Under the pieces are notes generated by a model. It searched no databases. It worked only from the letters and a program-made list of their open reading frames with translations, and had not been told where the DNA came from. 64,000 bases of DNA. Source: Thermodesulfobacteriota bacterium (GTDB lineage: Bacteria; Desulfobacterota; Desulfobacteria; Desulfobacterales; Desulfosudaceae). Position 1 is the first letter of the stretch. Each line of letters opens with the position of its first letter. Location of the stretch: positions 1 to 64,000 of the forward strand of contig JBFMDX010000007.1 in assembly GCA_040753795.1 (NCBI GenBank), in the 5' to 3' direction. Both the position numbers and the translations under genes were made by a program. Positions 1 to 64,000 of the stretch are shown here, in pieces.

Positions 1-95
1 GCAAAAAAGCCTGGCGTCGGAGATGTTTTAAACAAATTTTCAAAGAGCAGGCGATCAACTAACGAAATCGGATCGCAAAAAGTCAAAAATATATA

Positions 96-127
96 GGAAG
101 GCTGCGAGACAGCCTGTAAAGCCTTCC
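96..127 (+). other. Overlapping alternative hairpins upstream of rlmI
   Basis: An 8-bp inverted repeat (GGAAGGCT at 96-103 with AGCCTTCC at 120-127) encloses and partly competes with a second one (GGCTG 100-104 with CAGCC 110-114). Both lie in the presumed leader of rlmI, 18 bases before its ATG. The two structures cannot form together in full. There is no U-tract, so an ordinary terminator is unlikely. Function unknown. Confidence 0.35.
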
Positions 128-144
128 ACTACCGACAAAACAAC

Positions 145-1332
145 ATGACCACTATCCATCTCAAAAAAGGCCGGGAGTCGTCGCTGCGGCGGCGTCATCC
201 CTGGGTCTTTTCCGGCGCCCTGGCGCGCCTTCCGCGGGACGTCAGCCCGGGAGAGACGGTCGACCTGTTGTCCCATGACGGAAAATTTCTGGCCCGGGGC
301 GCGATCTCTCCCGCCTCCCAGATCACCATCCGCGTCTGGACTTTCGAACCGGACCAGCCGGTGGACGAAGCCTTTTTCCGGCAGCAACTGGCGGCCGCCG
401 TTCGCCGGAGGGACCGGCTGCGGCAAACCTGGCCGGCCACGGGTCTGCGCCTGGTCAACGCCGAATCCGACGGCCTGCCCGGCCTGATCGTGGACCAGTA
501 CGGCGAGTTCCTGGTGGTTCAGTTCCTTTCCGCCGGCGCGGAATTCTGGAAGCAGACCATCACCGATCAACTTGGCGCGCTGGTGCCTTGCCAGGGCATT
601 TATGAACGCTCTGACGCGGCCGTGCGGAGCAAAGAAGGACTGGCGTCGGCCAAAGGCGTGCTCGCCGGCGATCCCCCGCCTGAATTCGTGCCCTTTGAGG
701 AGGGCGATCTGAAGTTTCTGGCCGACGTGGTCAACGGCCATAAGACCGGGTTTTACCTGGATCAGCGGGAAAATCGTCGTCTTGTTTCGGCCTTTTCCCG
801 CGGCGCCGAAGTGCTCAACTGCTTCGCCTATTCCGGCGGGTTCGGCCTTTACGCCCTGCGCGGCGGGGCCGCGACCCTGACCAACGTGGAGACCTCGGGT
901 CCGGCCCTGGACCTGATCAACCGGCACCTGGCCGCCAACGGCCTTGACAATGCGCCGGTGGAAAACGAGGCGGCGGACGTGTTCGACCTCCTGCGGCGGT
1001 ACTTCCGGGAGGGGAGGCGGTTTGACCTGATCGTCCTGGACCCGCCCAAGTTCGCCGAATCCCGCAGCCAGATCAACCGGGCCGCGCGGGGGTACAAGGA
1101 CATCGCCCTGCTGGCCTTCCGGCTGCTGCGGCCCGGCGGGGTCCTCTTTACTTTTTCCTGCTCCGGCCTCATGGATCCGGCCCTGTTCCAGAAAATTACC
1201 GCCGACGCCGCCCTGGACGCCGGCCGGTCGGCCCGAATCATCGCCCGAATGAGCCAGGCCGAAGATCATCCCGTGGCCCTCTGCTTTCCTGAGGGCGCTT
1301 ACCTCAAAGGCCTGGTCTGCCAGGCAGAATAA
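145..1332 (+). CDS. rlmI: 23S rRNA (cytosine-C5) methyltransferase, RlmI family
   Basis: A class I SAM-dependent methyltransferase of the RlmI/YccW family, which makes m5C in 23S rRNA (C1962 in E. coli). The 395-residue length is that of the family. An N-terminal PUA-like RNA-binding part (about 1-80, with HPWVFSGA) is followed by the Rossmann methyltransferase domain. Visible motifs are the SAM-binding NCFAYSGGFGLYA, the DPPKF motif IV at about residue 299, and the catalytic-type SCSGLM cysteine at about 339. The start is the first ATG in frame with the PUA domain. It stands alone, with a 126-base gap before the next gene. Confidence 0.93.
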   Translation: MTTIHLKKGRESSLRRRHPWVFSGALARLPRDVSPGETVDLLSHDGKFLARGAISPASQITIRVWTFEPDQPVDEAFFRQQLAAAVRRRDRLRQTWPATGLRLVNAESDGLPGLIVDQYGEFLVVQFLSAGAEFWKQTITDQLGALVPCQGIYERSDAAVRSKEGLASAKGVLAGDPPPEFVPFEEGDLKFLADVVNGHKTGFYLDQRENRRLVSAFSRGAEVLNCFAYSGGFGLYALRGGAATLTNVETSGPALDLINRHLAANGLDNAPVENEAADVFDLLRRYFREGRRFDLIVLDPPKFAESRSQINRAARGYKDIALLAFRLLRPGGVLFTFSCSGLMDPALFQKITADAALDAGRSARIIARMSQAEDHPVALCFPEGAYLKGLVCQAE

Positions 1333-1395
1333 ACCGCAAAAAAATTTCACCCCCGGACTTGAATCTGAAAATTGAATGGGGTATGGTCTCCTTTT

Positions 1396-1409
1396 TGAGA
1401 TATTTCTCA
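1396..1409. promoter_or_regulatory. Short inverted repeat upstream of the CoA-disulfide reductase gene
   Basis: TGAGA-TATT-TCTCA lies 50 bases before the next start codon, in an AT-rich stretch. A CATAAT hexamer (1408-1413) overlaps its right arm and could be a -10 element, though no good -35 is seen at the right distance. A redox-regulator operator is possible but unproven. Confidence 0.3.
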
Positions 1410-1458
1410 TAATAACATTCATATTTTTAAAAATAATTTCTACTTGGAGGATAAAATC

Positions 1459-3183
1459 ATGGCTCGGAAAATCGTGATCATCGGCGGTGTGGCCCTGGGG
1501 TCCAAGGCCGCCTGCCGGGCGAAGCGGCTGGATCCGGAAGCAACGGTTTATCTTGTGGATAAGGATGATTATATCTCTTACGGAGGATGCGGTATTCCTT
1601 ATTATATTTCCGGAGATGTCGGCGACGAAGCCGAACTGCGCTCCACCAGCTTTCACATGGTCAGGGATGAGCATTTTTTTCTAAAGGATAAAGGGGTGAT
1701 CGCGCTGACCGGTACCGAAGCGACCAAAATCGACCGGGGCAATAAAGAAGTGCATATCCGCAAAAAAGACGGTGGCATCGGCATCCTGGCCTACGATAAA
1801 CTGGTCATCGCCACCGGTACCGTTCCACGGCGATTGAACCTGCCCGGAGAAAACCTGGAGAATGTCTTTACCGTCTCAAACTTGCGGGATGCCATGGCCA
1901 TTAAACAGGCAGTGATTAATAACAACCCGAAAAATGCGGTTATTATCGGCGGCGGATTCATCGGCCTGGAAATGGCCGAGGCGCTATCGGATATGTGGGA
2001 GATTAAAACCACCATTATAGAAGCGTGCGATCAGGTCATGCCCGGATTTGCGGGCCGTCATCTGGCGGCCATGGTTAAAAACCGTCTGAGCAAGCACGGC
2101 GTAACTGTCCATACCACCGAAAAGGCGGTTGCCTTTCTGGGAGAGAAAAGAGTGTCCGGCGTCAGGACGGACAAGCGCGAGCTCCCGGCCGATCTGGTAA
2201 TTCTATCGGCCGGGGTCGTTCCCAATACGGATCTGGCCAAGGCGGCCGGCCTGGAAGTAACGCCCCAGGGGCTGATCGTCGTTAATTCAAAAATGCAGAC
2301 ATCCGACCCGGATATCTATTCCGGCGGTGATTGCGTTGCAATCCCCAACCTGATTACCGGTCAGCCGGGATACTTCCCGCTGGGTTCCATGGCCAACCGG
2401 CAGGGGCGGGTGGTGGGCACCAACATCGCCGGCGGCAGCGCCACCTTTGACGGCGCCGTGGGCAGTTTCGTTGTCAAGGTGTTTGACGGTTCCCTGGCCG
2501 GTGCGGGCCTGACCGTGGAAAAAGCCAAGGCCGCCGGGTTTGACGCGGCGAGCGTAATGGTCGCCCAGTTCGACCGGGCTCATTTTTATATTGAAAAGGA
2601 GATCGTTTTCCTGGAGCTGGTATTTGACCGCAAGACCCGCCGGGTTCTCGGTATCCAGGGGTTCGGCGGCGACGGCAGCGAAATGGTGGGCCGCATTAAC
2701 GCCATCGCTTCAATTTTAAAGCACAACCCCCCGGTGGAAGAAGTCAGCAACCTGGAGATCGCCTATTCCCCTCCTTTCGCTTCCGCCATGGATGTTGTCA
2801 ATGCCCTGGGCAACGCGGCCGCCAACTATCTGGACGGCCGGTATCGTCCCATGGACTGGGATGAATTCCAGGCATGCTGGGAAAACAGGGGCAAGGGCGA
2901 TCTGGTTTTTATTAATTGCCGCGCCAGCACAGATACACAGCCGTTTGACAACAGGGCCCAACGAATGTGGGTAAATATCCCCCACGATCAGCTCGGCGAC
3001 CGCCTGGCCGAAGTACCCCGGGACAAAAAACTCGTGTTGCTCTGCAACACCGGCGTCCGTTCCTACGAGTCCCAACTTAATCTTGATGCCGCCGGCATTA
3101 CCAACAACTTCAGCGTCGGTGGAGGGATGGCCGGGTTAAAAGAAGGCGGAATCGACTTCACGCCTTATGAAGATCCTGTTTAA
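1459..3183 (+). CDS. CoA-disulfide / persulfide reductase with C-terminal rhodanese domain
   Basis: An FAD- and NAD(P)H-dependent disulfide oxidoreductase of the CoADR-RHD / Npsr type, a family that reduces CoA disulfide, CoA persulfide or polysulfide. The start is ATG 1459, preceded by GGAGG (1446-1450). The 574-residue protein has an N-terminal FAD-binding VIIGGVALG and a single redox cysteine at about Cys44 in YGGCGIPYY, matching Cys43 of CoADR. The NAD-binding motif is AVIIGGGFIGLEMAE, followed by a dimerisation domain. The rhodanese domain begins at about residue 460, with the active-site loop CNTGVR (Cys about 529). It probably works in sulfur or persulfide metabolism in the cytoplasm. 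The exact substrate cannot be told from sequence. Confidence 0.88.
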   Translation: MARKIVIIGGVALGSKAACRAKRLDPEATVYLVDKDDYISYGGCGIPYYISGDVGDEAELRSTSFHMVRDEHFFLKDKGVIALTGTEATKIDRGNKEVHIRKKDGGIGILAYDKLVIATGTVPRRLNLPGENLENVFTVSNLRDAMAIKQAVINNNPKNAVIIGGGFIGLEMAEALSDMWEIKTTIIEACDQVMPGFAGRHLAAMVKNRLSKHGVTVHTTEKAVAFLGEKRVSGVRTDKRELPADLVILSAGVVPNTDLAKAAGLEVTPQGLIVVNSKMQTSDPDIYSGGDCVAIPNLITGQPGYFPLGSMANRQGRVVGTNIAGGSATFDGAVGSFVVKVFDGSLAGAGLTVEKAKAAGFDAASVMVAQFDRAHFYIEKEIVFLELVFDRKTRRVLGIQGFGGDGSEMVGRINAIASILKHNPPVEEVSNLEIAYSPPFASAMDVVNALGNAAANYLDGRYRPMDWDEFQACWENRGKGDLVFINCRASTDTQPFDNRAQRMWVNIPHDQLGDRLAEVPRDKKLVLLCNTGVRSYESQLNLDAAGITNNFSVGGGMAGLKEGGIDFTPYEDPV

Positions 3184-3198
3184 TGAAGCCGTCATGAT

Positions 3199-3262
3199 TT
3201 GACGCACACACCGGCATGCGGTATAGTTCCTTTCAACCGTAATCATGAGTCTCGAAAGGAAC
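3199..3262 (+). promoter_or_regulatory. Sigma70-like promoter and inverted repeat upstream of the Tmc-like operon
   Basis: TTGACG (3199-3204) and TATAGT (3222-3227) are separated by 17 bases, a good sigma70-type promoter. A perfect 9-bp inverted repeat, GTTCCTTTC (3226-3234) and GAAAGGAAC (3254-3262), begins in the -10 element and ends over the Shine-Dalgarno AAAGGAA of the next gene. If transcription starts near 3234, the repeat is more likely a DNA operator than an RNA hairpin. Confidence 0.5.
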
Positions 3263-3266
3263 CGCG

Positions 3267-3920
3267 ATGGATCTTTATGAATTTGTCCGGGGCCCGGTTG
3301 CTTGGGCCGCTATCCTTTTTTTTCTGGCCGGATGCGTCTTTCGAATGATTATCGTGCTCAAAAAAGGCCACCAGAAAAGGATGATCTATCCGCTGGTCAG
3401 CCTGAGAGACGGCTTTCTGTCGATTCTTCACGGAACCATTCCGTTCGGCTCTGCCTATATGCGTAAGCACCCGGCGCTGACCGTTGTCGCTTTTATTTTT
3501 CACGTCTGTTTACTTTTTGTGCCGCTGTTTCTTCTGGCGCACAGCGTGGTCTGGTATGAATCCTGGGGAATCCTGGGGTGGAGTATCCCGGACATGGTCG
3601 CGGATGTTATGACGGTGTGCGTGGTGCTGGCCTGTCTTTTTTTTGTCGTGCGCCGGCTGACCGTGCCGGAAGTAAAAAAGCTGACCAGGCCCGGTGACTT
3701 CCTGCTGCTGGCCGTTATCGTTCTGCCCTTCCTGACCGGTTTTCTGGCCACTCACCAGGTTGGCCCATACCGGTTAATGCTTATCCTGCACGTTCTGGCC
3801 GGTGAATTCTTTTTAGTCATGATTCCGTTTTCCAGATTGAGCCACATGTTTTTATTCTGGTTCTCCAGGGCGTATATGGGCGCCGAGTTCGGGAAGGTGC
3901 TGAAGCCGCGGGACTGGTAG
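3267..3920 (+). CDS. tmcC: Membrane cytochrome b-type subunit of a Tmc/Hdr-like redox complex
   Basis: A 217-residue integral membrane protein of the NarI/DsrM/TmcC type with about five hydrophobic helices. Histidines in or next to helices (FHVCLLF, LLAHSVV, ATHQVG, ILHVLAGE, LSHMF) could bind heme b. Such subunits pass electrons between the menaquinone pool and cytoplasmic or periplasmic partners. It is followed by a tetraheme cytochrome c gene and a CCG-domain iron-sulfur gene, the same parts as the Tmc complex of Desulfovibrio in a different order (C-A-B instead of A-B-C). Membrane subunit identity is secure; the Tmc name rests on gene context. Confidence 0.75.
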   Translation: MDLYEFVRGPVAWAAILFFLAGCVFRMIIVLKKGHQKRMIYPLVSLRDGFLSILHGTIPFGSAYMRKHPALTVVAFIFHVCLLFVPLFLLAHSVVWYESWGILGWSIPDMVADVMTVCVVLACLFFVVRRLTVPEVKKLTRPGDFLLLAVIVLPFLTGFLATHQVGPYRLMLILHVLAGEFFLVMIPFSRLSHMFLFWFSRAYMGAEFGKVLKPRDW

Positions 3921-3978
3921 GCACTCAATGGCGGGACAAGCCGTAAGAAAGTACAACCGCAGTAATGAAGGACTCAAT

Positions 3979-4398
3979 ATGAGCATAAAAAACCGTGCTG
4001 TAACAGTGATGGCGATAATCCTGCTTTTGACAGCCACCCCCGGCCCGCTGACCGTCGGCGCGGAGATGACGTTTATTCAACATGATGACATTTTCAAAGA
4101 ACGTAAACGCCCCCCGGTGGCTTTTGATCATGATCTTCATATGGCTGCCCTGGAGGAGAACGGCTGTGGCGTGTGTCATCATTCCCGGGATGATGCGTCG
4201 AGTCAACTGGTTTACATAGAAGGAGAAGAACTGAGCTGCCGCGAATGTCATCTGGGGAAAAAAAAGGACGGCATACCGGCTCTGCGGGAAGCGTATCATG
4301 GAAGCTGCACTGCCTGTCACCGGAAAAGGATCAAAACGAAACAGTTGCCTTCGGGACCCACCACCTGCGGTGAATGCCATAAAGCGGCCCGGCCATAA
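3979..4398 (+). CDS. tmcA: Periplasmic tetraheme class III cytochrome c (TmcA / type II c3-like)
   Basis: A 139-residue exported cytochrome. I chose ATG 3979 (after GAAGGA) rather than an upstream ATG at 3928 because it puts a normal signal peptide (NRAVTVMAIILLLTATPG) at the N terminus. The mature part has four CxxCH heme sites: CGVCH, CRECH, CTACH and CGECH. Distal-histidine patterns such as FDHDLHM are typical of cytochrome c3. It probably accepts electrons from periplasmic hydrogenases or formate dehydrogenases through the c3 network and passes them to the membrane subunit encoded just upstream. This supports the sulfate-reducer assignment. Confidence 0.85.
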   Translation: MSIKNRAVTVMAIILLLTATPGPLTVGAEMTFIQHDDIFKERKRPPVAFDHDLHMAALEENGCGVCHHSRDDASSQLVYIEGEELSCRECHLGKKKDGIPALREAYHGSCTACHRKRIKTKQLPSGPTTCGECHKAARP

Positions 4399-4443
4399 AC
4401 AATTGTATCGCCTTTTCCGGAATGCAAAGTGATGGAGATGCTG

Positions 4444-5775
4444 ATGAGTGATGCCACCCATACCGCTCCGGCGGAAGTAAAAAATGACGATCCAGACCGG
4501 TTGTTAAAACAGATGCGCCTGGTTCTGGACAAAAACACAAACAGCAAAATTCTGTCCATGATGGGTTCCTGCGTTCAATGCGGTTTATGCGCGGATGCCT
4601 GCCACTATTACGTTTCCACCGGCGACCCGGACTACATTCCTGCAGCCCGGCTTCAGAAGTTCCAGGACGTGTTGAACGCCTATTTTCATCCGGTGAAATC
4701 CCGCCTTCCATTTTTGAAAGGAAGCAAAGACGCGCTGAATCAAAAGGTAAACGAGCTTTATAAAGAAGCTTTTGAAAGCTGCACCATCTGCGGCAAGTGC
4801 GCCCTTCATTGCCCCATGGGGATTCATACCGGTGAGGCCATGCTGCTGGCCAGATCCATGCTAAGCAGTATCGGGAAGCTTCCTTCCGGACTGGATGAAC
4901 CGGTGAGAAAATCCATGGAAGAAGGCAATTACGTGGGGCTGACGCCGGAAGATTTTATCGAAAATATGGAATGGATCGGGGAAGAAATGGAGGAGGATAT
5001 CGGCGTGGAGGGATTCCGCATTCCCATCGACAAGATGGACGCCAACGTCCTCTTCATCCCTCACCCGCTGGAGATCAGAGACATTCCTTTCCTGCTGATG
5101 TACTATATCAAGATCATGCATGCGGCCGGAGAGAACTTCACCTTTTCCTCCCAGGGGTTTGACACGGTCAATTACGCCTACTACCAGGGAAACAAGGACA
5201 ACATGCTGCGAATCAGCCAGCGGCCCCTGAAGGCCCGGAAAATGCTCCGGGCGGCCAGTATCGTCTGCTCTCCCTGCGGACACGGGTACCGGGCCATGCG
5301 CTGGGAAGCCGAAAAGATGCTGGGCCGGCGACATGATTTTCCCATATTGAGTTTTGTCGAACTGGTGGACCGTTACGTGCGCGAAGGCCGGATCAGGCTG
5401 AAAAAGGATGTGTATGAAGGGCCGATCACCTATCATGATCCCTGCAACATCGGCCGCAGGGGGGGAATCATTGAGGCGCCCCGGAACATCCTCCGGGCGC
5501 TCTCAACGCAATTCGTCGAAATGGAGCCCCACGGTGCCGCCAATTTCTGCTGCGGCGGCGGCGGCGGGCTGGCGTCCACGGGGACCTTCGGTCAGACCAG
5601 GATGCAGGCAGGCAAGGCCAAGGCCGAGCAGATCCGGAAAACCGGCGCGAAAATCGTCGTGACCGGCTGCTTCAACTGCCTGACCCAGATCCGCGGGCTG
5701 AACGAAACCTATAATCTCGGAATAGAGCCGAAAAACTTCGCGGAACTGGTGGCCGGGTCACTGGTTCCCGGCTGA
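4444..5775 (+). CDS. tmcB: CCG-domain iron-sulfur protein, HdrD/TmcB-like
   Basis: A 443-residue cytoplasmic iron-sulfur protein. The ATG at 4444 is preferred over upstream in-frame starts because GGAG lies six bases before it. Two [4Fe-4S] ferredoxin motifs are near residues 43-53 (CVQCGLCADAC) and 113-124 (CTICGKCALHCP). The C-terminal half has a complete CCG motif (HDPC, then FCCGGGGG, then GCFNC) of the kind that holds the noncubane cluster in heterodisulfide reductase. An earlier copy is partial (CSPCGHG). Its likely role is the cytoplasmic module of the Tmc-like complex, moving electrons to or from a thiol/disulfide or DsrC-like partner; the partner is inferred. Confidence 0.8.
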   Translation: MSDATHTAPAEVKNDDPDRLLKQMRLVLDKNTNSKILSMMGSCVQCGLCADACHYYVSTGDPDYIPAARLQKFQDVLNAYFHPVKSRLPFLKGSKDALNQKVNELYKEAFESCTICGKCALHCPMGIHTGEAMLLARSMLSSIGKLPSGLDEPVRKSMEEGNYVGLTPEDFIENMEWIGEEMEEDIGVEGFRIPIDKMDANVLFIPHPLEIRDIPFLLMYYIKIMHAAGENFTFSSQGFDTVNYAYYQGNKDNMLRISQRPLKARKMLRAASIVCSPCGHGYRAMRWEAEKMLGRRHDFPILSFVELVDRYVREGRIRLKKDVYEGPITYHDPCNIGRRGGIIEAPRNILRALSTQFVEMEPHGAANFCCGGGGGLASTGTFGQTRMQAGKAKAEQIRKTGAKIVVTGCFNCLTQIRGLNETYNLGIEPKNFAELVAGSLVPG

Positions 5776-5856
5776 TTTCCTGAAAAAAAGACCGGCCGCT
5801 GTCCGGAGGCGGCGCGACCCGGGATCACTACCGTTTTGGGAGGAGGGAGGAAAATC

Positions 5857-6543
5857 ATGGGGGATCATAAAAAGCAGAATGAAACCGAGGAGCCCGTACT
5901 GAAACTGGAAAACGAGGCCCTGAACAACCCGGCACCGGAAGCATCGGAGGTCGAAATAGAGCTTGAGGCATCCGACATCACCATTATCGAAGAGAGCCCG
6001 CGGGAAGCCACCGCGCCGGCTGCCGCCAAATTAAAAGCACCGCCCTCGCCAACCGGTTTTTCCACCCGCAGTTTCAATGCCGGAGACGTGATATTCAGCG
6101 AGGGCGACCCCGGCGAAGAGGCCTACCTGATTTTAAACGGGCAGGTCAAGATCACCCGCCAGCATAAGAGCAAAAGCATGAAGATCAATCAGCTGGGGGA
6201 GGGGCAGATCTTCGGGGAGATGGCGATTATCACCGGCGAGCCCCGAACGGCCACCGCCGAAGCGGTGGAGCCCACCGAGGTGTTTATCATCACCGAGCAG
6301 AAGCTCAATGAAAATCTGAGCCATAACCTGGCCATCGTTAAAAACCTTATTGACCAGTTGATCGACCGCTTAAAACAACTTCTGAAACAGCAGTCGACCA
6401 TGGTCAGCAAGATCGAGCGTTCCCTGCTGGTGGATAAAAAGATAGAAAAGCTCAAGGCCATGGCCGTTGAACACGATCAGACCGGATCCGCCGGCACGGA
6501 TGAAAAGATTGCCCGCCTGCTGCAATTGATCCGGGAGCTGTAG
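5857..6543 (+). CDS. Cyclic nucleotide-binding domain protein
   Basis: A 228-residue protein. ATG 5857 follows a strong GGAGGGAGG, so the in-frame TTG upstream is not needed. The first 65 residues are acidic and low-complexity. Residues 65-180 form a cNMP-binding/Crp-like beta-barrel (GDVIFSEGDPGEEAYLILNG and GQIFGEMAIITGEPRTATAEA). The tail is helical and probably coiled coil. There is no helix-turn-helix, so it is not a Crp-type transcription factor. It follows the Tmc-like genes with an 81-base gap and may tie that complex to a nucleotide or potential signal; this is inference. Confidence 0.75.
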   Translation: MGDHKKQNETEEPVLKLENEALNNPAPEASEVEIELEASDITIIEESPREATAPAAAKLKAPPSPTGFSTRSFNAGDVIFSEGDPGEEAYLILNGQVKITRQHKSKSMKINQLGEGQIFGEMAIITGEPRTATAEAVEPTEVFIITEQKLNENLSHNLAIVKNLIDQLIDRLKQLLKQQSTMVSKIERSLLVDKKIEKLKAMAVEHDQTGSAGTDEKIARLLQLIREL

Positions 6544-6546
6544 GCG

Positions 6547-7281
6547 CTATTTGATCAGGTCGATCAGCCCGGATATCCCCGGCATCCGGGCCATGAACCA
6601 CCCGGACGTTTTCCGGACGAAGCCGGGCGACCCGTTGAACGCGGCCGGGGGAAGCCGCTCATAATCCTTGCAGCCATGGATTTCGGCCATAACCGCCAGG
6701 GCCGCCAGGTCTCCCTTTTTCTCTATTTTTTTCCAGACGCATTCCCGGTCCGGCTCGATGCCGCAGGCAATCCCCTCGACCGGTGCTTTTTTGCACGGCC
6801 CGTATCGCTTTTTCGCCGGACAACCGGCCAGGGGACAGATGCCGCCGGTCCAGGTCAGCACGCAATGGTCGCAGCTTTGGCAGATACCCGCTTCAAGCGG
6901 CTCCATTGAGGTCGTGATAACGCCGCTGCCGAAGGAGTCCAGGGCCGCCACCACCGGAATACCAGGGTCGCAGAAAAAGGCGCTTTTGACTCCGCCGGCG
7001 CAGGAAAGCATGATCAGCGCGTCGCACCGGTCTTTAACCGGTTCGATAAAAATTCGCAGGCACTGGCGCATGATCTCCTCGGAGCAGCAGACATTGACGG
7101 TCCTGGCGACGAGGATCTCCTTGCCCCATTTTTTCAGCAGGCGCTTCATCTGCTTCAGACCGCGTTTGCCGCCGGTACCGTTTAAATTGGCGCAGACGTT
7201 ACAGGAAAAAACCGCCACCCGCTGGGCGTCGGACAAGGACCGTTGAATTTCGTTTTCAGACTTCCAGACGGATACCAGCAT
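6547..7281 (-). CDS. Methylenetetrahydrofolate reductase C-terminal domain protein (MetV-like)
   Basis: A 244-residue cysteine-rich protein of the MTHFR_C family, the partner of MetF in acetogens and other anaerobes using the Wood-Ljungdahl pathway. The family-typical cysteine groups are visible: CNVCANLNG, VNVCCSEE, CQSCDHCVLTWTGGICPLAGCPAKKRYGPC (three clusters here) and a final HGCKDYERL. It is the last gene of a minus-strand operon, 16 bases after the Hdr-like iron-sulfur gene. MetV-like proteins are thought to bind Fe-S clusters and couple MTHFR to an electron donor. No metF is in the window. Confidence 0.8.
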   Translation of the reverse strand: MLVSVWKSENEIQRSLSDAQRVAVFSCNVCANLNGTGGKRGLKQMKRLLKKWGKEILVARTVNVCCSEEIMRQCLRIFIEPVKDRCDALIMLSCAGGVKSAFFCDPGIPVVAALDSFGSGVITTSMEPLEAGICQSCDHCVLTWTGGICPLAGCPAKKRYGPCKKAPVEGIACGIEPDRECVWKKIEKKGDLAALAVMAEIHGCKDYERLPPAAFNGSPGFVRKTSGWFMARMPGISGLIDLIK

Positions 7282-7297
7282 GTTGTCTACCCTATGT

Positions 7298-8455
7298 CTA
7301 CCAGAACATCACCCGGGGAAAATTCACGGTTACGGTTTTGGCAATGACCGGTATGCGTTTGCCCAGCGGCACGGTGATTTCGTCGCCAAAGGCGGCCAGC
7401 AACTGCTCCGGCATGTAGCGCAGTTTTTTGCCGAACAGGCGGTTGGTAAAAGCCAGGGTGATAAAGCAGCCGGGACAGTTTAAGGCGATTTCGGAGGCGC
7501 CGGCGTCCGATACTTCCCGGAACTTGCGGCGTTGTTCCTTGAAAAGGCTGGACACCAGGTTCATGCCGCGGACAATGCTGACGGCGCCGCAGGACAGGTT
7601 GCGGTCGCCGTGATGGGCCAGCTCCACCGTATTGACCCCCACGGCTTTATAAAGTTTCCGCAGGCAGGCGGCAAAGGAGTCGTCCAGCTCGCTGACATAG
7701 CAGGATTCGTGGATGGCGGCCGTAAACATGCGCGGTTTTTTGACGGTAATGGCTCCTTTTTCGTACTGCTCCCACAGCCACTCATAAAAAGAAATCACCG
7801 GATAAGGCAGGGTTTTGCCGTAAACTTTGGGTAGAATGCTGGTAAAATAATTGTAGCAGGAGCCGCAGTAGCAGACCAGCCGGTCGACCTTTACCTTTTC
7901 CAATACCGCCAGGGTCCGCTTGACGGTCTCTTCGTACATGTCCCAGGAGCAGAGCCGATAGGCCAGTTCACCGCAGCACAGGTCCGGCGGTCCGAACTTG
8001 GCCAGGGGCGCCAGCACCCCGGACCGGTCCAGGTCCCGGCAGCTGAGCCGCCCGATGCATCCCACCCACAGGACATCTCCGCCGTCCGGCAGGGTCGACC
8101 ATTTTTTCAGAAGGCCTTTTTCGTCCGGTTCCAGGGCGTTATACAAATCGCCGAACATGTTCTTAACGCCCCGGCCGTTGGACAGATATTTGAGCACGCC
8201 GGGCACTTTCTTCCGTCTTTCCAGGCCGCGCTGGAGAATCAGCTCATGGGGCCGGAGCCCTTCCACCGGGCAAAATCGGTTGCAGTCAAAGCAATAGGTG
8301 CATCTGTCCAGCACCTCCGGCGCCGGCTCCCCCCGGATCAGCTTGCGTATGGACGCGACCGCGTCATCCTTCTTCATCTCCAGCACCGGGCATTTCATAA
8401 GGCATTGCCCGCACTCGGTGCAGGCGGTCCAGTCGGCGTTTGAAATATAGGACAT
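7298..8455 (-). CDS. CCG-domain Fe-S oxidoreductase, HdrB/GlpC-like
   Basis: A 385-residue protein with two N-terminal [4Fe-4S] motifs, CTECGQCLMKCPVLE (residues 10-24) and CTYCFDCNRFCP (about 52-63). Two CCG-type domains follow: CCGELAYRLC with CYCGSC, and HESC with LSCGAV and NCPGC. The second has SCG where CCG is usual, so one cluster ligand may be missing. ATG 8455 has AGGAGA upstream. It lies between a TetR regulator (16-base gap) and the MetV-like gene, so the operon may encode a regulated electron carrier for C1 metabolism. Confidence 0.8.
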   Translation of the reverse strand: MSYISNADWTACTECGQCLMKCPVLEMKKDDAVASIRKLIRGEPAPEVLDRCTYCFDCNRFCPVEGLRPHELILQRGLERRKKVPGVLKYLSNGRGVKNMFGDLYNALEPDEKGLLKKWSTLPDGGDVLWVGCIGRLSCRDLDRSGVLAPLAKFGPPDLCCGELAYRLCSWDMYEETVKRTLAVLEKVKVDRLVCYCGSCYNYFTSILPKVYGKTLPYPVISFYEWLWEQYEKGAITVKKPRMFTAAIHESCYVSELDDSFAACLRKLYKAVGVNTVELAHHGDRNLSCGAVSIVRGMNLVSSLFKEQRRKFREVSDAGASEIALNCPGCFITLAFTNRLFGKKLRYMPEQLLAAFGDEITVPLGKRIPVIAKTVTVNFPRVMFW

Positions 8456-8471
8456 CTCTTTCTCTCCTTAC

Positions 8472-9104
8472 TTATAAAGCATCAAGCCGCACACCCAGGC
8501 CGCCGAAAAGAAACGCCATCATGCCCTTTTCAATGCGGTCAACGTCAAAGTCCTTTCGGGTCAACAGAAAATAGAACATGCAGCGCTGAAACATGCCGAA
8601 AATCATGGCTGCCGCCAGTTCGGTATCCTCGACCCGGAGTGCGCCCCTGTCCCGGCCCTTGTCCAGCACCCCCTGGATCAGTTCCACAAACCGGCGGATG
8701 ACGGTGTCGCATATTTCCTGGTACGGACCGGATGAGCCGGCGCCTTCGCCGAAGACCAGCCGGGCCGTGGCAATATTGTCCCGGCAGCTGATAAACAGCT
8801 GACGAATAAATCCGCCAAAATCGGTGATCATGGCATCCACGCCGCCGTCTTCAAACAGGTTGCCGGCGTGGAGTTGGAAAAGTTCGCCGTAATGGGCCAT
8901 GTATTCCTCGGCCATGGCCCTGAACAGCGCTTCTTTGGAAGGAAAATAATTATAGAAGGTGCCCTGGGCGACTCCGGCCCGGGCCACGATATCCGATACC
9001 CGGGTATCGTGAATTCCCTTTTCGTGAAACGTCCGTACGGCCGAGACCAGGAGCAGCTGGCGGGTTTCTGTTTTTTTCTTTTCTCTGACTGACATGTCAG
9101 TCAT
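8472..9104 (-). CDS. TetR family transcriptional regulator
   Basis: A 210-residue TetR/AcrR regulator. The N-terminal helix-turn-helix is clear (VSDIVARAGVAQGTFYNYFPSKEALFRAM, in two parts); the C-terminal helical ligand-binding domain is divergent, so the ligand is unknown. I chose ATG 9104 because a G-rich Shine-Dalgarno lies upstream and the longer reading adds a basic tail not seen in the family; ATG 9095 is also possible. A perfect 18-bp palindrome covers the first six codons, pointing to autorepression. It is the first gene of the operon with the Hdr-like and MetV-like genes. Confidence 0.88.
   Translation of the reverse strand: MTDMSVREKKKTETRQLLLVSAVRTFHEKGIHDTRVSDIVARAGVAQGTFYNYFPSKEALFRAMAEEYMAHYGELFQLHAGNLFEDGGVDAMITDFGGFIRQLFISCRDNIATARLVFGEGAGSSGPYQEICDTVIRRFVELIQGVLDKGRDRGALRVEDTELAAAMIFGMFQRCMFYFLLTRKDFDVDRIEKGMMAFLFGGLGVRLDAL
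9086..9103. promoter_or_regulatory. Perfect 18-bp palindrome, probable TetR operator
   Basis: TGACTGACATGTCAGTCA is a perfect palindrome lying over codons 1-6 of the TetR gene. Its size and symmetry suit a TetR-family dimer, and its place at the start codon would let the protein repress its own operon. Confidence 0.65.
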
Positions 9105-9190
9105 TTTATCCGCTTCCCCCCGCTTTTCAAGCTTTTTCTGCCTCAAAAAACACAGGCGGTCTACTGCCTTGCCGGCAATTCGATACAACA

Positions 9191-9213
9191 TCGTCATTCT
9201 GGCGAATGCCGGC
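9191..9213. repeat. REP-like extragenic palindrome fragment
   Basis: GTCATTCTGGCGAATGCCGG resembles the GTCATTCCxGCGAAxGCxGG repeats scattered between genes in many proteobacteria. It lies in the gap between the divergent TetR and membrane-protein genes. Only one copy is seen in the window. Confidence 0.3.
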
Positions 9214-9360
9214 TTGACTTCCTCGTCAACCTCCGACTTGCGTTCCGCTTCGCGTCACGGGCCGGGATGGCGACGTGACAAAAATGTTTTTCCGCCAATG
9301 GCTGCTTCTTGACTTTGAACGGCCTTTTTGCGATTAAAAAAAATAACAAGGAGAATCGCC

Positions 9361-9999
9361 ATGAATAAAACGATTGAAGTTCCCTTTGGGAGATGGATTG
9401 AAGAGGGTTTTTCCCTTTATAAAGCCAATTTCAAACCCCTGGTTCTGGCCGCGTTCATCATGATCGTGTTAAGCAGCCTGACCATGTTCATTCTGCTCCC
9501 GCCGCTAACGGCGGGGCTGATTCTGATCATTCTGCGGATCATGGACGGAGAAACGCCCCCGCCCGGATTCGGCGCGGTTTTTAACGGCTTCTCCTTCTTT
9601 TTAAACGCCCTGCTGTTCATGCTGGTCTGGTCGGGCGTCTGTCTGCTCGGCATGGCCGTGGTGGGGTGGTTTCCCGTGATCGGCCACCTGGCCGCTGTTT
9701 TCTTCAGTTACGCCCTGCAGGCCCTGCTGGTCTTCGGCATGTTTCTAATTGTCGACCGGAAAATGGGGTTCTGGGAGGCGTCCACCGTCAGCATGGACAC
9801 CGTCAAACCCGGGTTCTGGCCGTTTCTGGGGCTGACCATCGTGGCCTCGGTCATCGGCGGCATCGGCGCCATTGCCTTCGGTGTCGGGATCGCCCTGACC
9901 CTGCCTATCGGCTTTTGTATCCTGGCCGCGGCCTACCGGGACATTTTCAAAAAACCCGATTCCGCGCCTGAAGAGCCCATGCTGGAAATCCCCCGCTGA
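9361..9999 (+). CDS. Conserved multi-pass membrane protein of unknown function
   Basis: A 212-residue hydrophobic protein with about five or six membrane segments. ATG 9361 follows AAGGAG and is preferred to an in-frame codon at 9328. The cytoplasmic N terminus (FGRWIEEGFSLYKANFKPLVLAA) resembles DUF975/glycerophosphoryl-diester-phosphodiesterase-type membrane domains, but I cannot assign a family. The C-terminal tail is acidic. The next gene begins 24 bases later and may share its transcript. Confidence 0.65.
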   Translation: MNKTIEVPFGRWIEEGFSLYKANFKPLVLAAFIMIVLSSLTMFILLPPLTAGLILIILRIMDGETPPPGFGAVFNGFSFFLNALLFMLVWSGVCLLGMAVVGWFPVIGHLAAVFFSYALQALLVFGMFLIVDRKMGFWEASTVSMDTVKPGFWPFLGLTIVASVIGGIGAIAFGVGIALTLPIGFCILAAAYRDIFKKPDSAPEEPMLEIPR

Positions 10000-10023
10000 C
10001 CCGATATTCATAAGGTAAGATTC

Positions 10024-10380
10024 ATGAGCGTGACGGTTGAAGACTTCACCCACCCGGAATTAAACAGCGAAATCCAGGCCATCGGTGGCCATTATATCGT
10101 CGTCAAGGAGGCGCGCCTGCCCTTTCAGGGAGAAGACCTGCTGTATTTTATCGGCCAGGGCATCGTCGACCGGACCTGCTGCGGGTTCGGGGCCTTCCGC
10201 TACGCCAATGTGGCCGGGTTTGTCCGTCAGTGGCAATACAGACAAAATGCCGATGGCCGACCGATCTCCCAGGTCGAGCCCGTGACCGACGCCCGGGAGC
10301 AGGACCGGATCAAGCAACTGATCAAACAGCACGAACCCATGATCAACCAGGTCAATTTTCTGAACCTTTTTTTTCCTTGA
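10024..10380 (+). CDS. Conserved hypothetical protein, 118 aa
   Basis: A small soluble protein starting MSVTVEDFTHPELNSEIQ, with AAGGT upstream. It has two adjacent cysteines (DRTCCGFGAFRYANVAGFV) and a charged helical C terminus. No known family is recognised. It lies 24 bases after the membrane-protein gene, and its stop codon overlaps the -35 box of the downstream marR-like gene. Confidence 0.6.
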   Translation: MSVTVEDFTHPELNSEIQAIGGHYIVVKEARLPFQGEDLLYFIGQGIVDRTCCGFGAFRYANVAGFVRQWQYRQNADGRPISQVEPVTDAREQDRIKQLIKQHEPMINQVNFLNLFFP

Positions 10381-10422
10381 CACGACCGTAAAAATATACG
10401 AATTTATCTTGTATGCAAGATA
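10377..10422 (+). promoter_or_regulatory. Promoter -35 box and MarR-type operator over a start codon
   Basis: A perfect TTGACA (10377-10382) overlaps the stop codon of the upstream gene; a weak AT-rich -10 (about 10400-10406) follows. TATCTTG-TATG-CAAGATA (10405-10422) is a MarR-type inverted repeat whose centre contains the ATG of the MarR gene. No Shine-Dalgarno is visible, so the transcript may be leaderless, with the operator on the start site. Confidence 0.5.
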
Positions 10423-10913
10423 TAAGCATAAAAGATAATGACGTGCTAAACAACCTGGATGATCCCCGGTCCTGCGTCTGCTTTCTCCTGTCCCGCGCTG
10501 CCCAGGCCGCCCAGAAACTGTTGCGGACGCTTCTTGAACCCTATGGCCTGACACCGGCGCAATACCTGATCATCGAATGCCTCTGGGTCGCCGACCGCCT
10601 CTCGCCGACGCTGCTCGGCGAACTGCTGCGGTTTGACTCGGCCACCCTGACCGGCATGATCGACCGCCTGGAGCGGGCCGGGTTCGTATACCGGGAACGC
10701 AACCCCAGTGACCGCCGGGCCATCCTGGTCTGCCTCACGGACAAAAGCGCCGGTATGAAGGACGAACTTCGCGCCCTGCGGCAGCGGGCCAACGAGGAGA
10801 TCATGAAGACCTTTCCCGAGGACCAGCGGGAGGTCTTCAAGCGCGCCCTGGTCTCCCTGATTTCCGCGGATGAACCCATGACGGTTCGATCCCTTGAACC
10901 CTCGACCCCTTGA
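10413..10913 (+). CDS. MarR family transcriptional regulator
   Basis: A 166-residue winged-helix regulator. The MarR core is clear: an N-terminal dimerisation helix, YGLTPAQYLIIECLW, a recognition helix FDSATLTGMIDRLERAGFV and the wing RNPSDRRAILVCLT. Start ATG 10413 lies in the middle of an inverted repeat and has no visible ribosome site; a leaderless message is possible. The C-terminal SLEPSTP tail is unusual. It precedes the flavoenzyme gene by 87 bases, so it may control it, as MarR proteins often do for aromatic or acyl substrates. Confidence 0.87.
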   Translation: MQDISIKDNDVLNNLDDPRSCVCFLLSRAAQAAQKLLRTLLEPYGLTPAQYLIIECLWVADRLSPTLLGELLRFDSATLTGMIDRLERAGFVYRERNPSDRRAILVCLTDKSAGMKDELRALRQRANEEIMKTFPEDQREVFKRALVSLISADEPMTVRSLEPSTP

Positions 10914-11000
10914 GCCCTTTAATCTCCAACCCCTTTCCAGGGGAAAAGGAACACTTCGCCATAAACCATCAACAACCCTTTAAGAAAAAAGAGGTGCCCC

Positions 11001-12908
11001 ATGACACAGTTCAAACATCTGATGGAACCGATCAAGATCAAATCCATGACCATGCCCAACCGCATCATCATGCCGGCCCTGACGGTCAATCTCGCCCTGG
11101 GCGAGATCAATGACGCGGCCGTGGCCTATTATGAACGACGGGCCAGGGGGGGCGCGGGCCTGGTTACGGTGGGCATCAGCCCGGTGGTTCCGGGCATGGT
11201 CATGGGGCTGGATATTTCCGACGACAAGTTTCTGCCGGGGCACAAACGGATGGTGGACGCCATCCACAAGTATGACTCCAGGGCCAGCATCCAGCTCTGG
11301 CACCCGGGCCGCTATGAAATGACCTTTATCACCGGCAACGAGGCGGTCAGCGCCTCGGACGTGGCCCCGCCGATCTTTTCCAAGAAGAAACCCCGGGCCC
11401 TCTCCAAGGAAGAAATCAAGGGCATCGTGGAGGCCTTCGGGAAGGCCGCGGCCCGGTCCAAGGAGGCCGGGTACGACTGCGTCGAGCTCATCGCCAGCGC
11501 CGGCTACCTCATCAGCCAGTTCATGAGCCCGTCCACCAACCTGCGCACCGACGAGTACGGCGGCAGCCTGGAAAACCGCGCCCGGTTCGGCAAAGAGGTC
11601 ATCGAATGCGTGCGCAAAAACGTGGGCGAATCCTACCCGATTTTTATCCGCATGGTCGGCGACGAGATGGTTCCCGGCGGCAACAAGCTGGAAGACATGA
11701 AGCAGTTCGCCCGCATCTGGGAAAAGGCCGGGGTGGACGCCTTCAACGTCACCGCCGGCTGGCATGAATCCACGGACCCCATGATCACCATGAACGTGCC
11801 CCGGGGCGGGTACGTATGGATGGCCGAAGGCATCAAGAGCGCCCTGGACCACGCGCCCGTGGCCGCCTCCAATCGCATCAACAGCGCCGAACTGGCCGAA
11901 GAGATCCTGGCCTCGGGCAAGGCCGACATGATCAGTATGGCCCGGCCCCTGGTGTGCGACCCGGACCTGCCCAACAAGGTCAAGCAGGGCCGGCCGGACC
12001 TGATCCGCCGCTGCATCGCCTGCATGAACTGCATGGACAGCCTCTTTGAAGGCAAGCCGGTCACCTGCGCCCTGAACGCCGAGGCCTGCCGCGAGCAGGC
12101 CCTGGGCGACATCCAGCCGGCGGAAACGAAAAAGAAAGTGCTGGTCATCGGCGGCGGCCCGGCGGGATGCGAGGCCGCCCGGGTGGCCGCCCTGCGCGGG
12201 CATGAGGTGGTTCTGATGGAAAGGGAAGACCGCCTCGGCGGGCAGTTGAAGCTGGCCTCTCAGACGCCCAATTTCGGTGAGTTCGCCCTGGTGGCCGATT
12301 ATTATGAGGCCATGCTCAAGGACCTGGGCGTGAAGATCAAACTCGGCTGCCAGGCCGACCGCCAGACCGTGGCCGCGGAAAAGCCGGATGTCATCATTTA
12401 TGCCGCCGGCGCCACGCCGGCCAATCCGGCCATCAAGGGCATCGATCTGCCCAACGTCATGCACGCCTGGGAGGTGCTGGCCGGCAAACCCGTCCCCGGC
12501 AAAACCGTGGCGGTCATCGGCGGCGGCGGCACGGGTTGCGACGTCTGCCTGCACCTGTCCCATGACGGCAAGAAGGTGGTCCAGCTGGAAATGCTCGACA
12601 AGATGGGCCACAACATCGGCCCGGGCACCAAGTGGGTCATCCTGCAATGCCTGAATGAATGCGGCATCGATCAGATCAGCGCCTTTGCCGTCAAGGAGAT
12701 TACTCCCGACGGCATCGTCGGCGAGGTCAAAGGGGAGAAGAAGACCATTGCCGCCGATACGGTTGTCGTCGCCATCGGCTCCCGGCCCAACAATGACCTG
12801 GCGGCCGATCTGAAAGACTGGCCGGTGATCGTGGTCGGCGATGCCAAGCAGCCGCGGAAGATCGTCTACGCCGTGCATGAGGGGTATGAAGCGGCCCGCA
12901 ATATTTAA
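11001..12908 (+). CDS. Old-yellow-enzyme family NAD(P)H:flavin oxidoreductase (2,4-dienoyl-CoA reductase type)
   Basis: A 635-residue enzyme with the FadH/trimethylamine-dehydrogenase/BaiCD layout: an N-terminal FMN TIM barrel (1-340, ending SMARPLVCDPDLPNK), a [4Fe-4S] motif near 336-355 (CIACMNCMDSL, then TC), and a C-terminal FAD/NAD(P)H module with VIGGGPAGCEAARVAA near 380 and AVIGGGGTGCD near 501. It reduces activated C=C bonds, for example in enoyl-CoA or enone substrates. Substrate is unknown. The MarR gene upstream may regulate it. Confidence 0.88.
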   Translation: MTQFKHLMEPIKIKSMTMPNRIIMPALTVNLALGEINDAAVAYYERRARGGAGLVTVGISPVVPGMVMGLDISDDKFLPGHKRMVDAIHKYDSRASIQLWHPGRYEMTFITGNEAVSASDVAPPIFSKKKPRALSKEEIKGIVEAFGKAAARSKEAGYDCVELIASAGYLISQFMSPSTNLRTDEYGGSLENRARFGKEVIECVRKNVGESYPIFIRMVGDEMVPGGNKLEDMKQFARIWEKAGVDAFNVTAGWHESTDPMITMNVPRGGYVWMAEGIKSALDHAPVAASNRINSAELAEEILASGKADMISMARPLVCDPDLPNKVKQGRPDLIRRCIACMNCMDSLFEGKPVTCALNAEACREQALGDIQPAETKKKVLVIGGGPAGCEAARVAALRGHEVVLMEREDRLGGQLKLASQTPNFGEFALVADYYEAMLKDLGVKIKLGCQADRQTVAAEKPDVIIYAAGATPANPAIKGIDLPNVMHAWEVLAGKPVPGKTVAVIGGGGTGCDVCLHLSHDGKKVVQLEMLDKMGHNIGPGTKWVILQCLNECGIDQISAFAVKEITPDGIVGEVKGEKKTIAADTVVVAIGSRPNNDLAADLKDWPVIVVGDAKQPRKIVYAVHEGYEAARNI

Positions 12909-12950
12909 GGCCGCCTCTTTAAAATTGCCTTTTGTTTCGATTTCGGGGTT

Positions 12951-13010
12951 GCGCGAAAAATTTAATCCTCGCGATGCTTTTCTGTATTCCTGCGGTTAAA
13001 TTTTTCGCGC
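12951..13010. other. Large inverted repeat between the flavoenzyme and MetE-like genes
   Basis: A perfect 15-bp inverted repeat: GCGCGAAAAATTTAA (12951-12965) and TTAAATTTTTCGCGC (12996-13010), with a 30-base loop. The stem is not followed by a U-tract, so it does not look like a simple terminator. It could be an mRNA-processing stem, an operator or a remnant of a small mobile repeat. Confidence 0.6.
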
Positions 13011-13053
13011 GCCTTGACCTGGAACCAAAATTCTAAATTTTCGGGGTTTGGGC

Positions 13054-14085
13054 ATGAAACCTATCATTCCCGGCGGACTCCTGACCACGGCCATGGCGGT
13101 CATGCCCCACACCGACGTGGCCCGCGCCCTTGAAACGGCCCTGTCCCTGGACGTGCCCTTCTGGCCGCAGCTGCCCAACTACAGTTATTACGAAGACATG
13201 TACGTGCAGGCGGCCGAACATTTTCCCGGCATCATCCTGGACATGGACAACCGTACCCTGCGCTTTTCCATGGACCGGTTCGCCCTGGAACTGGAGGAGG
13301 CCCTGGCTCGCTTTGACGATCCGTCGTATTTTGACGTCAGCCAAACGTATTCGGCGGTCTACCATCGTTTTCTGGAGATGGACCTTTCAGGCCGGTCCGC
13401 CATCCGCGGTCAGATGGAGGGGCCGGTCAGTTTCGGATTCAATATCCTGGATCAGGACAACCGGCCCATCCTGTTTGACGATACCGTGCGGCCGTTCATG
13501 TTCGACTTCATGGCCCGGCGGGTGAACGCACAGCTGGCCCGGCTCAAAGAACGCAACCCCAACGCCTTCATGTTCGTGGATGAGCCGGGCATGCAGTTCC
13601 TGTTTTCGGCCCTGTCCGGGTATGACAACATCAAGGCCAAAGACGACCTGGATCAGTTTTTCGCCCGGATCGACCGGCCCCGGGGCATCCACCTGTGCGG
13701 CAACCCGGACTGGGATTTCATGCTGGGCCTGGACCTGGACGTGCTCTCCCTGGATGCTTACACCAACGCCGAGATCATTTCCTCCTATGCCGGATCCATC
13801 AAGAAATTCCTGGACCGGGGCGGGGTCATTGTCTGGGGCATCGTGCCCACCGGCATGGAAACCTTTGCCCGGGAAGACATTCCCTCGCTGATCCGGCGGC
13901 TTGAGGCGGTCTGGGAGTTTCTCTGGTCAAAAGGCGTTGACCGGGACCTGACCATTGCCCGCGGCATGCTCTCCCCGGCCACCTGCTGCCTGATCAACCC
14001 GGACAAAACCGCCACCGTGGAACGGGCCTTTGCGACCGTGAAGCAGATAGCGGCGATTCTTCAGGAAAAATATCAGCCGGGCTAA
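13054..14085 (+). CDS. MetE-core / UroD-like cobalamin-independent methyltransferase
   Basis: A 343-residue TIM-barrel protein of the MetE C-terminal / uroporphyrinogen-decarboxylase superfamily. ATG 13054 has GGGG upstream at good spacing. The zinc-site pattern of MetE is present: HLC (in GIHLCGNPDW, about residue 214) and a late cysteine in SPATCC (about 308), with a middle acidic strand (LSLDAY). It lacks the N-terminal half of MetE, as do the short core-MetE proteins of anaerobes, which take the methyl group from a corrinoid protein. Likely role: methyl transfer to homocysteine or a related thiol; the acceptor is inferred. Confidence 0.75.
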   Translation: MKPIIPGGLLTTAMAVMPHTDVARALETALSLDVPFWPQLPNYSYYEDMYVQAAEHFPGIILDMDNRTLRFSMDRFALELEEALARFDDPSYFDVSQTYSAVYHRFLEMDLSGRSAIRGQMEGPVSFGFNILDQDNRPILFDDTVRPFMFDFMARRVNAQLARLKERNPNAFMFVDEPGMQFLFSALSGYDNIKAKDDLDQFFARIDRPRGIHLCGNPDWDFMLGLDLDVLSLDAYTNAEIISSYAGSIKKFLDRGGVIVWGIVPTGMETFAREDIPSLIRRLEAVWEFLWSKGVDRDLTIARGMLSPATCCLINPDKTATVERAFATVKQIAAILQEKYQPG

Positions 14086-14091
14086 ATGTGC

Positions 14092-14934
14092 TTAAGGGTG
14101 CAGCAGCTGATGCAGCTTCAGGGCGGCGTTGTATTTGGAAAAAGGCTTTTTGGCCTTGGGGCTGATTTTCCAGTCAAGCCAGCGGGCCGCGCGAAGCAGC
14201 GGGTTGGCATTGCGGAAGGTCACGGTATAGGCATAGTCCAGCAGATCCCGGTCAGGATAGGTCTCCACCGTGGTTTTCATAAACACGTCCCAGTGTTCCT
14301 TTCCCACGGCTTTGCCCAGGTACTTGAGGTAGGCCAGAATCTCCCTGGCGGCCAGGTCCTTTATTTTCCGCGCCGATCGATAGCACATCTCAAAGTCAAA
14401 AAATAAAAACTGGCCGTCTTCCATGATCATGACATGTTTGAGGTCGCCGTTTTCGTGAATCAGCCGGGGCTCCCGTCGCTCGATGGCCAGTTGATGGCGG
14501 CGGTGCCACACGGGCAGAAACCGTTTCCACATATCCAGGCGCTCTTGCACGGGAATTTTCTGATCGGCAAAATAATGGATGAACCGGGGCCGGTCCACGT
14601 ATTCAAACAGGCGCCAGCCTTTTTCAGGCACGCATCCTTCCACGATCACGTCATCATAGGTGCCAAACACCCGGAACCCGGCCTGGCGCCAGAGGTTCAG
14701 GGCCTCGTATTCCGTTTTCCAGCGGGCCAGGGGCATGAATGAGGTCTGGTTGTTGACCAGCACGTTCCCCAGGCTCTTGATGATATATTCCGGAAGGCTG
14801 CGGGTGCCGTAATAGACCTTGAGCACGGCAAAGCCGCCACGGAAGGGTATTTTATAGAGATAGTTTCCATTTTTCAGCAGAAGATAGGGGGACAGGTCAT
14901 CAAAATGAAGGACCTCTTTCTTATTGGCAGTCAT
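14092..14934 (-). CDS. Kinase-fold protein, LPS-kinase/APH-like
   Basis: A 280-residue protein with a small-kinase pattern: a glycine-poor N-lobe with lysine (FAVLKVYYG), a catalytic-loop-like HENGDLKHVMI (about residue 165) and a metal-binding-like FLFFDFEMC. The family resembles the WaaP/KdkA/InaA and aminoglycoside-phosphotransferase group that phosphorylates lipid A-core sugars or small molecules. The usual metal-binding asparagine of the loop is His. It may modify the envelope: it lies by a porin and a second similar protein (16423-17265). No strong ribosome site is visible before the start. Confidence 0.6.
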   Translation of the reverse strand: MTANKKEVLHFDDLSPYLLLKNGNYLYKIPFRGGFAVLKVYYGTRSLPEYIIKSLGNVLVNNQTSFMPLARWKTEYEALNLWRQAGFRVFGTYDDVIVEGCVPEKGWRLFEYVDRPRFIHYFADQKIPVQERLDMWKRFLPVWHRRHQLAIERREPRLIHENGDLKHVMIMEDGQFLFFDFEMCYRSARKIKDLAAREILAYLKYLGKAVGKEHWDVFMKTTVETYPDRDLLDYAYTVTFRNANPLLRAARWLDWKISPKAKKPFSKYNAALKLHQLLHP

Positions 14935-15131
14935 CGGCAGTTTATCCTCAAATTCTATTTTTTTAGAAATGGCTGTTTATAGTTGATCGATCTCTCTTTG
15001 AGTTTGTCATTCTTTACGGTATTATTGCGGATAAATCAACCCTGTCAATCGGTTATTGTTCTGCCGAAGAAAACAATGCCGGGTATCCCGGCAACATGAC
15101 GCGACGAGTTTAAAAAAAGATGGAGGAGGCC

Positions 15132-16415
15132 ATGAAAAAATATCTTTTTGTCTGTTTCTGCCTGGCGGCGCAACTGGTTTTTTTTATACCGATGGTAACC
15201 GCCGGGCCTAAAGCGGCCCCGGAAATTGAACGGTCGTCACTTTTTCAGTGGGAGGATTTCCGGGGACCGGAAACGGAATGGGAATACTGGAACATTCATT
15301 TCGGCGGCCAACTGGCAGCGGACGCCGTTCTGTATGACCAGGATAATACCAAGGACGCCGGCGTCAGATGGGAGACTGTTAACCTGCTGCTGACCGGGAT
15401 CTGCGAAGACAAATTCCATTTTCATCTGGAGCCCGACCTTCTGGGCATTGACACGGAGAACAATCTGTACGAGGCCTGGGGCGGGTGGGATATCACCCCG
15501 GCCCTGCACCTTAGAGTCGGACAGATCAAAGTGGCCTTGAATACCGAATTCGCCACCCGTCCGGAAAACCTGCCTTCCATCGATTACGGCTTCAGCTCCT
15601 ACCTGGACGGCCGCTACGACCCGGGGGTCCAGATTGACGGGCTGCTTCTGGACAACGCCTTCTGGTATCAGGGGTCCGCCACGGTCGGTGCGGGATTCGA
15701 CCTGGACGGCAAGCGCCGATCAGATCCGCAGGCGTCCATCCGGGCAGTCCTCTTTCCGGCTCACAATATTGATTCCGATCTTGTTAAAGGAAGCTTCGTC
15801 GGCCTGGGATTTGCCTGGAGCCCGGATTATGAGGACGAAATCTTCCTGCAGACCCCCCTGCGGTCCACTGTCTTCACGACACCGGACCTGCACGGAGACG
15901 AGTTCCAATGCCTGCATCTTGAAGCCGGCTGGTACAGCGGCGCTTTCCGCGCGGGCGCCGAGCGCGTGACCGGTGAGATTGACGATGTCCGCGTCGGCCG
16001 CGGCATGACGGAGGACATGGATCAACTGACCTCATGGACCGCTTTTGCCTCTTGGAACATCACCGGCGAAAAAATGCGCTGGTCCCGGGGAAGGTGGCTG
16101 CCGCCCCGGCTTGACGGCCGGAGACAGCCGGCTTTTGAATGGCTGGAAACGGCAGATATTCCGGGGTGCCTGGAACTGGCGGTGCGCTATTCCAACGCCG
16201 ACATTGACCGCGGTCTGTTTGACGGCGGCATCACCACCTATGACCCCTCCACCCAGGAGGTCCGGACGGCGACGATCAACCTGAACTGGTATCCGCGGCC
16301 CGGATTGAAGGTCATCGCGGGATGGATCAAGACCATCGCCGACGATGAACTGTCTACCCTGGGAGGAAGCAACCGGGATTCTTCCGCGATCATACGAACG
16401 ATTCTCACGCTTTAA
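15132..16415 (+). CDS. Outer-membrane porin, OprP/OprO-like
   Basis: A 427-residue exported beta-barrel. ATG 15132 follows GGAGG; the upstream ATG at 15120 would put charge before the signal peptide (KKYLFVCFCLAAQLVFFIP). Amphipathic strands alternate throughout, with features of the phosphate-selective porin family: LRVGQIKVALNTEFATRPENLPSIDYG and, near the end, WYPRPGLKVIAGWIKT. Such porins pass phosphate or other anions. The C-terminal residue is Leu rather than the usual Phe. It lies between two minus-strand kinase-like genes. Confidence 0.8.
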   Translation: MKKYLFVCFCLAAQLVFFIPMVTAGPKAAPEIERSSLFQWEDFRGPETEWEYWNIHFGGQLAADAVLYDQDNTKDAGVRWETVNLLLTGICEDKFHFHLEPDLLGIDTENNLYEAWGGWDITPALHLRVGQIKVALNTEFATRPENLPSIDYGFSSYLDGRYDPGVQIDGLLLDNAFWYQGSATVGAGFDLDGKRRSDPQASIRAVLFPAHNIDSDLVKGSFVGLGFAWSPDYEDEIFLQTPLRSTVFTTPDLHGDEFQCLHLEAGWYSGAFRAGAERVTGEIDDVRVGRGMTEDMDQLTSWTAFASWNITGEKMRWSRGRWLPPRLDGRRQPAFEWLETADIPGCLELAVRYSNADIDRGLFDGGITTYDPSTQEVRTATINLNWYPRPGLKVIAGWIKTIADDELSTLGGSNRDSSAIIRTILTL

Positions 16416-16422
16416 CCCGGGG

Positions 16423-17265
16423 TCAGAGTCTGGCCTGCAAGGCCCTGTCCAGGGTGTGGATAAAATGCCGGCGCTTGCGGTAGCGTTTTTTCCCGCGCGT
16501 GAGCCGGTGCAATATGGCCGACCAACCCACCTCCGGCACGGTGCCGTAGCGGTGAAGCTCCTCCACCGCCTGCCGGAAATGGGACAGGTTCGGGTAATTG
16601 TCCAGAAGCGTGTCCAGCAGCGCTTCAAAACTGTCCCCGCCGGCCTTGGCCATAGACTGGAGAACGCCCACGATCTCCCGGCGGACAAGTCGTTCCAGAT
16701 CCTTCTTCCAGGTAAACACGATTTCAAAATCAAAATGAACCAGCCGGTCGCCCGAAACAAACACGTGGGACAGGGTGGGATTCTCTTGAAGCAGCCGGGG
16801 TTCGTTGAGTTCCAGTGCCCTGGCATGACGTCTGCCCCACTCCCGGGCATAGCGGGCGATAACCTCCTTTTTACGTGCCAGGGGTATGCGCTCATCCCGC
16901 AGCATCTCGGACAGGGTGGGGCCGGGAATCCACTCCATGGCGGTACAGTATGGCATATCCCGCGACAGTTCCGGTCGGGGATAGATTACGGGAACGTCAA
17001 AGCCCTCCCGGTTCCAGAGGTTCAGCACGGCGCGTTCGGTTTCATACCTTCCCGAAATGGAAGGCGAGGACTTTTTCACCAGAGCAAAGGAGCCGATCCG
17101 CCGGATCAGCGCCCGCAGCCGGTTTCGTTTCAATCCATAGCTTTTCAGGATAATATGGGTGTCGCCGGAGGCCACCTTGATGATCTGCTGGCAGCCGTCG
17201 CCACGACGGCTGGTATTCAGAATCTGACCGTCCGCAAGATCAATGGGCCTCATCATGTTTTTCAT
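16423..17265 (-). CDS. Kinase-fold protein, probable pseudokinase
   Basis: A 280-residue relative of the protein at 14092-14934, with the same length and layout (HIILKSYG lysine strand, ERAVLNLWNREGFDVP, then a catalytic-loop region). The loop reads LLQENPTLSHVFV, so the aspartate seen in its neighbour (GDLKHVMI) is Thr. The metal-binding strand VHFDFE is kept. Loss of the catalytic Asp suggests no phosphotransfer, or a scaffold or regulatory role. Its 3' end is 7 bases from the porin gene's stop, so the genes converge. Confidence 0.55.
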   Translation of the reverse strand: MKNMMRPIDLADGQILNTSRRGDGCQQIIKVASGDTHIILKSYGLKRNRLRALIRRIGSFALVKKSSPSISGRYETERAVLNLWNREGFDVPVIYPRPELSRDMPYCTAMEWIPGPTLSEMLRDERIPLARKKEVIARYAREWGRRHARALELNEPRLLQENPTLSHVFVSGDRLVHFDFEIVFTWKKDLERLVRREIVGVLQSMAKAGGDSFEALLDTLLDNYPNLSHFRQAVEELHRYGTVPEVGWSAILHRLTRGKKRYRKRRHFIHTLDRALQARL

Positions 17266-17370
17266 CCGTTTGCCTGAAAAGATGATTGACAGAATTTTTC
17301 GATATTATATATAATAAAACAAAATTTTCGAAAATTACCTACAATTATTTTTCACAGGAGGGTGTCAATA

Positions 17371-17667
17371 ATGGTTAAACTCTTACGCCGCGCTGCTTTA
17401 CTGGTACTGATTGCCGCCCTGGTCACGGCCCCGCTCGCCGCTTCGGCCAGACAAATGTCCGACATCAACGAAGTGAACGGCGGAACCATCACCGCGGATT
17501 TTCTGGTCTGCCGCCCCCTGGGATTAGCGGCCACGATCCTTGGTTCGGCCCTGTTCGTTGTCTCGTTGCCCTTTTCCGCCCTGGGCGATAATATCGACCA
17601 GGTCGGTAACATCCTGGTGGTCGAACCGGCCCGCTTTACGTTTACCAGACCCCTTGGCAAATTCTGA
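17371..17667 (+). CDS. Small exported or membrane protein of unknown function
   Basis: A 98-residue protein. ATG 17371 lies after AGGAGGG; the in-frame GTG at 17362 overlaps that site. A signal peptide (LLRRAALLVLIAALVTAPLAASA) is followed by a hydrophobic segment (GLAATILGSALFVVSLPFSAL) and a RFTFTRPLG end. Similar short proteins are common in proteobacteria, but their function is not known to me. A strong two-way terminator follows. Confidence 0.7.
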   Translation: MVKLLRRAALLVLIAALVTAPLAASARQMSDINEVNGGTITADFLVCRPLGLAATILGSALFVVSLPFSALGDNIDQVGNILVVEPARFTFTRPLGKF

Positions 17668-17697
17668 ACCGGAATTTCCAGATCAATATAGTCCAAT

Positions 17698-17742
17698 AAA
17701 AAAGAAAAGCCGCCTGCGGTGGCGCGGGCGGCTTTTCTTTTT
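17698..17742. terminator. Bidirectional rho-independent terminator
   Basis: AAAGAAAAGCCGCC (17701-17714) pairs with GGCGGCTTTTCTTT (17727-17740), with A-runs before and T-runs after. It can stop the small exported gene on the plus strand and the subtilase gene on the minus strand. Confidence 0.85.
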
Positions 17743-17747
17743 AGCCA

Positions 17748-19328
17748 TCACTGGGCCTGAGCAGGAGCGGGTAAGGCTTTTCTCTGCCGTACTTCCTGCA
17801 CCGCCCGATGGCAATCGACCAGGCCATGTCCGGTCTGGTAATCAAAGCCGAACGGGTCGATGTCTTTGGCCGTATCGAGGATGATGTCCCGCAGGTCCCA
17901 GGGAAGAATGTCCGGGTCCGCCGACAGGATCAGCGCCACGGCGCCGCTTAACATGGCGCCGGCAAAGGAATTTCCGGAAACCCCCTGGGGCCGGATAACG
18001 CCGTCCGGCATCACTACCGGCAGATCGGTATTGAACGTGACGACATCCGGCTTGCCCACCTTCCCTTCCCGGTAATAATCGGTCTGCCACTGCACCGGTC
18101 CCTGGCTGGAAAACGGCGGCCGGACCAGATCCTGCCGGACACCCGCGGCCGAAATGACCGCGTCCGGGATATCTTCGGGAACGCGCATTTGAACCGGAAC
18201 CGGCGCGTAATTGCGGCTGCCCGCCCGGGCGAAATTGCCGGCACCGGAAACAAAAACAAGTCCGCAGAAAGCGCCCTGCTCCATAATCTTGCGCCAGTGT
18301 GTGCGGTACTGTCCGAATCCGGGCAGAGAAAAACTCATGTTGTATGTATCGGCGCCTATCTCCGCCGCCCATTCCACTCCATCCTCAATATTGCCATGGC
18401 CGATCACGCCGGCCCACTGCCCCCGGGGAGCGATGCCCGGCACCCAGGGCTTGTCACCCTGTCCGGAGCCGCATATGATCGAGGCGCACAAAAAGCCATG
18501 CAGGGGTTCTCCGATATCTCTTGTACCGCCGAAATCGCCAAGGGGCGTCAGGTTGGCGTTGCCCTGATCGAAATTAAATCCGTGAACATCATCGGCCAGG
18601 CCGTTGCCGTCATCATCCTTTCCATTGGCCGGAATTTCCCCGGGTTTACGGTAAAGGCCGGCGGTCAACCCCGCGGTCATCACAAAGTTGCTGTCATGAA
18701 TGACCGTAATGGTCTGCTGGCCGAAAACGCCAAATTCCCTCCAGACCCGGTCCGCTCCCAGTTTTTCCGCATACCAGGGGAAGGTAACGGTCTCCGGCTG
18801 AAACGGCGTCTGCGAAACGGCGGGATAAAAAGACCCTTCTCCCGCGGCCGCCCGGATAGGAACGTTGTCCACCCGGGCAAATATCTTGCTGACTCCGGGA
18901 ACAGCGGTCAATTCCTTCAAGGCGCCGGCATTGCTCACCCGGCAACTGAAGCCGTTGATGATCCAGTGCCGGTGGACCTGGTCAATCTTTTTCTGCCGGA
19001 CCAGGCCCTCGATTCCGGTCCCGGCAACGCTCCAGGCGTCGTCATTGAGTCGTTTCAGATCGGACACGACCCGGCGACGCATGTCGCTTCGTTTCCAGCC
19101 GGCGAATTCTTCCGTCTTGCGCCGATAAGCGCCGCCGTCCTCCAGAAACTGTTTGTCAAACCAGACCACCACCCGGCAGGGCCAGGCGACCGCGCCTTCC
19201 TTCAACACCGGCATCAGCCAGACGTTATTTTTCGTCAGGGACACCGCTTCAGACCAGGCCGGGCGGGCACCGGTCAGCACAGAAAAGCAGATCAAAATCA
19301 ATATTGACGTCCGCACATGCTTTTTCAT
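17748..19328 (-). CDS. Exported subtilisin-like serine protease (S8)
   Basis: A 526-residue secreted protease. ATG 19328 follows GGGAGGAT and opens a signal peptide (KKHVRTSILILICFSVLTG). A degenerate I9-type prodomain comes next (INGFSCRVSNAGALKELTAV, then VSKIFARV). The catalytic set is present in divergent form: Asp in TVIHDSNF, His in EPLHGFLCASIICG, the oxyanion Asn in SGAGNFA, and Ser in SGNSFAGAMLSG. Unlike most subtilases, GTSM is GNSF and the Asp motif has HDS for DTG. The fold is sure; activity is likely but not certain. A two-way terminator lies just past the stop. Confidence 0.85.
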   Translation of the reverse strand: MKKHVRTSILILICFSVLTGARPAWSEAVSLTKNNVWLMPVLKEGAVAWPCRVVVWFDKQFLEDGGAYRRKTEEFAGWKRSDMRRRVVSDLKRLNDDAWSVAGTGIEGLVRQKKIDQVHRHWIINGFSCRVSNAGALKELTAVPGVSKIFARVDNVPIRAAAGEGSFYPAVSQTPFQPETVTFPWYAEKLGADRVWREFGVFGQQTITVIHDSNFVMTAGLTAGLYRKPGEIPANGKDDDGNGLADDVHGFNFDQGNANLTPLGDFGGTRDIGEPLHGFLCASIICGSGQGDKPWVPGIAPRGQWAGVIGHGNIEDGVEWAAEIGADTYNMSFSLPGFGQYRTHWRKIMEQGAFCGLVFVSGAGNFARAGSRNYAPVPVQMRVPEDIPDAVISAAGVRQDLVRPPFSSQGPVQWQTDYYREGKVGKPDVVTFNTDLPVVMPDGVIRPQGVSGNSFAGAMLSGAVALILSADPDILPWDLRDIILDTAKDIDPFGFDYQTGHGLVDCHRAVQEVRQRKALPAPAQAQ

Positions 19329-19570
19329 GGCAGATCCTCCCATGATAATGATGATATTTTCTGTTCTTATCACAACCGGTTGTTTTAACAAAACATAAAA
19401 TACCCTTTCGGCTTCATTTACCCCTGCCTCCTCTTATCGACGCGGATGGCATTTCTGTAAAAAAAATATATTGTTTGCGGCCATTCATTAATGTTAAAAA
19501 TATGATCTTCCGGTCTGCCCGGAAGGCCGTTTGTCATTATCGAAAATCTTTTGCAAAAGGACTCATCACC

Positions 19571-20584
19571 ATGTTCAACATGAAACGTGAAGGCAGTCTT
19601 CTCCATCCCTACTGGCCGGAGGCCAGGTGGAATATCTCCGGGCTTTTCAATTATCGCCCACTGGTCAATTTTCTGGTGCAGACCATGCGGGCCCATGGGC
19701 TGACCCATGTGCTGGAATCGTTTCACGACTCGCCGGACCTGCCCTGGAACGGCGGCCGTGTCAACGCCAACGTGCCCAAGCACCCGGACCTGGAAACCTA
19801 CATGCAAACCTTGAACCGCATGGGCATCGGCGTCTATCTGACCTTTACCAACGCCATTCTGGAGAAGAAGCACCTGGATGACAAGGCCTCCAACGAGTTG
19901 CTGGACATGCTGGATGAGAAATGCGGCTTGAACGGCGTGATCGTGTTAAACGATCTGCTGTCGGATTATATCCGCAAGAGAAAACCCGGCTTGAAACAAA
20001 TCAGCTCGGTGGTCAAAGCCTTTATTGAAAACCCCAAAGGAGACATCGACTGGTACCGGAGAATGCAGGAGCGGTTTGACCGGGTGGTGATTCACACCGA
20101 CCATATGTTCGACCGGGAACTGCTGGACAAGCTGGACCGGGACAAGTCGGAAATCCTGATCACGGAAGAGTGCATTTATCTGTGCCCCAACCGCGCCCAT
20201 CATCAGACCCTGAACTCCCTCTTTAATGTCGCCCAGTTTGAAGACCCGGAAAAAGCGAAGAAAATCATGGAGGAAATCAAAACCATCCGGGAAACCCGGT
20301 GCGCCGGCGGCGGTCGGATTCTGGATCCGGAAAGAAACGTCAAGGGATACCGCACGGTTTACCTGAATCACGACGAGGTCAAACTCATCTACGACATGGG
20401 CTTCAAGCATCTGAAAATCTCCGGCCGGCGCAAGACCATCTACGGCATGGCCTGGAATATATTAAACTGGGTCTTCAACCAGGACCAGGCTTATATCTTT
20501 GCCCGGATCCTGTACTCCAGCATTGACCAGAAAGTCCGAACCGATTTTAAGAAAATCGCGAGGGAAAAAGGCATCATCAGATAA
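19571..20584 (+). CDS. Conserved protein of unknown function, tandem paralogue 1
   Basis: A 337-residue protein. ATG 19571 follows AAAGGA and gives the same N terminus as the next gene (LLHPYWPEARWNISGLFNYR and ILHPDWPEARWHISGMYNYR). Alternating strand-helix patterns (GVYLTFTNAIL, NGVIVLNDLLSDYIR, FDRVVIHTDHMF, SEILITEECIYLCPN, FKHLKISGR) suggest a TIM-barrel of the U32-peptidase-like kind. A Cys-x(n)-His group (ECIYLCPNRAHH) is shared by both copies. I do not recognise a named family. It converges with the type I secretion genes. Confidence 0.7.
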   Translation: MFNMKREGSLLHPYWPEARWNISGLFNYRPLVNFLVQTMRAHGLTHVLESFHDSPDLPWNGGRVNANVPKHPDLETYMQTLNRMGIGVYLTFTNAILEKKHLDDKASNELLDMLDEKCGLNGVIVLNDLLSDYIRKRKPGLKQISSVVKAFIENPKGDIDWYRRMQERFDRVVIHTDHMFDRELLDKLDRDKSEILITEECIYLCPNRAHHQTLNSLFNVAQFEDPEKAKKIMEEIKTIRETRCAGGGRILDPERNVKGYRTVYLNHDEVKLIYDMGFKHLKISGRRKTIYGMAWNILNWVFNQDQAYIFARILYSSIDQKVRTDFKKIAREKGIIR

Positions 20585-20619
20585 CGGCTCAGCATCCGAC
20601 CAATAAAGGGTAAAAACTC

Positions 20620-21657
20620 ATGTTCATAAAAACAGAAAGAGAAACCAGCATTCTCCATCCGGACTGGCCGGAAGCCAGATGGCACATCTCCGGCATGTAT
20701 AATTACAGGGTGTTCTTGCGTATTTTCATCAACCAGATGAACGCCCACAAGCTTCTCCCGGCCATCGCCTCCTTTCACGGATGTCCTGACCTTCCCTGGA
20801 ACGGCGGCCACCTGAACGCCGGGGTGCCCAACACGGATTCGGCCAAATTTTTCGATGCCCTGAATAAAAACAACATGGGCGCCTTTTTAAGCTTCACCAA
20901 CCTGGCCCTTGGCAAGGAGCATCTCTCCCACCCGGAAGCCAACCTGATCCTGGAACAAATGGACGAAAAATGCGGACTGAACGGCGTCGTTGTCGTCAGC
21001 GATCTGCTGTCGGACTATATCCGCAACAAGAAACCGGGCCTGAAGCAGGTCTGCTCGTATGAAAAAGCCCTTCTGGAAAACCCTCAGGGAAACGTGGACT
21101 GGTATAAAAAGATGCAGGAACGGTTCGACCGGGTAATCCTTTTTCCCGACCACGTCTTTAACCTCGATCTCCTCGACCAGCTGGACCGCGACCGCACGGA
21201 AATTCTGGTCAACGACGAATGCGTCTACCGCTGCCCCAAGCGTAAACGTCACCTGACCCTCGTCTCCCAGTTTAATCTAAAGCGGTCACCCCAGCTGCTG
21301 GAAGAGCTCAAGCATGTCCGCCAGCACTGTTCAGGCGAATTCGGCATCATTTCCGACAAAAGGAATCCCGCCCATATCCGTCCCGGATTTCTGCGGTACA
21401 GTGAACTGAAGACCATCTACGACATGGGTTTCAGGAACTTCCGCATCTGCGGACGGCGGAAATCCATATTCGGCCTGGCCTGGAACGTCACCCATTTCGT
21501 CTATAACCCCGCCATGGCCTCCATTTTCGCTACCGTCTGGGCCCATAAAATCGACGAGAGCTTCAAGGATGAATTCAAGAGGCTGGGGCAGCGGCAGGCA
21601 CCAGGAGGGCAGCAGCCGCAGCAAGGGGTGCCGGCTGAAAAAGCGGACATCGTATAG
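20620..21657 (+). CDS. Conserved protein of unknown function, tandem paralogue 2
   Basis: A 345-residue paralogue of the gene just upstream, 35 bases away and probably in the same operon. Shared blocks include SFHGCPDLPWNGG, LLSDYIRNKKPGLKQV, WYKKMQERFDRV, NDECVYRCPKRKRH and IYDMGFRNFRICGRRKSI. The C-terminal Gly/Gln/Pro-rich tail is unique to this copy. Conserved Glu, Cys and His in the ECVYRCP region could bind a metal. Its stop is 5 bases from the stop of the HlyD-like gene on the other strand. Confidence 0.7.
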   Translation: MFIKTERETSILHPDWPEARWHISGMYNYRVFLRIFINQMNAHKLLPAIASFHGCPDLPWNGGHLNAGVPNTDSAKFFDALNKNNMGAFLSFTNLALGKEHLSHPEANLILEQMDEKCGLNGVVVVSDLLSDYIRNKKPGLKQVCSYEKALLENPQGNVDWYKKMQERFDRVILFPDHVFNLDLLDQLDRDRTEILVNDECVYRCPKRKRHLTLVSQFNLKRSPQLLEELKHVRQHCSGEFGIISDKRNPAHIRPGFLRYSELKTIYDMGFRNFRICGRRKSIFGLAWNVTHFVYNPAMASIFATVWAHKIDESFKDEFKRLGQRQAPGGQQPQQGVPAEKADIV

Positions 21658-21662
21658 ATTCG

Positions 21663-23060
21663 TTATCGTTCCGTCAGGGCGCTGTCCATGGACGCGAAGA
21701 ACGGGGAAAGCAGATATTCGAGCACGGTCCGCTGGCCGGTGTGAATGTTGACCAGAACGGTCATTCCCGGATAAAGGCAGTAGGCGTCCCCTCCGCTGCT
21801 TTTGAAGCAGGATTCCTCGGTGGCGACGCGGGCGCTGTAGTAGGGCTGACCCTTGTCCGTGACCAGGGTGTCCGGGCTGATGTGTACCACCTCGCCGTTG
21901 ATATTACCGAACCGCCTGGCATCGGCCGTGGTCAGCTTGATGACCGCTTTCTGCCCGGCATGGATGTAGCCGATATCCTGGGTGGGCAGGCGGGCTTCCA
22001 CGATAAGGAGGTCCCCTTCCGGGACGATATCCAGCACCGTCTCACCCGGCCGGATGACCCCGCCTTCCGTTACCAGGTACAGGGTTTTGATGATGCCGTC
22101 CACCGGCGCCCGCAGAACCGTTCGCTGCAGGTTGTCATCGAACTTCTTTAACCGTTCCAGGTACCCGTCGTACTGCCCGCGGTTCTCATCCAGGGCGGTC
22201 TGCACCTCCTCGTTGTAAGCCGAGAGAATGCCGTTTAACCGCACCTCCTCCATTTTCAGGGCTGTTTCAGCCTGATTATAGGCCGCCTCATTTTCTTCAA
22301 TGGCGCTCTTGAGGGTATTTTCTTCCTTGAGCAGTTCCAGATGGGTGTAGCGATTGGTCAGATCATCCTTGAGCAGTTCTTCGCTGATGCTGATCTGCTC
22401 CTGAAGAAGCGTCAGTTTTTCCTTCTGGTTGCGCAGGCGGGCCTCGATCTCATCCATCTGCTGCCGGCTCTGGTTGACCAGCTGCTTCTGACGCTCCTGC
22501 TCCAGGCGGAGCCGCTCCCGCCGGGCCCGGAACAGGTCTTTGGCCTGCTTGACCAGTTCCGGATAATCTTTCGCCAGTTCAGAATTGAACGTCAACTCGC
22601 TCCGTCCGGCAAACTCCGTTGACAGGCGGATGCCTTCGATTTCCAGTGATTTGATGCGGAGATTCAACTCCCGGACATCAGCGTCACTGGCTGTGGTCTG
22701 GAGCTCCACCAGCGGCTCGTCCTTTTTGACCCGCTCCCCCTCCCGGACCAGGATCCGCTGGACGATGCCTCCCTCCAGGTGCTGAACGCTCTTGACCTTG
22801 GTTGATGGGACCACCTCTCCCTGGGCCATGCTGAAAATATCCAGCTTGCCGAAAGCGGCCCAGATAAAAAAAAGCAGGCACGTACCGACCAGAAGCATCA
22901 GAAAATAGCGGGGAGCCCGACCGACCACCTCTTCGACAACAGCGGCCTCATCCATCCAGGACTGCTCTTCCGGTAATCTGTCCACCGGAACCAGCTCTCG
23001 TGCGGTCTCTGCACCGGATCCGCTTTTAATAAGCCCGTTTTCTATTTTCTTTTCGTTCAT
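21663..23060 (-). CDS. Type I secretion membrane fusion protein, HlyD family
   Basis: A 465-residue periplasmic adaptor. One inner-membrane helix (RYFLMLLVGTCLLFFIWAAFG, in two parts) near residue 60 is followed by a lipoyl half (QHLEGGIVQRILVREGERVKK), a long coiled coil (about 110-310) and the second lipoyl/beta-barrel domain (APVDGIIKTLYLVTEGGVIRPGE). The C-terminal PGMTVLVNIHTGQRTVLEYLLSPF is typical of HlyD/PrtE. Its ATG overlaps the stop of the ABC gene by four bases, showing translational coupling. It links the ABC exporter to the TolC-like channel. Confidence 0.92.
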   Translation of the reverse strand: MNEKKIENGLIKSGSGAETARELVPVDRLPEEQSWMDEAAVVEEVVGRAPRYFLMLLVGTCLLFFIWAAFGKLDIFSMAQGEVVPSTKVKSVQHLEGGIVQRILVREGERVKKDEPLVELQTTASDADVRELNLRIKSLEIEGIRLSTEFAGRSELTFNSELAKDYPELVKQAKDLFRARRERLRLEQERQKQLVNQSRQQMDEIEARLRNQKEKLTLLQEQISISEELLKDDLTNRYTHLELLKEENTLKSAIEENEAAYNQAETALKMEEVRLNGILSAYNEEVQTALDENRGQYDGYLERLKKFDDNLQRTVLRAPVDGIIKTLYLVTEGGVIRPGETVLDIVPEGDLLIVEARLPTQDIGYIHAGQKAVIKLTTADARRFGNINGEVVHISPDTLVTDKGQPYYSARVATEESCFKSSGGDAYCLYPGMTVLVNIHTGQRTVLEYLLSPFFASMDSALTER

Positions 23061-24739
23061 GGCCTCTTATCCGGAATGGCCGGCCTCTCCATGGTAAACG
23101 GCGTCAACTCGGGAATCGGTTTCCTGTTCAAATCCAGACGGAACCCGCTGGCCTGAAGAATGTTGGGGTTGTGGGAACAGACCACCAGGGCCCGACCGCT
23201 TTTGAGAAGATCCCGCATGACATTGGACACGACCGTGATTCCCTCGTTATCCAGCCCGCCCACCGGCTCGTCGAACACCGCCAGCATGCCGTCGGAAACC
23301 AGGGCCCGGGCCAGGGCCAGACGGCGGCGGATGCCCACGGCCAGGTTCATGCCGCCGTTGGCCAGCATGGTCTCCAGGCCGTCCGGGCTCTGATCCAGAA
23401 AACGGTTCAACCCGGCCCGGCCGACAATCTGTTGCAGCATCTGGTCGTTCATGTCCGGTCGCTGTGTCATCAGGTTTTCACGGATGGTGCCGTCAAAAAA
23501 AACCGGCTCCTGGGGAAGGTAAATGATCTGCCGGCGCCACCATTCGGGCAGCATCTGGCGGATATCCAGGCCGTCGGCAAAAATCTGCCCCCGGGTCGGC
23601 TCCAGCAGCCCCAGCAGAATCCTGGCCAGGGAGGTCTTTCCGGCGCCGTTATCGCCGGTAATCAGCAGAACCCTTCCGGGTGTCAGATTGACGGTAATGG
23701 ACTCAAACAGCGGCCCGGACGAACCGGGAAACCAGAAGGTCAGGTCCTTTATCTCCAACCGGCCGCTGAAATGGCGCAGGGCGGTACCACGGGTGGCTTC
23801 CCGGGGCAGATGGGTAAACTTGTCCAGCAGGTCAAGCGACTGCTGGGCCTTGGCAAAAACCGACCCCAGCAGGGCAAACCGGCTGATGGGCGCCAGCGCC
23901 CGGGCGGCCAGGATATTAAACCCGATCATAACGCCCACGGACATCTTGCCGGAGACAACCAGCATGGCGCCCACCGCAATTATGGTCACGGTCATAAGGG
24001 AGGCGATGCTGGTGCTGATGGACTGAAAAAGCCCCTGCCGGGTCGTCAGGACCCTGCGCAGGCGATTGGCCAGTGCCTGCTGCCTGCCCCACATCTCCTT
24101 TAGAAACCGGGCGGCGTTAAAGCTCCGGATGGCGTCCGTGGCCATGATGGCCGAGCCCACCAGGGAATTACTGCGCACGGCCGCCTGGTTAAGATCCTGG
24201 GTGGGGCTGCCCAGGAGGTTGTGGCTGACCAGGGCAAAAACAAACATGACCAGGATAAACCCGCTGGCAATGGCGCCGATACGGTAATCCATCACGAACA
24301 GGACGATGATATAAAAAAAAGCGAAAACCATATCCATGATGGTGGATATGTTGTCCGGACTGTAGGCATGCTGAACGGCCGACAGCCCGGCCATGACCTC
24401 CCGCCGCATGCCCGGCGGCATCTTCTCGATGGCGCTCATGCGGGCGGACGTCAGGGAGGCAAAGGCCCCGCCGGCCAGCCGGGCGTCGGGCCCCAGGCTG
24501 ATGCCTTCAGCCAGTTTCAGCCGCACCTGCCTGAAGGCGAACTCCATAATTATGGCCAGGATCACGCCTGCTGTAAGGGTGTAAAGGGTGCTGCTCACGC
24601 CGTGGGCGACATAACGGTTGAGCACCAGGATGACAAACATGGATGTAGCAAGAGCCAGCAGGCTGATAAAAAAAGACGCCAGCAGCAGTTCCAGCGCCAG
24701 CCGCGGCGACGCTTTCAGCCGGTTGAAGAGTTCACGCAT
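23057..24739 (-). CDS. Type I secretion ABC transporter, PrtD-like
   Basis: A 560-residue exporter half-transporter with six membrane helices in the first 300 residues and an ATPase domain from about 340. There is no C39 peptidase or C39-like domain, as in PrtD/RTX exporters of serralysin type. Walker A is GDNGAGKTSL (about 358), Walker B is MLAVFDEP, and the H-loop is CSHNPN. The signature motif LSGGQ is replaced by LAVGI (in GGMNLAVGIRRRLALARAL), which is unusual. It probably exports the giant repeat protein encoded upstream. Confidence 0.88.
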   Translation of the reverse strand: MRELFNRLKASPRLALELLLASFFISLLALATSMFVILVLNRYVAHGVSSTLYTLTAGVILAIIMEFAFRQVRLKLAEGISLGPDARLAGGAFASLTSARMSAIEKMPPGMRREVMAGLSAVQHAYSPDNISTIMDMVFAFFYIIVLFVMDYRIGAIASGFILVMFVFALVSHNLLGSPTQDLNQAAVRSNSLVGSAIMATDAIRSFNAARFLKEMWGRQQALANRLRRVLTTRQGLFQSISTSIASLMTVTIIAVGAMLVVSGKMSVGVMIGFNILAARALAPISRFALLGSVFAKAQQSLDLLDKFTHLPREATRGTALRHFSGRLEIKDLTFWFPGSSGPLFESITVNLTPGRVLLITGDNGAGKTSLARILLGLLEPTRGQIFADGLDIRQMLPEWWRRQIIYLPQEPVFFDGTIRENLMTQRPDMNDQMLQQIVGRAGLNRFLDQSPDGLETMLANGGMNLAVGIRRRLALARALVSDGMLAVFDEPVGGLDNEGITVVSNVMRDLLKSGRALVVCSHNPNILQASGFRLDLNRKPIPELTPFTMERPAIPDKRP

Positions 24740-24764
24740 GGTACCAGAGTCCCTGTGTTTCTCG

Positions 24765-26552
24765 CTAATCCCGTTTCAATGACTCTTCCGACTGGGCTTC
24801 TCCCAGGGCTTCCCGCAGGGGGCCGATAAACTTCTCGTAATGTTTCCAGCGGGCCATGGAACTGGTATACACCGGCTGCCGCACCTGCCAGTTACTGGCG
24901 GTCTTCACCGTCCGTTCGGTCTTGTAAAAATTCAGGCAGGCCTCATCCCATTCCAGGCCGATGAATTCGATCAGCTTGCGGCTCATGCCCTCGTGGTCGG
25001 CGACCATATCTTCATAGCGGACGTCAAAAATCTTCTGCGGCAGCACCTGATGCCAGTGCTTCATGATCCGCGTGTAATCGCGGTAATAACTTCCCAGAAA
25101 CGTCAGGTCCCGGGAAAACGGCATGACCATGGCAAAGTGCTGAAAATAGCAGGACAGGCAGGTGTCCAGGGGCTCCCGGTGGCAATGGATGATTTTGGCG
25201 TTGGGCAGCAGCAGGGCGATGAATCCCAGGTTGATGAAATTTCCCGGCATCTTGTCGGTCACCCGTTTGGCCGTTCCGCCTACGGTGCGCAGATAGTTGA
25301 CGTACTCTTCGCCCAGCTGGCAGGCGGTGATGGCGTCGACCAGGGTGGCGCATTCGGGGTAGGCGGCCATCCGGCCCTGAACCGCCTGCAGGGCGCCTAT
25401 GATCTGGCCGATGTTGTTGAGTTCACCGGCGCCGTACACCTCCGGGTGGCTGGCCAGGGTCTGCTCCACCAGGGTGGTTCCGGACCGGGGCATGCCCAGC
25501 ACGAATACCGGCAGAGTGGATTCACTGCCGAAACCCCGCCGGCCGGCAAAAAACTCCTTGTTGAATATAGCCATCATGCGGTCAACGGCAAAACTGTGCA
25601 GCTTGGGGTCAAACGGCTTTTCCCGGGTGTCCATCTCATTGCCGCGCTTGAAATGATAAAAGGCCTTGTCGTAGTTACCCAGGTCATCGTGAAGTTTTCC
25701 CAGGGAAAAATGCATGCTGCACTGCTGCTCGGCATTGAGGCGGTCATCATTGACCATCTTTTCCATGCGGGCCAGTTCTTCGTTGTTTGATCCCACCCGA
25801 GCCCGGGACAGGTTGTAATAGGACGACACATGGTCAGGGTCCAGGGCCAGGGCTTTTTCAAAATGGGTGATGGCCTCGTCGATATGGCCCATATTTTTGA
25901 GAATGCTGCCGATATTGTTGATAATGCCCACGTGGTTGGGCATTTTTTCAAGGACGCTGCGGTATAATTCCAGGGCTTCCTCGGACTGTCCGTCCCGCTC
26001 CAGCGTGTTGGCCAGACTGAGCTGGGCCTCGATGTAGCCCGGCCTCAAGGCAGCGGCTTTCCGCAACAAAGGGATCGCTTCCTTGAGCCGCTCCTGGTCC
26101 ACGAAAGTCAACCCCAGGTAATGATAGGCCGGGGCAAACGTCGGGTTGATGGCCAGGGACAGGCGGAACCGGGCCGTGGCCTCCTTGAATTTGCCCTGAT
26201 CCCGCAAGGTATTGGCAATGCCCAGGTGACCCATGAGAAACTCCGGCATCTGGGCGATGGCCTCTTCAAAGGCTTCCATGGCCTTGTCGAACTGACGATT
26301 GCGGCGATAGGCTTCTCCCAGGTTGCCGAAATAAAGCGGATTTCTCTTGTCGATCTGGACCGCCTTGGAAAGCAGTTCAATGGCCCCCCGGTAATCCATC
26401 CGCTTGTATTTGATGAGCCCCGCGGCGTGCAAAACCTGCGGCTCCAGGGGATGGCTCTTCAGCAGGGGGTTGCACAAATCCTCGGCTTCTTTTAAGCGGT
26501 TGAAATTGATGTGCTGCATGGCCATCGCCACATCCTGTTCCATTATCGCCAT
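24765..26552 (-). CDS. TPR-containing sulfotransferase
   Basis: A 595-residue cytoplasmic protein. Start ATG 26552 has AGGAG upstream. Residues 1 to about 240 form six or seven tetratricopeptide repeats (for example NPLYFGNLGEAYRRNRQFDKA). From about 330 to 560 is a PAPS-dependent sulfotransferase domain. The 5'-phosphosulfate loop is GMPRSGTTLVEQTLASHPEV (about 350-370), and a 3'-phosphate-binding strand is near AKIIHCHREPLDTCLSCYFQ. The family includes tyrosyl-protein sulfotransferases and RaxST. The gene lies 26 bases from the ABC exporter and follows the tyrosine-rich substrate gene, so Tyr sulfation of that protein is an attractive but unproven role. Confidence 0.85.
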   Translation of the reverse strand: MAIMEQDVAMAMQHINFNRLKEAEDLCNPLLKSHPLEPQVLHAAGLIKYKRMDYRGAIELLSKAVQIDKRNPLYFGNLGEAYRRNRQFDKAMEAFEEAIAQMPEFLMGHLGIANTLRDQGKFKEATARFRLSLAINPTFAPAYHYLGLTFVDQERLKEAIPLLRKAAALRPGYIEAQLSLANTLERDGQSEEALELYRSVLEKMPNHVGIINNIGSILKNMGHIDEAITHFEKALALDPDHVSSYYNLSRARVGSNNEELARMEKMVNDDRLNAEQQCSMHFSLGKLHDDLGNYDKAFYHFKRGNEMDTREKPFDPKLHSFAVDRMMAIFNKEFFAGRRGFGSESTLPVFVLGMPRSGTTLVEQTLASHPEVYGAGELNNIGQIIGALQAVQGRMAAYPECATLVDAITACQLGEEYVNYLRTVGGTAKRVTDKMPGNFINLGFIALLLPNAKIIHCHREPLDTCLSCYFQHFAMVMPFSRDLTFLGSYYRDYTRIMKHWHQVLPQKIFDVRYEDMVADHEGMSRKLIEFIGLEWDEACLNFYKTERTVKTASNWQVRQPVYTSSMARWKHYEKFIGPLREALGEAQSEESLKRD

Positions 26553-26706
26553 AGCTTCTCCTGTTGTACTGATCTGTTGGTTCTTCTCTTACCTAAAAAG
26601 GCTGCTATTCCTCTTTTCTCCAGTCCGGGTCGGGGCCCGGCATGACCAGCAGGACTGCTTAATCTATAATTTCAGGCTGTAAAATTCAAGCGTTAATTAC
26701 CGGATG

Positions 26707-26741
26707 AAAAAAAAGGGGACCGGAAAACCGGCCCCCTTTTT
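26707..26741. terminator. Strong terminator after the giant repeat-protein gene
   Basis: GGGGACCGG and CCGGCCCCC form a GC-rich stem with an AAAA loop, flanked by A- and T-runs. It begins 20 bases past the stop codon at 26761 and would end most transcripts of the giant gene, leaving the sulfotransferase-ABC-HlyD genes to read-through or to their own promoter. Confidence 0.85.
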
Positions 26742-26760
26742 GGTGAAATTCCCGTAACGA

Positions 26761-29700
26761 TTAGTAGAAAGTAATATCTCCGTGGGTCAGGCCGACATTG
26801 GCGTCAAACATGGCCACCACTGTCTTGGCGTTGGTCACGTTGGCGCCGTCGGGATCATAATAAAGCACGTTGTTGGCCGAATTCCAGATAAAGAAGTCAT
26901 TGGCCGTGGCCGCCGTGGTCCCGGCGAGGAAGCAGTTGGAGGTCAGTACGCCGGCGGCGGTGTTCCCGTTAAAGGCGGCATTCAGGAACGAGAGGTTGAA
27001 GTTATGGGCGGAGGTCAGGCCGTTGATCCAATCGCCCAGTTCGGTGGTGCCCGCAAACCGGAAGATAAACGCGGCATCCGACGCGTCGGCCGTGATGGAA
27101 ATGGTGTCGTTGCCGGCTCCGGCATAAATATCAACGGTGTTGCCGGCGGCCGAGGTGGCGTTGATGTACAGGTTGATGTTATCGTTTCCGGACCCGCCGA
27201 CCAGGGTAAAGGCGTTGTTAAGGAACCCGCCGGTAGTTCCAGCCTGATTGACCGTCAGATTCATGGTATCGGCGCCACTGCCGCCTGACATCATTACGTG
27301 GTTGGTGAGGATATTGGCGCTGGCCAGCACGTTTGTCGATGCTCCCGCGGCCGAAGCCGTGGCCGATGCGGTCATATTCAGCGTCAGGGTATCATTCCCG
27401 GTTCCGCCTATCATGTTGATGACGTTGTTGCTGATTCCGGCGTAGGCGTAGGCCGAGGCGCTTTCCACCGTGCCGTAAGCGGCGGCAGTGGCCTGAGCGG
27501 CTGCCGCTGCCTTCATGGTCAGAGAAAGCGTATCCATTCCTCCTGCGCCGGTCATGACCGCCGTATTATTGGAAACATAGGCCGTAGCATAGGCCAACGC
27601 CTGGGCAGAAGCAGAATATCCGTTAGCCAGGGCGTTGGCATTTCCAGTAGCGGACGCCGAGAGATTCAGGGACAGGGTGTCGGCGCCGGTCATGCCACCC
27701 ATGAAAATATTGTTGTTGTAAACGGTAGCCAAGGCCGTATACATGAAGGCGCTCGCCGAGGTCGCGCCCGCGCCCATGGCTATAGCCGATGCCCTGGCAT
27801 TAGCCGCCAAAAGGGCCGTCAGGCTATCGTACCCGGCGCTGCCGGTCATGTTGATCACATTGCTCGAAACATAGGCATAGGCATAGTAGATGCTGGCCGT
27901 TACAGCGTTCTGCGCCCAACCCGACACAGAGGCAAAAGCTACCGCGTCCGCGGACAGGGTCAGGGCCAGGGTATCGGTACCGGTAGCGCCATACATGCAG
28001 ATATCATTGCCGTACACCTGGGCATAAGCGGTGTAGGCGGAAGCGTAAGCATAGGATACGCCGGAACCGCCATAGGCCACGGCCGAGTTCACGGCCTGGG
28101 CCGCGAGCTTCGCCGTCAGATGGTCATTGCCCGATCCGCCGGCCATCGTCGCGGTATTGCTGTATACATAAGCATAGGCATAACCTGCCCAGGCGCTGAC
28201 ATAAGTGGCGTCAACCGCCCTTGCCCCGGCATAGAGGGAAACGTCCGCCAACATGGTCAGGGACAGGGTGTCGGTTCCTGTTCCGCCATCCATGACAATG
28301 CCGTTGTAATCCACGGACGCGTATCCATAATAGGCGTAAGCATAAGCATAGGAAGCGCTGGTGCCGCCGTTGTAGGCAATGGCCGATCCTTTGGCGCTGG
28401 CCGAAAGCAGGGCCGAGAGAGAGTCAGCGCCCGCACCGCCGGTCATGGTGATGTCATTGTAATTGACATAGGCATAGGCATAGTAGGCGCTGGCAAAAGC
28501 CGAATTGCTCACCCCGCCCAGGGCCGAGGCAGAGCCCAAAAGGGAGGCCTGGGCGATCATGTTAACGCCAAGGGTATCGTTCCCCGCCATACCTGCCATG
28601 AACACATCGTTGCTGTAAATGTACCCATAGGCCGAGTAACCGTAGGCATAGGCGTAGTCATTGCCCGGCCACCAGCCGGCCTTGGCAATGGCGCTGTTCT
28701 GCGCGCTGGCCGCCAGCAGGACCGACATGCTGTCATCACCCGCCCCTCCGGACATCATCACGCCGTTGTAGCCAACCCCGGCATAGGCATAATAGGCGTA
28801 GACGGAAACATAACTGGCCGAAACCCCGAAGGCTGAGGCATACAAATCCGCTTGGGCGGTTATCCGCAGGGTGAGCGTATCCGTTCCCGTGCCCGCGCCC
28901 ATGAACACATTGTTGTAGCTACCATAAGCGGAGGCATAGTAGGCATAGGCGTAAGCATAATAAGCGCTTTCGCCCATATTGTATGCGATGGCCGATCCTT
29001 TAGCGCTGACCCCCAGCATGGCCGTCAGGCTGTCGTTGCCCGCGCCGCCGGTCATGGTGATGTCGTTGTAACCCATGTAGGCATAGGCATAATAGGCGCT
29101 GCCATAAGCGGAATTGGTCATGCCGCCGGACATGGAAGCGGAACCCAGGACCGCGGCATCAGCCGAGAGCATGACCGAGAGCCGGTCATTGCCGCTGCCG
29201 CCGAGCATGATAACGTCGTTGCTGTACACATAGGCATAGGCCGTGTAGGCGTAAGCGTAGGCGTACTCTTCCGAGCCGGTGCCGTTGTTGGCAATGGCCA
29301 GGGCGGTATTTCCGGCGTTGGCGGCGAGCTGCGCCGTCAGCACGTCGTTGCCGTTGCCGGCGGTCATGACGATGGTGTTGTAGTCCACGGAAGCGTAGGC
29401 ATAATAGTTCCAGGCCGAAACATAGTCGGCTGATCCCGACGCTTCAGCGTAAATGCCCACGTCAGCCAGAAGCCTGACCGACAGGGTATCGTCTCCTGCG
29501 CCGGCGCCTCCCAGCATGTTTATTGTATTATTAGAAACCTCAGCCGTATCATAGTAGGCATAGACGTAGGCATAGGAAGCGCTCGGACCGCCATAGGCGA
29601 TGGCTGACCCTTTGGCGCTGGCCGCCAGCAGCAACGCCAGGGAATCGTTACCGGCGCCGCCGGTCATGGTGATGTTATTGTAATTAACAGAGGCGTAGGC

Positions 29701-32700
29701 GTAGTAGGCGCTGGCCCAGGCAGAACCGGTTCCCGCCCCCGTTCCTCCACCGCCCATGGACGCGGACGCCAGCATGTACACATCCGCCGACAGGGACAGG
29801 GACAGCGTGTCATCCCCGCTTCCGGCCGCCATGACAATGTTATTGCTGTTAACCTGAGCATAAGGATTGGCATAAACATAGGCGTAAACATAGGAAGCGC
29901 TGGACCCGGCCCTGGCGATGGCGACCTCCCTGTTGCTGGCCGCCAGCATGGCGGTCAGGGAGTCATTGCCCGTTCCGCCGGTCATGGTGATGCCGTTGTA
30001 GTTTACTTCCACATAGGCCGTGTAGGCGTAGGCACTGACATAGTAGGCCGTACCCGCCGCGGAAGCATCTGCATACACGGAGGCGTCCGCCGAAAGAGTC
30101 AGCGACAGGGTATCATACCCGGTACCTCCTCCCATAAAAACGTTATTGTAGTTGGCTGAAACATAGGCGTAATAAGCGTAAGCATAAACGTAATAAGCGC
30201 TGGGGCCGGCCTGTTCGGCCACGGCGCTGACTTTGGCACTGGCCGCCATCATGGCGGTCAGGGTATCATTGCCGTCGGATCCGTTCATGTAAAGGTTGTT
30301 GTAGCCGACCGAAGCATAACCGGTTCCCGCGTAACCGTAAACATAGGAGGCGTTTGATGCGCCCTGGGCATAGCCGGTGGCCTGGGCATTGGCCATCAGC
30401 ATGGCGGACAGGGAATCGTTGCCGGCCCCGGCGGTCATGGTAATGTTGTTGCTGTAAACATAAGCATAGGCATACCAGGCGCCGGCGGAAACATAATAGG
30501 CTGACCCCGCGGCTTCGGCGTAGATGGAGGCATCCGCCAGCATGGACAGGGACAGGGTGTCATCGCCTGATCCGGCCACCATTACTACGCTGTTGGACGA
30601 AATGCTGGCCGAGGCATAATAGGCATACGCATAGGCATACGATGCACTCGTGTTGCCGGCATAGGCGATGGCCGTATTTTTCGCGCTGGCCTGGAGCAGG
30701 GCGGTCAGGGAGTTGTTGCCGTCCCCGGCTGTCATGAAAATGGTGTTGTAGTCAATGTCGGCATCCACATAACCGTAATTGCTGACATAAGCGGAGTATC
30801 CGTTCGGCACCGAGGCGGATGCATACATCGTGGCATTGGCCAGCAGGGACAGAGACAGGGTGTCGTCTCCGTCAAACTTACCGCCGGCAAACATGTAAAT
30901 GTTGTTATAGGTAATGGAGGCCGAGGCCGTGTAGGCATAGGCGTAGGCATAATCGGCGTTGGCTCCGCCGTCGGCTATGGCGGTCAGGCGGGCCGTAGCC
31001 GCCAGCAGGGCGGTCAGATTATCGCTGCCCGCGCCGGCGGTCATGGTTATATCGTTGTAACTGACATAAGCATAGGCATAATAAGCATAAGCCGACACGC
31101 TGTAGGAAGCATCCGCTGCCCGGGCATACCCGGAGGCGTTGGCCTGCAGAGACACGGACAGGGTATCGGCTTCGGTGCCGCTGCCGGCCAGCATGCGAAC
31201 GGTGTTGCTGTAAACATAGGCGGTGGCGTATGAGGCATAGGCATAGACGTATGAGGCATTGTTAAGCCCGCCTTCGGCGATGGCCGTGGCTCTGGCGGAC
31301 GCCGCCAGCATCGCCGTCAGTGTGTCAAAACCGTTCCCGCCGGTCATGGTGATATTGTTGCTGCTGACATAGGCATAGGCGTAATAGGCATAGGCGGAAA
31401 CCGTTGTCGCGGACCGGGAGTTGACGGCGTATTCCATGAGCGCGGCATCAGCGGTCAGCATCAGGGCCAGAGTGTCGTTGCCGGATCCAGCGGCCATGAT
31501 GATGTTGTTGCTATTAACGGAGGCGTAGGCCGTGTAGCCGGACGCATAAACATTGGTGGCATACGTACGGCCGATGGCGGTGGCCGTGGCCCTGGCGGAT
31601 GCGGCCAGCATGGCGGTCAGATTGTCGCTGCCCGACCCGCCGGTCATGGTGATGTTGTTGCTGTTCACGTAGGCATAGGCGTAATAAGCAAGCGCGGTCA
31701 CAGAAGAAGCACCGCCGCTGGCAGAAGCGTAAACCGAGGCGTCGGCCGAGAGCATCACCGCCAGTGTGTCGTTGCCGGTCCCGCCGCCCATGAAAAGGTC
31801 GTTATTATAAACGGAAGCGGAGGCATAAGAGGCTATGGCGTAAGCATAATTGTAGTTTTTGGCAAGCGCCAGGGCGGTCATCCTGGCGGACGCGGCCAGA
31901 TGGGCCGTCAGGTTGTCGCTGCCCGATCCGCCGGTCATGACAATGCTGTTGTCGGTCACATAAGCATAAGCGTAATAACCGGTCAGATAGGACACGGACC
32001 CGGACAGGTTGACGCCGGAGGCGAATAGCTGGGCGTCGGCTGAAAGCATCAGGGACAGGGTGTCGTTACCGGCTCCGGCCAACATGAAAACATCGTTGCC
32101 GTAAACCGAGGCATAAGCCGTATAGACATACGCGGTCGCCATGGACGCGCCCGGACCGCCGTAGACAATCCCGGACGCTTTGGCGGAAGCCGCCAGCAAG
32201 GCAGACAGGGAGTCGTTGCCGTCCCCGCCGGTCATGGTGATAGCGTTGTTGTAAACATAAGCATAGCCATAATAGGCAGTGGCGGTCCCATACCCGTTGA
32301 CTATCGACGCGTCGGCGTAAATGTAGGCATCGGCCGTCATGGTCAAAGCCAAAAGGTCATTGCCGGCGCCGCCCAGCATCATGACGTTGTTGCTGTAAAC
32401 GGAAGCATAAGCGTAATAAGCGCTGCCATAGGCATACCCGCTGCCGTTGGCAACGGCCGTCACCCTGGCGGAGGCCGCCAGCTGGGCCGACAGGGTGTCG
32501 TTCCCGGCGCTGCCGCTCATGACAATATTGTTTGAATAGATCGAGGCATAGGCATAATAGGCATAGGCGGATGCGGAGGAGGCGGCCGATGAGGCCTGTG
32601 CAAAGGCCTGGGCATCGGCTTCCATGGACAGGGCAATGGTGTCGTTGCCGGTGCCGCCGATCAGGTTTATGTTGTTATAATTGATGGAGGCATTGGCGCC

Positions 32701-34473
32701 GCTTACGGCGGCCGTTGTCGCACCAGTGTTGCTGGCCACGGCATCGGCCTGCATGCGGACCGTGATAGAATCGTTGCAGGCGCCGGCATCGATGTTGATG
32801 GTATTGCTGTTAACACCGGCTGAGGTCCAGCCCCAGAACCCGGTAGTAATTCCCGATGCCCGCATGGACACCTGGATGGCGTCGCTGCTCAAGCTGCCAA
32901 GAAGGTTGAGCGTGTTGTTGTTAACGCTGCCCGTGCCATGGAGGTTGGCAAAAAGAAAATCATTACAGGCCGATCCATCCATGTTGATGTTATAGCTGTT
33001 GACGGCACCAGCGGTGTTCGTCAGTTGAGCGCGCATGAGGTCGCAGTTAGGATGACCGGCCATGGTAAAGGTCGCCGGCGCGGTGGCGTACGTCACCATC
33101 TGCCCCACACAGGGGAAACAGGGACCGGTGACGGTGGTCGGCGTGTCCTCATTGACAATGATGGCCGTGGCGGTCGCGATGGCGATCTGGGCGCCGCCGG
33201 AGGGGTTGAAAAGCCGGACGTCAAAACTTTCATCCTCTTCTATCGTCAGGTCGCCGGTCACATCCACCGTGATGGTCTTGGTGGTTTCGCCGGCGGCAAA
33301 GGTGACCACGCCGCCCGGCAGGGCGCCGCCGAAATCATCGGCATTGGCCGGATTGGTTCCGCTTCCTTCCACGGCCCAGTTAACCGTCTGTTCCGTGTCG
33401 GTATCGCCGGCACGGGTGATGGTGAAGGTGTAAACGGTGGTCTCGCCGGTATCGGCTTCGTTCTGGGATGCGGCGCCGGTTACGGCAATGGAAAAAGCCG
33501 TCTCGCCGGGGGGAAGGATGGCATCATCATTAATAATTGTGCCTTCAGCCGATGCCGTTACTATTTCCGCATTGGGCCCGGTCGGGTCGGAGAGGGTAAC
33601 GATAAACGTTTCATCAAACTCGACCGCCAGGTCTCCCAGGATTTCCACGGTGATGGTCTTGGTGGTTTCGCCCGGCGCAAAGGTCAGGGCGCCGCTGGGC
33701 ATTAGCAGACCGTTGAAATCATTGTTGTCGGCCGGATGATCGCCGCTGCCGGCCACGCTCCAGCTCACCTGATTGGTGCCGCTGACATTTCCGCTCCGGG
33801 TGACCGTAAACGTATATTCGGTGACACCGGCGTTGTTTTCCGTAACCGACGCCATATCGGTTCGAATGGAAAAGGAGGCCTGCTCCGGTGGCTCAGGTCC
33901 GGTGCCGCCGCCTTCATCTATAATCGGCCAGTAGTCCTCTAGTTCATCACCAACGGTTCTGTCGCCCTGGCGGCCTTCGTCACGGCCTTCTCCGAATCGG
34001 GGGCCTTCCCAGCCCTTCCATCTCCCGCCTAAATCACGAAGGTCAAGGTAGCCGTTCTGATGGGGGTGCCCCAGAGGTCCGTCCAGACCGCGGTCATCCA
34101 GGCTCAATGTCCCATCGATCTCGCGGGAAATGCTCTGGATATCATCCAAGGTCACCGGTTGGTTACCCGTATCCAGCAGACCGCCGAAATCGGTGTCGAC
34201 CAGCATCGCGGACAGCTTTTCCAGGGCGCTGTTGAAGGCACTTTCAGCAGACATGCCGCTGTTCAATGCCTGGCTGAATTGAGCCATGGCCTCTGCTTTC
34301 ATCTGCAGAAACCCCTCCGGGATCTCTCCGAGTATGCTCTTCAGCGACGCCTGCATGGCCTTAACGGCGGCTTCAGCCGCATCGGCGGGAGCAGCATTCT
34401 GGCCCATGGCTGCGAGGAAAGCGGTTTTAGCGGCGGTCATGGTTTGGGTTAAAACGGTCTGAGTATCTGCCAT
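26761..34473 (-). CDS. Giant RTX-like, Tyr/Ala-rich repeat protein, type I secretion substrate
   Basis: A 2570-residue protein (roughly 255 kDa). ATG 34473 follows GGAGG. Domains in order: an Ala-rich helical N terminus (1-100) and a Gly/Asp/Arg-rich linker; two Calx-beta domains (about 198-314 and 321-441), each with ETTKTITVEI/TVDV blocks; then about 42 repeats (480-2460) of 45-55 residues. Each repeat has a Tyr/Ala-rich stretch (VYAYAYYAYA), an NNI block and an RTX-like GGxGNDxLxxxL. The C-terminal end (DFFIWNSANNVLYYDPDG, then AMFDANVGLTHGDITFY) matches type I secretion signals of RTX proteins. It is probably a Ca2+-binding beta-solenoid on the cell surface or in the medium. It is the likely cargo of the adjacent exporter. 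Confidence 0.85.
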   Translation of the reverse strand: MADTQTVLTQTMTAAKTAFLAAMGQNAAPADAAEAAVKAMQASLKSILGEIPEGFLQMKAEAMAQFSQALNSGMSAESAFNSALEKLSAMLVDTDFGGLLDTGNQPVTLDDIQSISREIDGTLSLDDRGLDGPLGHPHQNGYLDLRDLGGRWKGWEGPRFGEGRDEGRQGDRTVGDELEDYWPIIDEGGGTGPEPPEQASFSIRTDMASVTENNAGVTEYTFTVTRSGNVSGTNQVSWSVAGSGDHPADNNDFNGLLMPSGALTFAPGETTKTITVEILGDLAVEFDETFIVTLSDPTGPNAEIVTASAEGTIINDDAILPPGETAFSIAVTGAASQNEADTGETTVYTFTITRAGDTDTEQTVNWAVEGSGTNPANADDFGGALPGGVVTFAAGETTKTITVDVTGDLTIEEDESFDVRLFNPSGGAQIAIATATAIIVNEDTPTTVTGPCFPCVGQMVTYATAPATFTMAGHPNCDLMRAQLTNTAGAVNSYNINMDGSACNDFLFANLHGTGSVNNNTLNLLGSLSSDAIQVSMRASGITTGFWGWTSAGVNSNTINIDAGACNDSITVRMQADAVASNTGATTAAVSGANASINYNNINLIGGTGNDTIALSMEADAQAFAQASSAASSASAYAYYAYASIYSNNIVMSGSAGNDTLSAQLAASARVTAVANGSGYAYGSAYYAYASVYSNNVMMLGGAGNDLLALTMTADAYIYADASIVNGYGTATAYYGYAYVYNNAITMTGGDGNDSLSALLAASAKASGIVYGGPGASMATAYVYTAYASVYGNDVFMLAGAGNDTLSLMLSADAQLFASGVNLSGSVSYLTGYYAYAYVTDNSIVMTGGSGSDNLTAHLAASARMTALALAKNYNYAYAIASYASASVYNNDLFMGGGTGNDTLAVMLSADASVYASASGGASSVTALAYYAYAYVNSNNITMTGGSGSDNLTAMLAASARATATAIGRTYATNVYASGYTAYASVNSNNIIMAAGSGNDTLALMLTADAALMEYAVNSRSATTVSAYAYYAYAYVSSNNITMTGGNGFDTLTAMLAASARATAIAEGGLNNASYVYAYASYATAYVYSNTVRMLAGSGTEADTLSVSLQANASGYARAADASYSVSAYAYYAYAYVSYNDITMTAGAGSDNLTALLAATARLTAIADGGANADYAYAYAYTASASITYNNIYMFAGGKFDGDDTLSLSLLANATMYASASVPNGYSAYVSNYGYVDADIDYNTIFMTAGDGNNSLTALLQASAKNTAIAYAGNTSASYAYAYAYYASASISSNSVVMVAGSGDDTLSLSMLADASIYAEAAGSAYYVSAGAWYAYAYVYSNNITMTAGAGNDSLSAMLMANAQATGYAQGASNASYVYGYAGTGYASVGYNNLYMNGSDGNDTLTAMMAASAKVSAVAEQAGPSAYYVYAYAYYAYVSANYNNVFMGGGTGYDTLSLTLSADASVYADASAAGTAYYVSAYAYTAYVEVNYNGITMTGGTGNDSLTAMLAASNREVAIARAGSSASYVYAYVYANPYAQVNSNNIVMAAGSGDDTLSLSLSADVYMLASASMGGGGTGAGTGSAWASAYYAYASVNYNNITMTGGAGNDSLALLLAASAKGSAIAYGGPSASYAYVYAYYDTAEVSNNTINMLGGAGAGDDTLSVRLLADVGIYAEASGSADYVSAWNYYAYASVDYNTIVMTAGNGNDVLTAQLAANAGNTALAIANNGTGSEEYAYAYAYTAYAYVYSNDVIMLGGSGNDRLSVMLSADAAVLGSASMSGGMTNSAYGSAYYAYAYMGYNDITMTGGAGNDSLTAMLGVSAKGSAIAYNMGESAYYAYAYAYYASAYGSYNNVFMGAGTGTDTLTLRITAQADLYASAFGVSASYVSVYAYYAYAGVGYNGVMMSGGAGDDSMSVLLAASAQNSAIAKAGWWPGNDYAYAYGYSAYGYIYSNDVFMAGMAGNDTLGVNMIAQASLLGSASALGGVSNSAFASAYYAYAYVNYNDITMTGGAGADSLSALLSASAKGSAIAYNGGTSASYAYAYAYYGYASVDYNGIVMDGGTGTDTLSLTMLADVSLYAGARAVDATYVSAWAGYAYAYVYSNTATMAGGSGNDHLTAKLAAQAVNSAVAYGGSGVSYAYASAYTAYAQVYGNDICMYGATGTDTLALTLSADAVAFASVSGWAQNAVTASIYYAYAYVSSNVINMTGSAGYDSLTALLAANARASAIAMGAGATSASAFMYTALATVYNNNIFMGGMTGADTLSLNLSASATGNANALANGYSASAQALAYATAYVSNNTAVMTGAGGMDTLSLTMKAAAAAQATAAAYGTVESASAYAYAGISNNVINMIGGTGNDTLTLNMTASATASAAGASTNVLASANILTNHVMMSGGSGADTMNLTVNQAGTTGGFLNNAFTLVGGSGNDNINLYINATSAAGNTVDIYAGAGNDTISITADASDAAFIFRFAGTTELGDWINGLTSAHNFNLSFLNAAFNGNTAAGVLTSNCFLAGTTAATANDFFIWNSANNVLYYDPDGANVTNAKTVVAMFDANVGLTHGDITFY
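27050..33050 (-). repeat. Coding repeat array of about 42 units (about 150-bp period)
   Basis: Within the giant gene, units of about 140-155 bp recur. I counted 42 GGxGNDxL-type motifs by eye. In the middle of the array, units alternate between two kinds: one with TGGAGNDSLTAMLAASAK-type text and one with GGGTGxDTLSLxLxADAS-type text. This gives a super-period of about 300 bp. The Tyr/Ala stretches occur in most units from about 27400 to 32600; the outermost units have few or none. Confidence 0.85.
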
Positions 34474-34578
34474 CTGGCACCTCCAAAAATTAAACGACAA
34501 GGCCCTGACATTTTATAAATAAGCTACGTAAACTTTATCGCGTACTTTTACCGTTCGAAATTAAAGACGGCTTTTATC

Positions 34579-35847
34579 TTACAGCTTGCCCATGGACTTG
34601 AGCAGGCTGTATGCGTGAATTGTCACATCCGCTTCAGCCGCGGCCGCGTCGCTCTGGGCGTTGATCAGCGAGACTTCGGCGCTCAAAACATCGAGGAGCG
34701 ATCTTCTGCCCAGCTTACGCTCTTTTTTGGCTAGATCCAGGAACTGGGCCACGATATCGGCCTGATCCCTGAGCAGCTTCGCATTTTTGTCGGCGGTCAG
34801 CACGTTCTGCCAGGCATTGCGCACGTTCTCCACCACCTCGTTCTTCAGATCGTCACGGTTTTTCACGGCAGCCCGGTAGCTTTCCTTGGCGGAACGGGCA
34901 GAATTAAGTGAGGTAAAGCCCAGGTCAAAATCATATTTGACTTCGACAAAGGCCAGGCTTTCCTGCCTGATCGGATCGATTGCGCCGTAATCGTTCTTGT
35001 AGTTGTAGTCCAGAACGCCGTTGATGACCGGATAATAAGCATCGGCCTTGCTGGCTTTGTACTGTTCTTCAGCCTGCTGCACCATGTTGTTGGCCACTTT
35101 CAATTCCGGGCTGTTCTGCAGGGAAACATCGATCGCCTCTTCAAGAGTAGAAGGAAGAAGACCGGTTACCGAGCCACCCATGGTCAGCCCGGCGATCTCA
35201 TCGGCCGGGCGGTTGAATACGTTCTGAGCCCTGTTTTTCGCGCCCTGAAGAAGGCCTTCCACCCGGGTCAACCTGGCTTCGGCGCCGAGGAGTTGAGCTT
35301 TTGCCTGAAGCGCGTCCGTTGAATAGCCCTGGCCGGCGGATATCCGGGTATTTTCCATGTTGGCCTGTTTCTTGATGCTGTCCTCGGACTTGAGGGCATA
35401 AGCCAACTGTTCTTCGGCCTGTTTGAGTTTCAGATAGGCCGTGACCCCCTCCAACACCAACGCCTGCCGGGTGTTATCCCTGGCGGCAACGGCCTTTTCA
35501 TATCCGGCCCTGGCTTTTCTGACTTCGCCGTTGGTTTTGCCGAAGTCCCAGAGGAGCTGAGTCAGCTTCGCCTCAAACAACGCGGGATCCATATGCTCGT
35601 CCTGCAGATCGGTTGTCTGTGTATCTTCACGAGCAACGCCCAGTTCGCTGGTCAGGTTGATATTGGGGAACCATCTGCCCAGCGCCACCCTGGCGGCATT
35701 CTCGGCCGCAAGGACATCGGCATCGGCCGCGGCCATGCGGTCATGGGAAGCCAGCATGCCTGTAATAGCGTCGTTCAAATCTTCAGCGCCCGCGGTAGTT
35801 ACCGCCAGAATACCCGCCATCAAGAAAACCAGTAATAACTTTTTCAT
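34579..35847 (-). CDS. TolC-like outer-membrane channel protein
   Basis: A 422-residue exported protein of the outer-membrane efflux (OEP/TolC/LapE) family. ATG 35847 follows AAGGAG, and the signal peptide (KKLLLVFLMAGILAVTTAGA) starts there. Two OEP repeats are seen, with long helical stretches (ARAGYEKAVAARDNTRQALV and VVENVRNAWQNVLTADKN) separated by beta-barrel strands. It completes the type I secretion set. The giant gene begins 105 bases downstream on the same strand; a TATAAAAT hexamer run in that gap may be a separate promoter. Confidence 0.88.
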   Translation of the reverse strand: MKKLLLVFLMAGILAVTTAGAEDLNDAITGMLASHDRMAAADADVLAAENAARVALGRWFPNINLTSELGVAREDTQTTDLQDEHMDPALFEAKLTQLLWDFGKTNGEVRKARAGYEKAVAARDNTRQALVLEGVTAYLKLKQAEEQLAYALKSEDSIKKQANMENTRISAGQGYSTDALQAKAQLLGAEARLTRVEGLLQGAKNRAQNVFNRPADEIAGLTMGGSVTGLLPSTLEEAIDVSLQNSPELKVANNMVQQAEEQYKASKADAYYPVINGVLDYNYKNDYGAIDPIRQESLAFVEVKYDFDLGFTSLNSARSAKESYRAAVKNRDDLKNEVVENVRNAWQNVLTADKNAKLLRDQADIVAQFLDLAKKERKLGRRSLLDVLSAEVSLINAQSDAAAAEADVTIHAYSLLKSMGKL

Positions 35848-36205
35848 AGTTTCTCCTTCCCCTTTTCCGGCAAACAAAAGTTATAAACTACCACTCGAAA
35901 ATTTTTTATTCCTAAAATCACGTTTCGGCCGGATCAATAAAGCCCCATTAACCACGCGGCGCCACGGATCCAGACATTTTTACAGAACAAACTTCTCCCC
36001 TTATAAAAAATACAAGGTAAAAACTACAATTCGTTAATATCAAAGTCAAGAAAAAATTATATAAAAGTGTATTTTTCAGGTTAGTGCATTATATAATATT
36101 TTGAAATAATTTAGTATTTTATTTTTTTTGCCCTGACTCCCCAATCAGCCGGGTTCTTGCTCTTAAAAACCGTCTATGCTTTTCCGCGAAAGATAATATT
36201 TTACA
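35848..36205. other. AT-rich intergenic region without a gene
   Basis: This gap between the divergent TolC-like and ArsR genes holds no convincing gene. It is far more AT-rich than the genes around it, especially 36030-36130, where long runs of A and T occur. It probably holds the promoter for the secretion operon and may be bound by nucleoid proteins, but no specific box stands out. Confidence 0.5.
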
Positions 36206-36247
36206 TTGACAACGGGCTTAAATCGCTATATTCCGAAATAACGATAT
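36206..36247 (+). promoter_or_regulatory. Promoter and ArsR operator, locus 1
   Basis: TTGACA (36206-36211) and TATATT (36227-36232) make a promoter with a short 15-base spacer. A 24-bp element (36224-36247) beginning CGCTATATTCCGA and ending CGATAT covers the -10. The same element occurs at 45026-45049 before the second ArsR gene, with 19 of 24 bases identical, so it is probably the ArsR operator. Confidence 0.7.
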
Positions 36248-36256
36248 GGAGGCGCC

Positions 36257-36601
36257 ATGAAAATTTTCGTCAAAGTAATGAAGGCATTGTCAGATGGCAA
36301 CCGGGTCAAAATGCTAAAAATGCTTCAGCGTCGGACAATGTGCGTCTGTGAAATCCGGACCGTTCTCGGTCTGGCCCAGTCAACCGCCAGCAAACACCTT
36401 AAAATTCTGGAAGATGCTGGTTTAATTAAATCTTCAAAAGAAGGGCTGTGGGTCAATTACCGGCTGTCCGATGGCGGTGACAGCCCCTATGCAGCCAGCA
36501 TGCTTGGTAATTTAAGGTACTGGCTGGATGAAGACGAAGCCGTGAAGGAACTGGTCAAGCGTCTGCCGGACATCAGGCGCGAGGATGTCTGCCGCCTGTA
36601 A
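36257..36601 (+). CDS. arsR: ArsR family metalloregulator, locus 1
   Basis: A 114-residue winged-helix repressor. The arsenite-binding CVCEI motif (around residues 32-36) in the alpha-3 helix and the recognition helix STASKHLKILEDAGLI are typical of ArsR. GGAGG lies 5 bases before the ATG. It is clearly paralogous to the ArsR at 45061-45441 (most residues shared, including LQRR, GLAQST, HLKILEDA, GLWVNYR and YAAS). It probably represses itself and the YeeE-type permease gene downstream. Confidence 0.9.
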   Translation: MKIFVKVMKALSDGNRVKMLKMLQRRTMCVCEIRTVLGLAQSTASKHLKILEDAGLIKSSKEGLWVNYRLSDGGDSPYAASMLGNLRYWLDEDEAVKELVKRLPDIRREDVCRL

Positions 36602-36675
36602 TTTTGACTTTATCTATTTATTATAACAAAAAAAATTATCAAACCCAATCCAAAGATGGTTACAAGGAACGGGAT

Positions 36676-37905
36676 ATGATACCGCTTCGAGCTGATGCAA
36701 ACTGGAAACGGGTAACGTTAGCCGTGCTGATTGCTTTGTCCACTCTTTCCATTTATAGCGCGTTAACCGGCTTGTGGGTTCTGACGGCGATACCGATCGG
36801 TTTTTTATTCGGTTTTTTTCTGGAAAAGGCCGATCTCTGTGGATCTTCGGCCTTCAGTGAAATGATCCTGATGAAGGACCGGCAAAAATTTTTGGGCATC
36901 TGCTTGGTCATTGTGGTCAGCATGATCGGTTTTTCGATTCTGTCCGTTGCCGGGTGGATCAAACTTAGCCCCAAACCACTGATTTGGGCCAATTATATCA
37001 CGGGAGGGGTGCTCTTCGGAGTCGGTATCGTGCTGGCCGGGGGCTGTGTTAGTGGATGCCTGTTTAAAACCGCCCAGGGGAACCTGAACTCCATGGCCGG
37101 TCTGGCTGGAATCCCTCTGGGCGTAGCAGCGGTGCTGCACGGGCCGCTTCAGGGCTTCAATAAATTTCTGGAGCATTTTGTCATCAACAATGCCGACGGG
37201 TCCGCCGTGACCTTTTCATCCGTCACAGGCCTGCCATACTGGCTGCTGGCCGTGCTGTTCGGCCTCATCGTTGTCGTTGTCGCGGGTATTTTGAGAAAAA
37301 AGAAAGCGGCTCGTTCCAGCGCCATAAAATGGGCGGAGATGCCCGTTCTGCAACGGATCATCACCCGCCCCTGGAAGCCCTGGCAGGCGGGCATCGCCAT
37401 CGGCATTCTGGCCTGCTTTGCTTATCTGTCTTCCGCCGCCAGCGGCAGAAATTATCCCCTGGGCGTCACCCACGGGGTTTTACACGCCGAACTCCTGCTA
37501 ACCGACGCACCGCTGAAACACGTTTATACGCCCCCGCCGCCTGCTGCTCCCATCGGAAATGGAGCTGTACCTGTAACGGCAAACACAGGGGCTCCGACCA
37601 AAAAGGTTTCCTGGTGGCTGATCCTGGAAGTAACGGCGCTCGTGGCCGGAGCGTATACCAGCGCGAAGCTGTCCAACAAAATCAGATTTATACCCCGGCC
37701 GCCGGAGCAAACGGTTACCGCGTTTTTCGGCGGGCTTCTGCTGGGCGCGGGGGCCGCCATCGCCGGGGGCTGCGTGGTGGGCAACATCATGAGCGGCGTC
37801 GCCCTGATGAGCGTCGGCAACGTCTTATTTATGGTTACGGTCGTCCTGGCCAACTGGGCGACGACATGGTTTTACCTGATGGGCGGCGGACTGTTCAAAT
37901 CATGA
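36676..37905 (+). CDS. YeeE/YedE family permease (thiosulfate or sulfur-compound transport type)
   Basis: A 409-residue membrane protein with two YeeE/YedE (DUF395) halves, each with the conserved cysteine loop: GGCVSGCLFKTAQGN (about residue 120) and GGCVVGNIMSGVA (about 365). ATG 36676 follows AAGGAACGGG; upstream in-frame codons would add a polar, non-conserved tail. Family members such as TsuA import thiosulfate or other sulfur compounds. Here it lies behind an ArsR regulator, so it may instead move a thiol or arsenic-related solute. The central loop (about 300-330) is Pro-rich. Confidence 0.8.
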   Translation: MIPLRADANWKRVTLAVLIALSTLSIYSALTGLWVLTAIPIGFLFGFFLEKADLCGSSAFSEMILMKDRQKFLGICLVIVVSMIGFSILSVAGWIKLSPKPLIWANYITGGVLFGVGIVLAGGCVSGCLFKTAQGNLNSMAGLAGIPLGVAAVLHGPLQGFNKFLEHFVINNADGSAVTFSSVTGLPYWLLAVLFGLIVVVVAGILRKKKAARSSAIKWAEMPVLQRIITRPWKPWQAGIAIGILACFAYLSSAASGRNYPLGVTHGVLHAELLLTDAPLKHVYTPPPPAAPIGNGAVPVTANTGAPTKKVSWWLILEVTALVAGAYTSAKLSNKIRFIPRPPEQTVTAFFGGLLLGAGAAIAGGCVVGNIMSGVALMSVGNVLFMVTVVLANWATTWFYLMGGGLFKS

Positions 37906-37983
37906 TTCGATCATTTTTCTTATGCTGCCACCGAATTCACATGGAATAGAAAACCCCAATAATTTATTGAGGAGAAAAAGGAC

Positions 37984-39612
37984 ATGGCGTACAAAAAATC
38001 TTTTCGAGGCACATTTTCTTTTTTGGCAGGTTTTACTCTTCTGGCTCTGGCCGGCGCCGTTTTGATGATGCCCGGCACTGCCACCGCCTGAGGCGGCCGC
38101 CCCACGCTGACCGTGGATGTCAGCCCGGCTGGAAGTGGCGATATCTCTTCTCTTGACTTTTCCGAGGGACCCGTCCCATCCGCATACCCAGCAGATTCTT
38201 CGTGCAGCGATGAGTACACCCTGACGGCACTGCCCGACACCGCGGGCGGGTATGATTTTGACTACTGGAGTATCCAAACGGATAGCGGAACCACCTATTC
38301 CACCAGCAGTACGGTAACCGTAGCGGTTATAAGCGCAGACACAACCGTGACGGCGCACTTTGCCGATCCCGCTAATGCCGTATCGGTTTATTTCCCGCAT
38401 GTGACCACCAGGTCGCCGTGGCAAACGGAAATCGCCCTCATTAACACGTCCTCCATTGAGACGGTCACCGGGATTCTGAAGGGCTTCAACGATAACGGTG
38501 AGCTGATCGAGGTCAAGGATGTTACTCTTGCCCGCCGGGGCCGGAGGCAGTTCATTGTTTCTGACGAGTTCCTCAATCACGCCAACATCGGTTATATCAT
38601 CTTTATCAGCGACACGGACGGGGTCGAAGGCTACACCAAGTTTTATCAGGCAGGCGCATACCGGGCGGCCATTCCGGCGGTAACCGAGGTAAACACATCG
38701 AAAATCTATATTTCGCACATCGCTTCGAATGACACCTTCTGGACGGGAGTCAGCCTGGTCAACACCACCTCGACAGCGAAAAACCTGACCATCACTTTTA
38801 ACGACGGCCGGACGTCCAATCTCACGATTGCCGCCGGAGAGCACCGTATCTTTACCATCGCCGGCCTCTTTGGCGGACAGCCGCAGCCGGACATTCAATC
38901 AGGAGTGATCACCAATGCCGCGGGCATCATCGGTGTGGAGCTGTTCGGCTCCAGCAAGCAACTGGACGGCATCCTCCTGACGGACGACACGGTCTCCACC
39001 ATATACTATCCTCATGTGGCCGATGAGACCAAGTGGTGGACCGGAATTGTGGCCTACAACCCGTCGACTACGGCCTGCGATATCACCATCACGCCCTACA
39101 GCGCTAACGGAGAGGAACTGACGCCCTCCACCCTTGAGATAGCGGGCAAGGAAAAATATATCGGCGTGGTGAAGAACCTGGATCTCCCCGATGATACGGC
39201 CTGGTTTAAAATTGACGCCACCCTGCCCCTCAGCGGCTTCGAGCTTTTCGGCACCCTGGATGGAAAGCAGCTGGCGGCCTATGCCGAAGGCAGCGGCACG
39301 GGCGCCAAAACGGGGATATTTGCCAAAATCGAAAAAAACGGCTGGACCGGCATTGCCTTTGTCAACACGGAAGGCACCGCGGCTTCGGTTACGCTGACCG
39401 CTTATAACGACGGCGGAACAGCCCTGGCCACCCAAACGATCACCGTCGGCGGCTATGCCAAGGTGGTCAACGTGGCGGAGAATATCTTCTCGCCGCAGAG
39501 CATCAGTAACGCTACCTTCATTTCCTTTTCCTCCAACCGAAATGTAGTGGGTTTTCAGCTTAATGGCTCAGCCGACGGCACCATGCTCGACGGTCTGCCC
39601 GCGTTGAACTGA
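37984..39612 (+). CDS. Exported repeat protein with in-frame UGA (candidate selenoprotein)
   Basis: Read through the TGA at 38089-38091, this is a 542-residue exported protein. GAGGAG and AAGGAC precede ATG 37984, and residues 1-35 form a signal peptide (SFLAGFTLLALAGAVLMMPG). The UGA is codon 36, followed by GGRPTLTVDVSPAG. The reading frame then stays open for more than 500 codons with no other good start near the TGA. A Divergent-InlB/bacterial-repeat domain (DYWSIQTDSG, TVTAHFAD) precedes three or four repeats of about 100 residues (YFPHV, YISHIA, YYPHVA, FAKIE, each with W-T and N-x-S/T). If the UGA is read, Sec is at the mature N terminus. Otherwise it is a nonsense mutation. Confidence 0.6.
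38089..38116 (+). promoter_or_regulatory. UGA codon with SECIS-like hairpin
   Basis: Ten bases after the UGA, CCACG (38102-38106) and CGTGG (38112-38116) form a 5-bp stem with loop CTGAC. A G in the loop lies 18 bases after the UGA, within the spacing of bacterial SECIS elements. The stem is short. Confidence 0.5.
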
Positions 39613-39667
39613 TGACGGTAGAAAAAGTAAGGCGCGCCGTCTTAAAAGGCGGCGTACCTGCAAACAG

Positions 39668-39796
39668 CGGAGCATGGGTGGAGGCGCCCCGTTCGGTCTG
39701 TTAGTGGCGTATCTTCTGATAATAATTGCCGGCATGAGCAAGGCGCTGTGGCTGGTGGGCCGCCGCAATCTAAAAAAAAGAGTTGCGGATACGTAA
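39668..39796 (+). pseudogene. 3' remnant of an ArsP-like permease gene
   Basis: About 42 codons in one frame, ending at TAA 39794-39796, match the C terminus of the permease at 45577-47031: here GAPFGLLVAYLLIIIAG and ALWLVGRRNLKK, there GTPLGLLVLYLAVMIAG and ALWLVGRRNEKR. The block just upstream (39601-39632) also matches the leader of that permease gene (45506-45537; 27 of 32 bases). The rest of the gene is missing. The following 150 bases (39797-39948) hold no gene I can support. Confidence 0.8.
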
Positions 39797-39948
39797 GGAG
39801 CGACTGGGGTGGTCTTGAACCTGAGCATGGAACGTACGATTCTGGATTAAGACAGGGAGAATGCCTTACGACTGGTGCGTCTTCTGGTTACGCGCCTGGA
39901 GTAAAGCCGGCAGGGCGGATTAAAATCCCATCTGGACCAATAAATTTT

Positions 39949-40629
39949 TTAAATGCCGGAAATCAGCAGCACGCCCGCGGTGATAAGCAATGATCCTGCT
40001 ACGGGATTGATGTATTTGATCACCCGACGGAGTCTGTTAATAACCTCCAGCAGCACGTTGATAAAAACGGACAGCAGGAGAAAGGGAATCGCCAGTCCCG
40101 CGGAAAAAATGGTCAGCAGCAACATGCCCTGGTAAACGGTAGCCTGATTACCGGCGACAATCAGAATCGACCCCAGAATCGGGCCGATGCAGGGAGTCCA
40201 TCCGGCGGAAAAAGCAACGCCTGCGATAAATGCCCCGATATATTTCGTGGTTTTGCCTTTAATTCGAAACCGTTTATCTGCTTTCAGCCATGGGATATGA
40301 ATAATTCCGGTTAGATGAATACCCAGAATCACAATCAGAATGCCGCCGCAGGTTTTCAATAATAATCTGTGCTCCCCGATAAGGCTTCCCAAAAAGGAAG
40401 CGGAGGCGCCCAGCAGAATAAAAATGGTGGAAAATCCCGTGACAAAGGCCAGCGTCGAGAAAAAAACCTGTTTTCTGGCACCGGCCCTGTCGACGCCGGT
40501 GAGGTCATCCAGGGACAAACCGGTTATCAGGGTAAAATACACCGGTACCAGCGGAAATACGCATGGCGTTAAAAAGGACAGCAGACCGGCGCCAAAAGCC
40601 GTAGAATAGGTTATGGTAGTCTCAAACAC
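39949..40629 (-). CDS. ccdA: CcdA-type thiol-disulfide electron-transfer membrane protein
   Basis: A 226-residue protein with six membrane helices. The two redox cysteines sit in the Pro-Cys motifs of CcdA/DsbD: SFLTPCVFPLVPVY and AGWTPCIGPILG. The start is GTG 40629. It carries reducing power from cytoplasmic thioredoxin to periplasmic thiol proteins. It lies 26 bases after the DUF1573 (UGA-containing) gene. Exported thioredoxin-like and Sec/Cys proteins in the same operon are likely partners. Confidence 0.9.
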   Translation of the reverse strand: MFETTITYSTAFGAGLLSFLTPCVFPLVPVYFTLITGLSLDDLTGVDRAGARKQVFFSTLAFVTGFSTIFILLGASASFLGSLIGEHRLLLKTCGGILIVILGIHLTGIIHIPWLKADKRFRIKGKTTKYIGAFIAGVAFSAGWTPCIGPILGSILIVAGNQATVYQGMLLLTIFSAGLAIPFLLLSVFINVLLEVINRLRRVIKYINPVAGSLLITAGVLLISGI

Positions 40630-40655
40630 GTATTGATTCCCTTATGATTCGTTTG

Positions 40656-41420
40656 TTACTTCTTTTCCGGGCCCGGCACGGATGGCGCATCCCCGGCTTT
40701 ACTGTTTTCCGAGCCGACCGGCCGGATATTTCCAATAACCGGAATGATGATCGGGTTGTGATCCATTCGGTCGGTGAAAAGCAGAATTTGTTCCGAATAC
40801 GTGCCTACCGTTGTTCTGATATTTTCAATCAGGAACTGATAGGCCTTTTTGCCTTCGACTTCGGTTTCCTTCATTGTATAGCGAAAATTCCCCTGACCAA
40901 ACGTTTCCGTACGAAGAATGGTTGACGGCTCCCGGGCATCCGGAACGGCCGTGACAACCTGGCTGATCGGCTCGCCGATGTTTCCGATTAAAAGCGCTTT
41001 GGGGGGAGTAATGGCCACAAAGGCTTTCACTTCACCCGTCAACTGCAAATTAAATTCCGCATTGGCGGCATCATTGGTTTCCACCCGGACGGTTTTATTG
41101 TTTTTCCCGAGGCGCCCCTTGGTCGATAGCTTCACTGCGATTTTTCCCTCCGACCCCGGAGAGATCAGGCGGTCAAACGAGACCGCCGTACACCCTCACC
41201 CGGCTTTAACGTCTTTGATTTCAAGGTCAGCGGTGCCGGTGTTTTTGATGACAAAATCATGACTGACTTCCTGGCCCTCAAAAACCGCGCCGAAATCATG
41301 AGGAGCAGCATCAAATACAGCAACAGGCTTTCCTTCACCGGCATGAACGAATGCCGCCCCGACAATAAAGCCGAACAAAAGCATAAAACAGAACAAACGA
41401 AAACCGGCACGATGAAACAT
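40656..41420 (-). CDS. Exported DUF1573 protein with Sec-Gly-Cys motif (selenoprotein)
   Basis: Read through TGA 41198-41196, this gives a 254-residue protein. ATG 41420 has AAGGAG upstream. A signal peptide (FRLFCFMLLFGFIVGAAFVHA) precedes the DUF1573 fold: HDFGAVFEGQEVSHDFVIKN, then IKDVKAG-U-GCT at residues 69-78. DUF1573 proteins normally have CGCT at this place, so UGA stands exactly where the first Cys belongs, and homology continues past it (ISPGSEGKIAVKLSTKGR). A 7-bp SECIS-like stem follows. DUF1573 proteins are periplasmic, ASH-like immunoglobulin folds of unknown function. Adjacent ccdA suggests redox recycling of the Sec/Cys pair. Residues 75 (Sec) and 77 (Cys) would form the active site. 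Confidence 0.85.
41168..41198 (-). promoter_or_regulatory. UGA codon with strong SECIS-like hairpin
   Basis: On the minus strand, GGCGGTC (41187-41181) and GACCGCC (41174-41168) form a perfect 7-bp stem with a six-base loop TCGTTT. The loop contains GU, as in the fdhF SECIS, with the G 18 bases past the UGA. Confidence 0.8.
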
Positions 41421-41505
41421 GAAAATCTCCTTTTCTACCGACACGTCCATATATATTGCCCGCTTCCATTGATGCGGTTGCGGTTTTACGCGACAAGGAG
41501 CCTGT

Positions 41506-42168
41506 TCAGTTGGCTAACGCCCCGTTAGTCAGCCGGATCATGCGGCTGGTCATTTTGGCGGCTTCCGGCGCATGGGTGACCATGACAATGGTTTTTCCCG
41601 CCCTGTTCAGCTCCACAAGAAAGCCGAGAATAGCCCCGCCGGTCTCCGGATCCAGATTACCCGTGGGCTCGTCGGCCAGAATTAGGGAAGGATCGTTGGC
41701 CAGCATCCTTGCCAGGGCCACACGCTGCTGCTGGCCCACGCTCAACTCTCCCGGCTTGTGGTCCAGGCGCTGTTCAAGCTGAACCCGGGTTAAAAGGTCA
41801 ATGGCCCTTTCGCGCGCCGCCTCGCCTTTATCGCCGCCAATGAGAAACGGAACCATGACGTTTTCAAGGGCTGTCAGATAGGGAATCAGATGAAACCGCT
41901 GGAACAAAAACCCGATGTGTTGACCGCGAAACCGGCCGCGTTCATCCGGAGAAAGGTCGTAAAGATTGGTGTTGTTGATGGAAACCGTTCCTTCGGAAGG
42001 CGAAAGCATTCCACCCATCAGGAGCAGCAGGGTGCTTTTACCGCTGCCGCTGGGGCCGACAATAGATACAAACTCCCCCGCCTGAACGTTCAGAGACAGC
42101 CGGTCCAGGGCCGTGACTTGTTCCGCGTGATGGGTGTAGGCTTTGCTCGCATTTTCGATACGGATCAT
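41506..42168 (-). CDS. ABC transporter ATP-binding protein, LolD/MacB type
   Basis: A 220-residue ATPase. ATG 42168 follows GGAGG. Walker A GPSGSGKSTLLLLMGG, signature LSVGQQQRVALARML and Walker B SLILADEPTG are complete, with VMVTHAPEAA as the H-loop. The signature has V for the first G. It starts two bases after the stop of the FtsX-like permease. MacB/Lol-type transporters are mechanotransducers or extrude envelope substrates; the substrate is unknown. Confidence 0.88.
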   Translation of the reverse strand: MIRIENASKAYTHHAEQVTALDRLSLNVQAGEFVSIVGPSGSGKSTLLLLMGGMLSPSEGTVSINNTNLYDLSPDERGRFRGQHIGFLFQRFHLIPYLTALENVMVPFLIGGDKGEAARERAIDLLTRVQLEQRLDHKPGELSVGQQQRVALARMLANDPSLILADEPTGNLDPETGGAILGFLVELNRAGKTIVMVTHAPEAAKMTSRMIRLTNGALAN

Positions 42169-42170
42169 TT

Positions 42171-43388
42171 TTATGCCTCCTGAAGCACGACGGACGGATC
42201 GAGTTTGGTGGCTCGCAGAGCCGGAAACAGCGACGCTCCGATATTGAGTATAAGGGAAATTCCCATGGCCCACAGCAGGAGCGTCGGCATGGGCAAGACC
42301 GGTATGGCGACTATTTTCGGGCCCAGATAAACCGCCATGCCGGTGCCGACGAAATACCCCGCGATTCCGCCGACAAGACCGATGACAAGGGCTTTCATTA
42401 AAAAAAGCCGCAGCACAAAACCGGAAGTGGCGCCCATGGCCATCAGGATGGCGATTTCCTGACGGCGTTCATAGACATTGGCATACATGTAGTTGGCGAT
42501 GCTGGCGCCGCCGACAACCACGATGATGGCTAAAAACATCAGGGAAAGTCGCGCCATCAGCCGGTTGGTTTTGATCTGGATGTCCACCACCTGGGTGATG
42601 GTCAGAACCTTGGCCTCGGGCAGCAGCCGGTTGATCTTGCCCACCAGCCCGTCGGATATGGCATTGCAGCAGCCGACGACTTCAATGGCATTGACTACCG
42701 GCCCTTTGCCCGACATATCCTGGACCGTGTGCAGATGAGCGAAAATACGGGAGTCATCGATGGTTCCGGTAACCGGAAGAATTCCGGCAATCGTTAACGC
42801 TTTGCCCATAACGGCAACGGAACCGCCGTCTTTCAAATTCAGGGCCGCGGCGGCATCCGCTCCCACCAGAATTTCATCCGGCCCAAGCGTTTCGATAACC
42901 CGTTTCCGGGCAAGGGCGGCGGGATCCGGTTTGCTGTTCGGAGACGTGTCCGGCACAGCGCCGCATCCGGCCGGTTTGGTAAAGATACCGATTCCCTGCC
43001 AGGCGATCTTGCCGGCAAACTCCTGTTTCGGAAGGATGCCCGTCAATATCCACTGTCTTGCCTCCACCGTCACGGGAAAGGACAGCTTCGGGGAAAGGTT
43101 GTCCAGCCCCTGCAGGTCGGACGTGGTCAACCGGGTGACATATTCTTCCGGGAACACTTCATCCTGCATGTCGGCGCTGTAATAATTCTGAACCGTCGCG
43201 CTTTTGGGCAGAATCAGAATATTGGCGCCCAGGGCATCCAGTTCCCTGGCCACCGCTTTTTCGGAATAGTTCATAATATTGCGAATGGCGACAATGACCG
43301 TAATGCCGAGAATAATCGCCAGAAAACTGGTAAAAAGCTGATTCTTGCGCTCAAACAGCTCCTTCCAGACAATGCTCGAAATTTTCAT
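42171..43388 (-). CDS. FtsX-like ABC transporter permease
   Basis: A 405-residue permease with the MacB/FtsX layout: a first helix (QLFTSFLAIILGITVIVAIRNIM), a large periplasmic domain (about 45-270) and three C-terminal helices, with VYERRQEIAILMAMGAT as the coupling region. The periplasmic part has several cysteines (PAGCGA, VVGCCNA), unusual for the family and in keeping with a thiol-redox or metal role. ATG 43388 follows GGGAGT. It is co-transcribed with the ATPase gene and preceded by the thioredoxin-like gene. Confidence 0.85.
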   Translation of the reverse strand: MKISSIVWKELFERKNQLFTSFLAIILGITVIVAIRNIMNYSEKAVARELDALGANILILPKSATVQNYYSADMQDEVFPEEYVTRLTTSDLQGLDNLSPKLSFPVTVEARQWILTGILPKQEFAGKIAWQGIGIFTKPAGCGAVPDTSPNSKPDPAALARKRVIETLGPDEILVGADAAAALNLKDGGSVAVMGKALTIAGILPVTGTIDDSRIFAHLHTVQDMSGKGPVVNAIEVVGCCNAISDGLVGKINRLLPEAKVLTITQVVDIQIKTNRLMARLSLMFLAIIVVVGGASIANYMYANVYERRQEIAILMAMGATSGFVLRLFLMKALVIGLVGGIAGYFVGTGMAVYLGPKIVAIPVLPMPTLLLWAMGISLILNIGASLFPALRATKLDPSVVLQEA

Positions 43389-43424
43389 CACATCGACTCC
43401 CTCTTTGTTCTCAGACCGTTTTGG

Positions 43425-44201
43425 CTACTTGCAGGTTTTTCCGGAACCTGCCGGACAACAGCCGCCGCTCTGCTGCTTGCTTTTCAGCGCGGTCAATAAC
43501 GTGTCCTTGTCGGTTGCGCCGGTAAATTTCCCGATCATCCCGCCCGGAGACGCCAGCATTGCGGTTATGGGATCAACGACACCTTTTCCATCAATTCCCA
43601 GAATGCTCATCAGCCGCTGCTCCGACGGGCCGGCATCCTTGAAAATGACCACTTCCGTCTGACCCTCGAACATCTTATCGCTCGTAAAATCCTTCACCCC
43701 CTTCATGGCGCTGATATTTGCCTCGGCGTTTTCACCCGGAACGCAGACAAAAACGATTTTCCGGTCCTGGAGCCCTTTCAGGCACTGGGCCGTCAGCGGC
43801 CCCAGGATGGCCTCCTTCACCGCTTGTTCGGGAAAAACCTGCGGAAAACCACCGGTCACCGCGCCGTTTGGCGCGATGACAAGCACCAGCGGCATGGGAG
43901 CCCGGTCGAGTTTATACTGGTTCACCACATCGCGCTGCCCTGGATCCTTGATATTAACAAAATAGGCATCGGCCTTGTCTTTCAGGCCGGCCGCAATCGC
44001 CTCAAACCCGGCTTGCTTCTCCTTGATGGCATCGTCCATTTCCGCATAAAAAAAGACCAGGGCATATCGATCCTTCTTCCATGAGGCTTCAAAGGCATTC
44101 ATCCCGGAACCTGTGCCCGGGGAATCCGCCGACCAAGCCGAGATCGCCGTCAAAGAGGCAAAAAACAGTACAACCATTCCGATCAAAAAACTTTTTTTCA
44201 T
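43425..44201 (-). CDS. Exported thioredoxin-fold protein with Cys-rich tail
   Basis: A 258-residue periplasmic protein. ATG 44201 has GGAG upstream, and a signal peptide (FLIGMVVLFFASLTAISAWS) follows. Thioredoxin-like strands are seen (YALVFFYAEM, DAYFVNIKD, PLVLVIAPNG), but the CxxC active site is replaced (AEMDDA). Instead the C terminus ends in CCPAGSGKTCK, which might bind a thiophilic ion. It is first in the operon with FtsX-like permease, ATPase, DUF1573 and CcdA. A role in metalloid or thiol handling is inferred. Confidence 0.65.
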   Translation of the reverse strand: MKKSFLIGMVVLFFASLTAISAWSADSPGTGSGMNAFEASWKKDRYALVFFYAEMDDAIKEKQAGFEAIAAGLKDKADAYFVNIKDPGQRDVVNQYKLDRAPMPLVLVIAPNGAVTGGFPQVFPEQAVKEAILGPLTAQCLKGLQDRKIVFVCVPGENAEANISAMKGVKDFTSDKMFEGQTEVVIFKDAGPSEQRLMSILGIDGKGVVDPITAMLASPGGMIGKFTGATDKDTLLTALKSKQQSGGCCPAGSGKTCK

Positions 44202-44261
44202 ACCGCCATCTCCCTTTTTATATTTTTGTTAAAAGCAGGCCTCCGGCCGTTCCTTATAAAA

Positions 44262-44657
44262 TCAGGCGTTCCGGCCTGTCTGTCTATTGTTGTTACTCTT
44301 GTAGTTTATCTGGCCGCTGTCACAGGCCGCGATATGCCCCAGAAAAAGCCGGTCCCGGCTGACATCCGGATCCGCCTTCAGGGATTCCGCCAGCCACCTG
44401 ACCAGCGGCCGTATGTCCGGATCGCCGGTTGCGTCCGTCAGCCGATAATATACCCAGCGGCTGTCCTTGCGGGCGGTCACAAGCCCCGCTGTCAGCAGAA
44501 TCCCCATGTGCCGGGACACCGTCGGCGCCGATACTCGCAGCAACTCCGCGATATGGCAGGCGCAGAGTTCTTGCTGATGGGTCAGGGCCATCAGCACCCG
44601 CACCCGATTGCCGTCTGAAATCGCCTTGGTTATCAGTATTGTTTTCTTCATATTCAT
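44262..44657 (-). CDS. ArsR family metalloregulator (third copy, distinct subtype)
   Basis: A 131-residue winged-helix repressor. ATG 44657 follows GGGAGG at 10 bases. The helix-turn-helix (APTVSRHMGILLTAGLV) and the metal-type motif ELCACHIAELL are seen. Unlike the other two ArsR proteins here, it has CACH for C(V/A)CE. A palindrome lies just upstream. It probably controls the minus-strand thioredoxin-like/ABC/DUF1573/CcdA operon that starts 61 bases downstream. Confidence 0.85.
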   Translation of the reverse strand: MNMKKTILITKAISDGNRVRVLMALTHQQELCACHIAELLRVSAPTVSRHMGILLTAGLVTARKDSRWVYYRLTDATGDPDIRPLVRWLAESLKADPDVSRDRLFLGHIAACDSGQINYKSNNNRQTGRNA

Positions 44658-44689
44658 TTGGCGCCTGCCTCCCAACGCTATTTTTATAT

Positions 44690-44746
44690 TTAGCCAAATG
44701 GCTAATTATCTAGCCGCCTTTAATACAAACTCAAAACCGCTGTCAA
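44690..44746 (-). promoter_or_regulatory. Promoter and operator of the third ArsR gene
   Basis: On the minus strand, TTGACA (44746-44741) is followed by a TATTAA/TTAAAG -10 region (44725-44718; spacing 15 or 17). TTAGCC-AAAT-GGCTAA (44690-44705) is a perfect 6-bp inverted repeat just downstream, likely the operator. From 44747 to 45006 I see no gene, only intergenic sequence between divergent regulators. Confidence 0.55.
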
Positions 44747-45006
44747 GCGTTAATGTGGACACAACCGTGAATTGCGTTGGGGTAGCGTGCTGGCACTTTT
44801 CGTGCAAAGCATTTATTGTGCCACTGTCCATGTGAAACGATAACAATTCAATATATAAGCAAATTTTTGCTTAAAAAGAAGTTGGTAGCAACAAGCATGG
44901 GTAATAAGTACCCATCCCCACATGTTGCCGGGCACAATCAGGGTAAAAAAGTTACACCAGCAGCCCATGTCGAATTATTCATTGTCGTAAAAGGAAAACT
45001 TTTTTA

Positions 45007-45049
45007 TTGACAGCTTGATCTTTATCGTTATATTTCGATTTATCGATAT
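45007..45049 (+). promoter_or_regulatory. Promoter and ArsR operator, locus 2
   Basis: TTGACA (45007-45012) and TATATT (45029-45034) with a 16-base spacer. The 24-bp element at 45026-45049 (beginning CGTTATATTTCGA, ending CGATAT) matches the one at locus 1 in 19 of 24 positions and overlaps the -10. Confidence 0.75.
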
Positions 45050-45060
45050 AAGGACAACAG

Positions 45061-45441
45061 ATGAACACATTCATTAAAACAGTCAAGGCGCTTTCCGACC
45101 CCAGCCGGGTAAAAATTGTCAAGCTGTTGCAGCGCCGATGGATGTGTGCCTGCGAAATACAGGAGGCTCTGGGCCTGGCGCAATCCACGGTCAGCCGGCA
45201 TTTAAAAATACTGGAAGACGCCAGCCTGATCCTTTCTTCCAGGGACGGGCTATGGGTCAACTACCGGCCGTCCGAAGGCGGGGAAAACCCATATGCGGCC
45301 AGCCTGCTGGGAAACCTTCGCCACTGGCTGGAAGACGACGAGGCCGTAAAAGAGCTGGTTAGACGCCTGCCTGGCATCCGGCGGGAGAAAATGTCTGCCG
45401 CCTGCAAGCCTGATTTCGGATATCGTCACGAGACGAAATAA
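45061..45441 (+). CDS. arsR: ArsR family metalloregulator, locus 2
   Basis: A 126-residue ArsR repressor with the arsenite-binding CACEI and helix STVSRHLKILEDASLI. It is a close paralogue of the protein at 36257-36601, with an extra C-terminal tail bearing one more Cys (SAACKPDFGYRHETK). AAGGAC lies upstream. It is followed, after a decayed gene fragment, by the ArsP-like permease and the ars genes, which it probably represses when arsenite is absent. Confidence 0.9.
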   Translation: MNTFIKTVKALSDPSRVKIVKLLQRRWMCACEIQEALGLAQSTVSRHLKILEDASLILSSRDGLWVNYRPSEGGENPYAASLLGNLRHWLEDDEAVKELVRRLPGIRREKMSAACKPDFGYRHETK

Positions 45442-45463
45442 GACCAAATTTGAGACGACAACC

Positions 45464-45520
45464 GACTATGGCTCAAGCAATGGAGCGCTACTTTAAGGTT
45501 TGCCGGCGCTGAACCGATGA
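45464..45520 (+). pseudogene. 3' remnant of the exported repeat protein gene
   Basis: In one frame this reads DYGSSNGALL, stop, GLPALNR. The intact gene at 37984-39612 ends NGSADGTMLDGLPALN. The downstream flank (45506-45537) also matches 39601-39632. A TAA in the remnant shows it is dead. It marks the place where a copy of the exported repeat protein once stood between arsR and the permease gene. Confidence 0.7.
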
Positions 45521-45576
45521 TAATAGAAAAAGTAAGGGCGCCAGCTTGAAAGTGACACACCTTCAAAAGGAGTATT

Positions 45577-47031
45577 ATGCATATTACAGAATTTATTCTA
45601 TCCCTTCTTAGCGGCGGCCTTGGAAACCTTGCCGCCTATCTTGCCGCCCATGTCTTGCTGTGCCTGGTTCCCGCCTTCTATATCGCGGGCGCAATGAGTG
45701 CCCTTATTCCCAAAGAGTCGGTCACCCGCTTTCTGGGCCGCAACGCGCCGAAACGGGTCGCCTATCCGGCTGCCTCCCTGGCCGGATCGTTGCTGGCGGT
45801 CTGCTCCTGCACCATTGTCCCCCTTTTTGCCGGAATTTATAAAAAAGGCGCGGGAATCGGCCCGGCCATCACGTTCCTCTTTTTCGCGCCAGCCGCCAAC
45901 ATTCTGGCGCTGGTATACACCGGCAGCATCATTGGTCTCGACCTGGCCTTTGCCCGCCTGTTCCTTTCCCTGACTTTCGGGATCGGAATCGGCATGATCA
46001 TGGCACTGATTTTCTCGCGTGAAGACCTGGCCCACGACAGGGAATCCGATGCTATATTCGCCGGCCAGGGGAAAATGCAGCGTTCCTCACTGGTTTTCCT
46101 GTTGCTTTTAGTGGCCATGCTGCTGGCCGGTACATTCAAAATCAGCCTTTTAACTGATTCTTACGCACAGATCACGCTTCCCATTACGGGCATGGATCGC
46201 TTCCAGGACTTCCTCTACCGCTTAATCCCTTACGATACCGGCAAAGGGCAGGAAGGCGTAACCGCCCAGGGCGCGATTCTGATCGGGCTGCTGGTCCTCA
46301 TCGGTTTGGCGTCCTGGAAGGGACTCAATAAGCTTTACGAGGGCCTCACCGCCTGGACGTGGATCGCCATGGGCCTGGTCGGCCTGACCCTTCTGACCGC
46401 GGCGCTTGGCATGTCTCCCCACGAAGGCGGGCTGGACGTAAAATTTACCGGGCGTTTCTTCGGCGTCCTGCTGGCACAAGCCGCTCTCGTCTGGCTGATG
46501 TTCAAGCGCCTGAGCGAAGATGAGCTTTATGGGTGGCTGACTGAATCCTGGTTCTTCGTCAAACAGATTTTTCCGCTGCTGGTGGGCGGTGTGTTCGCCG
46601 TGGGCGTTATCCGCATGCTGATAGAGCCCGAATGGATCAAGGCCCTGGCCGGTCACAACACGATTCCGGGCAATCTGGCCGGAGTCGTCTTCGGCGTGTT
46701 CATGTACTTTCCGACCCTGGTTGAAGTTCCCATTGCCAACATGTTTCTCAGCCTGGGCATGCACCGGGGCCCGTTACTGGCCTACCTGATGGCCGACCCC
46801 GAACTCAGCCTGCAAAGCATCCTGATGATCTCGGCCATCATCGGAAGAATCAAAACCTGGACATATGTCGGCTGGGTGGCGCTCTTCAGCACCCTGGCCG
46901 GATTGCTTTACGGGTCCTGGGTGGATGGCACGCCGCTTGGCTTGCTTGTTCTGTATCTTGCCGTAATGATCGCCGGGTTGGGCGTGGCCCTGTGGCTGGT
47001 GGGACGCCGCAATGAAAAAAGGAACAGATGA
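45577..47031 (+). CDS. arsP: ArsP-like permease (DUF318 family)
   Basis: A 484-residue membrane protein with about ten helices. ATG 45577 follows AAAAGGAG. The DUF318/ArsP signature is clear: VCSCTIVPLFAGIYKKG, then FLFFAPAANILALVY, and in the second half FMYFPTLVEVPIAN. ArsP proteins export trivalent organoarsenicals, with conserved Cys near the first motif; some relatives are of unknown substrate. Its stop overlaps the start of the next gene. A truncated copy of its 3' end lies at 39668-39796. Confidence 0.82.
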   Translation: MHITEFILSLLSGGLGNLAAYLAAHVLLCLVPAFYIAGAMSALIPKESVTRFLGRNAPKRVAYPAASLAGSLLAVCSCTIVPLFAGIYKKGAGIGPAITFLFFAPAANILALVYTGSIIGLDLAFARLFLSLTFGIGIGMIMALIFSREDLAHDRESDAIFAGQGKMQRSSLVFLLLLVAMLLAGTFKISLLTDSYAQITLPITGMDRFQDFLYRLIPYDTGKGQEGVTAQGAILIGLLVLIGLASWKGLNKLYEGLTAWTWIAMGLVGLTLLTAALGMSPHEGGLDVKFTGRFFGVLLAQAALVWLMFKRLSEDELYGWLTESWFFVKQIFPLLVGGVFAVGVIRMLIEPEWIKALAGHNTIPGNLAGVVFGVFMYFPTLVEVPIANMFLSLGMHRGPLLAYLMADPELSLQSILMISAIIGRIKTWTYVGWVALFSTLAGLLYGSWVDGTPLGLLVLYLAVMIAGLGVALWLVGRRNEKRNR

Positions 47032-47534
47032 TGAATGAGGTTGTTCAAGTCCGCATCGGCCCGATGGGAACCGTCGGCATCGTCGGCCTGAAAGAGACGC
47101 TGGCGGAAGTGGCGCAACAAATGAAAGGCGCCGAGGACGGCGCCATTGGAGAAGAGCTTCTGACCCGCCTTTCCAGGCGGAATTACATCAGCGATAATGT
47201 CAGGGATCTTTACCGGCAGGCGTTTCTGAGGGAATACAAAAAATTTGTCGGCGAACCGCTGGCCCATGAAACCGGCGGCGGGATGGAAATCAAGGTGCTG
47301 GGTCGCGGCTGCCCCCAGTGCGAACGGCTGGAGCAGGAAGTGCTGGAGGTCATGGCCGAAACCGGGATAGTGGCCGATCTGGAGCATGTCCGCGATGCGG
47401 CCGGAATCAGACGTTACAGCCTGATGGGGACACCGGCTCTGATCATCAACAACGAAGTTAAAGCCGTGGGTTTTGTTCCGCCCAGGGCCAAACTCAAGCT
47501 TTGGATCGAACAGGCCGCCAAACAAACCAAATAG
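47031..47534 (+). CDS. Thioredoxin-like protein with N-terminal extension
   Basis: A 167-residue protein (ATG 47028 is an equally possible start). Residues 1-85 form an unnamed helical domain (GPMGTVGIVGLKETLAEVA); residues 90-165 are a TM0996/MTH895-type small thioredoxin with CPQC (GRGCPQCERLEQEV) and cis-Pro GTPALIIN. Its start overlaps the permease stop, so they are translationally coupled. It may reduce or hand over the permease substrate. The C-terminal domain closely resembles the next, free-standing protein. Confidence 0.82.
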   Translation: MNEVVQVRIGPMGTVGIVGLKETLAEVAQQMKGAEDGAIGEELLTRLSRRNYISDNVRDLYRQAFLREYKKFVGEPLAHETGGGMEIKVLGRGCPQCERLEQEVLEVMAETGIVADLEHVRDAAGIRRYSLMGTPALIINNEVKAVGFVPPRAKLKLWIEQAAKQTK

Positions 47535-47552
47535 CAAGCTGGAGGAAAAGAC

Positions 47553-47786
47553 ATGGACATCAAGGTGCTGGGGCCCGGCTGCCCCAAATGTCAGCAGACC
47601 GAAAAAATCGTCAAAGAGGCGGTGGCTGAAGCAGGCGTGACCGCCAACGTAGAAAAAGTCACTGATCTGATGAAAATCGCCGGCTATGGCGTCTTCGGCA
47701 CGCCGGCGGTGGTGGTGGACGGCGAGGTAAAGTCGGTGGGAAAAATTCCTAAAAAAGAGGATGTCAAATCCTGGTTTAAAAAATAA
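47553..47786 (+). CDS. Small thioredoxin/glutaredoxin-like protein (TM0996/MTH895 family)
   Basis: A 77-residue redox protein: MDIKVLGPGCPKCQQTEKIV with active-site CPKC, and cis-Pro motif FGTPAVVVDG. GGAGG precedes the ATG. Such proteins often accompany ArsP-type permeases. It could supply electrons for ArsC, or serve as the ArsE-like partner of ArsF encoded downstream; the latter is inference. Confidence 0.88.
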   Translation: MDIKVLGPGCPKCQQTEKIVKEAVAEAGVTANVEKVTDLMKIAGYGVFGTPAVVVDGEVKSVGKIPKKEDVKSWFKK

Positions 47787-47804
47787 AAAGCAAGTGAGGT
47801 TACA

Positions 47805-48236
47805 ATGGCGGATTCATGTTGTGCCGCAGGCAATGAGGTGATGATTCTGGCCTGTTCGGGCGGTTCCAATGTCGGTCAGCTTTCCAATCAGGCAGCCATC
47901 GAACTCACCCAGGAGGGCTTTGGTAAAATGTTCTGCCTGGCCGGCATCGGCGGTCTGATTTCAGGTTTTGTGCAGTCGGCCAGGGACGTCCCGACGCTGG
48001 TGGTCGTTGACGGCTGTCAGGTGGGCTGCGCCAGGGCGATTCTAAAAAACGCCGGAATTCCCTTAAAAAACTACCTGGTCATTACCGATGAGGGGATTGA
48101 AAAAAACAAGAACTTCCATCTGGAGCGGATGGACATCGACCGGGTCAAGGCAGCGGTAAGGCGCTCGGTAGGAGAAAGACAACCAGACGGCGCAAAGAAG
48201 TTCGCCTGTGAATGCGGAGGCGCCCCATGCTGCTGA
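47805..48236 (+). CDS. DGC-domain putative zinc-binding protein
   Basis: A 143-residue cysteine-rich protein of the DGC family (PF08859), named for its Asp-Gly-Cys motif, here VVDGCQVGCA. Other cysteines are in MADSCCAAGN, ILACSGGSN, and a CECGGAPCC tail that could bind a metalloid. AGTGAGG precedes the start. Function is unknown, though the family is common in ars and anaerobe gene clusters. Its 3' end overlaps the next gene by 10 bases. Confidence 0.8.
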   Translation: MADSCCAAGNEVMILACSGGSNVGQLSNQAAIELTQEGFGKMFCLAGIGGLISGFVQSARDVPTLVVVDGCQVGCARAILKNAGIPLKNYLVITDEGIEKNKNFHLERMDIDRVKAAVRRSVGERQPDGAKKFACECGGAPCC

Positions 48237-48748
48237 GCAGCTATCAACTGGAAATTTTTAATTCCGAGTGCAACCCCGGCGCCATGGCCGTGCACTGCTT
48301 CGCCCACCTGGACCAGGACGTCAGCGAAGCCTTGCCCTATGTAAACGCGATCCTGGGAGGAGATGTCTTCCTTCAGGACCCGCCCTCGGTAACCTTCAAA
48401 GTCCAGGGGAAATTAATCACCGTTCATGGCCGCAAGATCGCCATCAATGCCCTGAAGGACGAAGAGGAAGCGCGCAAGCTGGTGGAGTGGCTCAAATCGG
48501 AGATCAACCATGCCTGGGAAAAGCGGGCCGAGATAACCCCGTGTTATGCGGGAAAAAAGAAGCCGCTGCTGATGGAGATATTAAAGCTGTTGCCCAAAAG
48601 CAACTGTAAGAAGTGCGGCCAGCCCACCTGCATGGTGTTTGCCGTTCAGGTGATGGATGGCGGCCGGGGAGCGGAAGATTGCCCGGAACTGAACCCGGAG
48701 AGCCGGGAAAAACTGAACGCCTACCTGTCGGGATTTGATTTTGAATAG
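48227..48748 (+). CDS. Fe-S cluster-domain protein of unknown function
   Basis: A 173-residue protein. ATG 48227 is preferred, with GGAGG 6 bases upstream; an earlier ATG at 48212 lacks a site. A C-terminal PF04060-type [4Fe-4S] motif (NCKKCGQPTCMVFAVQV, then DCPEL) is like that of the acetyl-CoA decarbonylase gamma subunit and RnfB. The N-terminal 110 residues form an unnamed domain with Cys in NSECNPG and VHCFAH. It sits inside the ars operon and may be a reductant for it. Confidence 0.78.
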   Translation: MLLSSYQLEIFNSECNPGAMAVHCFAHLDQDVSEALPYVNAILGGDVFLQDPPSVTFKVQGKLITVHGRKIAINALKDEEEARKLVEWLKSEINHAWEKRAEITPCYAGKKKPLLMEILKLLPKSNCKKCGQPTCMVFAVQVMDGGRGAEDCPELNPESREKLNAYLSGFDFE

Positions 48749-48766
48749 CCTTGCAAAGGAGACCGG

Positions 48767-49198
48767 ATGAGCAAAAAAACAAAAATCCTCTTTCTGTGCA
48801 CCGGTAATTCCTGCCGCAGCCAGATGGCGGAAGGCTGGGCAAAAGCTTTGCAATCGGACACCATCGACGCCTGGTCGGCGGGCACTGAAAAGCGCGGGCT
48901 CAACCCCCTGGCGGTTCGGGCCATGGCCGAGGCCGGAGTGGATATCAGCGGTCAGACATCCAAAACCATTGCCGAACTGCCGGAGAAAGCGTTTGATTAT
49001 GTCATCACCCTGTGCGGCCATGCCAACGAAACCTGCCCCCTGTTTCCCGGTCGGGTCAAACGGGTTCACGCCGGATTTGACGACCCGCCGGAACTGGCCA
49101 GAGGCGCCCGCGACGACGAAGAGGGCATGATTCACTATCGACGGGTGAGGGATGAAATCCGGGACTTTGTGAAGCAAATTCCCGTCAACCTGACATAA
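48767..49198 (+). CDS. arsC: Arsenate reductase, thioredoxin-linked (LMW-PTP type)
   Basis: A 143-residue enzyme reducing arsenate to arsenite in the cytoplasm. The phosphatase-type loop is LCTGNSCRSQMAEG, and the two relay cysteines are in LCGHANETCPLF, as in S. aureus pI258 and B. subtilis ArsC. AAAGGAGA precedes the ATG. Electrons come from thioredoxin, probably the small thioredoxin-like proteins encoded just upstream. The arsenite formed is exported by the next gene's product. Confidence 0.94.
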   Translation: MSKKTKILFLCTGNSCRSQMAEGWAKALQSDTIDAWSAGTEKRGLNPLAVRAMAEAGVDISGQTSKTIAELPEKAFDYVITLCGHANETCPLFPGRVKRVHAGFDDPPELARGARDDEEGMIHYRRVRDEIRDFVKQIPVNLT

Positions 49199-49217
49199 CC
49201 GATGAGGAGAAAAAAGA

Positions 49218-50396
49218 ATGAGTGCCGAAAACAATGATCGAAAAATGACCAGCGTCTTTGAGCGCTATCTGACCGTGTGGGTTATTCTCTGCATCATTGC
49301 CGGCATCTTGCTGGGGAAGGTGGCGCCGGGAGCGGCCCGGTCTCTGGACGGGCTGGCCATTTACGTCAAGGGCGCGCCGGTGGTGTCGATTCCCATTGCC
49401 GTCTGCCTGTTTTTCATGATGTACCCGATCATGGTCAAAATCGATTTTGCTTCCGTGGTAAAGGCCGGCCGAAGCGGCAAGCCGGTCTTTCTGACCCTGT
49501 TCATCAACTGGTGCGTCAAGCCGTTTACCATGTATGCCATCGCCCTCTTTTTTCTGGGCACCCTTTTCTACAGCTTTATCGGCCCGGAGGCCGTAGACCT
49601 GGTGAAGATGCCCTTCGGCCTGGACCTGCCGGTGGGCGCGGCCCACGGAGCGGGAACCGTGGTGCTGGTCGACGGCGTCAAGATGATGCAGGTTCCCCTC
49701 TGGCGCAGTTATCTGGCCGGCTGCATTCTGCTGGGCATCGCACCCTGCACGGCCATGGTGCTGGTCTGGGGTTATCTCTCAAGGGGCAACGACGGCCTGA
49801 CCCTGGTGATGGTGGCCATCAACTCCCTGACCATGCTGGTACTCTATGGGGTGCTGGGCGGTTTTCTGCTGGGCGTGGGCAAGCTGCCGGTGCCCTGGCA
49901 GGCCCTGCTGCTCTCGATTCTGATTTACGTTGCGCTTCCCCTGGTCGCCGGTTATTTTTCCCGTCGCTGGATCATTTCAGCCAAGGGCATGGTCTGGTTG
50001 ACCGAAAAATTTCTGCATGTGCTGACGCCGATCACCATTATCGCCCTGCTGGCCACCCTGGTGCTGCTTTTTTCATTCAAGGGTGACGTGATCATCAACA
50101 ATCCGCTCACCATCGTCTGGATCGCCGTTCCGCTGTTCATTCAGACGATGTTGATTTTCTGGCTGGGTTACGGGCTGGCGAAACTCCTTAATTTGCCCTA
50201 CGCGGATGCGGCCCCGGCAGCCATGATCGGCGCTTCCAACCATTTCGAGGTGGCCATTGCCACGGCCACCATGCTGTTCGGTCTTTCCTCGGGCGCGGCC
50301 CTGGCCACGGTTGTCGGCGTCCTGATCGAAGTTCCGGTCATGCTGATGCTGGTAAAAATCTGTTTGAAGACAAGTCATTGGTTTGCAAAAAAATAA
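49218..50396 (+). CDS. acr3: Arsenite efflux permease, Acr3 family
   Basis: A 392-residue inner-membrane carrier with ten helices. The Acr3 hallmark [17 protein letters not shown] with the essential Cys is present, with [12 protein letters not shown] before and [13 protein letters not shown] near the C-terminal end. GGAG precedes the ATG. A loop of about 25 residues after helix 4 ([15 protein letters not shown]) looks longer than in many homologues. It exports As(III), using the proton gradient. Confidence 0.94.
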
Positions 50397-50420
50397 CTTT
50401 TATTGAAGGAGATTGATCTG

Positions 50421-50897
50421 ATGAAGTGGATTTTTAAAACCGTGTTTTTATGTCTGGCGCTGACCGTTTTCATAACCGCGGGACTGATGACGACGGCCAT
50501 GGCCGAACCGCCTGCCGGGGGACAAGCCACGGCCCAGGCCGCGGAAAGCCCGAAACCGTCCCGCTACCTGGTCGCGACCTATTTTCACAACACCTTCCGC
50601 TGCCCCACCTGCAAGACGATCGAGGCCTTTTCCGCGGAAACCATCAATAGCCATTTCGCGGAGCAGTTGAAAAACGGCTCTCTGGTCTGGCGGGCGGTCA
50701 ATGTGGACGAACCGGGCAACGCCCATTATGTGCAGGACTATCAGCTTTACACCAAGCACCTGATTCTTTCCGAAGTCAGGGACGGCAAGGAAACCCGCTG
50801 GAAAGACCTGAAAGAGATCTGGACCACCGTGAGGAACAGGGAAAAATTCGATCAGTATGTCGTATCGGAAATTACCGACTGGTTAAAGGAGCCATGA
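50421..50897 (+). CDS. arsF: ArsF-like exported thioredoxin-fold protein
   Basis: A 158-residue protein with an N-terminal signal/anchor (FKTVFLCLALTVFITAGLMTTAMA). A CPTC motif (YFHNTFRCPTCKTIEAF) and a thioredoxin-like fold follow. It belongs to the family annotated as ArsF, part of ArsEFG of Shewanella, which reduces nitroaromatic arsenicals for export. AAGGAG precedes the ATG. Its stop overlaps arsG. CxxC and adjacency to a CcdA-like carrier suggest transfer of electrons across the membrane. Confidence 0.82.
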   Translation: MKWIFKTVFLCLALTVFITAGLMTTAMAEPPAGGQATAQAAESPKPSRYLVATYFHNTFRCPTCKTIEAFSAETINSHFAEQLKNGSLVWRAVNVDEPGNAHYVQDYQLYTKHLILSEVRDGKETRWKDLKEIWTTVRNREKFDQYVVSEITDWLKEP

Positions 50898-51592
50898 TGG
50901 ATTTCGGTGCGGCGCAAATCGCTTCCGTTATCTGGCTGGGCATCCTGACCTCCATCAGCCCCTGCCCCCTGGCCACCAATATCGCGGCCACCACCTATAT
51001 CGGCAAGCAGATCGATTCCCGGTACGCGACTATCCTGGCCGCTCTGGCCTATACCCTGGGGCGGACCCTGTCGTACATGGTCATCAGCATCCTCATTGTG
51101 GGCGGGCTGATTTCCATACCCGGGTCGTCCAACTTTCTCCAGGCCCACATGAATCAGATCCTCGGGCCGGTGCTGCTGATCGCCGGTCTGTTTATTCTGG
51201 ATATCGTTCCCCTGCGGCTGCCGAACGTTTCCTTCAGCATGAACATGCTGCAGCGGTTGGGAGACAGCGGCTTTATCGGGGCCGTGCTGCTGGGAGTTCT
51301 CTTTGCTCTTTCCTTCTGTCCCGTATCCGCGGCGCTTTTTTTCGGCAGCGTCATCCCGTTGTCCCTGAAATTTCAGTCCCGGTTTTTCCTGCCCCTGCTT
51401 TATGGCGTCGGGACCGCGGCCCCGGTCATTCTCTTTGCCATGATCATTGCCTACAGCAGCCGGCTGGCCGGGATTTTTTTCAACCGCCTGACCGTTGCCG
51501 AACGGTGGTTGAGACGCATTACGGGAGTGCTTTTTGTGGCGGTCGGATTCTATTTCTGCTTCAAATACCTGTTTCATATCATTAATTTTTAA
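50897..51592 (+). CDS. arsG: ArsG-like membrane protein, CcdA/DsbD-type
   Basis: A 231-residue protein with six helices. ATG 50897 has AAAGGA 6 bases upstream; ATG 50894 is also in frame. CcdA-like motifs with cysteines occur at LTSISPCPLATNIAA and ALSFCPVSAALFFGS. The ArsG family exports trivalent aminoaromatic arsenicals, but by its build it may instead carry electrons to ArsF. It overlaps arsF, so they are surely co-translated. Confidence 0.82.
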   Translation: MDFGAAQIASVIWLGILTSISPCPLATNIAATTYIGKQIDSRYATILAALAYTLGRTLSYMVISILIVGGLISIPGSSNFLQAHMNQILGPVLLIAGLFILDIVPLRLPNVSFSMNMLQRLGDSGFIGAVLLGVLFALSFCPVSAALFFGSVIPLSLKFQSRFFLPLLYGVGTAAPVILFAMIIAYSSRLAGIFFNRLTVAERWLRRITGVLFVAVGFYFCFKYLFHIINF

Positions 51593-51729
51593 GTACTCCG
51601 GTATTGTTTATGGACCGCTAAACACAACCCTGAAAAATTATTTTTATGTAAAAATAAGAAGCGTTTCTGTATGATGTTACCTTGATACAAACCGGCCGCT
51701 GATAATATTTATGCACAGGAGATGTGACA

Positions 51730-52635
51730 ATGAAACGACTTTTCCTTTTTATGATTCTTGGCGTGTTTTTCGGAATGCACACTGTCCCGGTATGGGCTGC
51801 CGGGTGAGGGTGCAGCGCTCCGTCACAGAGCATCTCCCAGGTCGGGGGAGCCAAAATTCAGGACCGCGTAAAAAGCCAGGATGGAGAAGCCGGTAGCTTT
51901 GGCGCGTCCGTGATGGCCGGAGGCAAATTCGATTCACACATTGTTCAGAGCCTGAGCGCCCAGGACACCGGCAAGGACGAGGGCGATTACGCGGGATTCG
52001 CGGGATTTTCCGCCTACTGGCAGCGTAAATTCGGTGATCGCCTGGGGCTGCGGGCCGACTATAATGTCTACGCTGATTTGCATGAAGCGTTTAAGGAAAA
52101 TGATGTAATTGAGCAGCTGGTGTCCGTCGAGCCGCAGTTGTTTCAGGGCGATTTCATATTCAGCCTGCCCCTGCAGTATGTTTACGGCATGGAAGATGAT
52201 GATTCCAAATATCACCGCTACTCCGCTGCCCCCACGGCGACCTTTAAACTGCCGGATTCCCGTCAGGCGGTTGAAGTATACGGAAAAATTTCACAGATCC
52301 TGGACGTGGACCCCTACCCTTCCTTTGACGAGGACGGCCATTCCATAGGCGGCGGCATGGCCTATCTGATCAGCATAAAAGACAGGACCTATTTCCGGAT
52401 ACTGGGGGATTATCAGCGCATCTATTATGACTCCAGGGCATGGGATTATATCAACGAGACCTCCTCCGACAAACGCCACGATATTGCCGCCAGCCTGGGC
52501 ACCGAGTACAACTTTCAGGTCACCCGCCACCTTGACCTGATGGCCAGTTACACGTTTATTCACACGCACACCAATGTGAACATCTATGATTACGACAAAC
52601 ATGTTGTTCAGGCGGGGGCTTCAATAAAGTTTTAA
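51730..52635 (+). CDS. Outer-membrane beta-barrel protein with in-frame UGA (candidate selenoprotein)
   Basis: Read through TGA 51805-51807, this gives 301 residues. AGGAG precedes ATG 51730, and residues 1-24 are a signal peptide (RLFLFMILGVFFGMHTVPVWA). The UGA is codon 26, in AAG-U-GCSAPSQ, a Sec-Gly-Cys like that in the DUF1573 protein. The frame is open upstream and downstream of the UGA. The rest is a beta-barrel of alternating amphipathic strands (GFSAYWQRKFGDRLGLRADY, YHRYSAAPTATFKLPDSR) ending in Phe, as outer-membrane proteins do. Function is unknown. It follows arsG by 137 bases. Confidence 0.7.
51805..51831 (+). promoter_or_regulatory. UGA codon with SECIS-like hairpin
   Basis: GCTC (51817-51820) and GAGC (51828-51831) enclose loop CGTCACA, with a GU 15-16 bases after the UGA. 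Bases GGG near the UGA could pair with CCC past the stem, with bulges. It is weaker than the DUF1573 hairpin. Confidence 0.45.
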
Positions 52636-52684
52636 TCACGCACTGGAAAACCACGGGGCAGAAGTCCATTGGGAAAACGGGTTC

Positions 52685-53188
52685 ATGGATAAAAAAAGAA
52701 CCTGGTTTGCTTTAAAACAGGCGTTCTGGCAGATTATTCTGCTGACGACGGCGGCGTGCGTTCTCGCCCTGGGGGTCAACGCCCTGCGTCCCGACGGCAT
52801 CCCTCTTGCTGGAAGCTGGTCGGCTGAAGCCCGCCTGGCCGATGCCGGGGAAGAGGGTCTAGCCATTGACCTGGCCGGGGCGCGGCAGTTGTTTAAAGCG
52901 GGCAGGGTTCTCTTTGTAGACGCACGATCCATCGACCAGTATATCGAGGGGCATATTCAGGGGGCCCTGCCTTTACCCTGGCTGGAAGTGGACCGTTATC
53001 TTTCCCGGGTGAACAGGCAACTGGAGACGGCCGAAGCCATCATCACGTATTGCGACGGAACCGGCTGCGACTTAAGTCATGAGCTGGCCGGTTTTCTTCG
53101 ATCCATGGGGTTGAAAAACGTGCGCGTGCTGATCAACGGCTGGACCCTGTGGCAGCAGGCCGGTCTGCCCACCAAAACAGGGGCGTGA
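52685..53188 (+). CDS. Membrane-anchored rhodanese-like protein
   Basis: A 167-residue protein with one N-terminal membrane helix (AFWQIILLTTAACVLALGVNAL) and a rhodanese domain (about 60-165). The active-site cysteine loop is YCDGTGCDLSH, and DARSIDQYIEGHIQGALPLP is the typical CH2A/CH2B region. The domain probably faces the periplasm and handles sulfane sulfur or a thiophilic oxyanion. It lies 4 bases before the next gene. Confidence 0.83.
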   Translation: MDKKRTWFALKQAFWQIILLTTAACVLALGVNALRPDGIPLAGSWSAEARLADAGEEGLAIDLAGARQLFKAGRVLFVDARSIDQYIEGHIQGALPLPWLEVDRYLSRVNRQLETAEAIITYCDGTGCDLSHELAGFLRSMGLKNVRVLINGWTLWQQAGLPTKTGA

Positions 53189-53192
53189 CCCC

Positions 53193-54677
53193 ATGAATAT
53201 TCCGGATTGTTCATTTCTGCATGATGCCGCGGATCGAATTGACGCGGGGCATGAACATCGCCATGGCGCGCCGGCGGAAAAGGATGCCGAAGGCTTCCGG
53301 CTGCTGATCACCATGGCCCTGAACCTGATCATTCCCGTGGCTCAGGTGATCGGCGGCATCGCGGCCAACAGCATGGCGCTGATCTCGGATGCCGTGCATA
53401 ATTTCAGCGATTTTACCGTGGTGCTGATTTCCTATATCGCTTTTCGCGTCGGTCGCAGGGGCGCCACCGTTTTTAACACTTTTGGTTACCGGCGCGCGGA
53501 AATCCTGGCCGCACTGATTAACGTCATGCTCCTGGCCGGTGCTTCCGGGCTCATCCTTTACCATGCTGTTTTGCGTTTTCTGACCCCCCAGCCCGTCAAC
53601 GGATCGACCGTCGTCATCCTGGCCGCGGTCGGCGTCACCGGCAATGGCCTGTCGGCCTGGCTGCTGCACCGGGACGCGGCAAACAGCCTGAACATCCGCG
53701 GCGCCTTTTTGCACATGGTGGGAGATTTGCTGACGTCGGTGGTAGTCCTGATGACCGGTGTTATTTTCCTCTTTTATCCCTGGTACTGGCTCGACCCGCT
53801 GCTGTCCCTGGCCATCGTTTTCTTTATCCTGAAAAACGGCTGGGGCCTGTTCAAGGAGGCGGCGGCCGTGCTGATGAACGCGACTCCCGTTCACATCAGG
53901 CTCGAAGAGGTCAGAAGTCTTCTGGAGAAAATGTCCGGGGTAGCGGGTGTTCACTATCTGCATGCCTGGCAGGTATCTTCCGCCAGCATCGCCTTTTCCT
54001 GCCATGTGGTGGTGCCTGACCAGCCGGTGAGCCGAACCGGCGAACTGGCCGAGCGTATCCGCCGGGAACTGCTGCATCGTTTCGGCATTGACCATCCGGT
54101 GCTACAGTTTGAAACCGCTGACTGCGGCCGGGGTACCCTGCTGTGTGAAATGGCCTGCAACGGAAGTGGCGGGTGTAAACCCGAAAACCTGCAAGGTGAG
54201 CATACCCGGAAAGACAGCAGCCCTTCTCCGGTCGAAAAAATTATGTTTGTGGTGCTACGCCTTTTTCTGGGCGGCGTTTTTCTGTATGCCAGTTATGATA
54301 AAATTATTCACCCTCAGGCCTTTGCCCAGGCGGTCTGCGACTATCAGATCCTTCCCGATGTGCTGATTAGTCCGGCGGCGCTGATTTTGCCATGGGTTGA
54401 GTTGCTGATCGGCCTCTGCCTGGTGGCCGGGTTCTGGCTACCCGGGGCTGTCGGCATCAGCACCGGACTCATGACCATTTTCATCGCCGCGCTGGCCTTT
54501 AATCTGGCTCGCGGGCTGAATATTCACTGCGGCTGTTTTTCTACCGAAGCTACGGAAGGACCGGCGGATTTATGGACCATCGCCCGCGATGTTTCCTTTC
54601 TGATCGTGTCGCTGGTTCTGGCCTGGCTGGTATTTTTCAAACCAGGAAAAAACCGGCCACATACTGAGCGGCGGTAA
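53193..54677 (+). CDS. Cation diffusion facilitator fused to a MauE/DoxX-like domain
   Basis: A 494-residue membrane protein. Residues 30-300 are a CDF transporter with metal-site motifs SDAVHNFSD and HMVGDLLTS (HxxxD), a cytoplasmic domain and a His-rich N terminus (HEHRHG). A Cys-rich linker (DCGRGTLLCEMACNGSGGC) leads to residues 345-490, which resemble MauE/DoxX: KIIHPQAFAQAVCDYQILPD, four helices, and NIHCGCFS. CDFs export Zn2+, Co2+ or similar ions; MauE/DoxX domains are linked to thiol or thiosulfate redox work. Such a fusion is rare. Its 3' end overlaps that of the convergent TauE gene by 41 bases. Confidence 0.82.
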   Translation: MNIPDCSFLHDAADRIDAGHEHRHGAPAEKDAEGFRLLITMALNLIIPVAQVIGGIAANSMALISDAVHNFSDFTVVLISYIAFRVGRRGATVFNTFGYRRAEILAALINVMLLAGASGLILYHAVLRFLTPQPVNGSTVVILAAVGVTGNGLSAWLLHRDAANSLNIRGAFLHMVGDLLTSVVVLMTGVIFLFYPWYWLDPLLSLAIVFFILKNGWGLFKEAAAVLMNATPVHIRLEEVRSLLEKMSGVAGVHYLHAWQVSSASIAFSCHVVVPDQPVSRTGELAERIRRELLHRFGIDHPVLQFETADCGRGTLLCEMACNGSGGCKPENLQGEHTRKDSSPSPVEKIMFVVLRLFLGGVFLYASYDKIIHPQAFAQAVCDYQILPDVLISPAALILPWVELLIGLCLVAGFWLPGAVGISTGLMTIFIAALAFNLARGLNIHCGCFSTEATEGPADLWTIARDVSFLIVSLVLAWLVFFKPGKNRPHTERR

Positions 54678-55548
54678 AGAGCAATACAGCGGTCAGCATC
54701 CACTTGATGACCTTGGCCGGAACAAACCGCTGACACCGGGCGCCCAGATACATGCCCGCCATTCCACCCAGACCGAAGAGAATACCCAGCAGCCAGTCCG
54801 GAGCGATGGACATGCCGGGATAAAAAGGGGCGATCGCCTGATAAAAAGCCACGCCGGCCACGGACGTGACAAAAGTCCCCATCAGAGCCGCGCCGGCGAT
54901 GGTGTAAACCGGCAACCGAAAGAACGTCACAAAAAAAGGCGCGATGATGGATCCGCCGCCTATGCCGTAAATACCGCCCACAATACCCACGATAAAGCTC
55001 ACGGCAAAAACGCCCCAGAATGGCGCGCCGAACGATTCCCCCCGAAAGCTGTATTCCAGCCGTTTTGCGTCAAAACGCGTCACCTGCAACGCGGATGAAC
55101 CACCCGCTTCCGCTCCGGATCCGGTTGCTTCTGAAGGTGAAGTGTCTCCCTTTCTTTTCAGCAGATCCCGCGCCATTCTTATACCGATATAGAGCAATAC
55201 CGCCGCGGCAAAGAGCTTGAAATGACGGGGATCGGGCAGCCAGGTCACCCGCACCACCGCGCCGATGAGCACCCCGGGCAGAGTGCCAAGGATCACGATC
55301 CAGGTCAAGGGCCAGACCATGCGGCCCTCTTTCCAGTAACGGTAAACACCACTGGGGATGGCCACGATGTTGAAAAGCTGATTGGTGGCGGAAACCGACG
55401 GGCTGGTGTATCCAAGTACCGAGACCTGAAAGGGCAGCAGCAGGAAGGCACCGGAGACCCCTCCCATGGAGGTAAAGAAAGAAATGATTAGGGCGATTAC
55501 CGGCGGCAACCAGGGGGCTACTTCGATCTGGGCGACGGGGAAAAACAT
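54637..55548 (-). CDS. TauE/SafE family sulfite or sulfoacetate-type exporter
   Basis: A 303-residue permease with about eight helices in two TauE repeats: SFFTSMGGVSGAFLLLPFQV and GIVGGIYGIGGGSIIAPFFV. AAGGAG lies before the ATGs 55551 and 55548; the latter has better spacing. Family members export sulfite, sulfonates or other organosulfur anions. The central cytoplasmic loop (about 130-165) is Ser/Gly-rich and long. Its 3' end overlaps the fused CDF gene on the other strand. Confidence 0.85.
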   Translation of the reverse strand: MFFPVAQIEVAPWLPPVIALIISFFTSMGGVSGAFLLLPFQVSVLGYTSPSVSATNQLFNIVAIPSGVYRYWKEGRMVWPLTWIVILGTLPGVLIGAVVRVTWLPDPRHFKLFAAAVLLYIGIRMARDLLKRKGDTSPSEATGSGAEAGGSSALQVTRFDAKRLEYSFRGESFGAPFWGVFAVSFIVGIVGGIYGIGGGSIIAPFFVTFFRLPVYTIAGAALMGTFVTSVAGVAFYQAIAPFYPGMSIAPDWLLGILFGLGGMAGMYLGARCQRFVPAKVIKWMLTAVLLFTAAQYVAGFFLV

Positions 55549-55687
55549 CATGACTCCTTAACAGCATGGATTAAAGCAACTCGTACGAACACTTAATTTT
55601 ATCGATATCTGACGATACGCGTCAGATCTATTGTTCAGGTTAAGATGTTTCTTTTCAAAATATGCCATATGTTGTCAAATAAAGCCC

Positions 55688-55722
55688 TTGACATTTTCCG
55701 TTATTTAACAGCATAAATATCG
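55688..55722 (+). promoter_or_regulatory. Promoter and ModE-like box
   Basis: TTGACA (55688-55693) is followed by a CATAAA -10 (55712-55717; 18-base spacing). The 24-base element 55699-55722 is an imperfect palindrome with arms CGTTATTTA and TAAATATCG (8 of 9 paired), close to the ModE consensus CGnTATAT...ATATAnCG. It covers the -10, so ModE should autorepress the mod operon when molybdate is present. Confidence 0.6.
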
Positions 55723-55726
55723 ACAA

Positions 55727-56092
55727 ATGAGAATCAAAATAAAAATATCCATCCTCAACGATCAGGGGTTGCAATTCATGGGAGCGGGGCCTCTGCGTCT
55801 GCTGGAACGGCTTAAAGAGCATAAATCCATCAACAAGGCGGCCCAGAGCATGAGCCTTTCTTATGTCAAGGCATTGAAACTGCTGAAGTTTCTGGAGCAA
55901 GACATCGGACGGCCCATGGTGATCAGCACGAGGGGCGGGAATAACCGTGGCGGAACCTTACTGACACCTTTCGCGGAGTTATACATTCAGCAATATAAAG
56001 AAATGGAAAATAAACTCACCGTTTTCGCCGAAGGCGAGTTTGAAAAGTTTCAAAAAAAACTTCATCGGAAAAAGGGGGCGGCGAATGGTTAG
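55727..56092 (+). CDS. modE: ModE-type winged-helix regulator (N-terminal domain only)
   Basis: A 121-residue DNA-binding protein with the ModE N-terminal domain: GAGPLRLLERLKEHKSINKAAQSM, then SYVKALKLLKFLEQDIGRPMV and TRGGNNRGGTLLTPFAE. The C-terminal molybdate-binding TOBE domains of full ModE are absent, as in many short homologues. It starts 5 bases after a ModE-like box and overlaps the modA start by 8 bases, so it is probably the repressor of modABC. Confidence 0.85.
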   Translation: MRIKIKISILNDQGLQFMGAGPLRLLERLKEHKSINKAAQSMSLSYVKALKLLKFLEQDIGRPMVISTRGGNNRGGTLLTPFAELYIQQYKEMENKLTVFAEGEFEKFQKKLHRKKGAANG

Positions 56093-56954
56093 AACAAAAA
56101 AACTCCGGGATCGTTACATCGTATTGATTATGCTTCTGGGTATGATCTTCACGGACGGACCTGCTGATGCCGCTGAGAATCTTCTCGTTTATGTCGGCGC
56201 GGCATCAAAGCCGGCCGCAGAGGAAGCGGCCTTGCTTTACGAGCAGAAAACAGGCGTAAAGGTGGATCTGGTGATCGGCGGTTCAGGCAGCATTCTCTCA
56301 CAAATGAAGCTGACCAAACAAGGAGACCTTTATTTTCCCGGATCATCCGATTACATGGAGAAGGCCAAGCGTGACGGCGATGTGTTTCCTGAGACGGAAA
56401 AGATTATTGTATATCTCGTTCCGGCGATTAATGTTTTCCGGGGTAACCCCCACAAGATTAATGGGTTACGCGATTTACTCCGTCCCGGCCTGAAGGTGGC
56501 CATTGCAAATCCGGAGGGTGTGTGCGTCGGCGCGTATGCGGTGGAAATTATCGAACACCAATTTACGCCGGCGGAAAAAAAAATATTCCGACGCAACCTG
56601 ATCAATTATACCGAGTCTTGTGAAAAAACAGCCACGGCTATTTCACTCAAGATGGCGGATGCGGTACTCGGGTGGAGCGTTTTTGAACATTGGGATCCGG
56701 AACATATCGAGACCGTTCGATTACCCCGGGGAATGATCCCGCGCATCGGTTACATTCCGATCGCAACTTCAAGATTTACCCGGAACCGCCAAGCCGCGCA
56801 GTCGTTTATCGATTTTATGGCCGGGCCGGAGGGACGGGCCGTATTTACGAAATTTCATTACTTTGCAACAGCGGAAGAGGCTGCCGCATGGCTGGGCGAA
56901 AGCAAACCGGTCGGCGGAGAATATGCCGTGCCGGCGGAATGGATTAATAAATAA
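56085..56954 (+). CDS. modA: Molybdate-type ABC transporter substrate-binding protein
   Basis: A 289-residue periplasmic binding protein. ATG 56085 follows GGGGGCG and gives a signal peptide (YIVLIMLLGMIFTDGPADA). ModA-type blocks are seen: VYVGAASKPAAEEAALLYEQ, GGSGSILSQMKLTKQGDLYFPGSSDYM and an SFIDFMAGPEGRAVF end. It binds molybdate, tungstate or a related oxyanion; which one cannot be decided. Sequence is closer to the TupA/WtpA-like group than to E. coli ModA. Confidence 0.85.
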   Translation: MVRTKKLRDRYIVLIMLLGMIFTDGPADAAENLLVYVGAASKPAAEEAALLYEQKTGVKVDLVIGGSGSILSQMKLTKQGDLYFPGSSDYMEKAKRDGDVFPETEKIIVYLVPAINVFRGNPHKINGLRDLLRPGLKVAIANPEGVCVGAYAVEIIEHQFTPAEKKIFRRNLINYTESCEKTATAISLKMADAVLGWSVFEHWDPEHIETVRLPRGMIPRIGYIPIATSRFTRNRQAAQSFIDFMAGPEGRAVFTKFHYFATAEEAAAWLGESKPVGGEYAVPAEWINK

Positions 56955-56963
56955 CACGGACGC

Positions 56964-57740
56964 ATGACCTTTCAACGCTCAACTACTTTCGCCGCGTTGC
57001 TGGTGCTTGTGCTTTACGGCGGACTGATCCTATCGCTGGCATGGTTCTTTGACGCGCCGATTCTCCGCCAGGTTCTCACTTCAGACCGCACCCTGTTTTC
57101 AATAAAGCTCTCGTTGCTGACCGCAACCGTTGCGGCCGCGCTGGCCCTGCTGCTGGCTATACCGGCCGCATACGCTCTGTCGCGCTATCATTTTCGTGGA
57201 CGTGAAATCACCGACACGGTGCTGGAATTCCCCATTATTGTTTCCCCGGCTGCGCTGGGTGCGATGATATTGATTTTCTTCAATAACCCGATCGGCGAAT
57301 GGGTGCAGGAGCATGTTGTACACTTCGTATTCGCGTTTGCCGGTATCGTGCTGGCGCAGTTTATCACTATCCTGGGTGTTGCCGTGCGGTTGCTGAAAAC
57401 ATCCTTTGACGAAGTGCCGGCTGAACTGGAAATCGTCGCGCGCACGCTGGGGGCAACACCGCGTCATGCCTTTTTCACCATCACGCTGCCCCTGGCGCGG
57501 CGAGGACTGATCGCCTCGTTCATCCTGGCCTGGGCAAAGGCGCTGGGTGAATTCGGCGCAACCATCATGGTGGCGGGCACGATGGCCATGCGAACCGAGA
57601 CACTGCCGGTGGCAATTTTTATGCGGCTGGCCACCGCCGACATCAAAGGAACGGTAGCGTTAATTTTAGTACTCGTCAGCATAGGTCTCACCTCGCTTTA
57701 TATCGCGCGCCGGTTGCTGGGAAGGATGGCGCATGTTTGA
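56964..57740 (+). CDS. modB: Molybdate ABC transporter permease
   Basis: A 258-residue permease with six helices. The EAA loop is EIVARTLGATPRHAFFTITLPLARRGLIAS, cut here as two parts (EIVARTLGATPRH and FTITLPLARRGL). The N-terminal domain ends SLYIARRLL. The start codon is 9 bases after the modA stop, and the last 8 bases overlap modC. It is the membrane channel of the transporter. Confidence 0.9.
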   Translation: MTFQRSTTFAALLVLVLYGGLILSLAWFFDAPILRQVLTSDRTLFSIKLSLLTATVAAALALLLAIPAAYALSRYHFRGREITDTVLEFPIIVSPAALGAMILIFFNNPIGEWVQEHVVHFVFAFAGIVLAQFITILGVAVRLLKTSFDEVPAELEIVARTLGATPRHAFFTITLPLARRGLIASFILAWAKALGEFGATIMVAGTMAMRTETLPVAIFMRLATADIKGTVALILVLVSIGLTSLYIARRLLGRMAHV

Positions 57741-58824
57741 AATCGAACGGATGACCGTCACCACCGGTGCGTTTTGTCTGCGGGATATTGAGTTGAGCGT
57801 TGCGCGAGGCAAAGGTCATGCCGTAATCGGTCCTTCCGGCGCGGGAAAGACAACGCTGATGAAAGCCGTGCTGGGGGTGATTCCTCCCGAACGCGGCCGC
57901 ATCCTGCTCGATGACGAAGATATTACCCGTCATCCCGTCGAACGGCGGGGCCTGGGCTATCTGCCGCAGCAACTCGGACTGTTCCCCCATTTAACGGTGC
58001 GCGACAACCTTAACTACAGTGCCCGTGCCCGCGGAATCCCATCGAAACAGTTCCAGCCGCTGGTGGACAAACTGGTGGAGGCCACGGGCATCGCCGGGTT
58101 ACTGGATCGTCTGCCCATGACATTGTCCGGGGGCGAGCGCCAGCGGGTCGGTCTTGTACGTGCCCTGGCCAGCCGGCCGCGCCTTGTGCTGCTGGATGAG
58201 CCGTTCACCGCCTTGAATGAATCATTACGACGAGAACTCTGGTGGCTGGTGCGAGAACTGCAGGAGGAACAAAACCTGACCGTCCTGCTCATTACGCATG
58301 ACCTAACCGAAGCATACTTCCTGGCCGACCGTGTCAGCATCCTGCTGGACGGCCGTATCCGTCAGCAAGGCGATAAGTCAACGGTCTACCGCCGTCCGGC
58401 TGATACCGAAGTGGCCCATTTTCTGGGTATCAACAACCTCTGGGATGGCAAAGTGGCCGGGCGTGAAGGCGACCGCCTGCTTGTCGACTGCTCCGTCCTG
58501 GGCCTGACCCTGCGCATGCCCGCGGGTGAAAACGCGCCCATTGCGGGCACCACGGTTGCGGTAGGCATTCTATCAGACGATATAAAGTTATGCGACGCCG
58601 CCCATCCACCGCAATCTGGTGAATTAGCGCTGAAGGGCAAGGCGCGACTTCTTGACCTTGATACGACACAACTCGTACATTTTCAACACACGGCTACTAA
58701 TGCCATTTTGAAATTTGAAGTGCCGCGCCGCACCGCCGCTCGCTTTGGATTGAACAGCGATAACAATATTCTAACGGTAAGCCTTCCGGAAACATCGTTG
58801 TTCTGGATGCCGTGCATGCAATAG
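57733..58824 (+). CDS. modC: Molybdate ABC transporter ATP-binding protein
   Basis: A 363-residue ATPase: Walker A GPSGAGKTTL (about 35-44), signature LSGGERQRVGLVRAL, Walker B PRLVLLDEPF and H-loop LLITHDLTEAYFL. A C-terminal TOBE/MOP domain (about 230-360) can bind molybdate. The D-loop has ALNESLRRELW instead of the usual ALD. It overlaps modB, completing the modABC operon. Confidence 0.92.
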   Translation: MFEIERMTVTTGAFCLRDIELSVARGKGHAVIGPSGAGKTTLMKAVLGVIPPERGRILLDDEDITRHPVERRGLGYLPQQLGLFPHLTVRDNLNYSARARGIPSKQFQPLVDKLVEATGIAGLLDRLPMTLSGGERQRVGLVRALASRPRLVLLDEPFTALNESLRRELWWLVRELQEEQNLTVLLITHDLTEAYFLADRVSILLDGRIRQQGDKSTVYRRPADTEVAHFLGINNLWDGKVAGREGDRLLVDCSVLGLTLRMPAGENAPIAGTTVAVGILSDDIKLCDAAHPPQSGELALKGKARLLDLDTTQLVHFQHTATNAILKFEVPRRTAARFGLNSDNNILTVSLPETSLFWMPCMQ

Positions 58825-58995
58825 CGCCAGGGCCTTTTTCGCAGAAAAGGGGAAAAATCCACCATAGAGTCATGGCTGCCAAATGTTATTCCTCTTTTTT
58901 CCATTACTGTTTGGTTAAAACTTTTGAATAAAGGACCGGGCCGCAAACAGCGGGGTATTGACTATGGTCTGCGTCAATCTTCGTAGCAAGTAAAT

Positions 58996-59027
58996 AAAAA
59001 GGGCCGCGCGAAACGCGCGGCCCTTTT
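58996..59027. terminator. Bidirectional terminator between modC and atpE
   Basis: GGGCCGCGCG and CGCGCGGCCC form a GC-rich stem with an AAA loop and flanking A- and T-runs. It lies 27 bases past the atpE stop on the minus strand and can also stop modABC transcripts. From 58825 to 58995 there is no gene. Confidence 0.9.
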
Positions 59028-59053
59028 CGGCTAAAGCTTTGAACGGTCGACGA

Positions 59054-59395
<342 letters not shown>

Positions 59396-59423
59396 CTAAC
59401 CAATGCTTCCGTAATGTTAATAT

Positions 59424-60113
59424 TTAGTGCGCGTGTTCCATGGCGCCGGAAAAATAAATGATCGACAGAATAAAGAAAACAAACGCCTGAATAAAACAGA
59501 CCAGGATGCCCAGGGCCATGATCGGCAGCGGCGCCAGGTAGAGACCGGCCAGAAAGAACAGGATCATGAGCACCAGTTCATGCCCCATCATGTTCCCGAA
59601 CAGACGGAAGGTCAGGGACAGAACCCGGGCCAGGTGGCCGATGATTTCGATGATCAGCATCAGCGGCGCCAGGGCCAGGGAGGGCCCCAGAAAGTGCTTG
59701 ACGTATTTGGCTCCGTGATATTTGACGCCGATGTAATGAGTGAAAACAAAAACAACCAGGGCGCATGAAAGCGGGGTGTTGATGTTGGCCGTGGGCGGAA
59801 AAAAACCGGGAACCAGGCCCAGGAGATTGGAAACGAAAATATAAAGGGCAATGGTGGCCGCCAGGGGGAAGAACCACCGCCCTTCTTCGCCGGTAATACC
59901 GACCATGAAGTTTTCAATCCCCGAAATGATGATTTCAAACAGGTTCTGGGCCTTGCCGGGAATAAGGGTGATGCTTCTGGTGGCCACTATGCTTGAGACG
60001 ATCAATATGGCCATCACCAGCCAGGAATAAATGACATGTTTGTATGCAGCCGCGAAATGACCCAGCCCCACGGCATCGAACAGGCTTACCAGTAAAAGAT
60101 ATGGATGTTCCAA
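59424..60113 (-). CDS. atpB: ATP synthase F0 subunit a
   Basis: A 229-residue membrane protein with five to six helices. The essential Arg is in LTFRLFGNMMGHELVLMILFF (shown here as TFRLFGNMMGHE), and the family motif FVFILSIIYF is near the C terminus. The start appears to be TTG 60113, with GGAGG 9 bases upstream and no ATG at the N-terminal domain boundary. It lies 1 base from the atpI stop. Confidence 0.93.
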   Translation of the reverse strand: MEHPYLLLVSLFDAVGLGHFAAAYKHVIYSWLVMAILIVSSIVATRSITLIPGKAQNLFEIIISGIENFMVGITGEEGRWFFPLAATIALYIFVSNLLGLVPGFFPPTANINTPLSCALVVFVFTHYIGVKYHGAKYVKHFLGPSLALAPLMLIIEIIGHLARVLSLTFRLFGNMMGHELVLMILFFLAGLYLAPLPIMALGILVCFIQAFVFFILSIIYFSGAMEHAH

Positions 60114-60114
60114 C

Positions 60115-60531
60115 TTACACCGCCTCCTTGAATATGAGTTTTTTCAATTCAGACAAGGTTGCCAGAAAGATGCTGGCGATCACCACGGACAATCCCGCGA
60201 ACAGTGCCAGCGGATCAACCAGGTGCTTTGAAATCAGAACGAACAGGATCAGGCCGCTGACCGTAAACCGCATATAGTATTTGGCCATGACCAGGCCCCG
60301 GAAAGACAGGCGGCCGGAACCAAAGGCTTTTTTGAGCGTCCGGTGAAGCAGGTGGAAATTAACCGTGGCAATCAATCCGCCGCAGATCAGGCCCCCGGCC
60401 ACTCCCGCGTTGTCCATCACCAGACCGCCGGCCGCGATGGCGACCAGCAGAATCCAGTTGGCGCGATTGATGAAGCTCAACAGCCGCTGCTCAATCGCGT
60501 CATTTGTCGGAGTGATCCTTTTTTCCTTCAT
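60115..60531 (-). CDS. atpI: ATP synthase subunit I-like assembly protein
   Basis: A 138-residue protein with four membrane segments in the first part (NWILLVAIAAGGLVM, AGGLICGGLIATVNFHLL). AtpI-like proteins help assemble the c-ring. It overlaps the end of atpZ by 32 bases and is followed by atpB. The family is weakly conserved, so gene order gives much of the support. Confidence 0.8.
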   Translation of the reverse strand: MKEKRITPTNDAIEQRLLSFINRANWILLVAIAAGGLVMDNAGVAGGLICGGLIATVNFHLLHRTLKKAFGSGRLSFRGLVMAKYYMRFTVSGLILFVLISKHLVDPLALFAGLSVVIASIFLATLSELKKLIFKEAV

Positions 60532-60742
60532 CCTGTACCCGTCTCATGGCATGTAAAATGTTCCGGAACCCGGCCAGTATGCCCAGCCCCAGGAACACAA
60601 ACATCAGCACCGGCCCGGTGCCGAAGGTCGCGTCAAGGAAGATACCGAAAAAAAGGCCGATGAAAATGGCCAGCGCGACCGACAACCCCAGGCCACTGTA
60701 ATAACCCAGGTCTCTTATCGCGCGTCTGGTCTCTTCCTTCAT
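60500..60742 (-). CDS. atpZ: AtpZ/AtpI-type F0 accessory protein
   Basis: An 80-residue protein with two membrane helices (GYYSGLGLSVALAIFIGLFFG and GPVLMFVFLGLGILAGFRN, each cut to the core), the AtpZ pattern. I take ATG 60742 as the start. AtpZ with AtpI forms a Mg2+/Ca2+ channel-like complex thought to aid c-ring assembly. First in the minus-strand atpZIBE operon. Confidence 0.8.
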   Translation of the reverse strand: MKEETRRAIRDLGYYSGLGLSVALAIFIGLFFGIFLDATFGTGPVLMFVFLGLGILAGFRNILHAMRRVQDEGKKDHSDK

Positions 60743-60816
60743 GACAAACCGTTTGCCAAACAAAAAAGGTTTAATAACATGTCCGGTTCCGGCAAGTCAA
60801 CTTAAAAAAAAGAGAA

Positions 60817-61671
60817 TCAGCTTTTCCGGACCGAAAACGCCCGCTGTCCTGCCCCGTGGCTTGCCGCCAGCCCGTCAAGGTCGATTTCAGACGCCGCAAA
60901 AACAGGGCCGTCTTTACATACGTGTTTGTAATAATTGGCATTGCCTGAAGATTTTACGGCGCAGCCGAGGCAGGCGCCGATGCCGCAGGCCATGAGGGAC
61001 TCGATGGATACCTGGCAGGGAATGTCGGCGGCGGCGCTGATTTTTGCCACGGCAGCCAGCATGGCCGGCGGTCCGCAAGCCATGACCATTTCCGGAGAAT
61101 CTGTTTTTATTGCGTTTTCAAACGGCTGGGTGACAAAACCACGGCATCCGGCACAACCGTCCTCGGTGGCCACGGCCACATCCATGTTCAGACCGGCAAA
61201 AACATCACAACACAGCAGGTCTTCTCCGCAGGCGCCGCCGATAAAAGCCCGGGCCCGCAGCGCGCCGCCGTGTTCCGCAACCAGCGTTTCAGCCAGGAAA
61301 ACCAGTGGCGCCACCCCCATACCGCCGGCGACAAACGCTATGTTTTTAAATGGTTGCTCGATCCGAAAGCCATTGCCCAGGGGCCCGACCAGCTCCATGG
61401 TCTGCCCGGCGCAACGGGACGCCATCTGGCGGGTACCATGGCCCACGACTCTGTAGAGCAGTTCCAGGAGGCCCCTTTCCTTATTAATACGATGAATCGA
61501 AAAGGGCCGCGACAGAAAAGGCTTCAGGCCGCCGTCCGGAACCCGGACCATGACAAACTGCCCCGGCCGGGCCGCGGCCGCCATGTCCGTTCCCACGGCC
61601 AGGGTCATCTTCCAGCAGGCGCCGGACACAGGGCGGTTTTCGGTGATAGCGGCGGTTTTCTGGATCATCAT
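60817..61671 (-). CDS. pyrK: Dihydroorotate dehydrogenase electron-transfer subunit PyrK-like
   Basis: A 284-residue FAD/NAD-binding and [2Fe-2S] protein. FAD motif RPFSIHRI (about 55), NAD motif AFVAGGMGVAPLVFLA (about 115) and the C-terminal cluster motif CGIGACLGCAV with a later Cys (KHVCKDGP) match PyrK. It would carry electrons from PyrD to NAD+. PyrD is not in the window, and related proteins also serve other dehydrogenases. The gene lies 4 bases after the acyl-CoA dehydrogenase stop. Confidence 0.85.
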   Translation of the reverse strand: MMIQKTAAITENRPVSGACWKMTLAVGTDMAAAARPGQFVMVRVPDGGLKPFLSRPFSIHRINKERGLLELLYRVVGHGTRQMASRCAGQTMELVGPLGNGFRIEQPFKNIAFVAGGMGVAPLVFLAETLVAEHGGALRARAFIGGACGEDLLCCDVFAGLNMDVAVATEDGCAGCRGFVTQPFENAIKTDSPEMVMACGPPAMLAAVAKISAAADIPCQVSIESLMACGIGACLGCAVKSSGNANYYKHVCKDGPVFAASEIDLDGLAASHGAGQRAFSVRKS

Positions 61672-61675
61672 GCTG

Positions 61676-62839
61676 TTACACCACGAACCCGGAGATGATT
61701 TCCTTCATGATTTCGGTGGTGCCGCCGCCGATGGAGAGGATGCGGTTGTCCCGGTACAGCCGCTCCACCAGGTATTCGCGCATGTAGCCGTAGCCGCCGA
61801 AAATCTGGACCGCGTCATAAGTGACCTTGTCGCTGACCTGGCAGGAGAAATTCTTGGCCATGGAAACTTCCTTGATCTGGTTTTCACCGGCGTTCATCTT
61901 GGCCGCCACCCGGTAGGTGAACTCCCGGCTGGCTTCCACCAGAGTGGCCATGTCGGCCAGTTTGTGCCGCGTCACCTGGAAGGCCTTAAGGGGTTTTCCA
62001 AAGGCTTCCCGCTGGCGGGCGTACTTGACCGACTCCTCCAGGGCCAGCTGGGCGGTCATGTTGGCCATGATGGACAACTGCAGCCGTTCCATCTGGAAGT
62101 TTCCCATGATGATGTAAAAGCCCTCGTTCTCCTTGCCGATCAGATTTTCAGCCGGGACCCGGCAGTTGTCGAAAAAAATTTCACCGGTATCCGACGCCAG
62201 CCAGCCCATTTTTTCCAGCTTCCGGCCGGTGGAATAGCCCGGGGTATTGGATTCGATCAGCAGGAAGCTGATGCCGTGAGCGCCTTCCCCGCCGGTACGC
62301 ACGGCGCAGGTGAGCTGATCGGCCCGGATACCGCTGGTAATGAAGGTTTTGCTGCCATTGACGACATAATAATCGCCGTCGCGCACGGCCGTGGTTTTCA
62401 GGCTGGCCACGTCCGACCCGCCGCCGGGTTCGGTGATGCCCAGGGCAGCGATGCGTTCCCCGGCGATGACCGGCCGGACAAACCGGTCGATCTGTTCCGG
62501 TGTGCCGTGCATGGCGATGGGCGGCAACCCGATTCCGTGGGAGCCGAGGCTGGCCACCACGCCGGCGGCACCGCAGCGCATCATCTCTTCATTAAACACC
62601 ACCGTGGTGAAAACATCGCCGCCGCTGCCACCCATGGATTCGGGAAAGCCGATGCCCAGATAGCCGAGGTCGCCCATTTTTTTATACAGCTCCCGGGGGA
62701 ACTCACCGGCGGCCTCCCACTCGTTGACAAACGGGGTGATCTCTTTTTTAACAAATTCCCGCAGGGCCTTGCGGAGCATCTCGTGTTCCTTATTGAAATA
62801 CTGCTGATAGGTGTGAAACGCCGCTTGTTCGGTCTTCAT
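61676..62839 (-). CDS. Acyl-CoA dehydrogenase
   Basis: A 387-residue FAD enzyme of beta-oxidation or branched-chain/aromatic acid breakdown. Family blocks include ALGITEPGGGSDVASLKTTAV (shown as ITEPGGGSDVA), ITSGIRADQL, YARQREAFGKPL and YGYMREYLVERLYRD. The usual catalytic Glu of YEGTxEI is Gly here (GGGTTEI); as in LCAD and IVD, the base may be the Glu in ALEESVKYA (about 265). Chain length cannot be told. Its 3' end touches pyrK, so they may share a transcript. Confidence 0.9.
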   Translation of the reverse strand: MKTEQAAFHTYQQYFNKEHEMLRKALREFVKKEITPFVNEWEAAGEFPRELYKKMGDLGYLGIGFPESMGGSGGDVFTTVVFNEEMMRCGAAGVVASLGSHGIGLPPIAMHGTPEQIDRFVRPVIAGERIAALGITEPGGGSDVASLKTTAVRDGDYYVVNGSKTFITSGIRADQLTCAVRTGGEGAHGISFLLIESNTPGYSTGRKLEKMGWLASDTGEIFFDNCRVPAENLIGKENEGFYIIMGNFQMERLQLSIMANMTAQLALEESVKYARQREAFGKPLKAFQVTRHKLADMATLVEASREFTYRVAAKMNAGENQIKEVSMAKNFSCQVSDKVTYDAVQIFGGYGYMREYLVERLYRDNRILSIGGGTTEIMKEIISGFVV

Positions 62840-63088
62840 GATTTTCCCCCTTACCCTTAAATTAAATCCCCGGCCGCCGCTGATCGGACAACCTCAGGAA
62901 TGTGCTGCATTGATTTTAAAAGATATAACAAGAGGCACTTGCCGGAGCAACAGTTTTTAAAAATGCTCATCGGATTCAACGCCGTTCGCCTGGCCCTCGG
63001 ATCCTTTATCAAAAAAGCCCTTGCCTTGTTTGACATCCTTTTGATAGTTTTTATTATTTGATAAATAATAACTGTTTTAGGAGGCGCC

Positions 63089-63268
63089 ATGAGCCAGCAG
63101 CCGGATATGTATCGATGCCAGACAACAAGTTGCGGGTATATCTATAATTCCGACCGGGGGGATAAAAAAGGGAAAATCCCCAAGGGGACCCGTTTCGCCG
63201 ATCTTCCCGAAGACTGGAAGTGCCCGGTCTGCGGGGCCAGTAAGAAATCCTTTGAACCCATGATGTGA
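63089..63268 (+). CDS. Rubredoxin, type II-like (CX4C)
   Basis: A 59-residue iron protein, start ATG 63089 after GGAGG. The C-terminal iron knuckle is normal (CPVCGASK), but the first is CQTTSCGY, with four residues between the cysteines instead of two. This is the type II rubredoxin pattern known from Desulfovibrio desulfuricans Rd2. GYIYNSDRGD and GTRFADLPEDWKCPVCG are standard. It transfers electrons, probably to the rubrerythrin-like protein downstream. Confidence 0.9.
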   Translation: MSQQPDMYRCQTTSCGYIYNSDRGDKKGKIPKGTRFADLPEDWKCPVCGASKKSFEPMM

Positions 63269-63389
63269 TGCCCGAACGGGTGCGGCGATTCAATACAATC
63301 CCCGCAAAAGATAAAAACGCTCTGAAACCGGCAGCGGATACGGAACAAAAATAAACAGATAAAGAAACTGCACAGGAAAGGAAAGAACA

Positions 63390-63863
63390 ATGGCTTTTGA
63401 TTTTAATATCGATGAAATTCTGACGATGGCCGAGGAAATCGAGCGCAACGGCGCCGCCTTTTACCGGAACGCGGCCAGAAACGCTCCTGATCAGATGACC
63501 CGCGATACGCTGGAAGAGCTGGCCCGGATGGAAGATCAGCATGAGAAAACCTTCGCCGGCCTGCGCGCCGATCTGACGGCCGACGAAAAAAAACCCGGGG
63601 CCTTTGACCCGGAAGACGAAACCGCTTTATATCTTAAGGCCCTTGCGGACAGACGGGTGTTTCACCAGAAAACCATTGACATGACCTCCCTGGAAGAGGT
63701 GCTGAAAGCGGCCATGGCCGCCGAAAAGGACTCCATCGCCTTTTACGCGGGCATGTGCGAACTGGTCCGCGGAGACCTTGGAAAAGGCAAGGTCCGGACT
63801 ATTATCAAGGAAGAGATGAGTCACATGGTGATCCTGGCCGGCAAGCTGAAACAGCTGGGATAG
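63390..63863 (+). CDS. Rubrerythrin-like ferritin family protein
   Basis: A 157-residue four-helix protein with the diiron pattern: Glu in EEIERNGAAFYRNAAR, EDQHEKTF, AEKDSIAFY and EEMSHMVIL. It lacks the rubredoxin domain of rubrerythrin. AAGGAAAGAAC precedes the ATG. It likely reduces peroxide or senses oxygen, with the rubredoxin encoded 121 bases upstream as partner. Confidence 0.85.
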   Translation: MAFDFNIDEILTMAEEIERNGAAFYRNAARNAPDQMTRDTLEELARMEDQHEKTFAGLRADLTADEKKPGAFDPEDETALYLKALADRRVFHQKTIDMTSLEEVLKAAMAAEKDSIAFYAGMCELVRGDLGKGKVRTIIKEEMSHMVILAGKLKQLG

Positions 63864-63947
63864 GGGCAAGGTGCAGGTACAGGGTTTAAGGTGCAGGGTG
63901 AGGTGGATGGGGTTGGCTCCGAGGCTTTGCCCTGACGGGGACGAATC

Positions 63948-64000
63948 ATGAAAAACGAAACGCGGGGGAACCGCCTGTTCGGTTTGGCGGTGGCGTTGCT
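63948..64000 (+). CDS. Start of a gene cut by the window end
   Basis: ATG 63948 opens a frame reading KNETRGNRLFGLAVAL and running off the end. Polar residues before a hydrophobic stretch suggest a signal peptide or membrane anchor. Nothing more can be said. Confidence 0.35.
   Translation, partial: MKNETRGNRLFGLAVAL

Follow-up and report, generated by a model that had tools for sequence, protein, structure and literature searches.

Selenoproteins carrying a DUF1573 domain have been tabulated previously. OS_HP2 (pfam07610) is listed with the motif UxC in one published table (PMC2398784). An entry reading "DUF1573 domain-containing protein", with the motif UGC, is found in tables of two further papers, both of which credit it to Zhang and Gladyshev 2007 (PMC9312934; PMC13188914). 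The OS_HP2 family is also modelled in NCBIfam, as NF041425. The original prediction, made from the DNA letters of the locus studied here, knew of no described selenocysteine (Sec) form of DUF1573. The suggestion of novelty falls, because these tables name both the DUF1573 UGC and the OS_HP2 UxC forms. Thus, the selenoprotein family is already known, and the less expected part is the operon setting. In the literature searched, DUF1573 alone is named in three papers and no report of DUF1573 together with CcdA was found, which does not make the setting unpublished.

The locus lies within the first 64,000 nucleotides of contig JBFMDX010000007.1 of a Thermodesulfobacteriota genome, a stretch referred to below as the window. 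The DUF1573 copy in the window is like OS_HP2 (DUF1573, PF07610; NF041425) in its domain, in its U-G-C column and in a score above the cut-off. It is unlike other OS_HP2 members in belonging to a divergent clade, in its gene neighbourhood and in the register of its hairpin. The features of the locus are collected in Table 1.

Table 1. Coordinates of the features at the Sec-DUF1573 locus, with the basis of each assignment.
Feature	Position in window	Strand	Basis or remark
Sec-DUF1573 (OS_HP2 family) gene	40656..41420	minus	254 aa with UGA read as Sec
UGA codon, predicted Sec residue 75 (U of U-G-C)	41196..41198	minus	frame and family column
Cys77 codon, a candidate resolving or partner Cys within U-G-C	41190..41192	minus	alignment of 27 sequences
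Bacterial SECIS-like hairpin, 7 bp and 6-nt loop UCGUUU	41168..41187	minus	folding, background counts
CcdA/DsbD transmembrane electron carrier	39949..40629	minus	PF02683, 63 bits (cut-off 27.1)
ABC transporter ATPase, LolD/MacB-like	41506..42273	minus	PF00005, 121.5 bits
FtsX/MacB-type permease	42171..43391	minus	PF02687, PF12704
Thioredoxin-like protein with Cys-rich tail, probably secreted	43425..44201	minus	PF13848, weak, below cut-off
ArsR/SmtB-type regulator, first gene of probable operon	44262..44675	minus	NF033788, 80.3 bits (cut-off 55)

The DUF1573 gene is carried on the minus strand, running from 41420 to 40656; the strand had been left unstated in the original prediction. With UGA read as Sec, it forms a single 254-residue frame containing one UGA, at residue 75, in the context DVKAG-U-GCTAVSF. 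Under genetic code table 11 the same DNA falls into two frames, one of 84 residues that starts from an ATG at 41450 and one of 159 residues. The Sec reading therefore restores a gene that an annotation by table 11 would cut in two or mark as defective. The start ATG at 41420 is preceded by AAGGAG at a spacing of 6 nt, and the in-frame ATG upstream, at 41450, is a possible alternative. By eye, the N-terminal hydrophobic stretch resembles a signal peptide. The coordinates and the alignment column confirm that the frame stops at a UGA in the column that holds the first Cys of Cys-Gly-Cys in DUF1573 homologues. The second cysteine of the motif, Cys77, is invariant across the 27 aligned sequences. 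Homology had also been predicted to continue past the UGA, and the Pfam DUF1573 match (82.7 bits) does so, covering residues 36–131.

Against NF041425 (OS_HP2_seleno) the window copy scores 114.5 bits, where the curated cut-off is 100, and it has UGA, predicted to be Sec, at the first position of C-G-C. Three DUF1573 copies are present in the host genome, an assembly of 4.75 Mb in 41 contigs that is 99.8% complete: the window copy and C4, each with one TGA, and C5, with none. A family match was found in 175 of the 194 relatives searched (own genome included), and it was above the cut-off in 166. One TGA is present in 133 of the best 150 matches listed and none in the other 17 (hand count). That is, Sec forms of DUF1573 dominate the best-scoring OS_HP2 matches in the order. 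The U-G-C column was then compared among 67 distinct copies, including the host's own three, after removal of copies that repeated another over the 120 residues following the site. The codon is TGA in 58, TGC in 8 and TGT in 1, proportions that are not an unbiased frequency, since high-scoring matches and long contigs are over-represented among these copies. The relatives thus carry UGA too, with a Cys codon in 9 of 67 as the only other state, which does not refute the original prediction. Placing the Cys label on the tree takes four changes, at least three of them required by well-supported branches; Sec and Cys have thus been exchanged more than once.

The closest orthologue found, in genome G304, pairs with the window copy on the tree (support 100/98), and the two are joined next by a copy from a named Desulfobacteraceae genome, L090 (100/99), which has UGA. 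Near the L090 DUF1573 no match to the window's neighbour genes was found. The window copy is 58–59% identical to that of G304 and 43% identical to the closest relative that the named genomes yielded. In a comparison of the window copy with that of G304, dN/dS is 0.30 before the UGA (74 codons) and 0.26 after it (164 codons); with dS about 1.1 and 1.0, respectively, these ratios are rough. They indicate that purifying selection acts on both sides of the UGA and persists downstream of it.

In the window copy, the stem GGCGGUC (41187–41181) pairs with GACCGCC (41174–41168) around the UCGUUU loop, and 8 nt separate it from the UGA. The 41-nt stretch examined folds at −20.9 kcal/mol (z −4.15), and none of 200 dinucleotide shuffles folded as well. 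On both strands of the window, 8 of 2159 TGA-led 41-nt stretches reach −20.9 kcal/mol or lower. A perfect 7-bp stem with a 4–8 nt loop, placed 5–15 nt from the TGA, is found in 12 of 2158 stretches, this one included. The background rate of a comparable fold or stem in the window is thus about 0.4–0.6%. This stem (nt 12–18 with 25–31) pairs 29.6% across the family. In G304 the fold is only −9.8 kcal/mol.

Across the family, a different register is conserved: nt 16–20 pair with nt 27–31, counted from the U of UGA. Pairing in this family stem is 89.3% of 290 cells, of which 33 are double-sided, and four of the five pairs change on both sides. Among 500 shuffles, which ignore the relatedness of the sequences, none equalled the family in pairing, in double-sided cells or in covariation score, whereas 12 of 500 reached its count of changed pairs and 41 of 500 its count of pair types. 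When the register is slid, pairing is 33–49%. A six-pair version of the family register is 79% paired in the 58 Sec copies versus 39% in the Cys copies, where the register is lost. In 11 other registers the Sec copies are 28–61% paired, and the top one (61%) is rivalled by the Cys copies (57%). With z below −2 in only 14 of 31 Sec copies (mean −1.5), folding energy is weak evidence by itself. Judged by eye in the family register, the window copy makes two of the five pairs and G304 four. Since the family register covaries and the window stem is not common to the family, the sequences indicate that the family does have a hairpin here and that the strong stem of the window copy is its own variant of it. 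What had been predicted, a 7-bp stem at a suitable distance from the UGA, is thus present and folds strongly as a SECIS-like hairpin; as to its exact pairing, it is private to this copy and outside the family register.

The genome encodes the means to read UGA as Sec. All four components that the original prediction named for checking were found: tRNA-Sec (75.1 bits, cut-off 47), SelB (372 bits), SelA (603 bits, encoded on the window's own contig) and SelD (360 bits). The host selD (G000:C2:321613-322539) contains one in-frame TGA, and by its sequence SelD is probably itself a selenoprotein. Among 10 other UGA-containing frames of the window, none exceeded a selenoprotein model cut-off among the matches listed.

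If the UGA were a true stop, the gene would be a truncated or decayed paralogue. The 84- and 159-residue frames of table 11 agree with such a reading, as does a hairpin register unlike the family's. It fits poorly, however, because it does not predict a dN/dS of 0.26 after the UGA, a value close to the 0.30 before it; the UGA is shared with G304 and with 58 of 67 copies, and the full Sec machinery is encoded. We consider a true stop very improbable. That UGA stands for some other amino acid, through a changed code or chance suppression, is barely credible: the column holds UGA or a Cys codon in all 67 distinct copies, no copy having been set aside for a different residue, and a covarying hairpin follows the UGA in a genome that encodes the Sec machinery. 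Selenocysteine in place of the first Cys, as originally predicted, is strongly supported by the machinery, the column, the family hairpin and selection, and the window gene almost certainly encodes a selenoprotein of the OS_HP2 family.

The genes around it are all on the minus strand, in the order ArsR, thioredoxin-like, FtsX, ABC, Sec-DUF1573 and CcdA, with short gaps or overlaps; ccdA lies 26 nt downstream of the Sec-DUF1573 gene. The genes from ArsR to CcdA form a probable operon. The probable start of the ABC ATPase is an ATG near 42168, and none of the best 25 of its 191 NCBIfam matches is above its cut-off. The FtsX permease has homologues in seven of seven related clusters compared and, by eye, a GCC motif common to these relatives. 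The PF13848 match of the thioredoxin-like protein has an E-value of 3.7e-4 (20.8 bits, cut-off 27), and no canonical CXXC was seen in it by eye. On either side of the operon are plus-strand regulator-transporter pairs. An ArsR-type regulator at 36257–36601 is followed by a YeeE/YedE-type sulfur transporter (region 36257–37905), and another, assigned by eye (45061–45441), by an ArsP-type permease (45577–47031). These flanking pairs suggest a region responding to metals or sulfur species. The neighbourhood is like those of the Tso/Sao selenoproteins in its DsbD-like membrane part, its ArsR-type regulator and its efflux permease. A Tso/Sao system as such was rejected, with scores of 52.7 for TsoB (cut-off 805), 43.2 for TsoR (115) and 66.4 for SaoE (325).

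An AlphaFold2 model was built from the 27 sequences with Cys in place of Sec. It has a mean pLDDT of 91.3 and consists of a run of beta strands, with residue 75 and its U-G-C motif between strands 66–73 and 78–82. Foldseek matched it to Ig/PapD-like domains, e.g., that of HYDIN (2e6j, target TM 0.75). The matches are Ig-like domains of ciliary, adhesion and antibody proteins, together with the P. gingivalis protein 2qsv; they speak to fold only, and not to function.

The window gene is thus predicted to encode a secreted, two-domain, Ig-like OS_HP2 (DUF1573) selenoprotein. Its UGA would be decoded as Sec by SelB and tRNA-Sec, guided by the hairpin just downstream. The Sec-Gly-Cys turn between the two model strands may serve as a periplasmic thiol/selenol redox centre, and the neighbouring CcdA would pass electrons across the membrane to keep it reduced. 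A periplasmic, redox-active Ig-like protein is suggested because the fold prediction, the signal-peptide-like helix and the gene order fit it. The redox mechanism of the U-G-C site, which is drawn from the neighbours and the model, is held tentatively, at a little under an even chance. Further, the window copy may serve an ABC/FtsX exporter that is under ArsR control and is partnered by a Cys-rich thioredoxin-like protein; metal or thiol stress would be its most likely task.

The main rival to the redox reading also has Sec being made. In this rival, the U-G-C site would bind a soft metal (for instance copper, mercury or arsenic) instead of cycling as a redox pair, and the operon would act as a metal-detoxification exporter. 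The three ArsR-type regulators and the ArsP-type permease described above would suit a metal site, as would the Cys-rich tails of the thioredoxin-like partners and the GCC motif of the permeases (by eye). CcdA, however, adjoins the Sec-DUF1573 gene, and CcdA carries reducing power, not metal. Membership of the ArsR family need not mean metal either, as some ArsR-family proteins sense sulfur species, and no metal-specific NCBIfam permease model is above its cut-off among the matches listed. A soft-metal site is a serious possibility that falls well short of being probable. The unusual gene cluster hints at a periplasmic role in either redox chemistry or metal handling. The wider proposal is that ArsR, thioredoxin-like, FtsX, ABC, Sec-DUF1573 and CcdA make up an undescribed periplasmic system, in which a selenol reductase, or else a selenol metal carrier, is supplied by CcdA or a MauE-like protein and acts together with ABC/FtsX. 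We regard this proposal as speculative and rather unlikely; if true, it would be the first concrete physiological setting for OS_HP2 selenoproteins. The CcdA, ABC/FtsX and ArsR setting offers a handle on the role of a widespread selenoprotein family.

Of 389 genomes searched in the order, 8 have the thioredoxin-like gene, the host among them, and in all seven others the thioredoxin-like, FtsX and ABC genes adjoin one another. Among these seven clusters, only that of G304 also has ArsR and DUF1573 matches in the compared stretch. The DUF1573 gene of G304 carries UGA and is separated from the ABC gene by genes for a rhodanese and a MauE-like protein; no CcdA match was found in the compared stretch. 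No DUF1573 match was found in the other six clusters, L107–L112, where the trio stands without one nearby; L110 starts about 600 nt from a contig end. In five of the six (L107–L109, L111 and L112) a small protein with several cysteines precedes the trio (by eye). Across L107–L112, tails such as CGDPKCKDPVCP on the thioredoxin-like side and a GCC motif in the permease (both by eye) suggest metal handling.

The usual setting of DUF1573 in the order is different. Among 46 DUF1573 loci, of which at least L054 and L091 look like the same contig, a HAD-phosphatase-like gene lies just downstream in 29 and a PriA-like gene upstream in 23 (names by eye). The window copy is of the same family as this common copy, and most copies read have the UGA site; its neighbours are CcdA and ABC, not PriA-like and HAD-like genes. 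In two other loci, L106 (2497–4234) and L087, a rhodanese, a MauE-like gene and DUF1573 stand in a row, with Sec in L106 and Cys in L087. The window resembles these two in that DUF1573 adjoins a membrane protein of a redox-associated family, and differs from them in that this protein is CcdA, with no rhodanese or MauE-like match within 7 kb.
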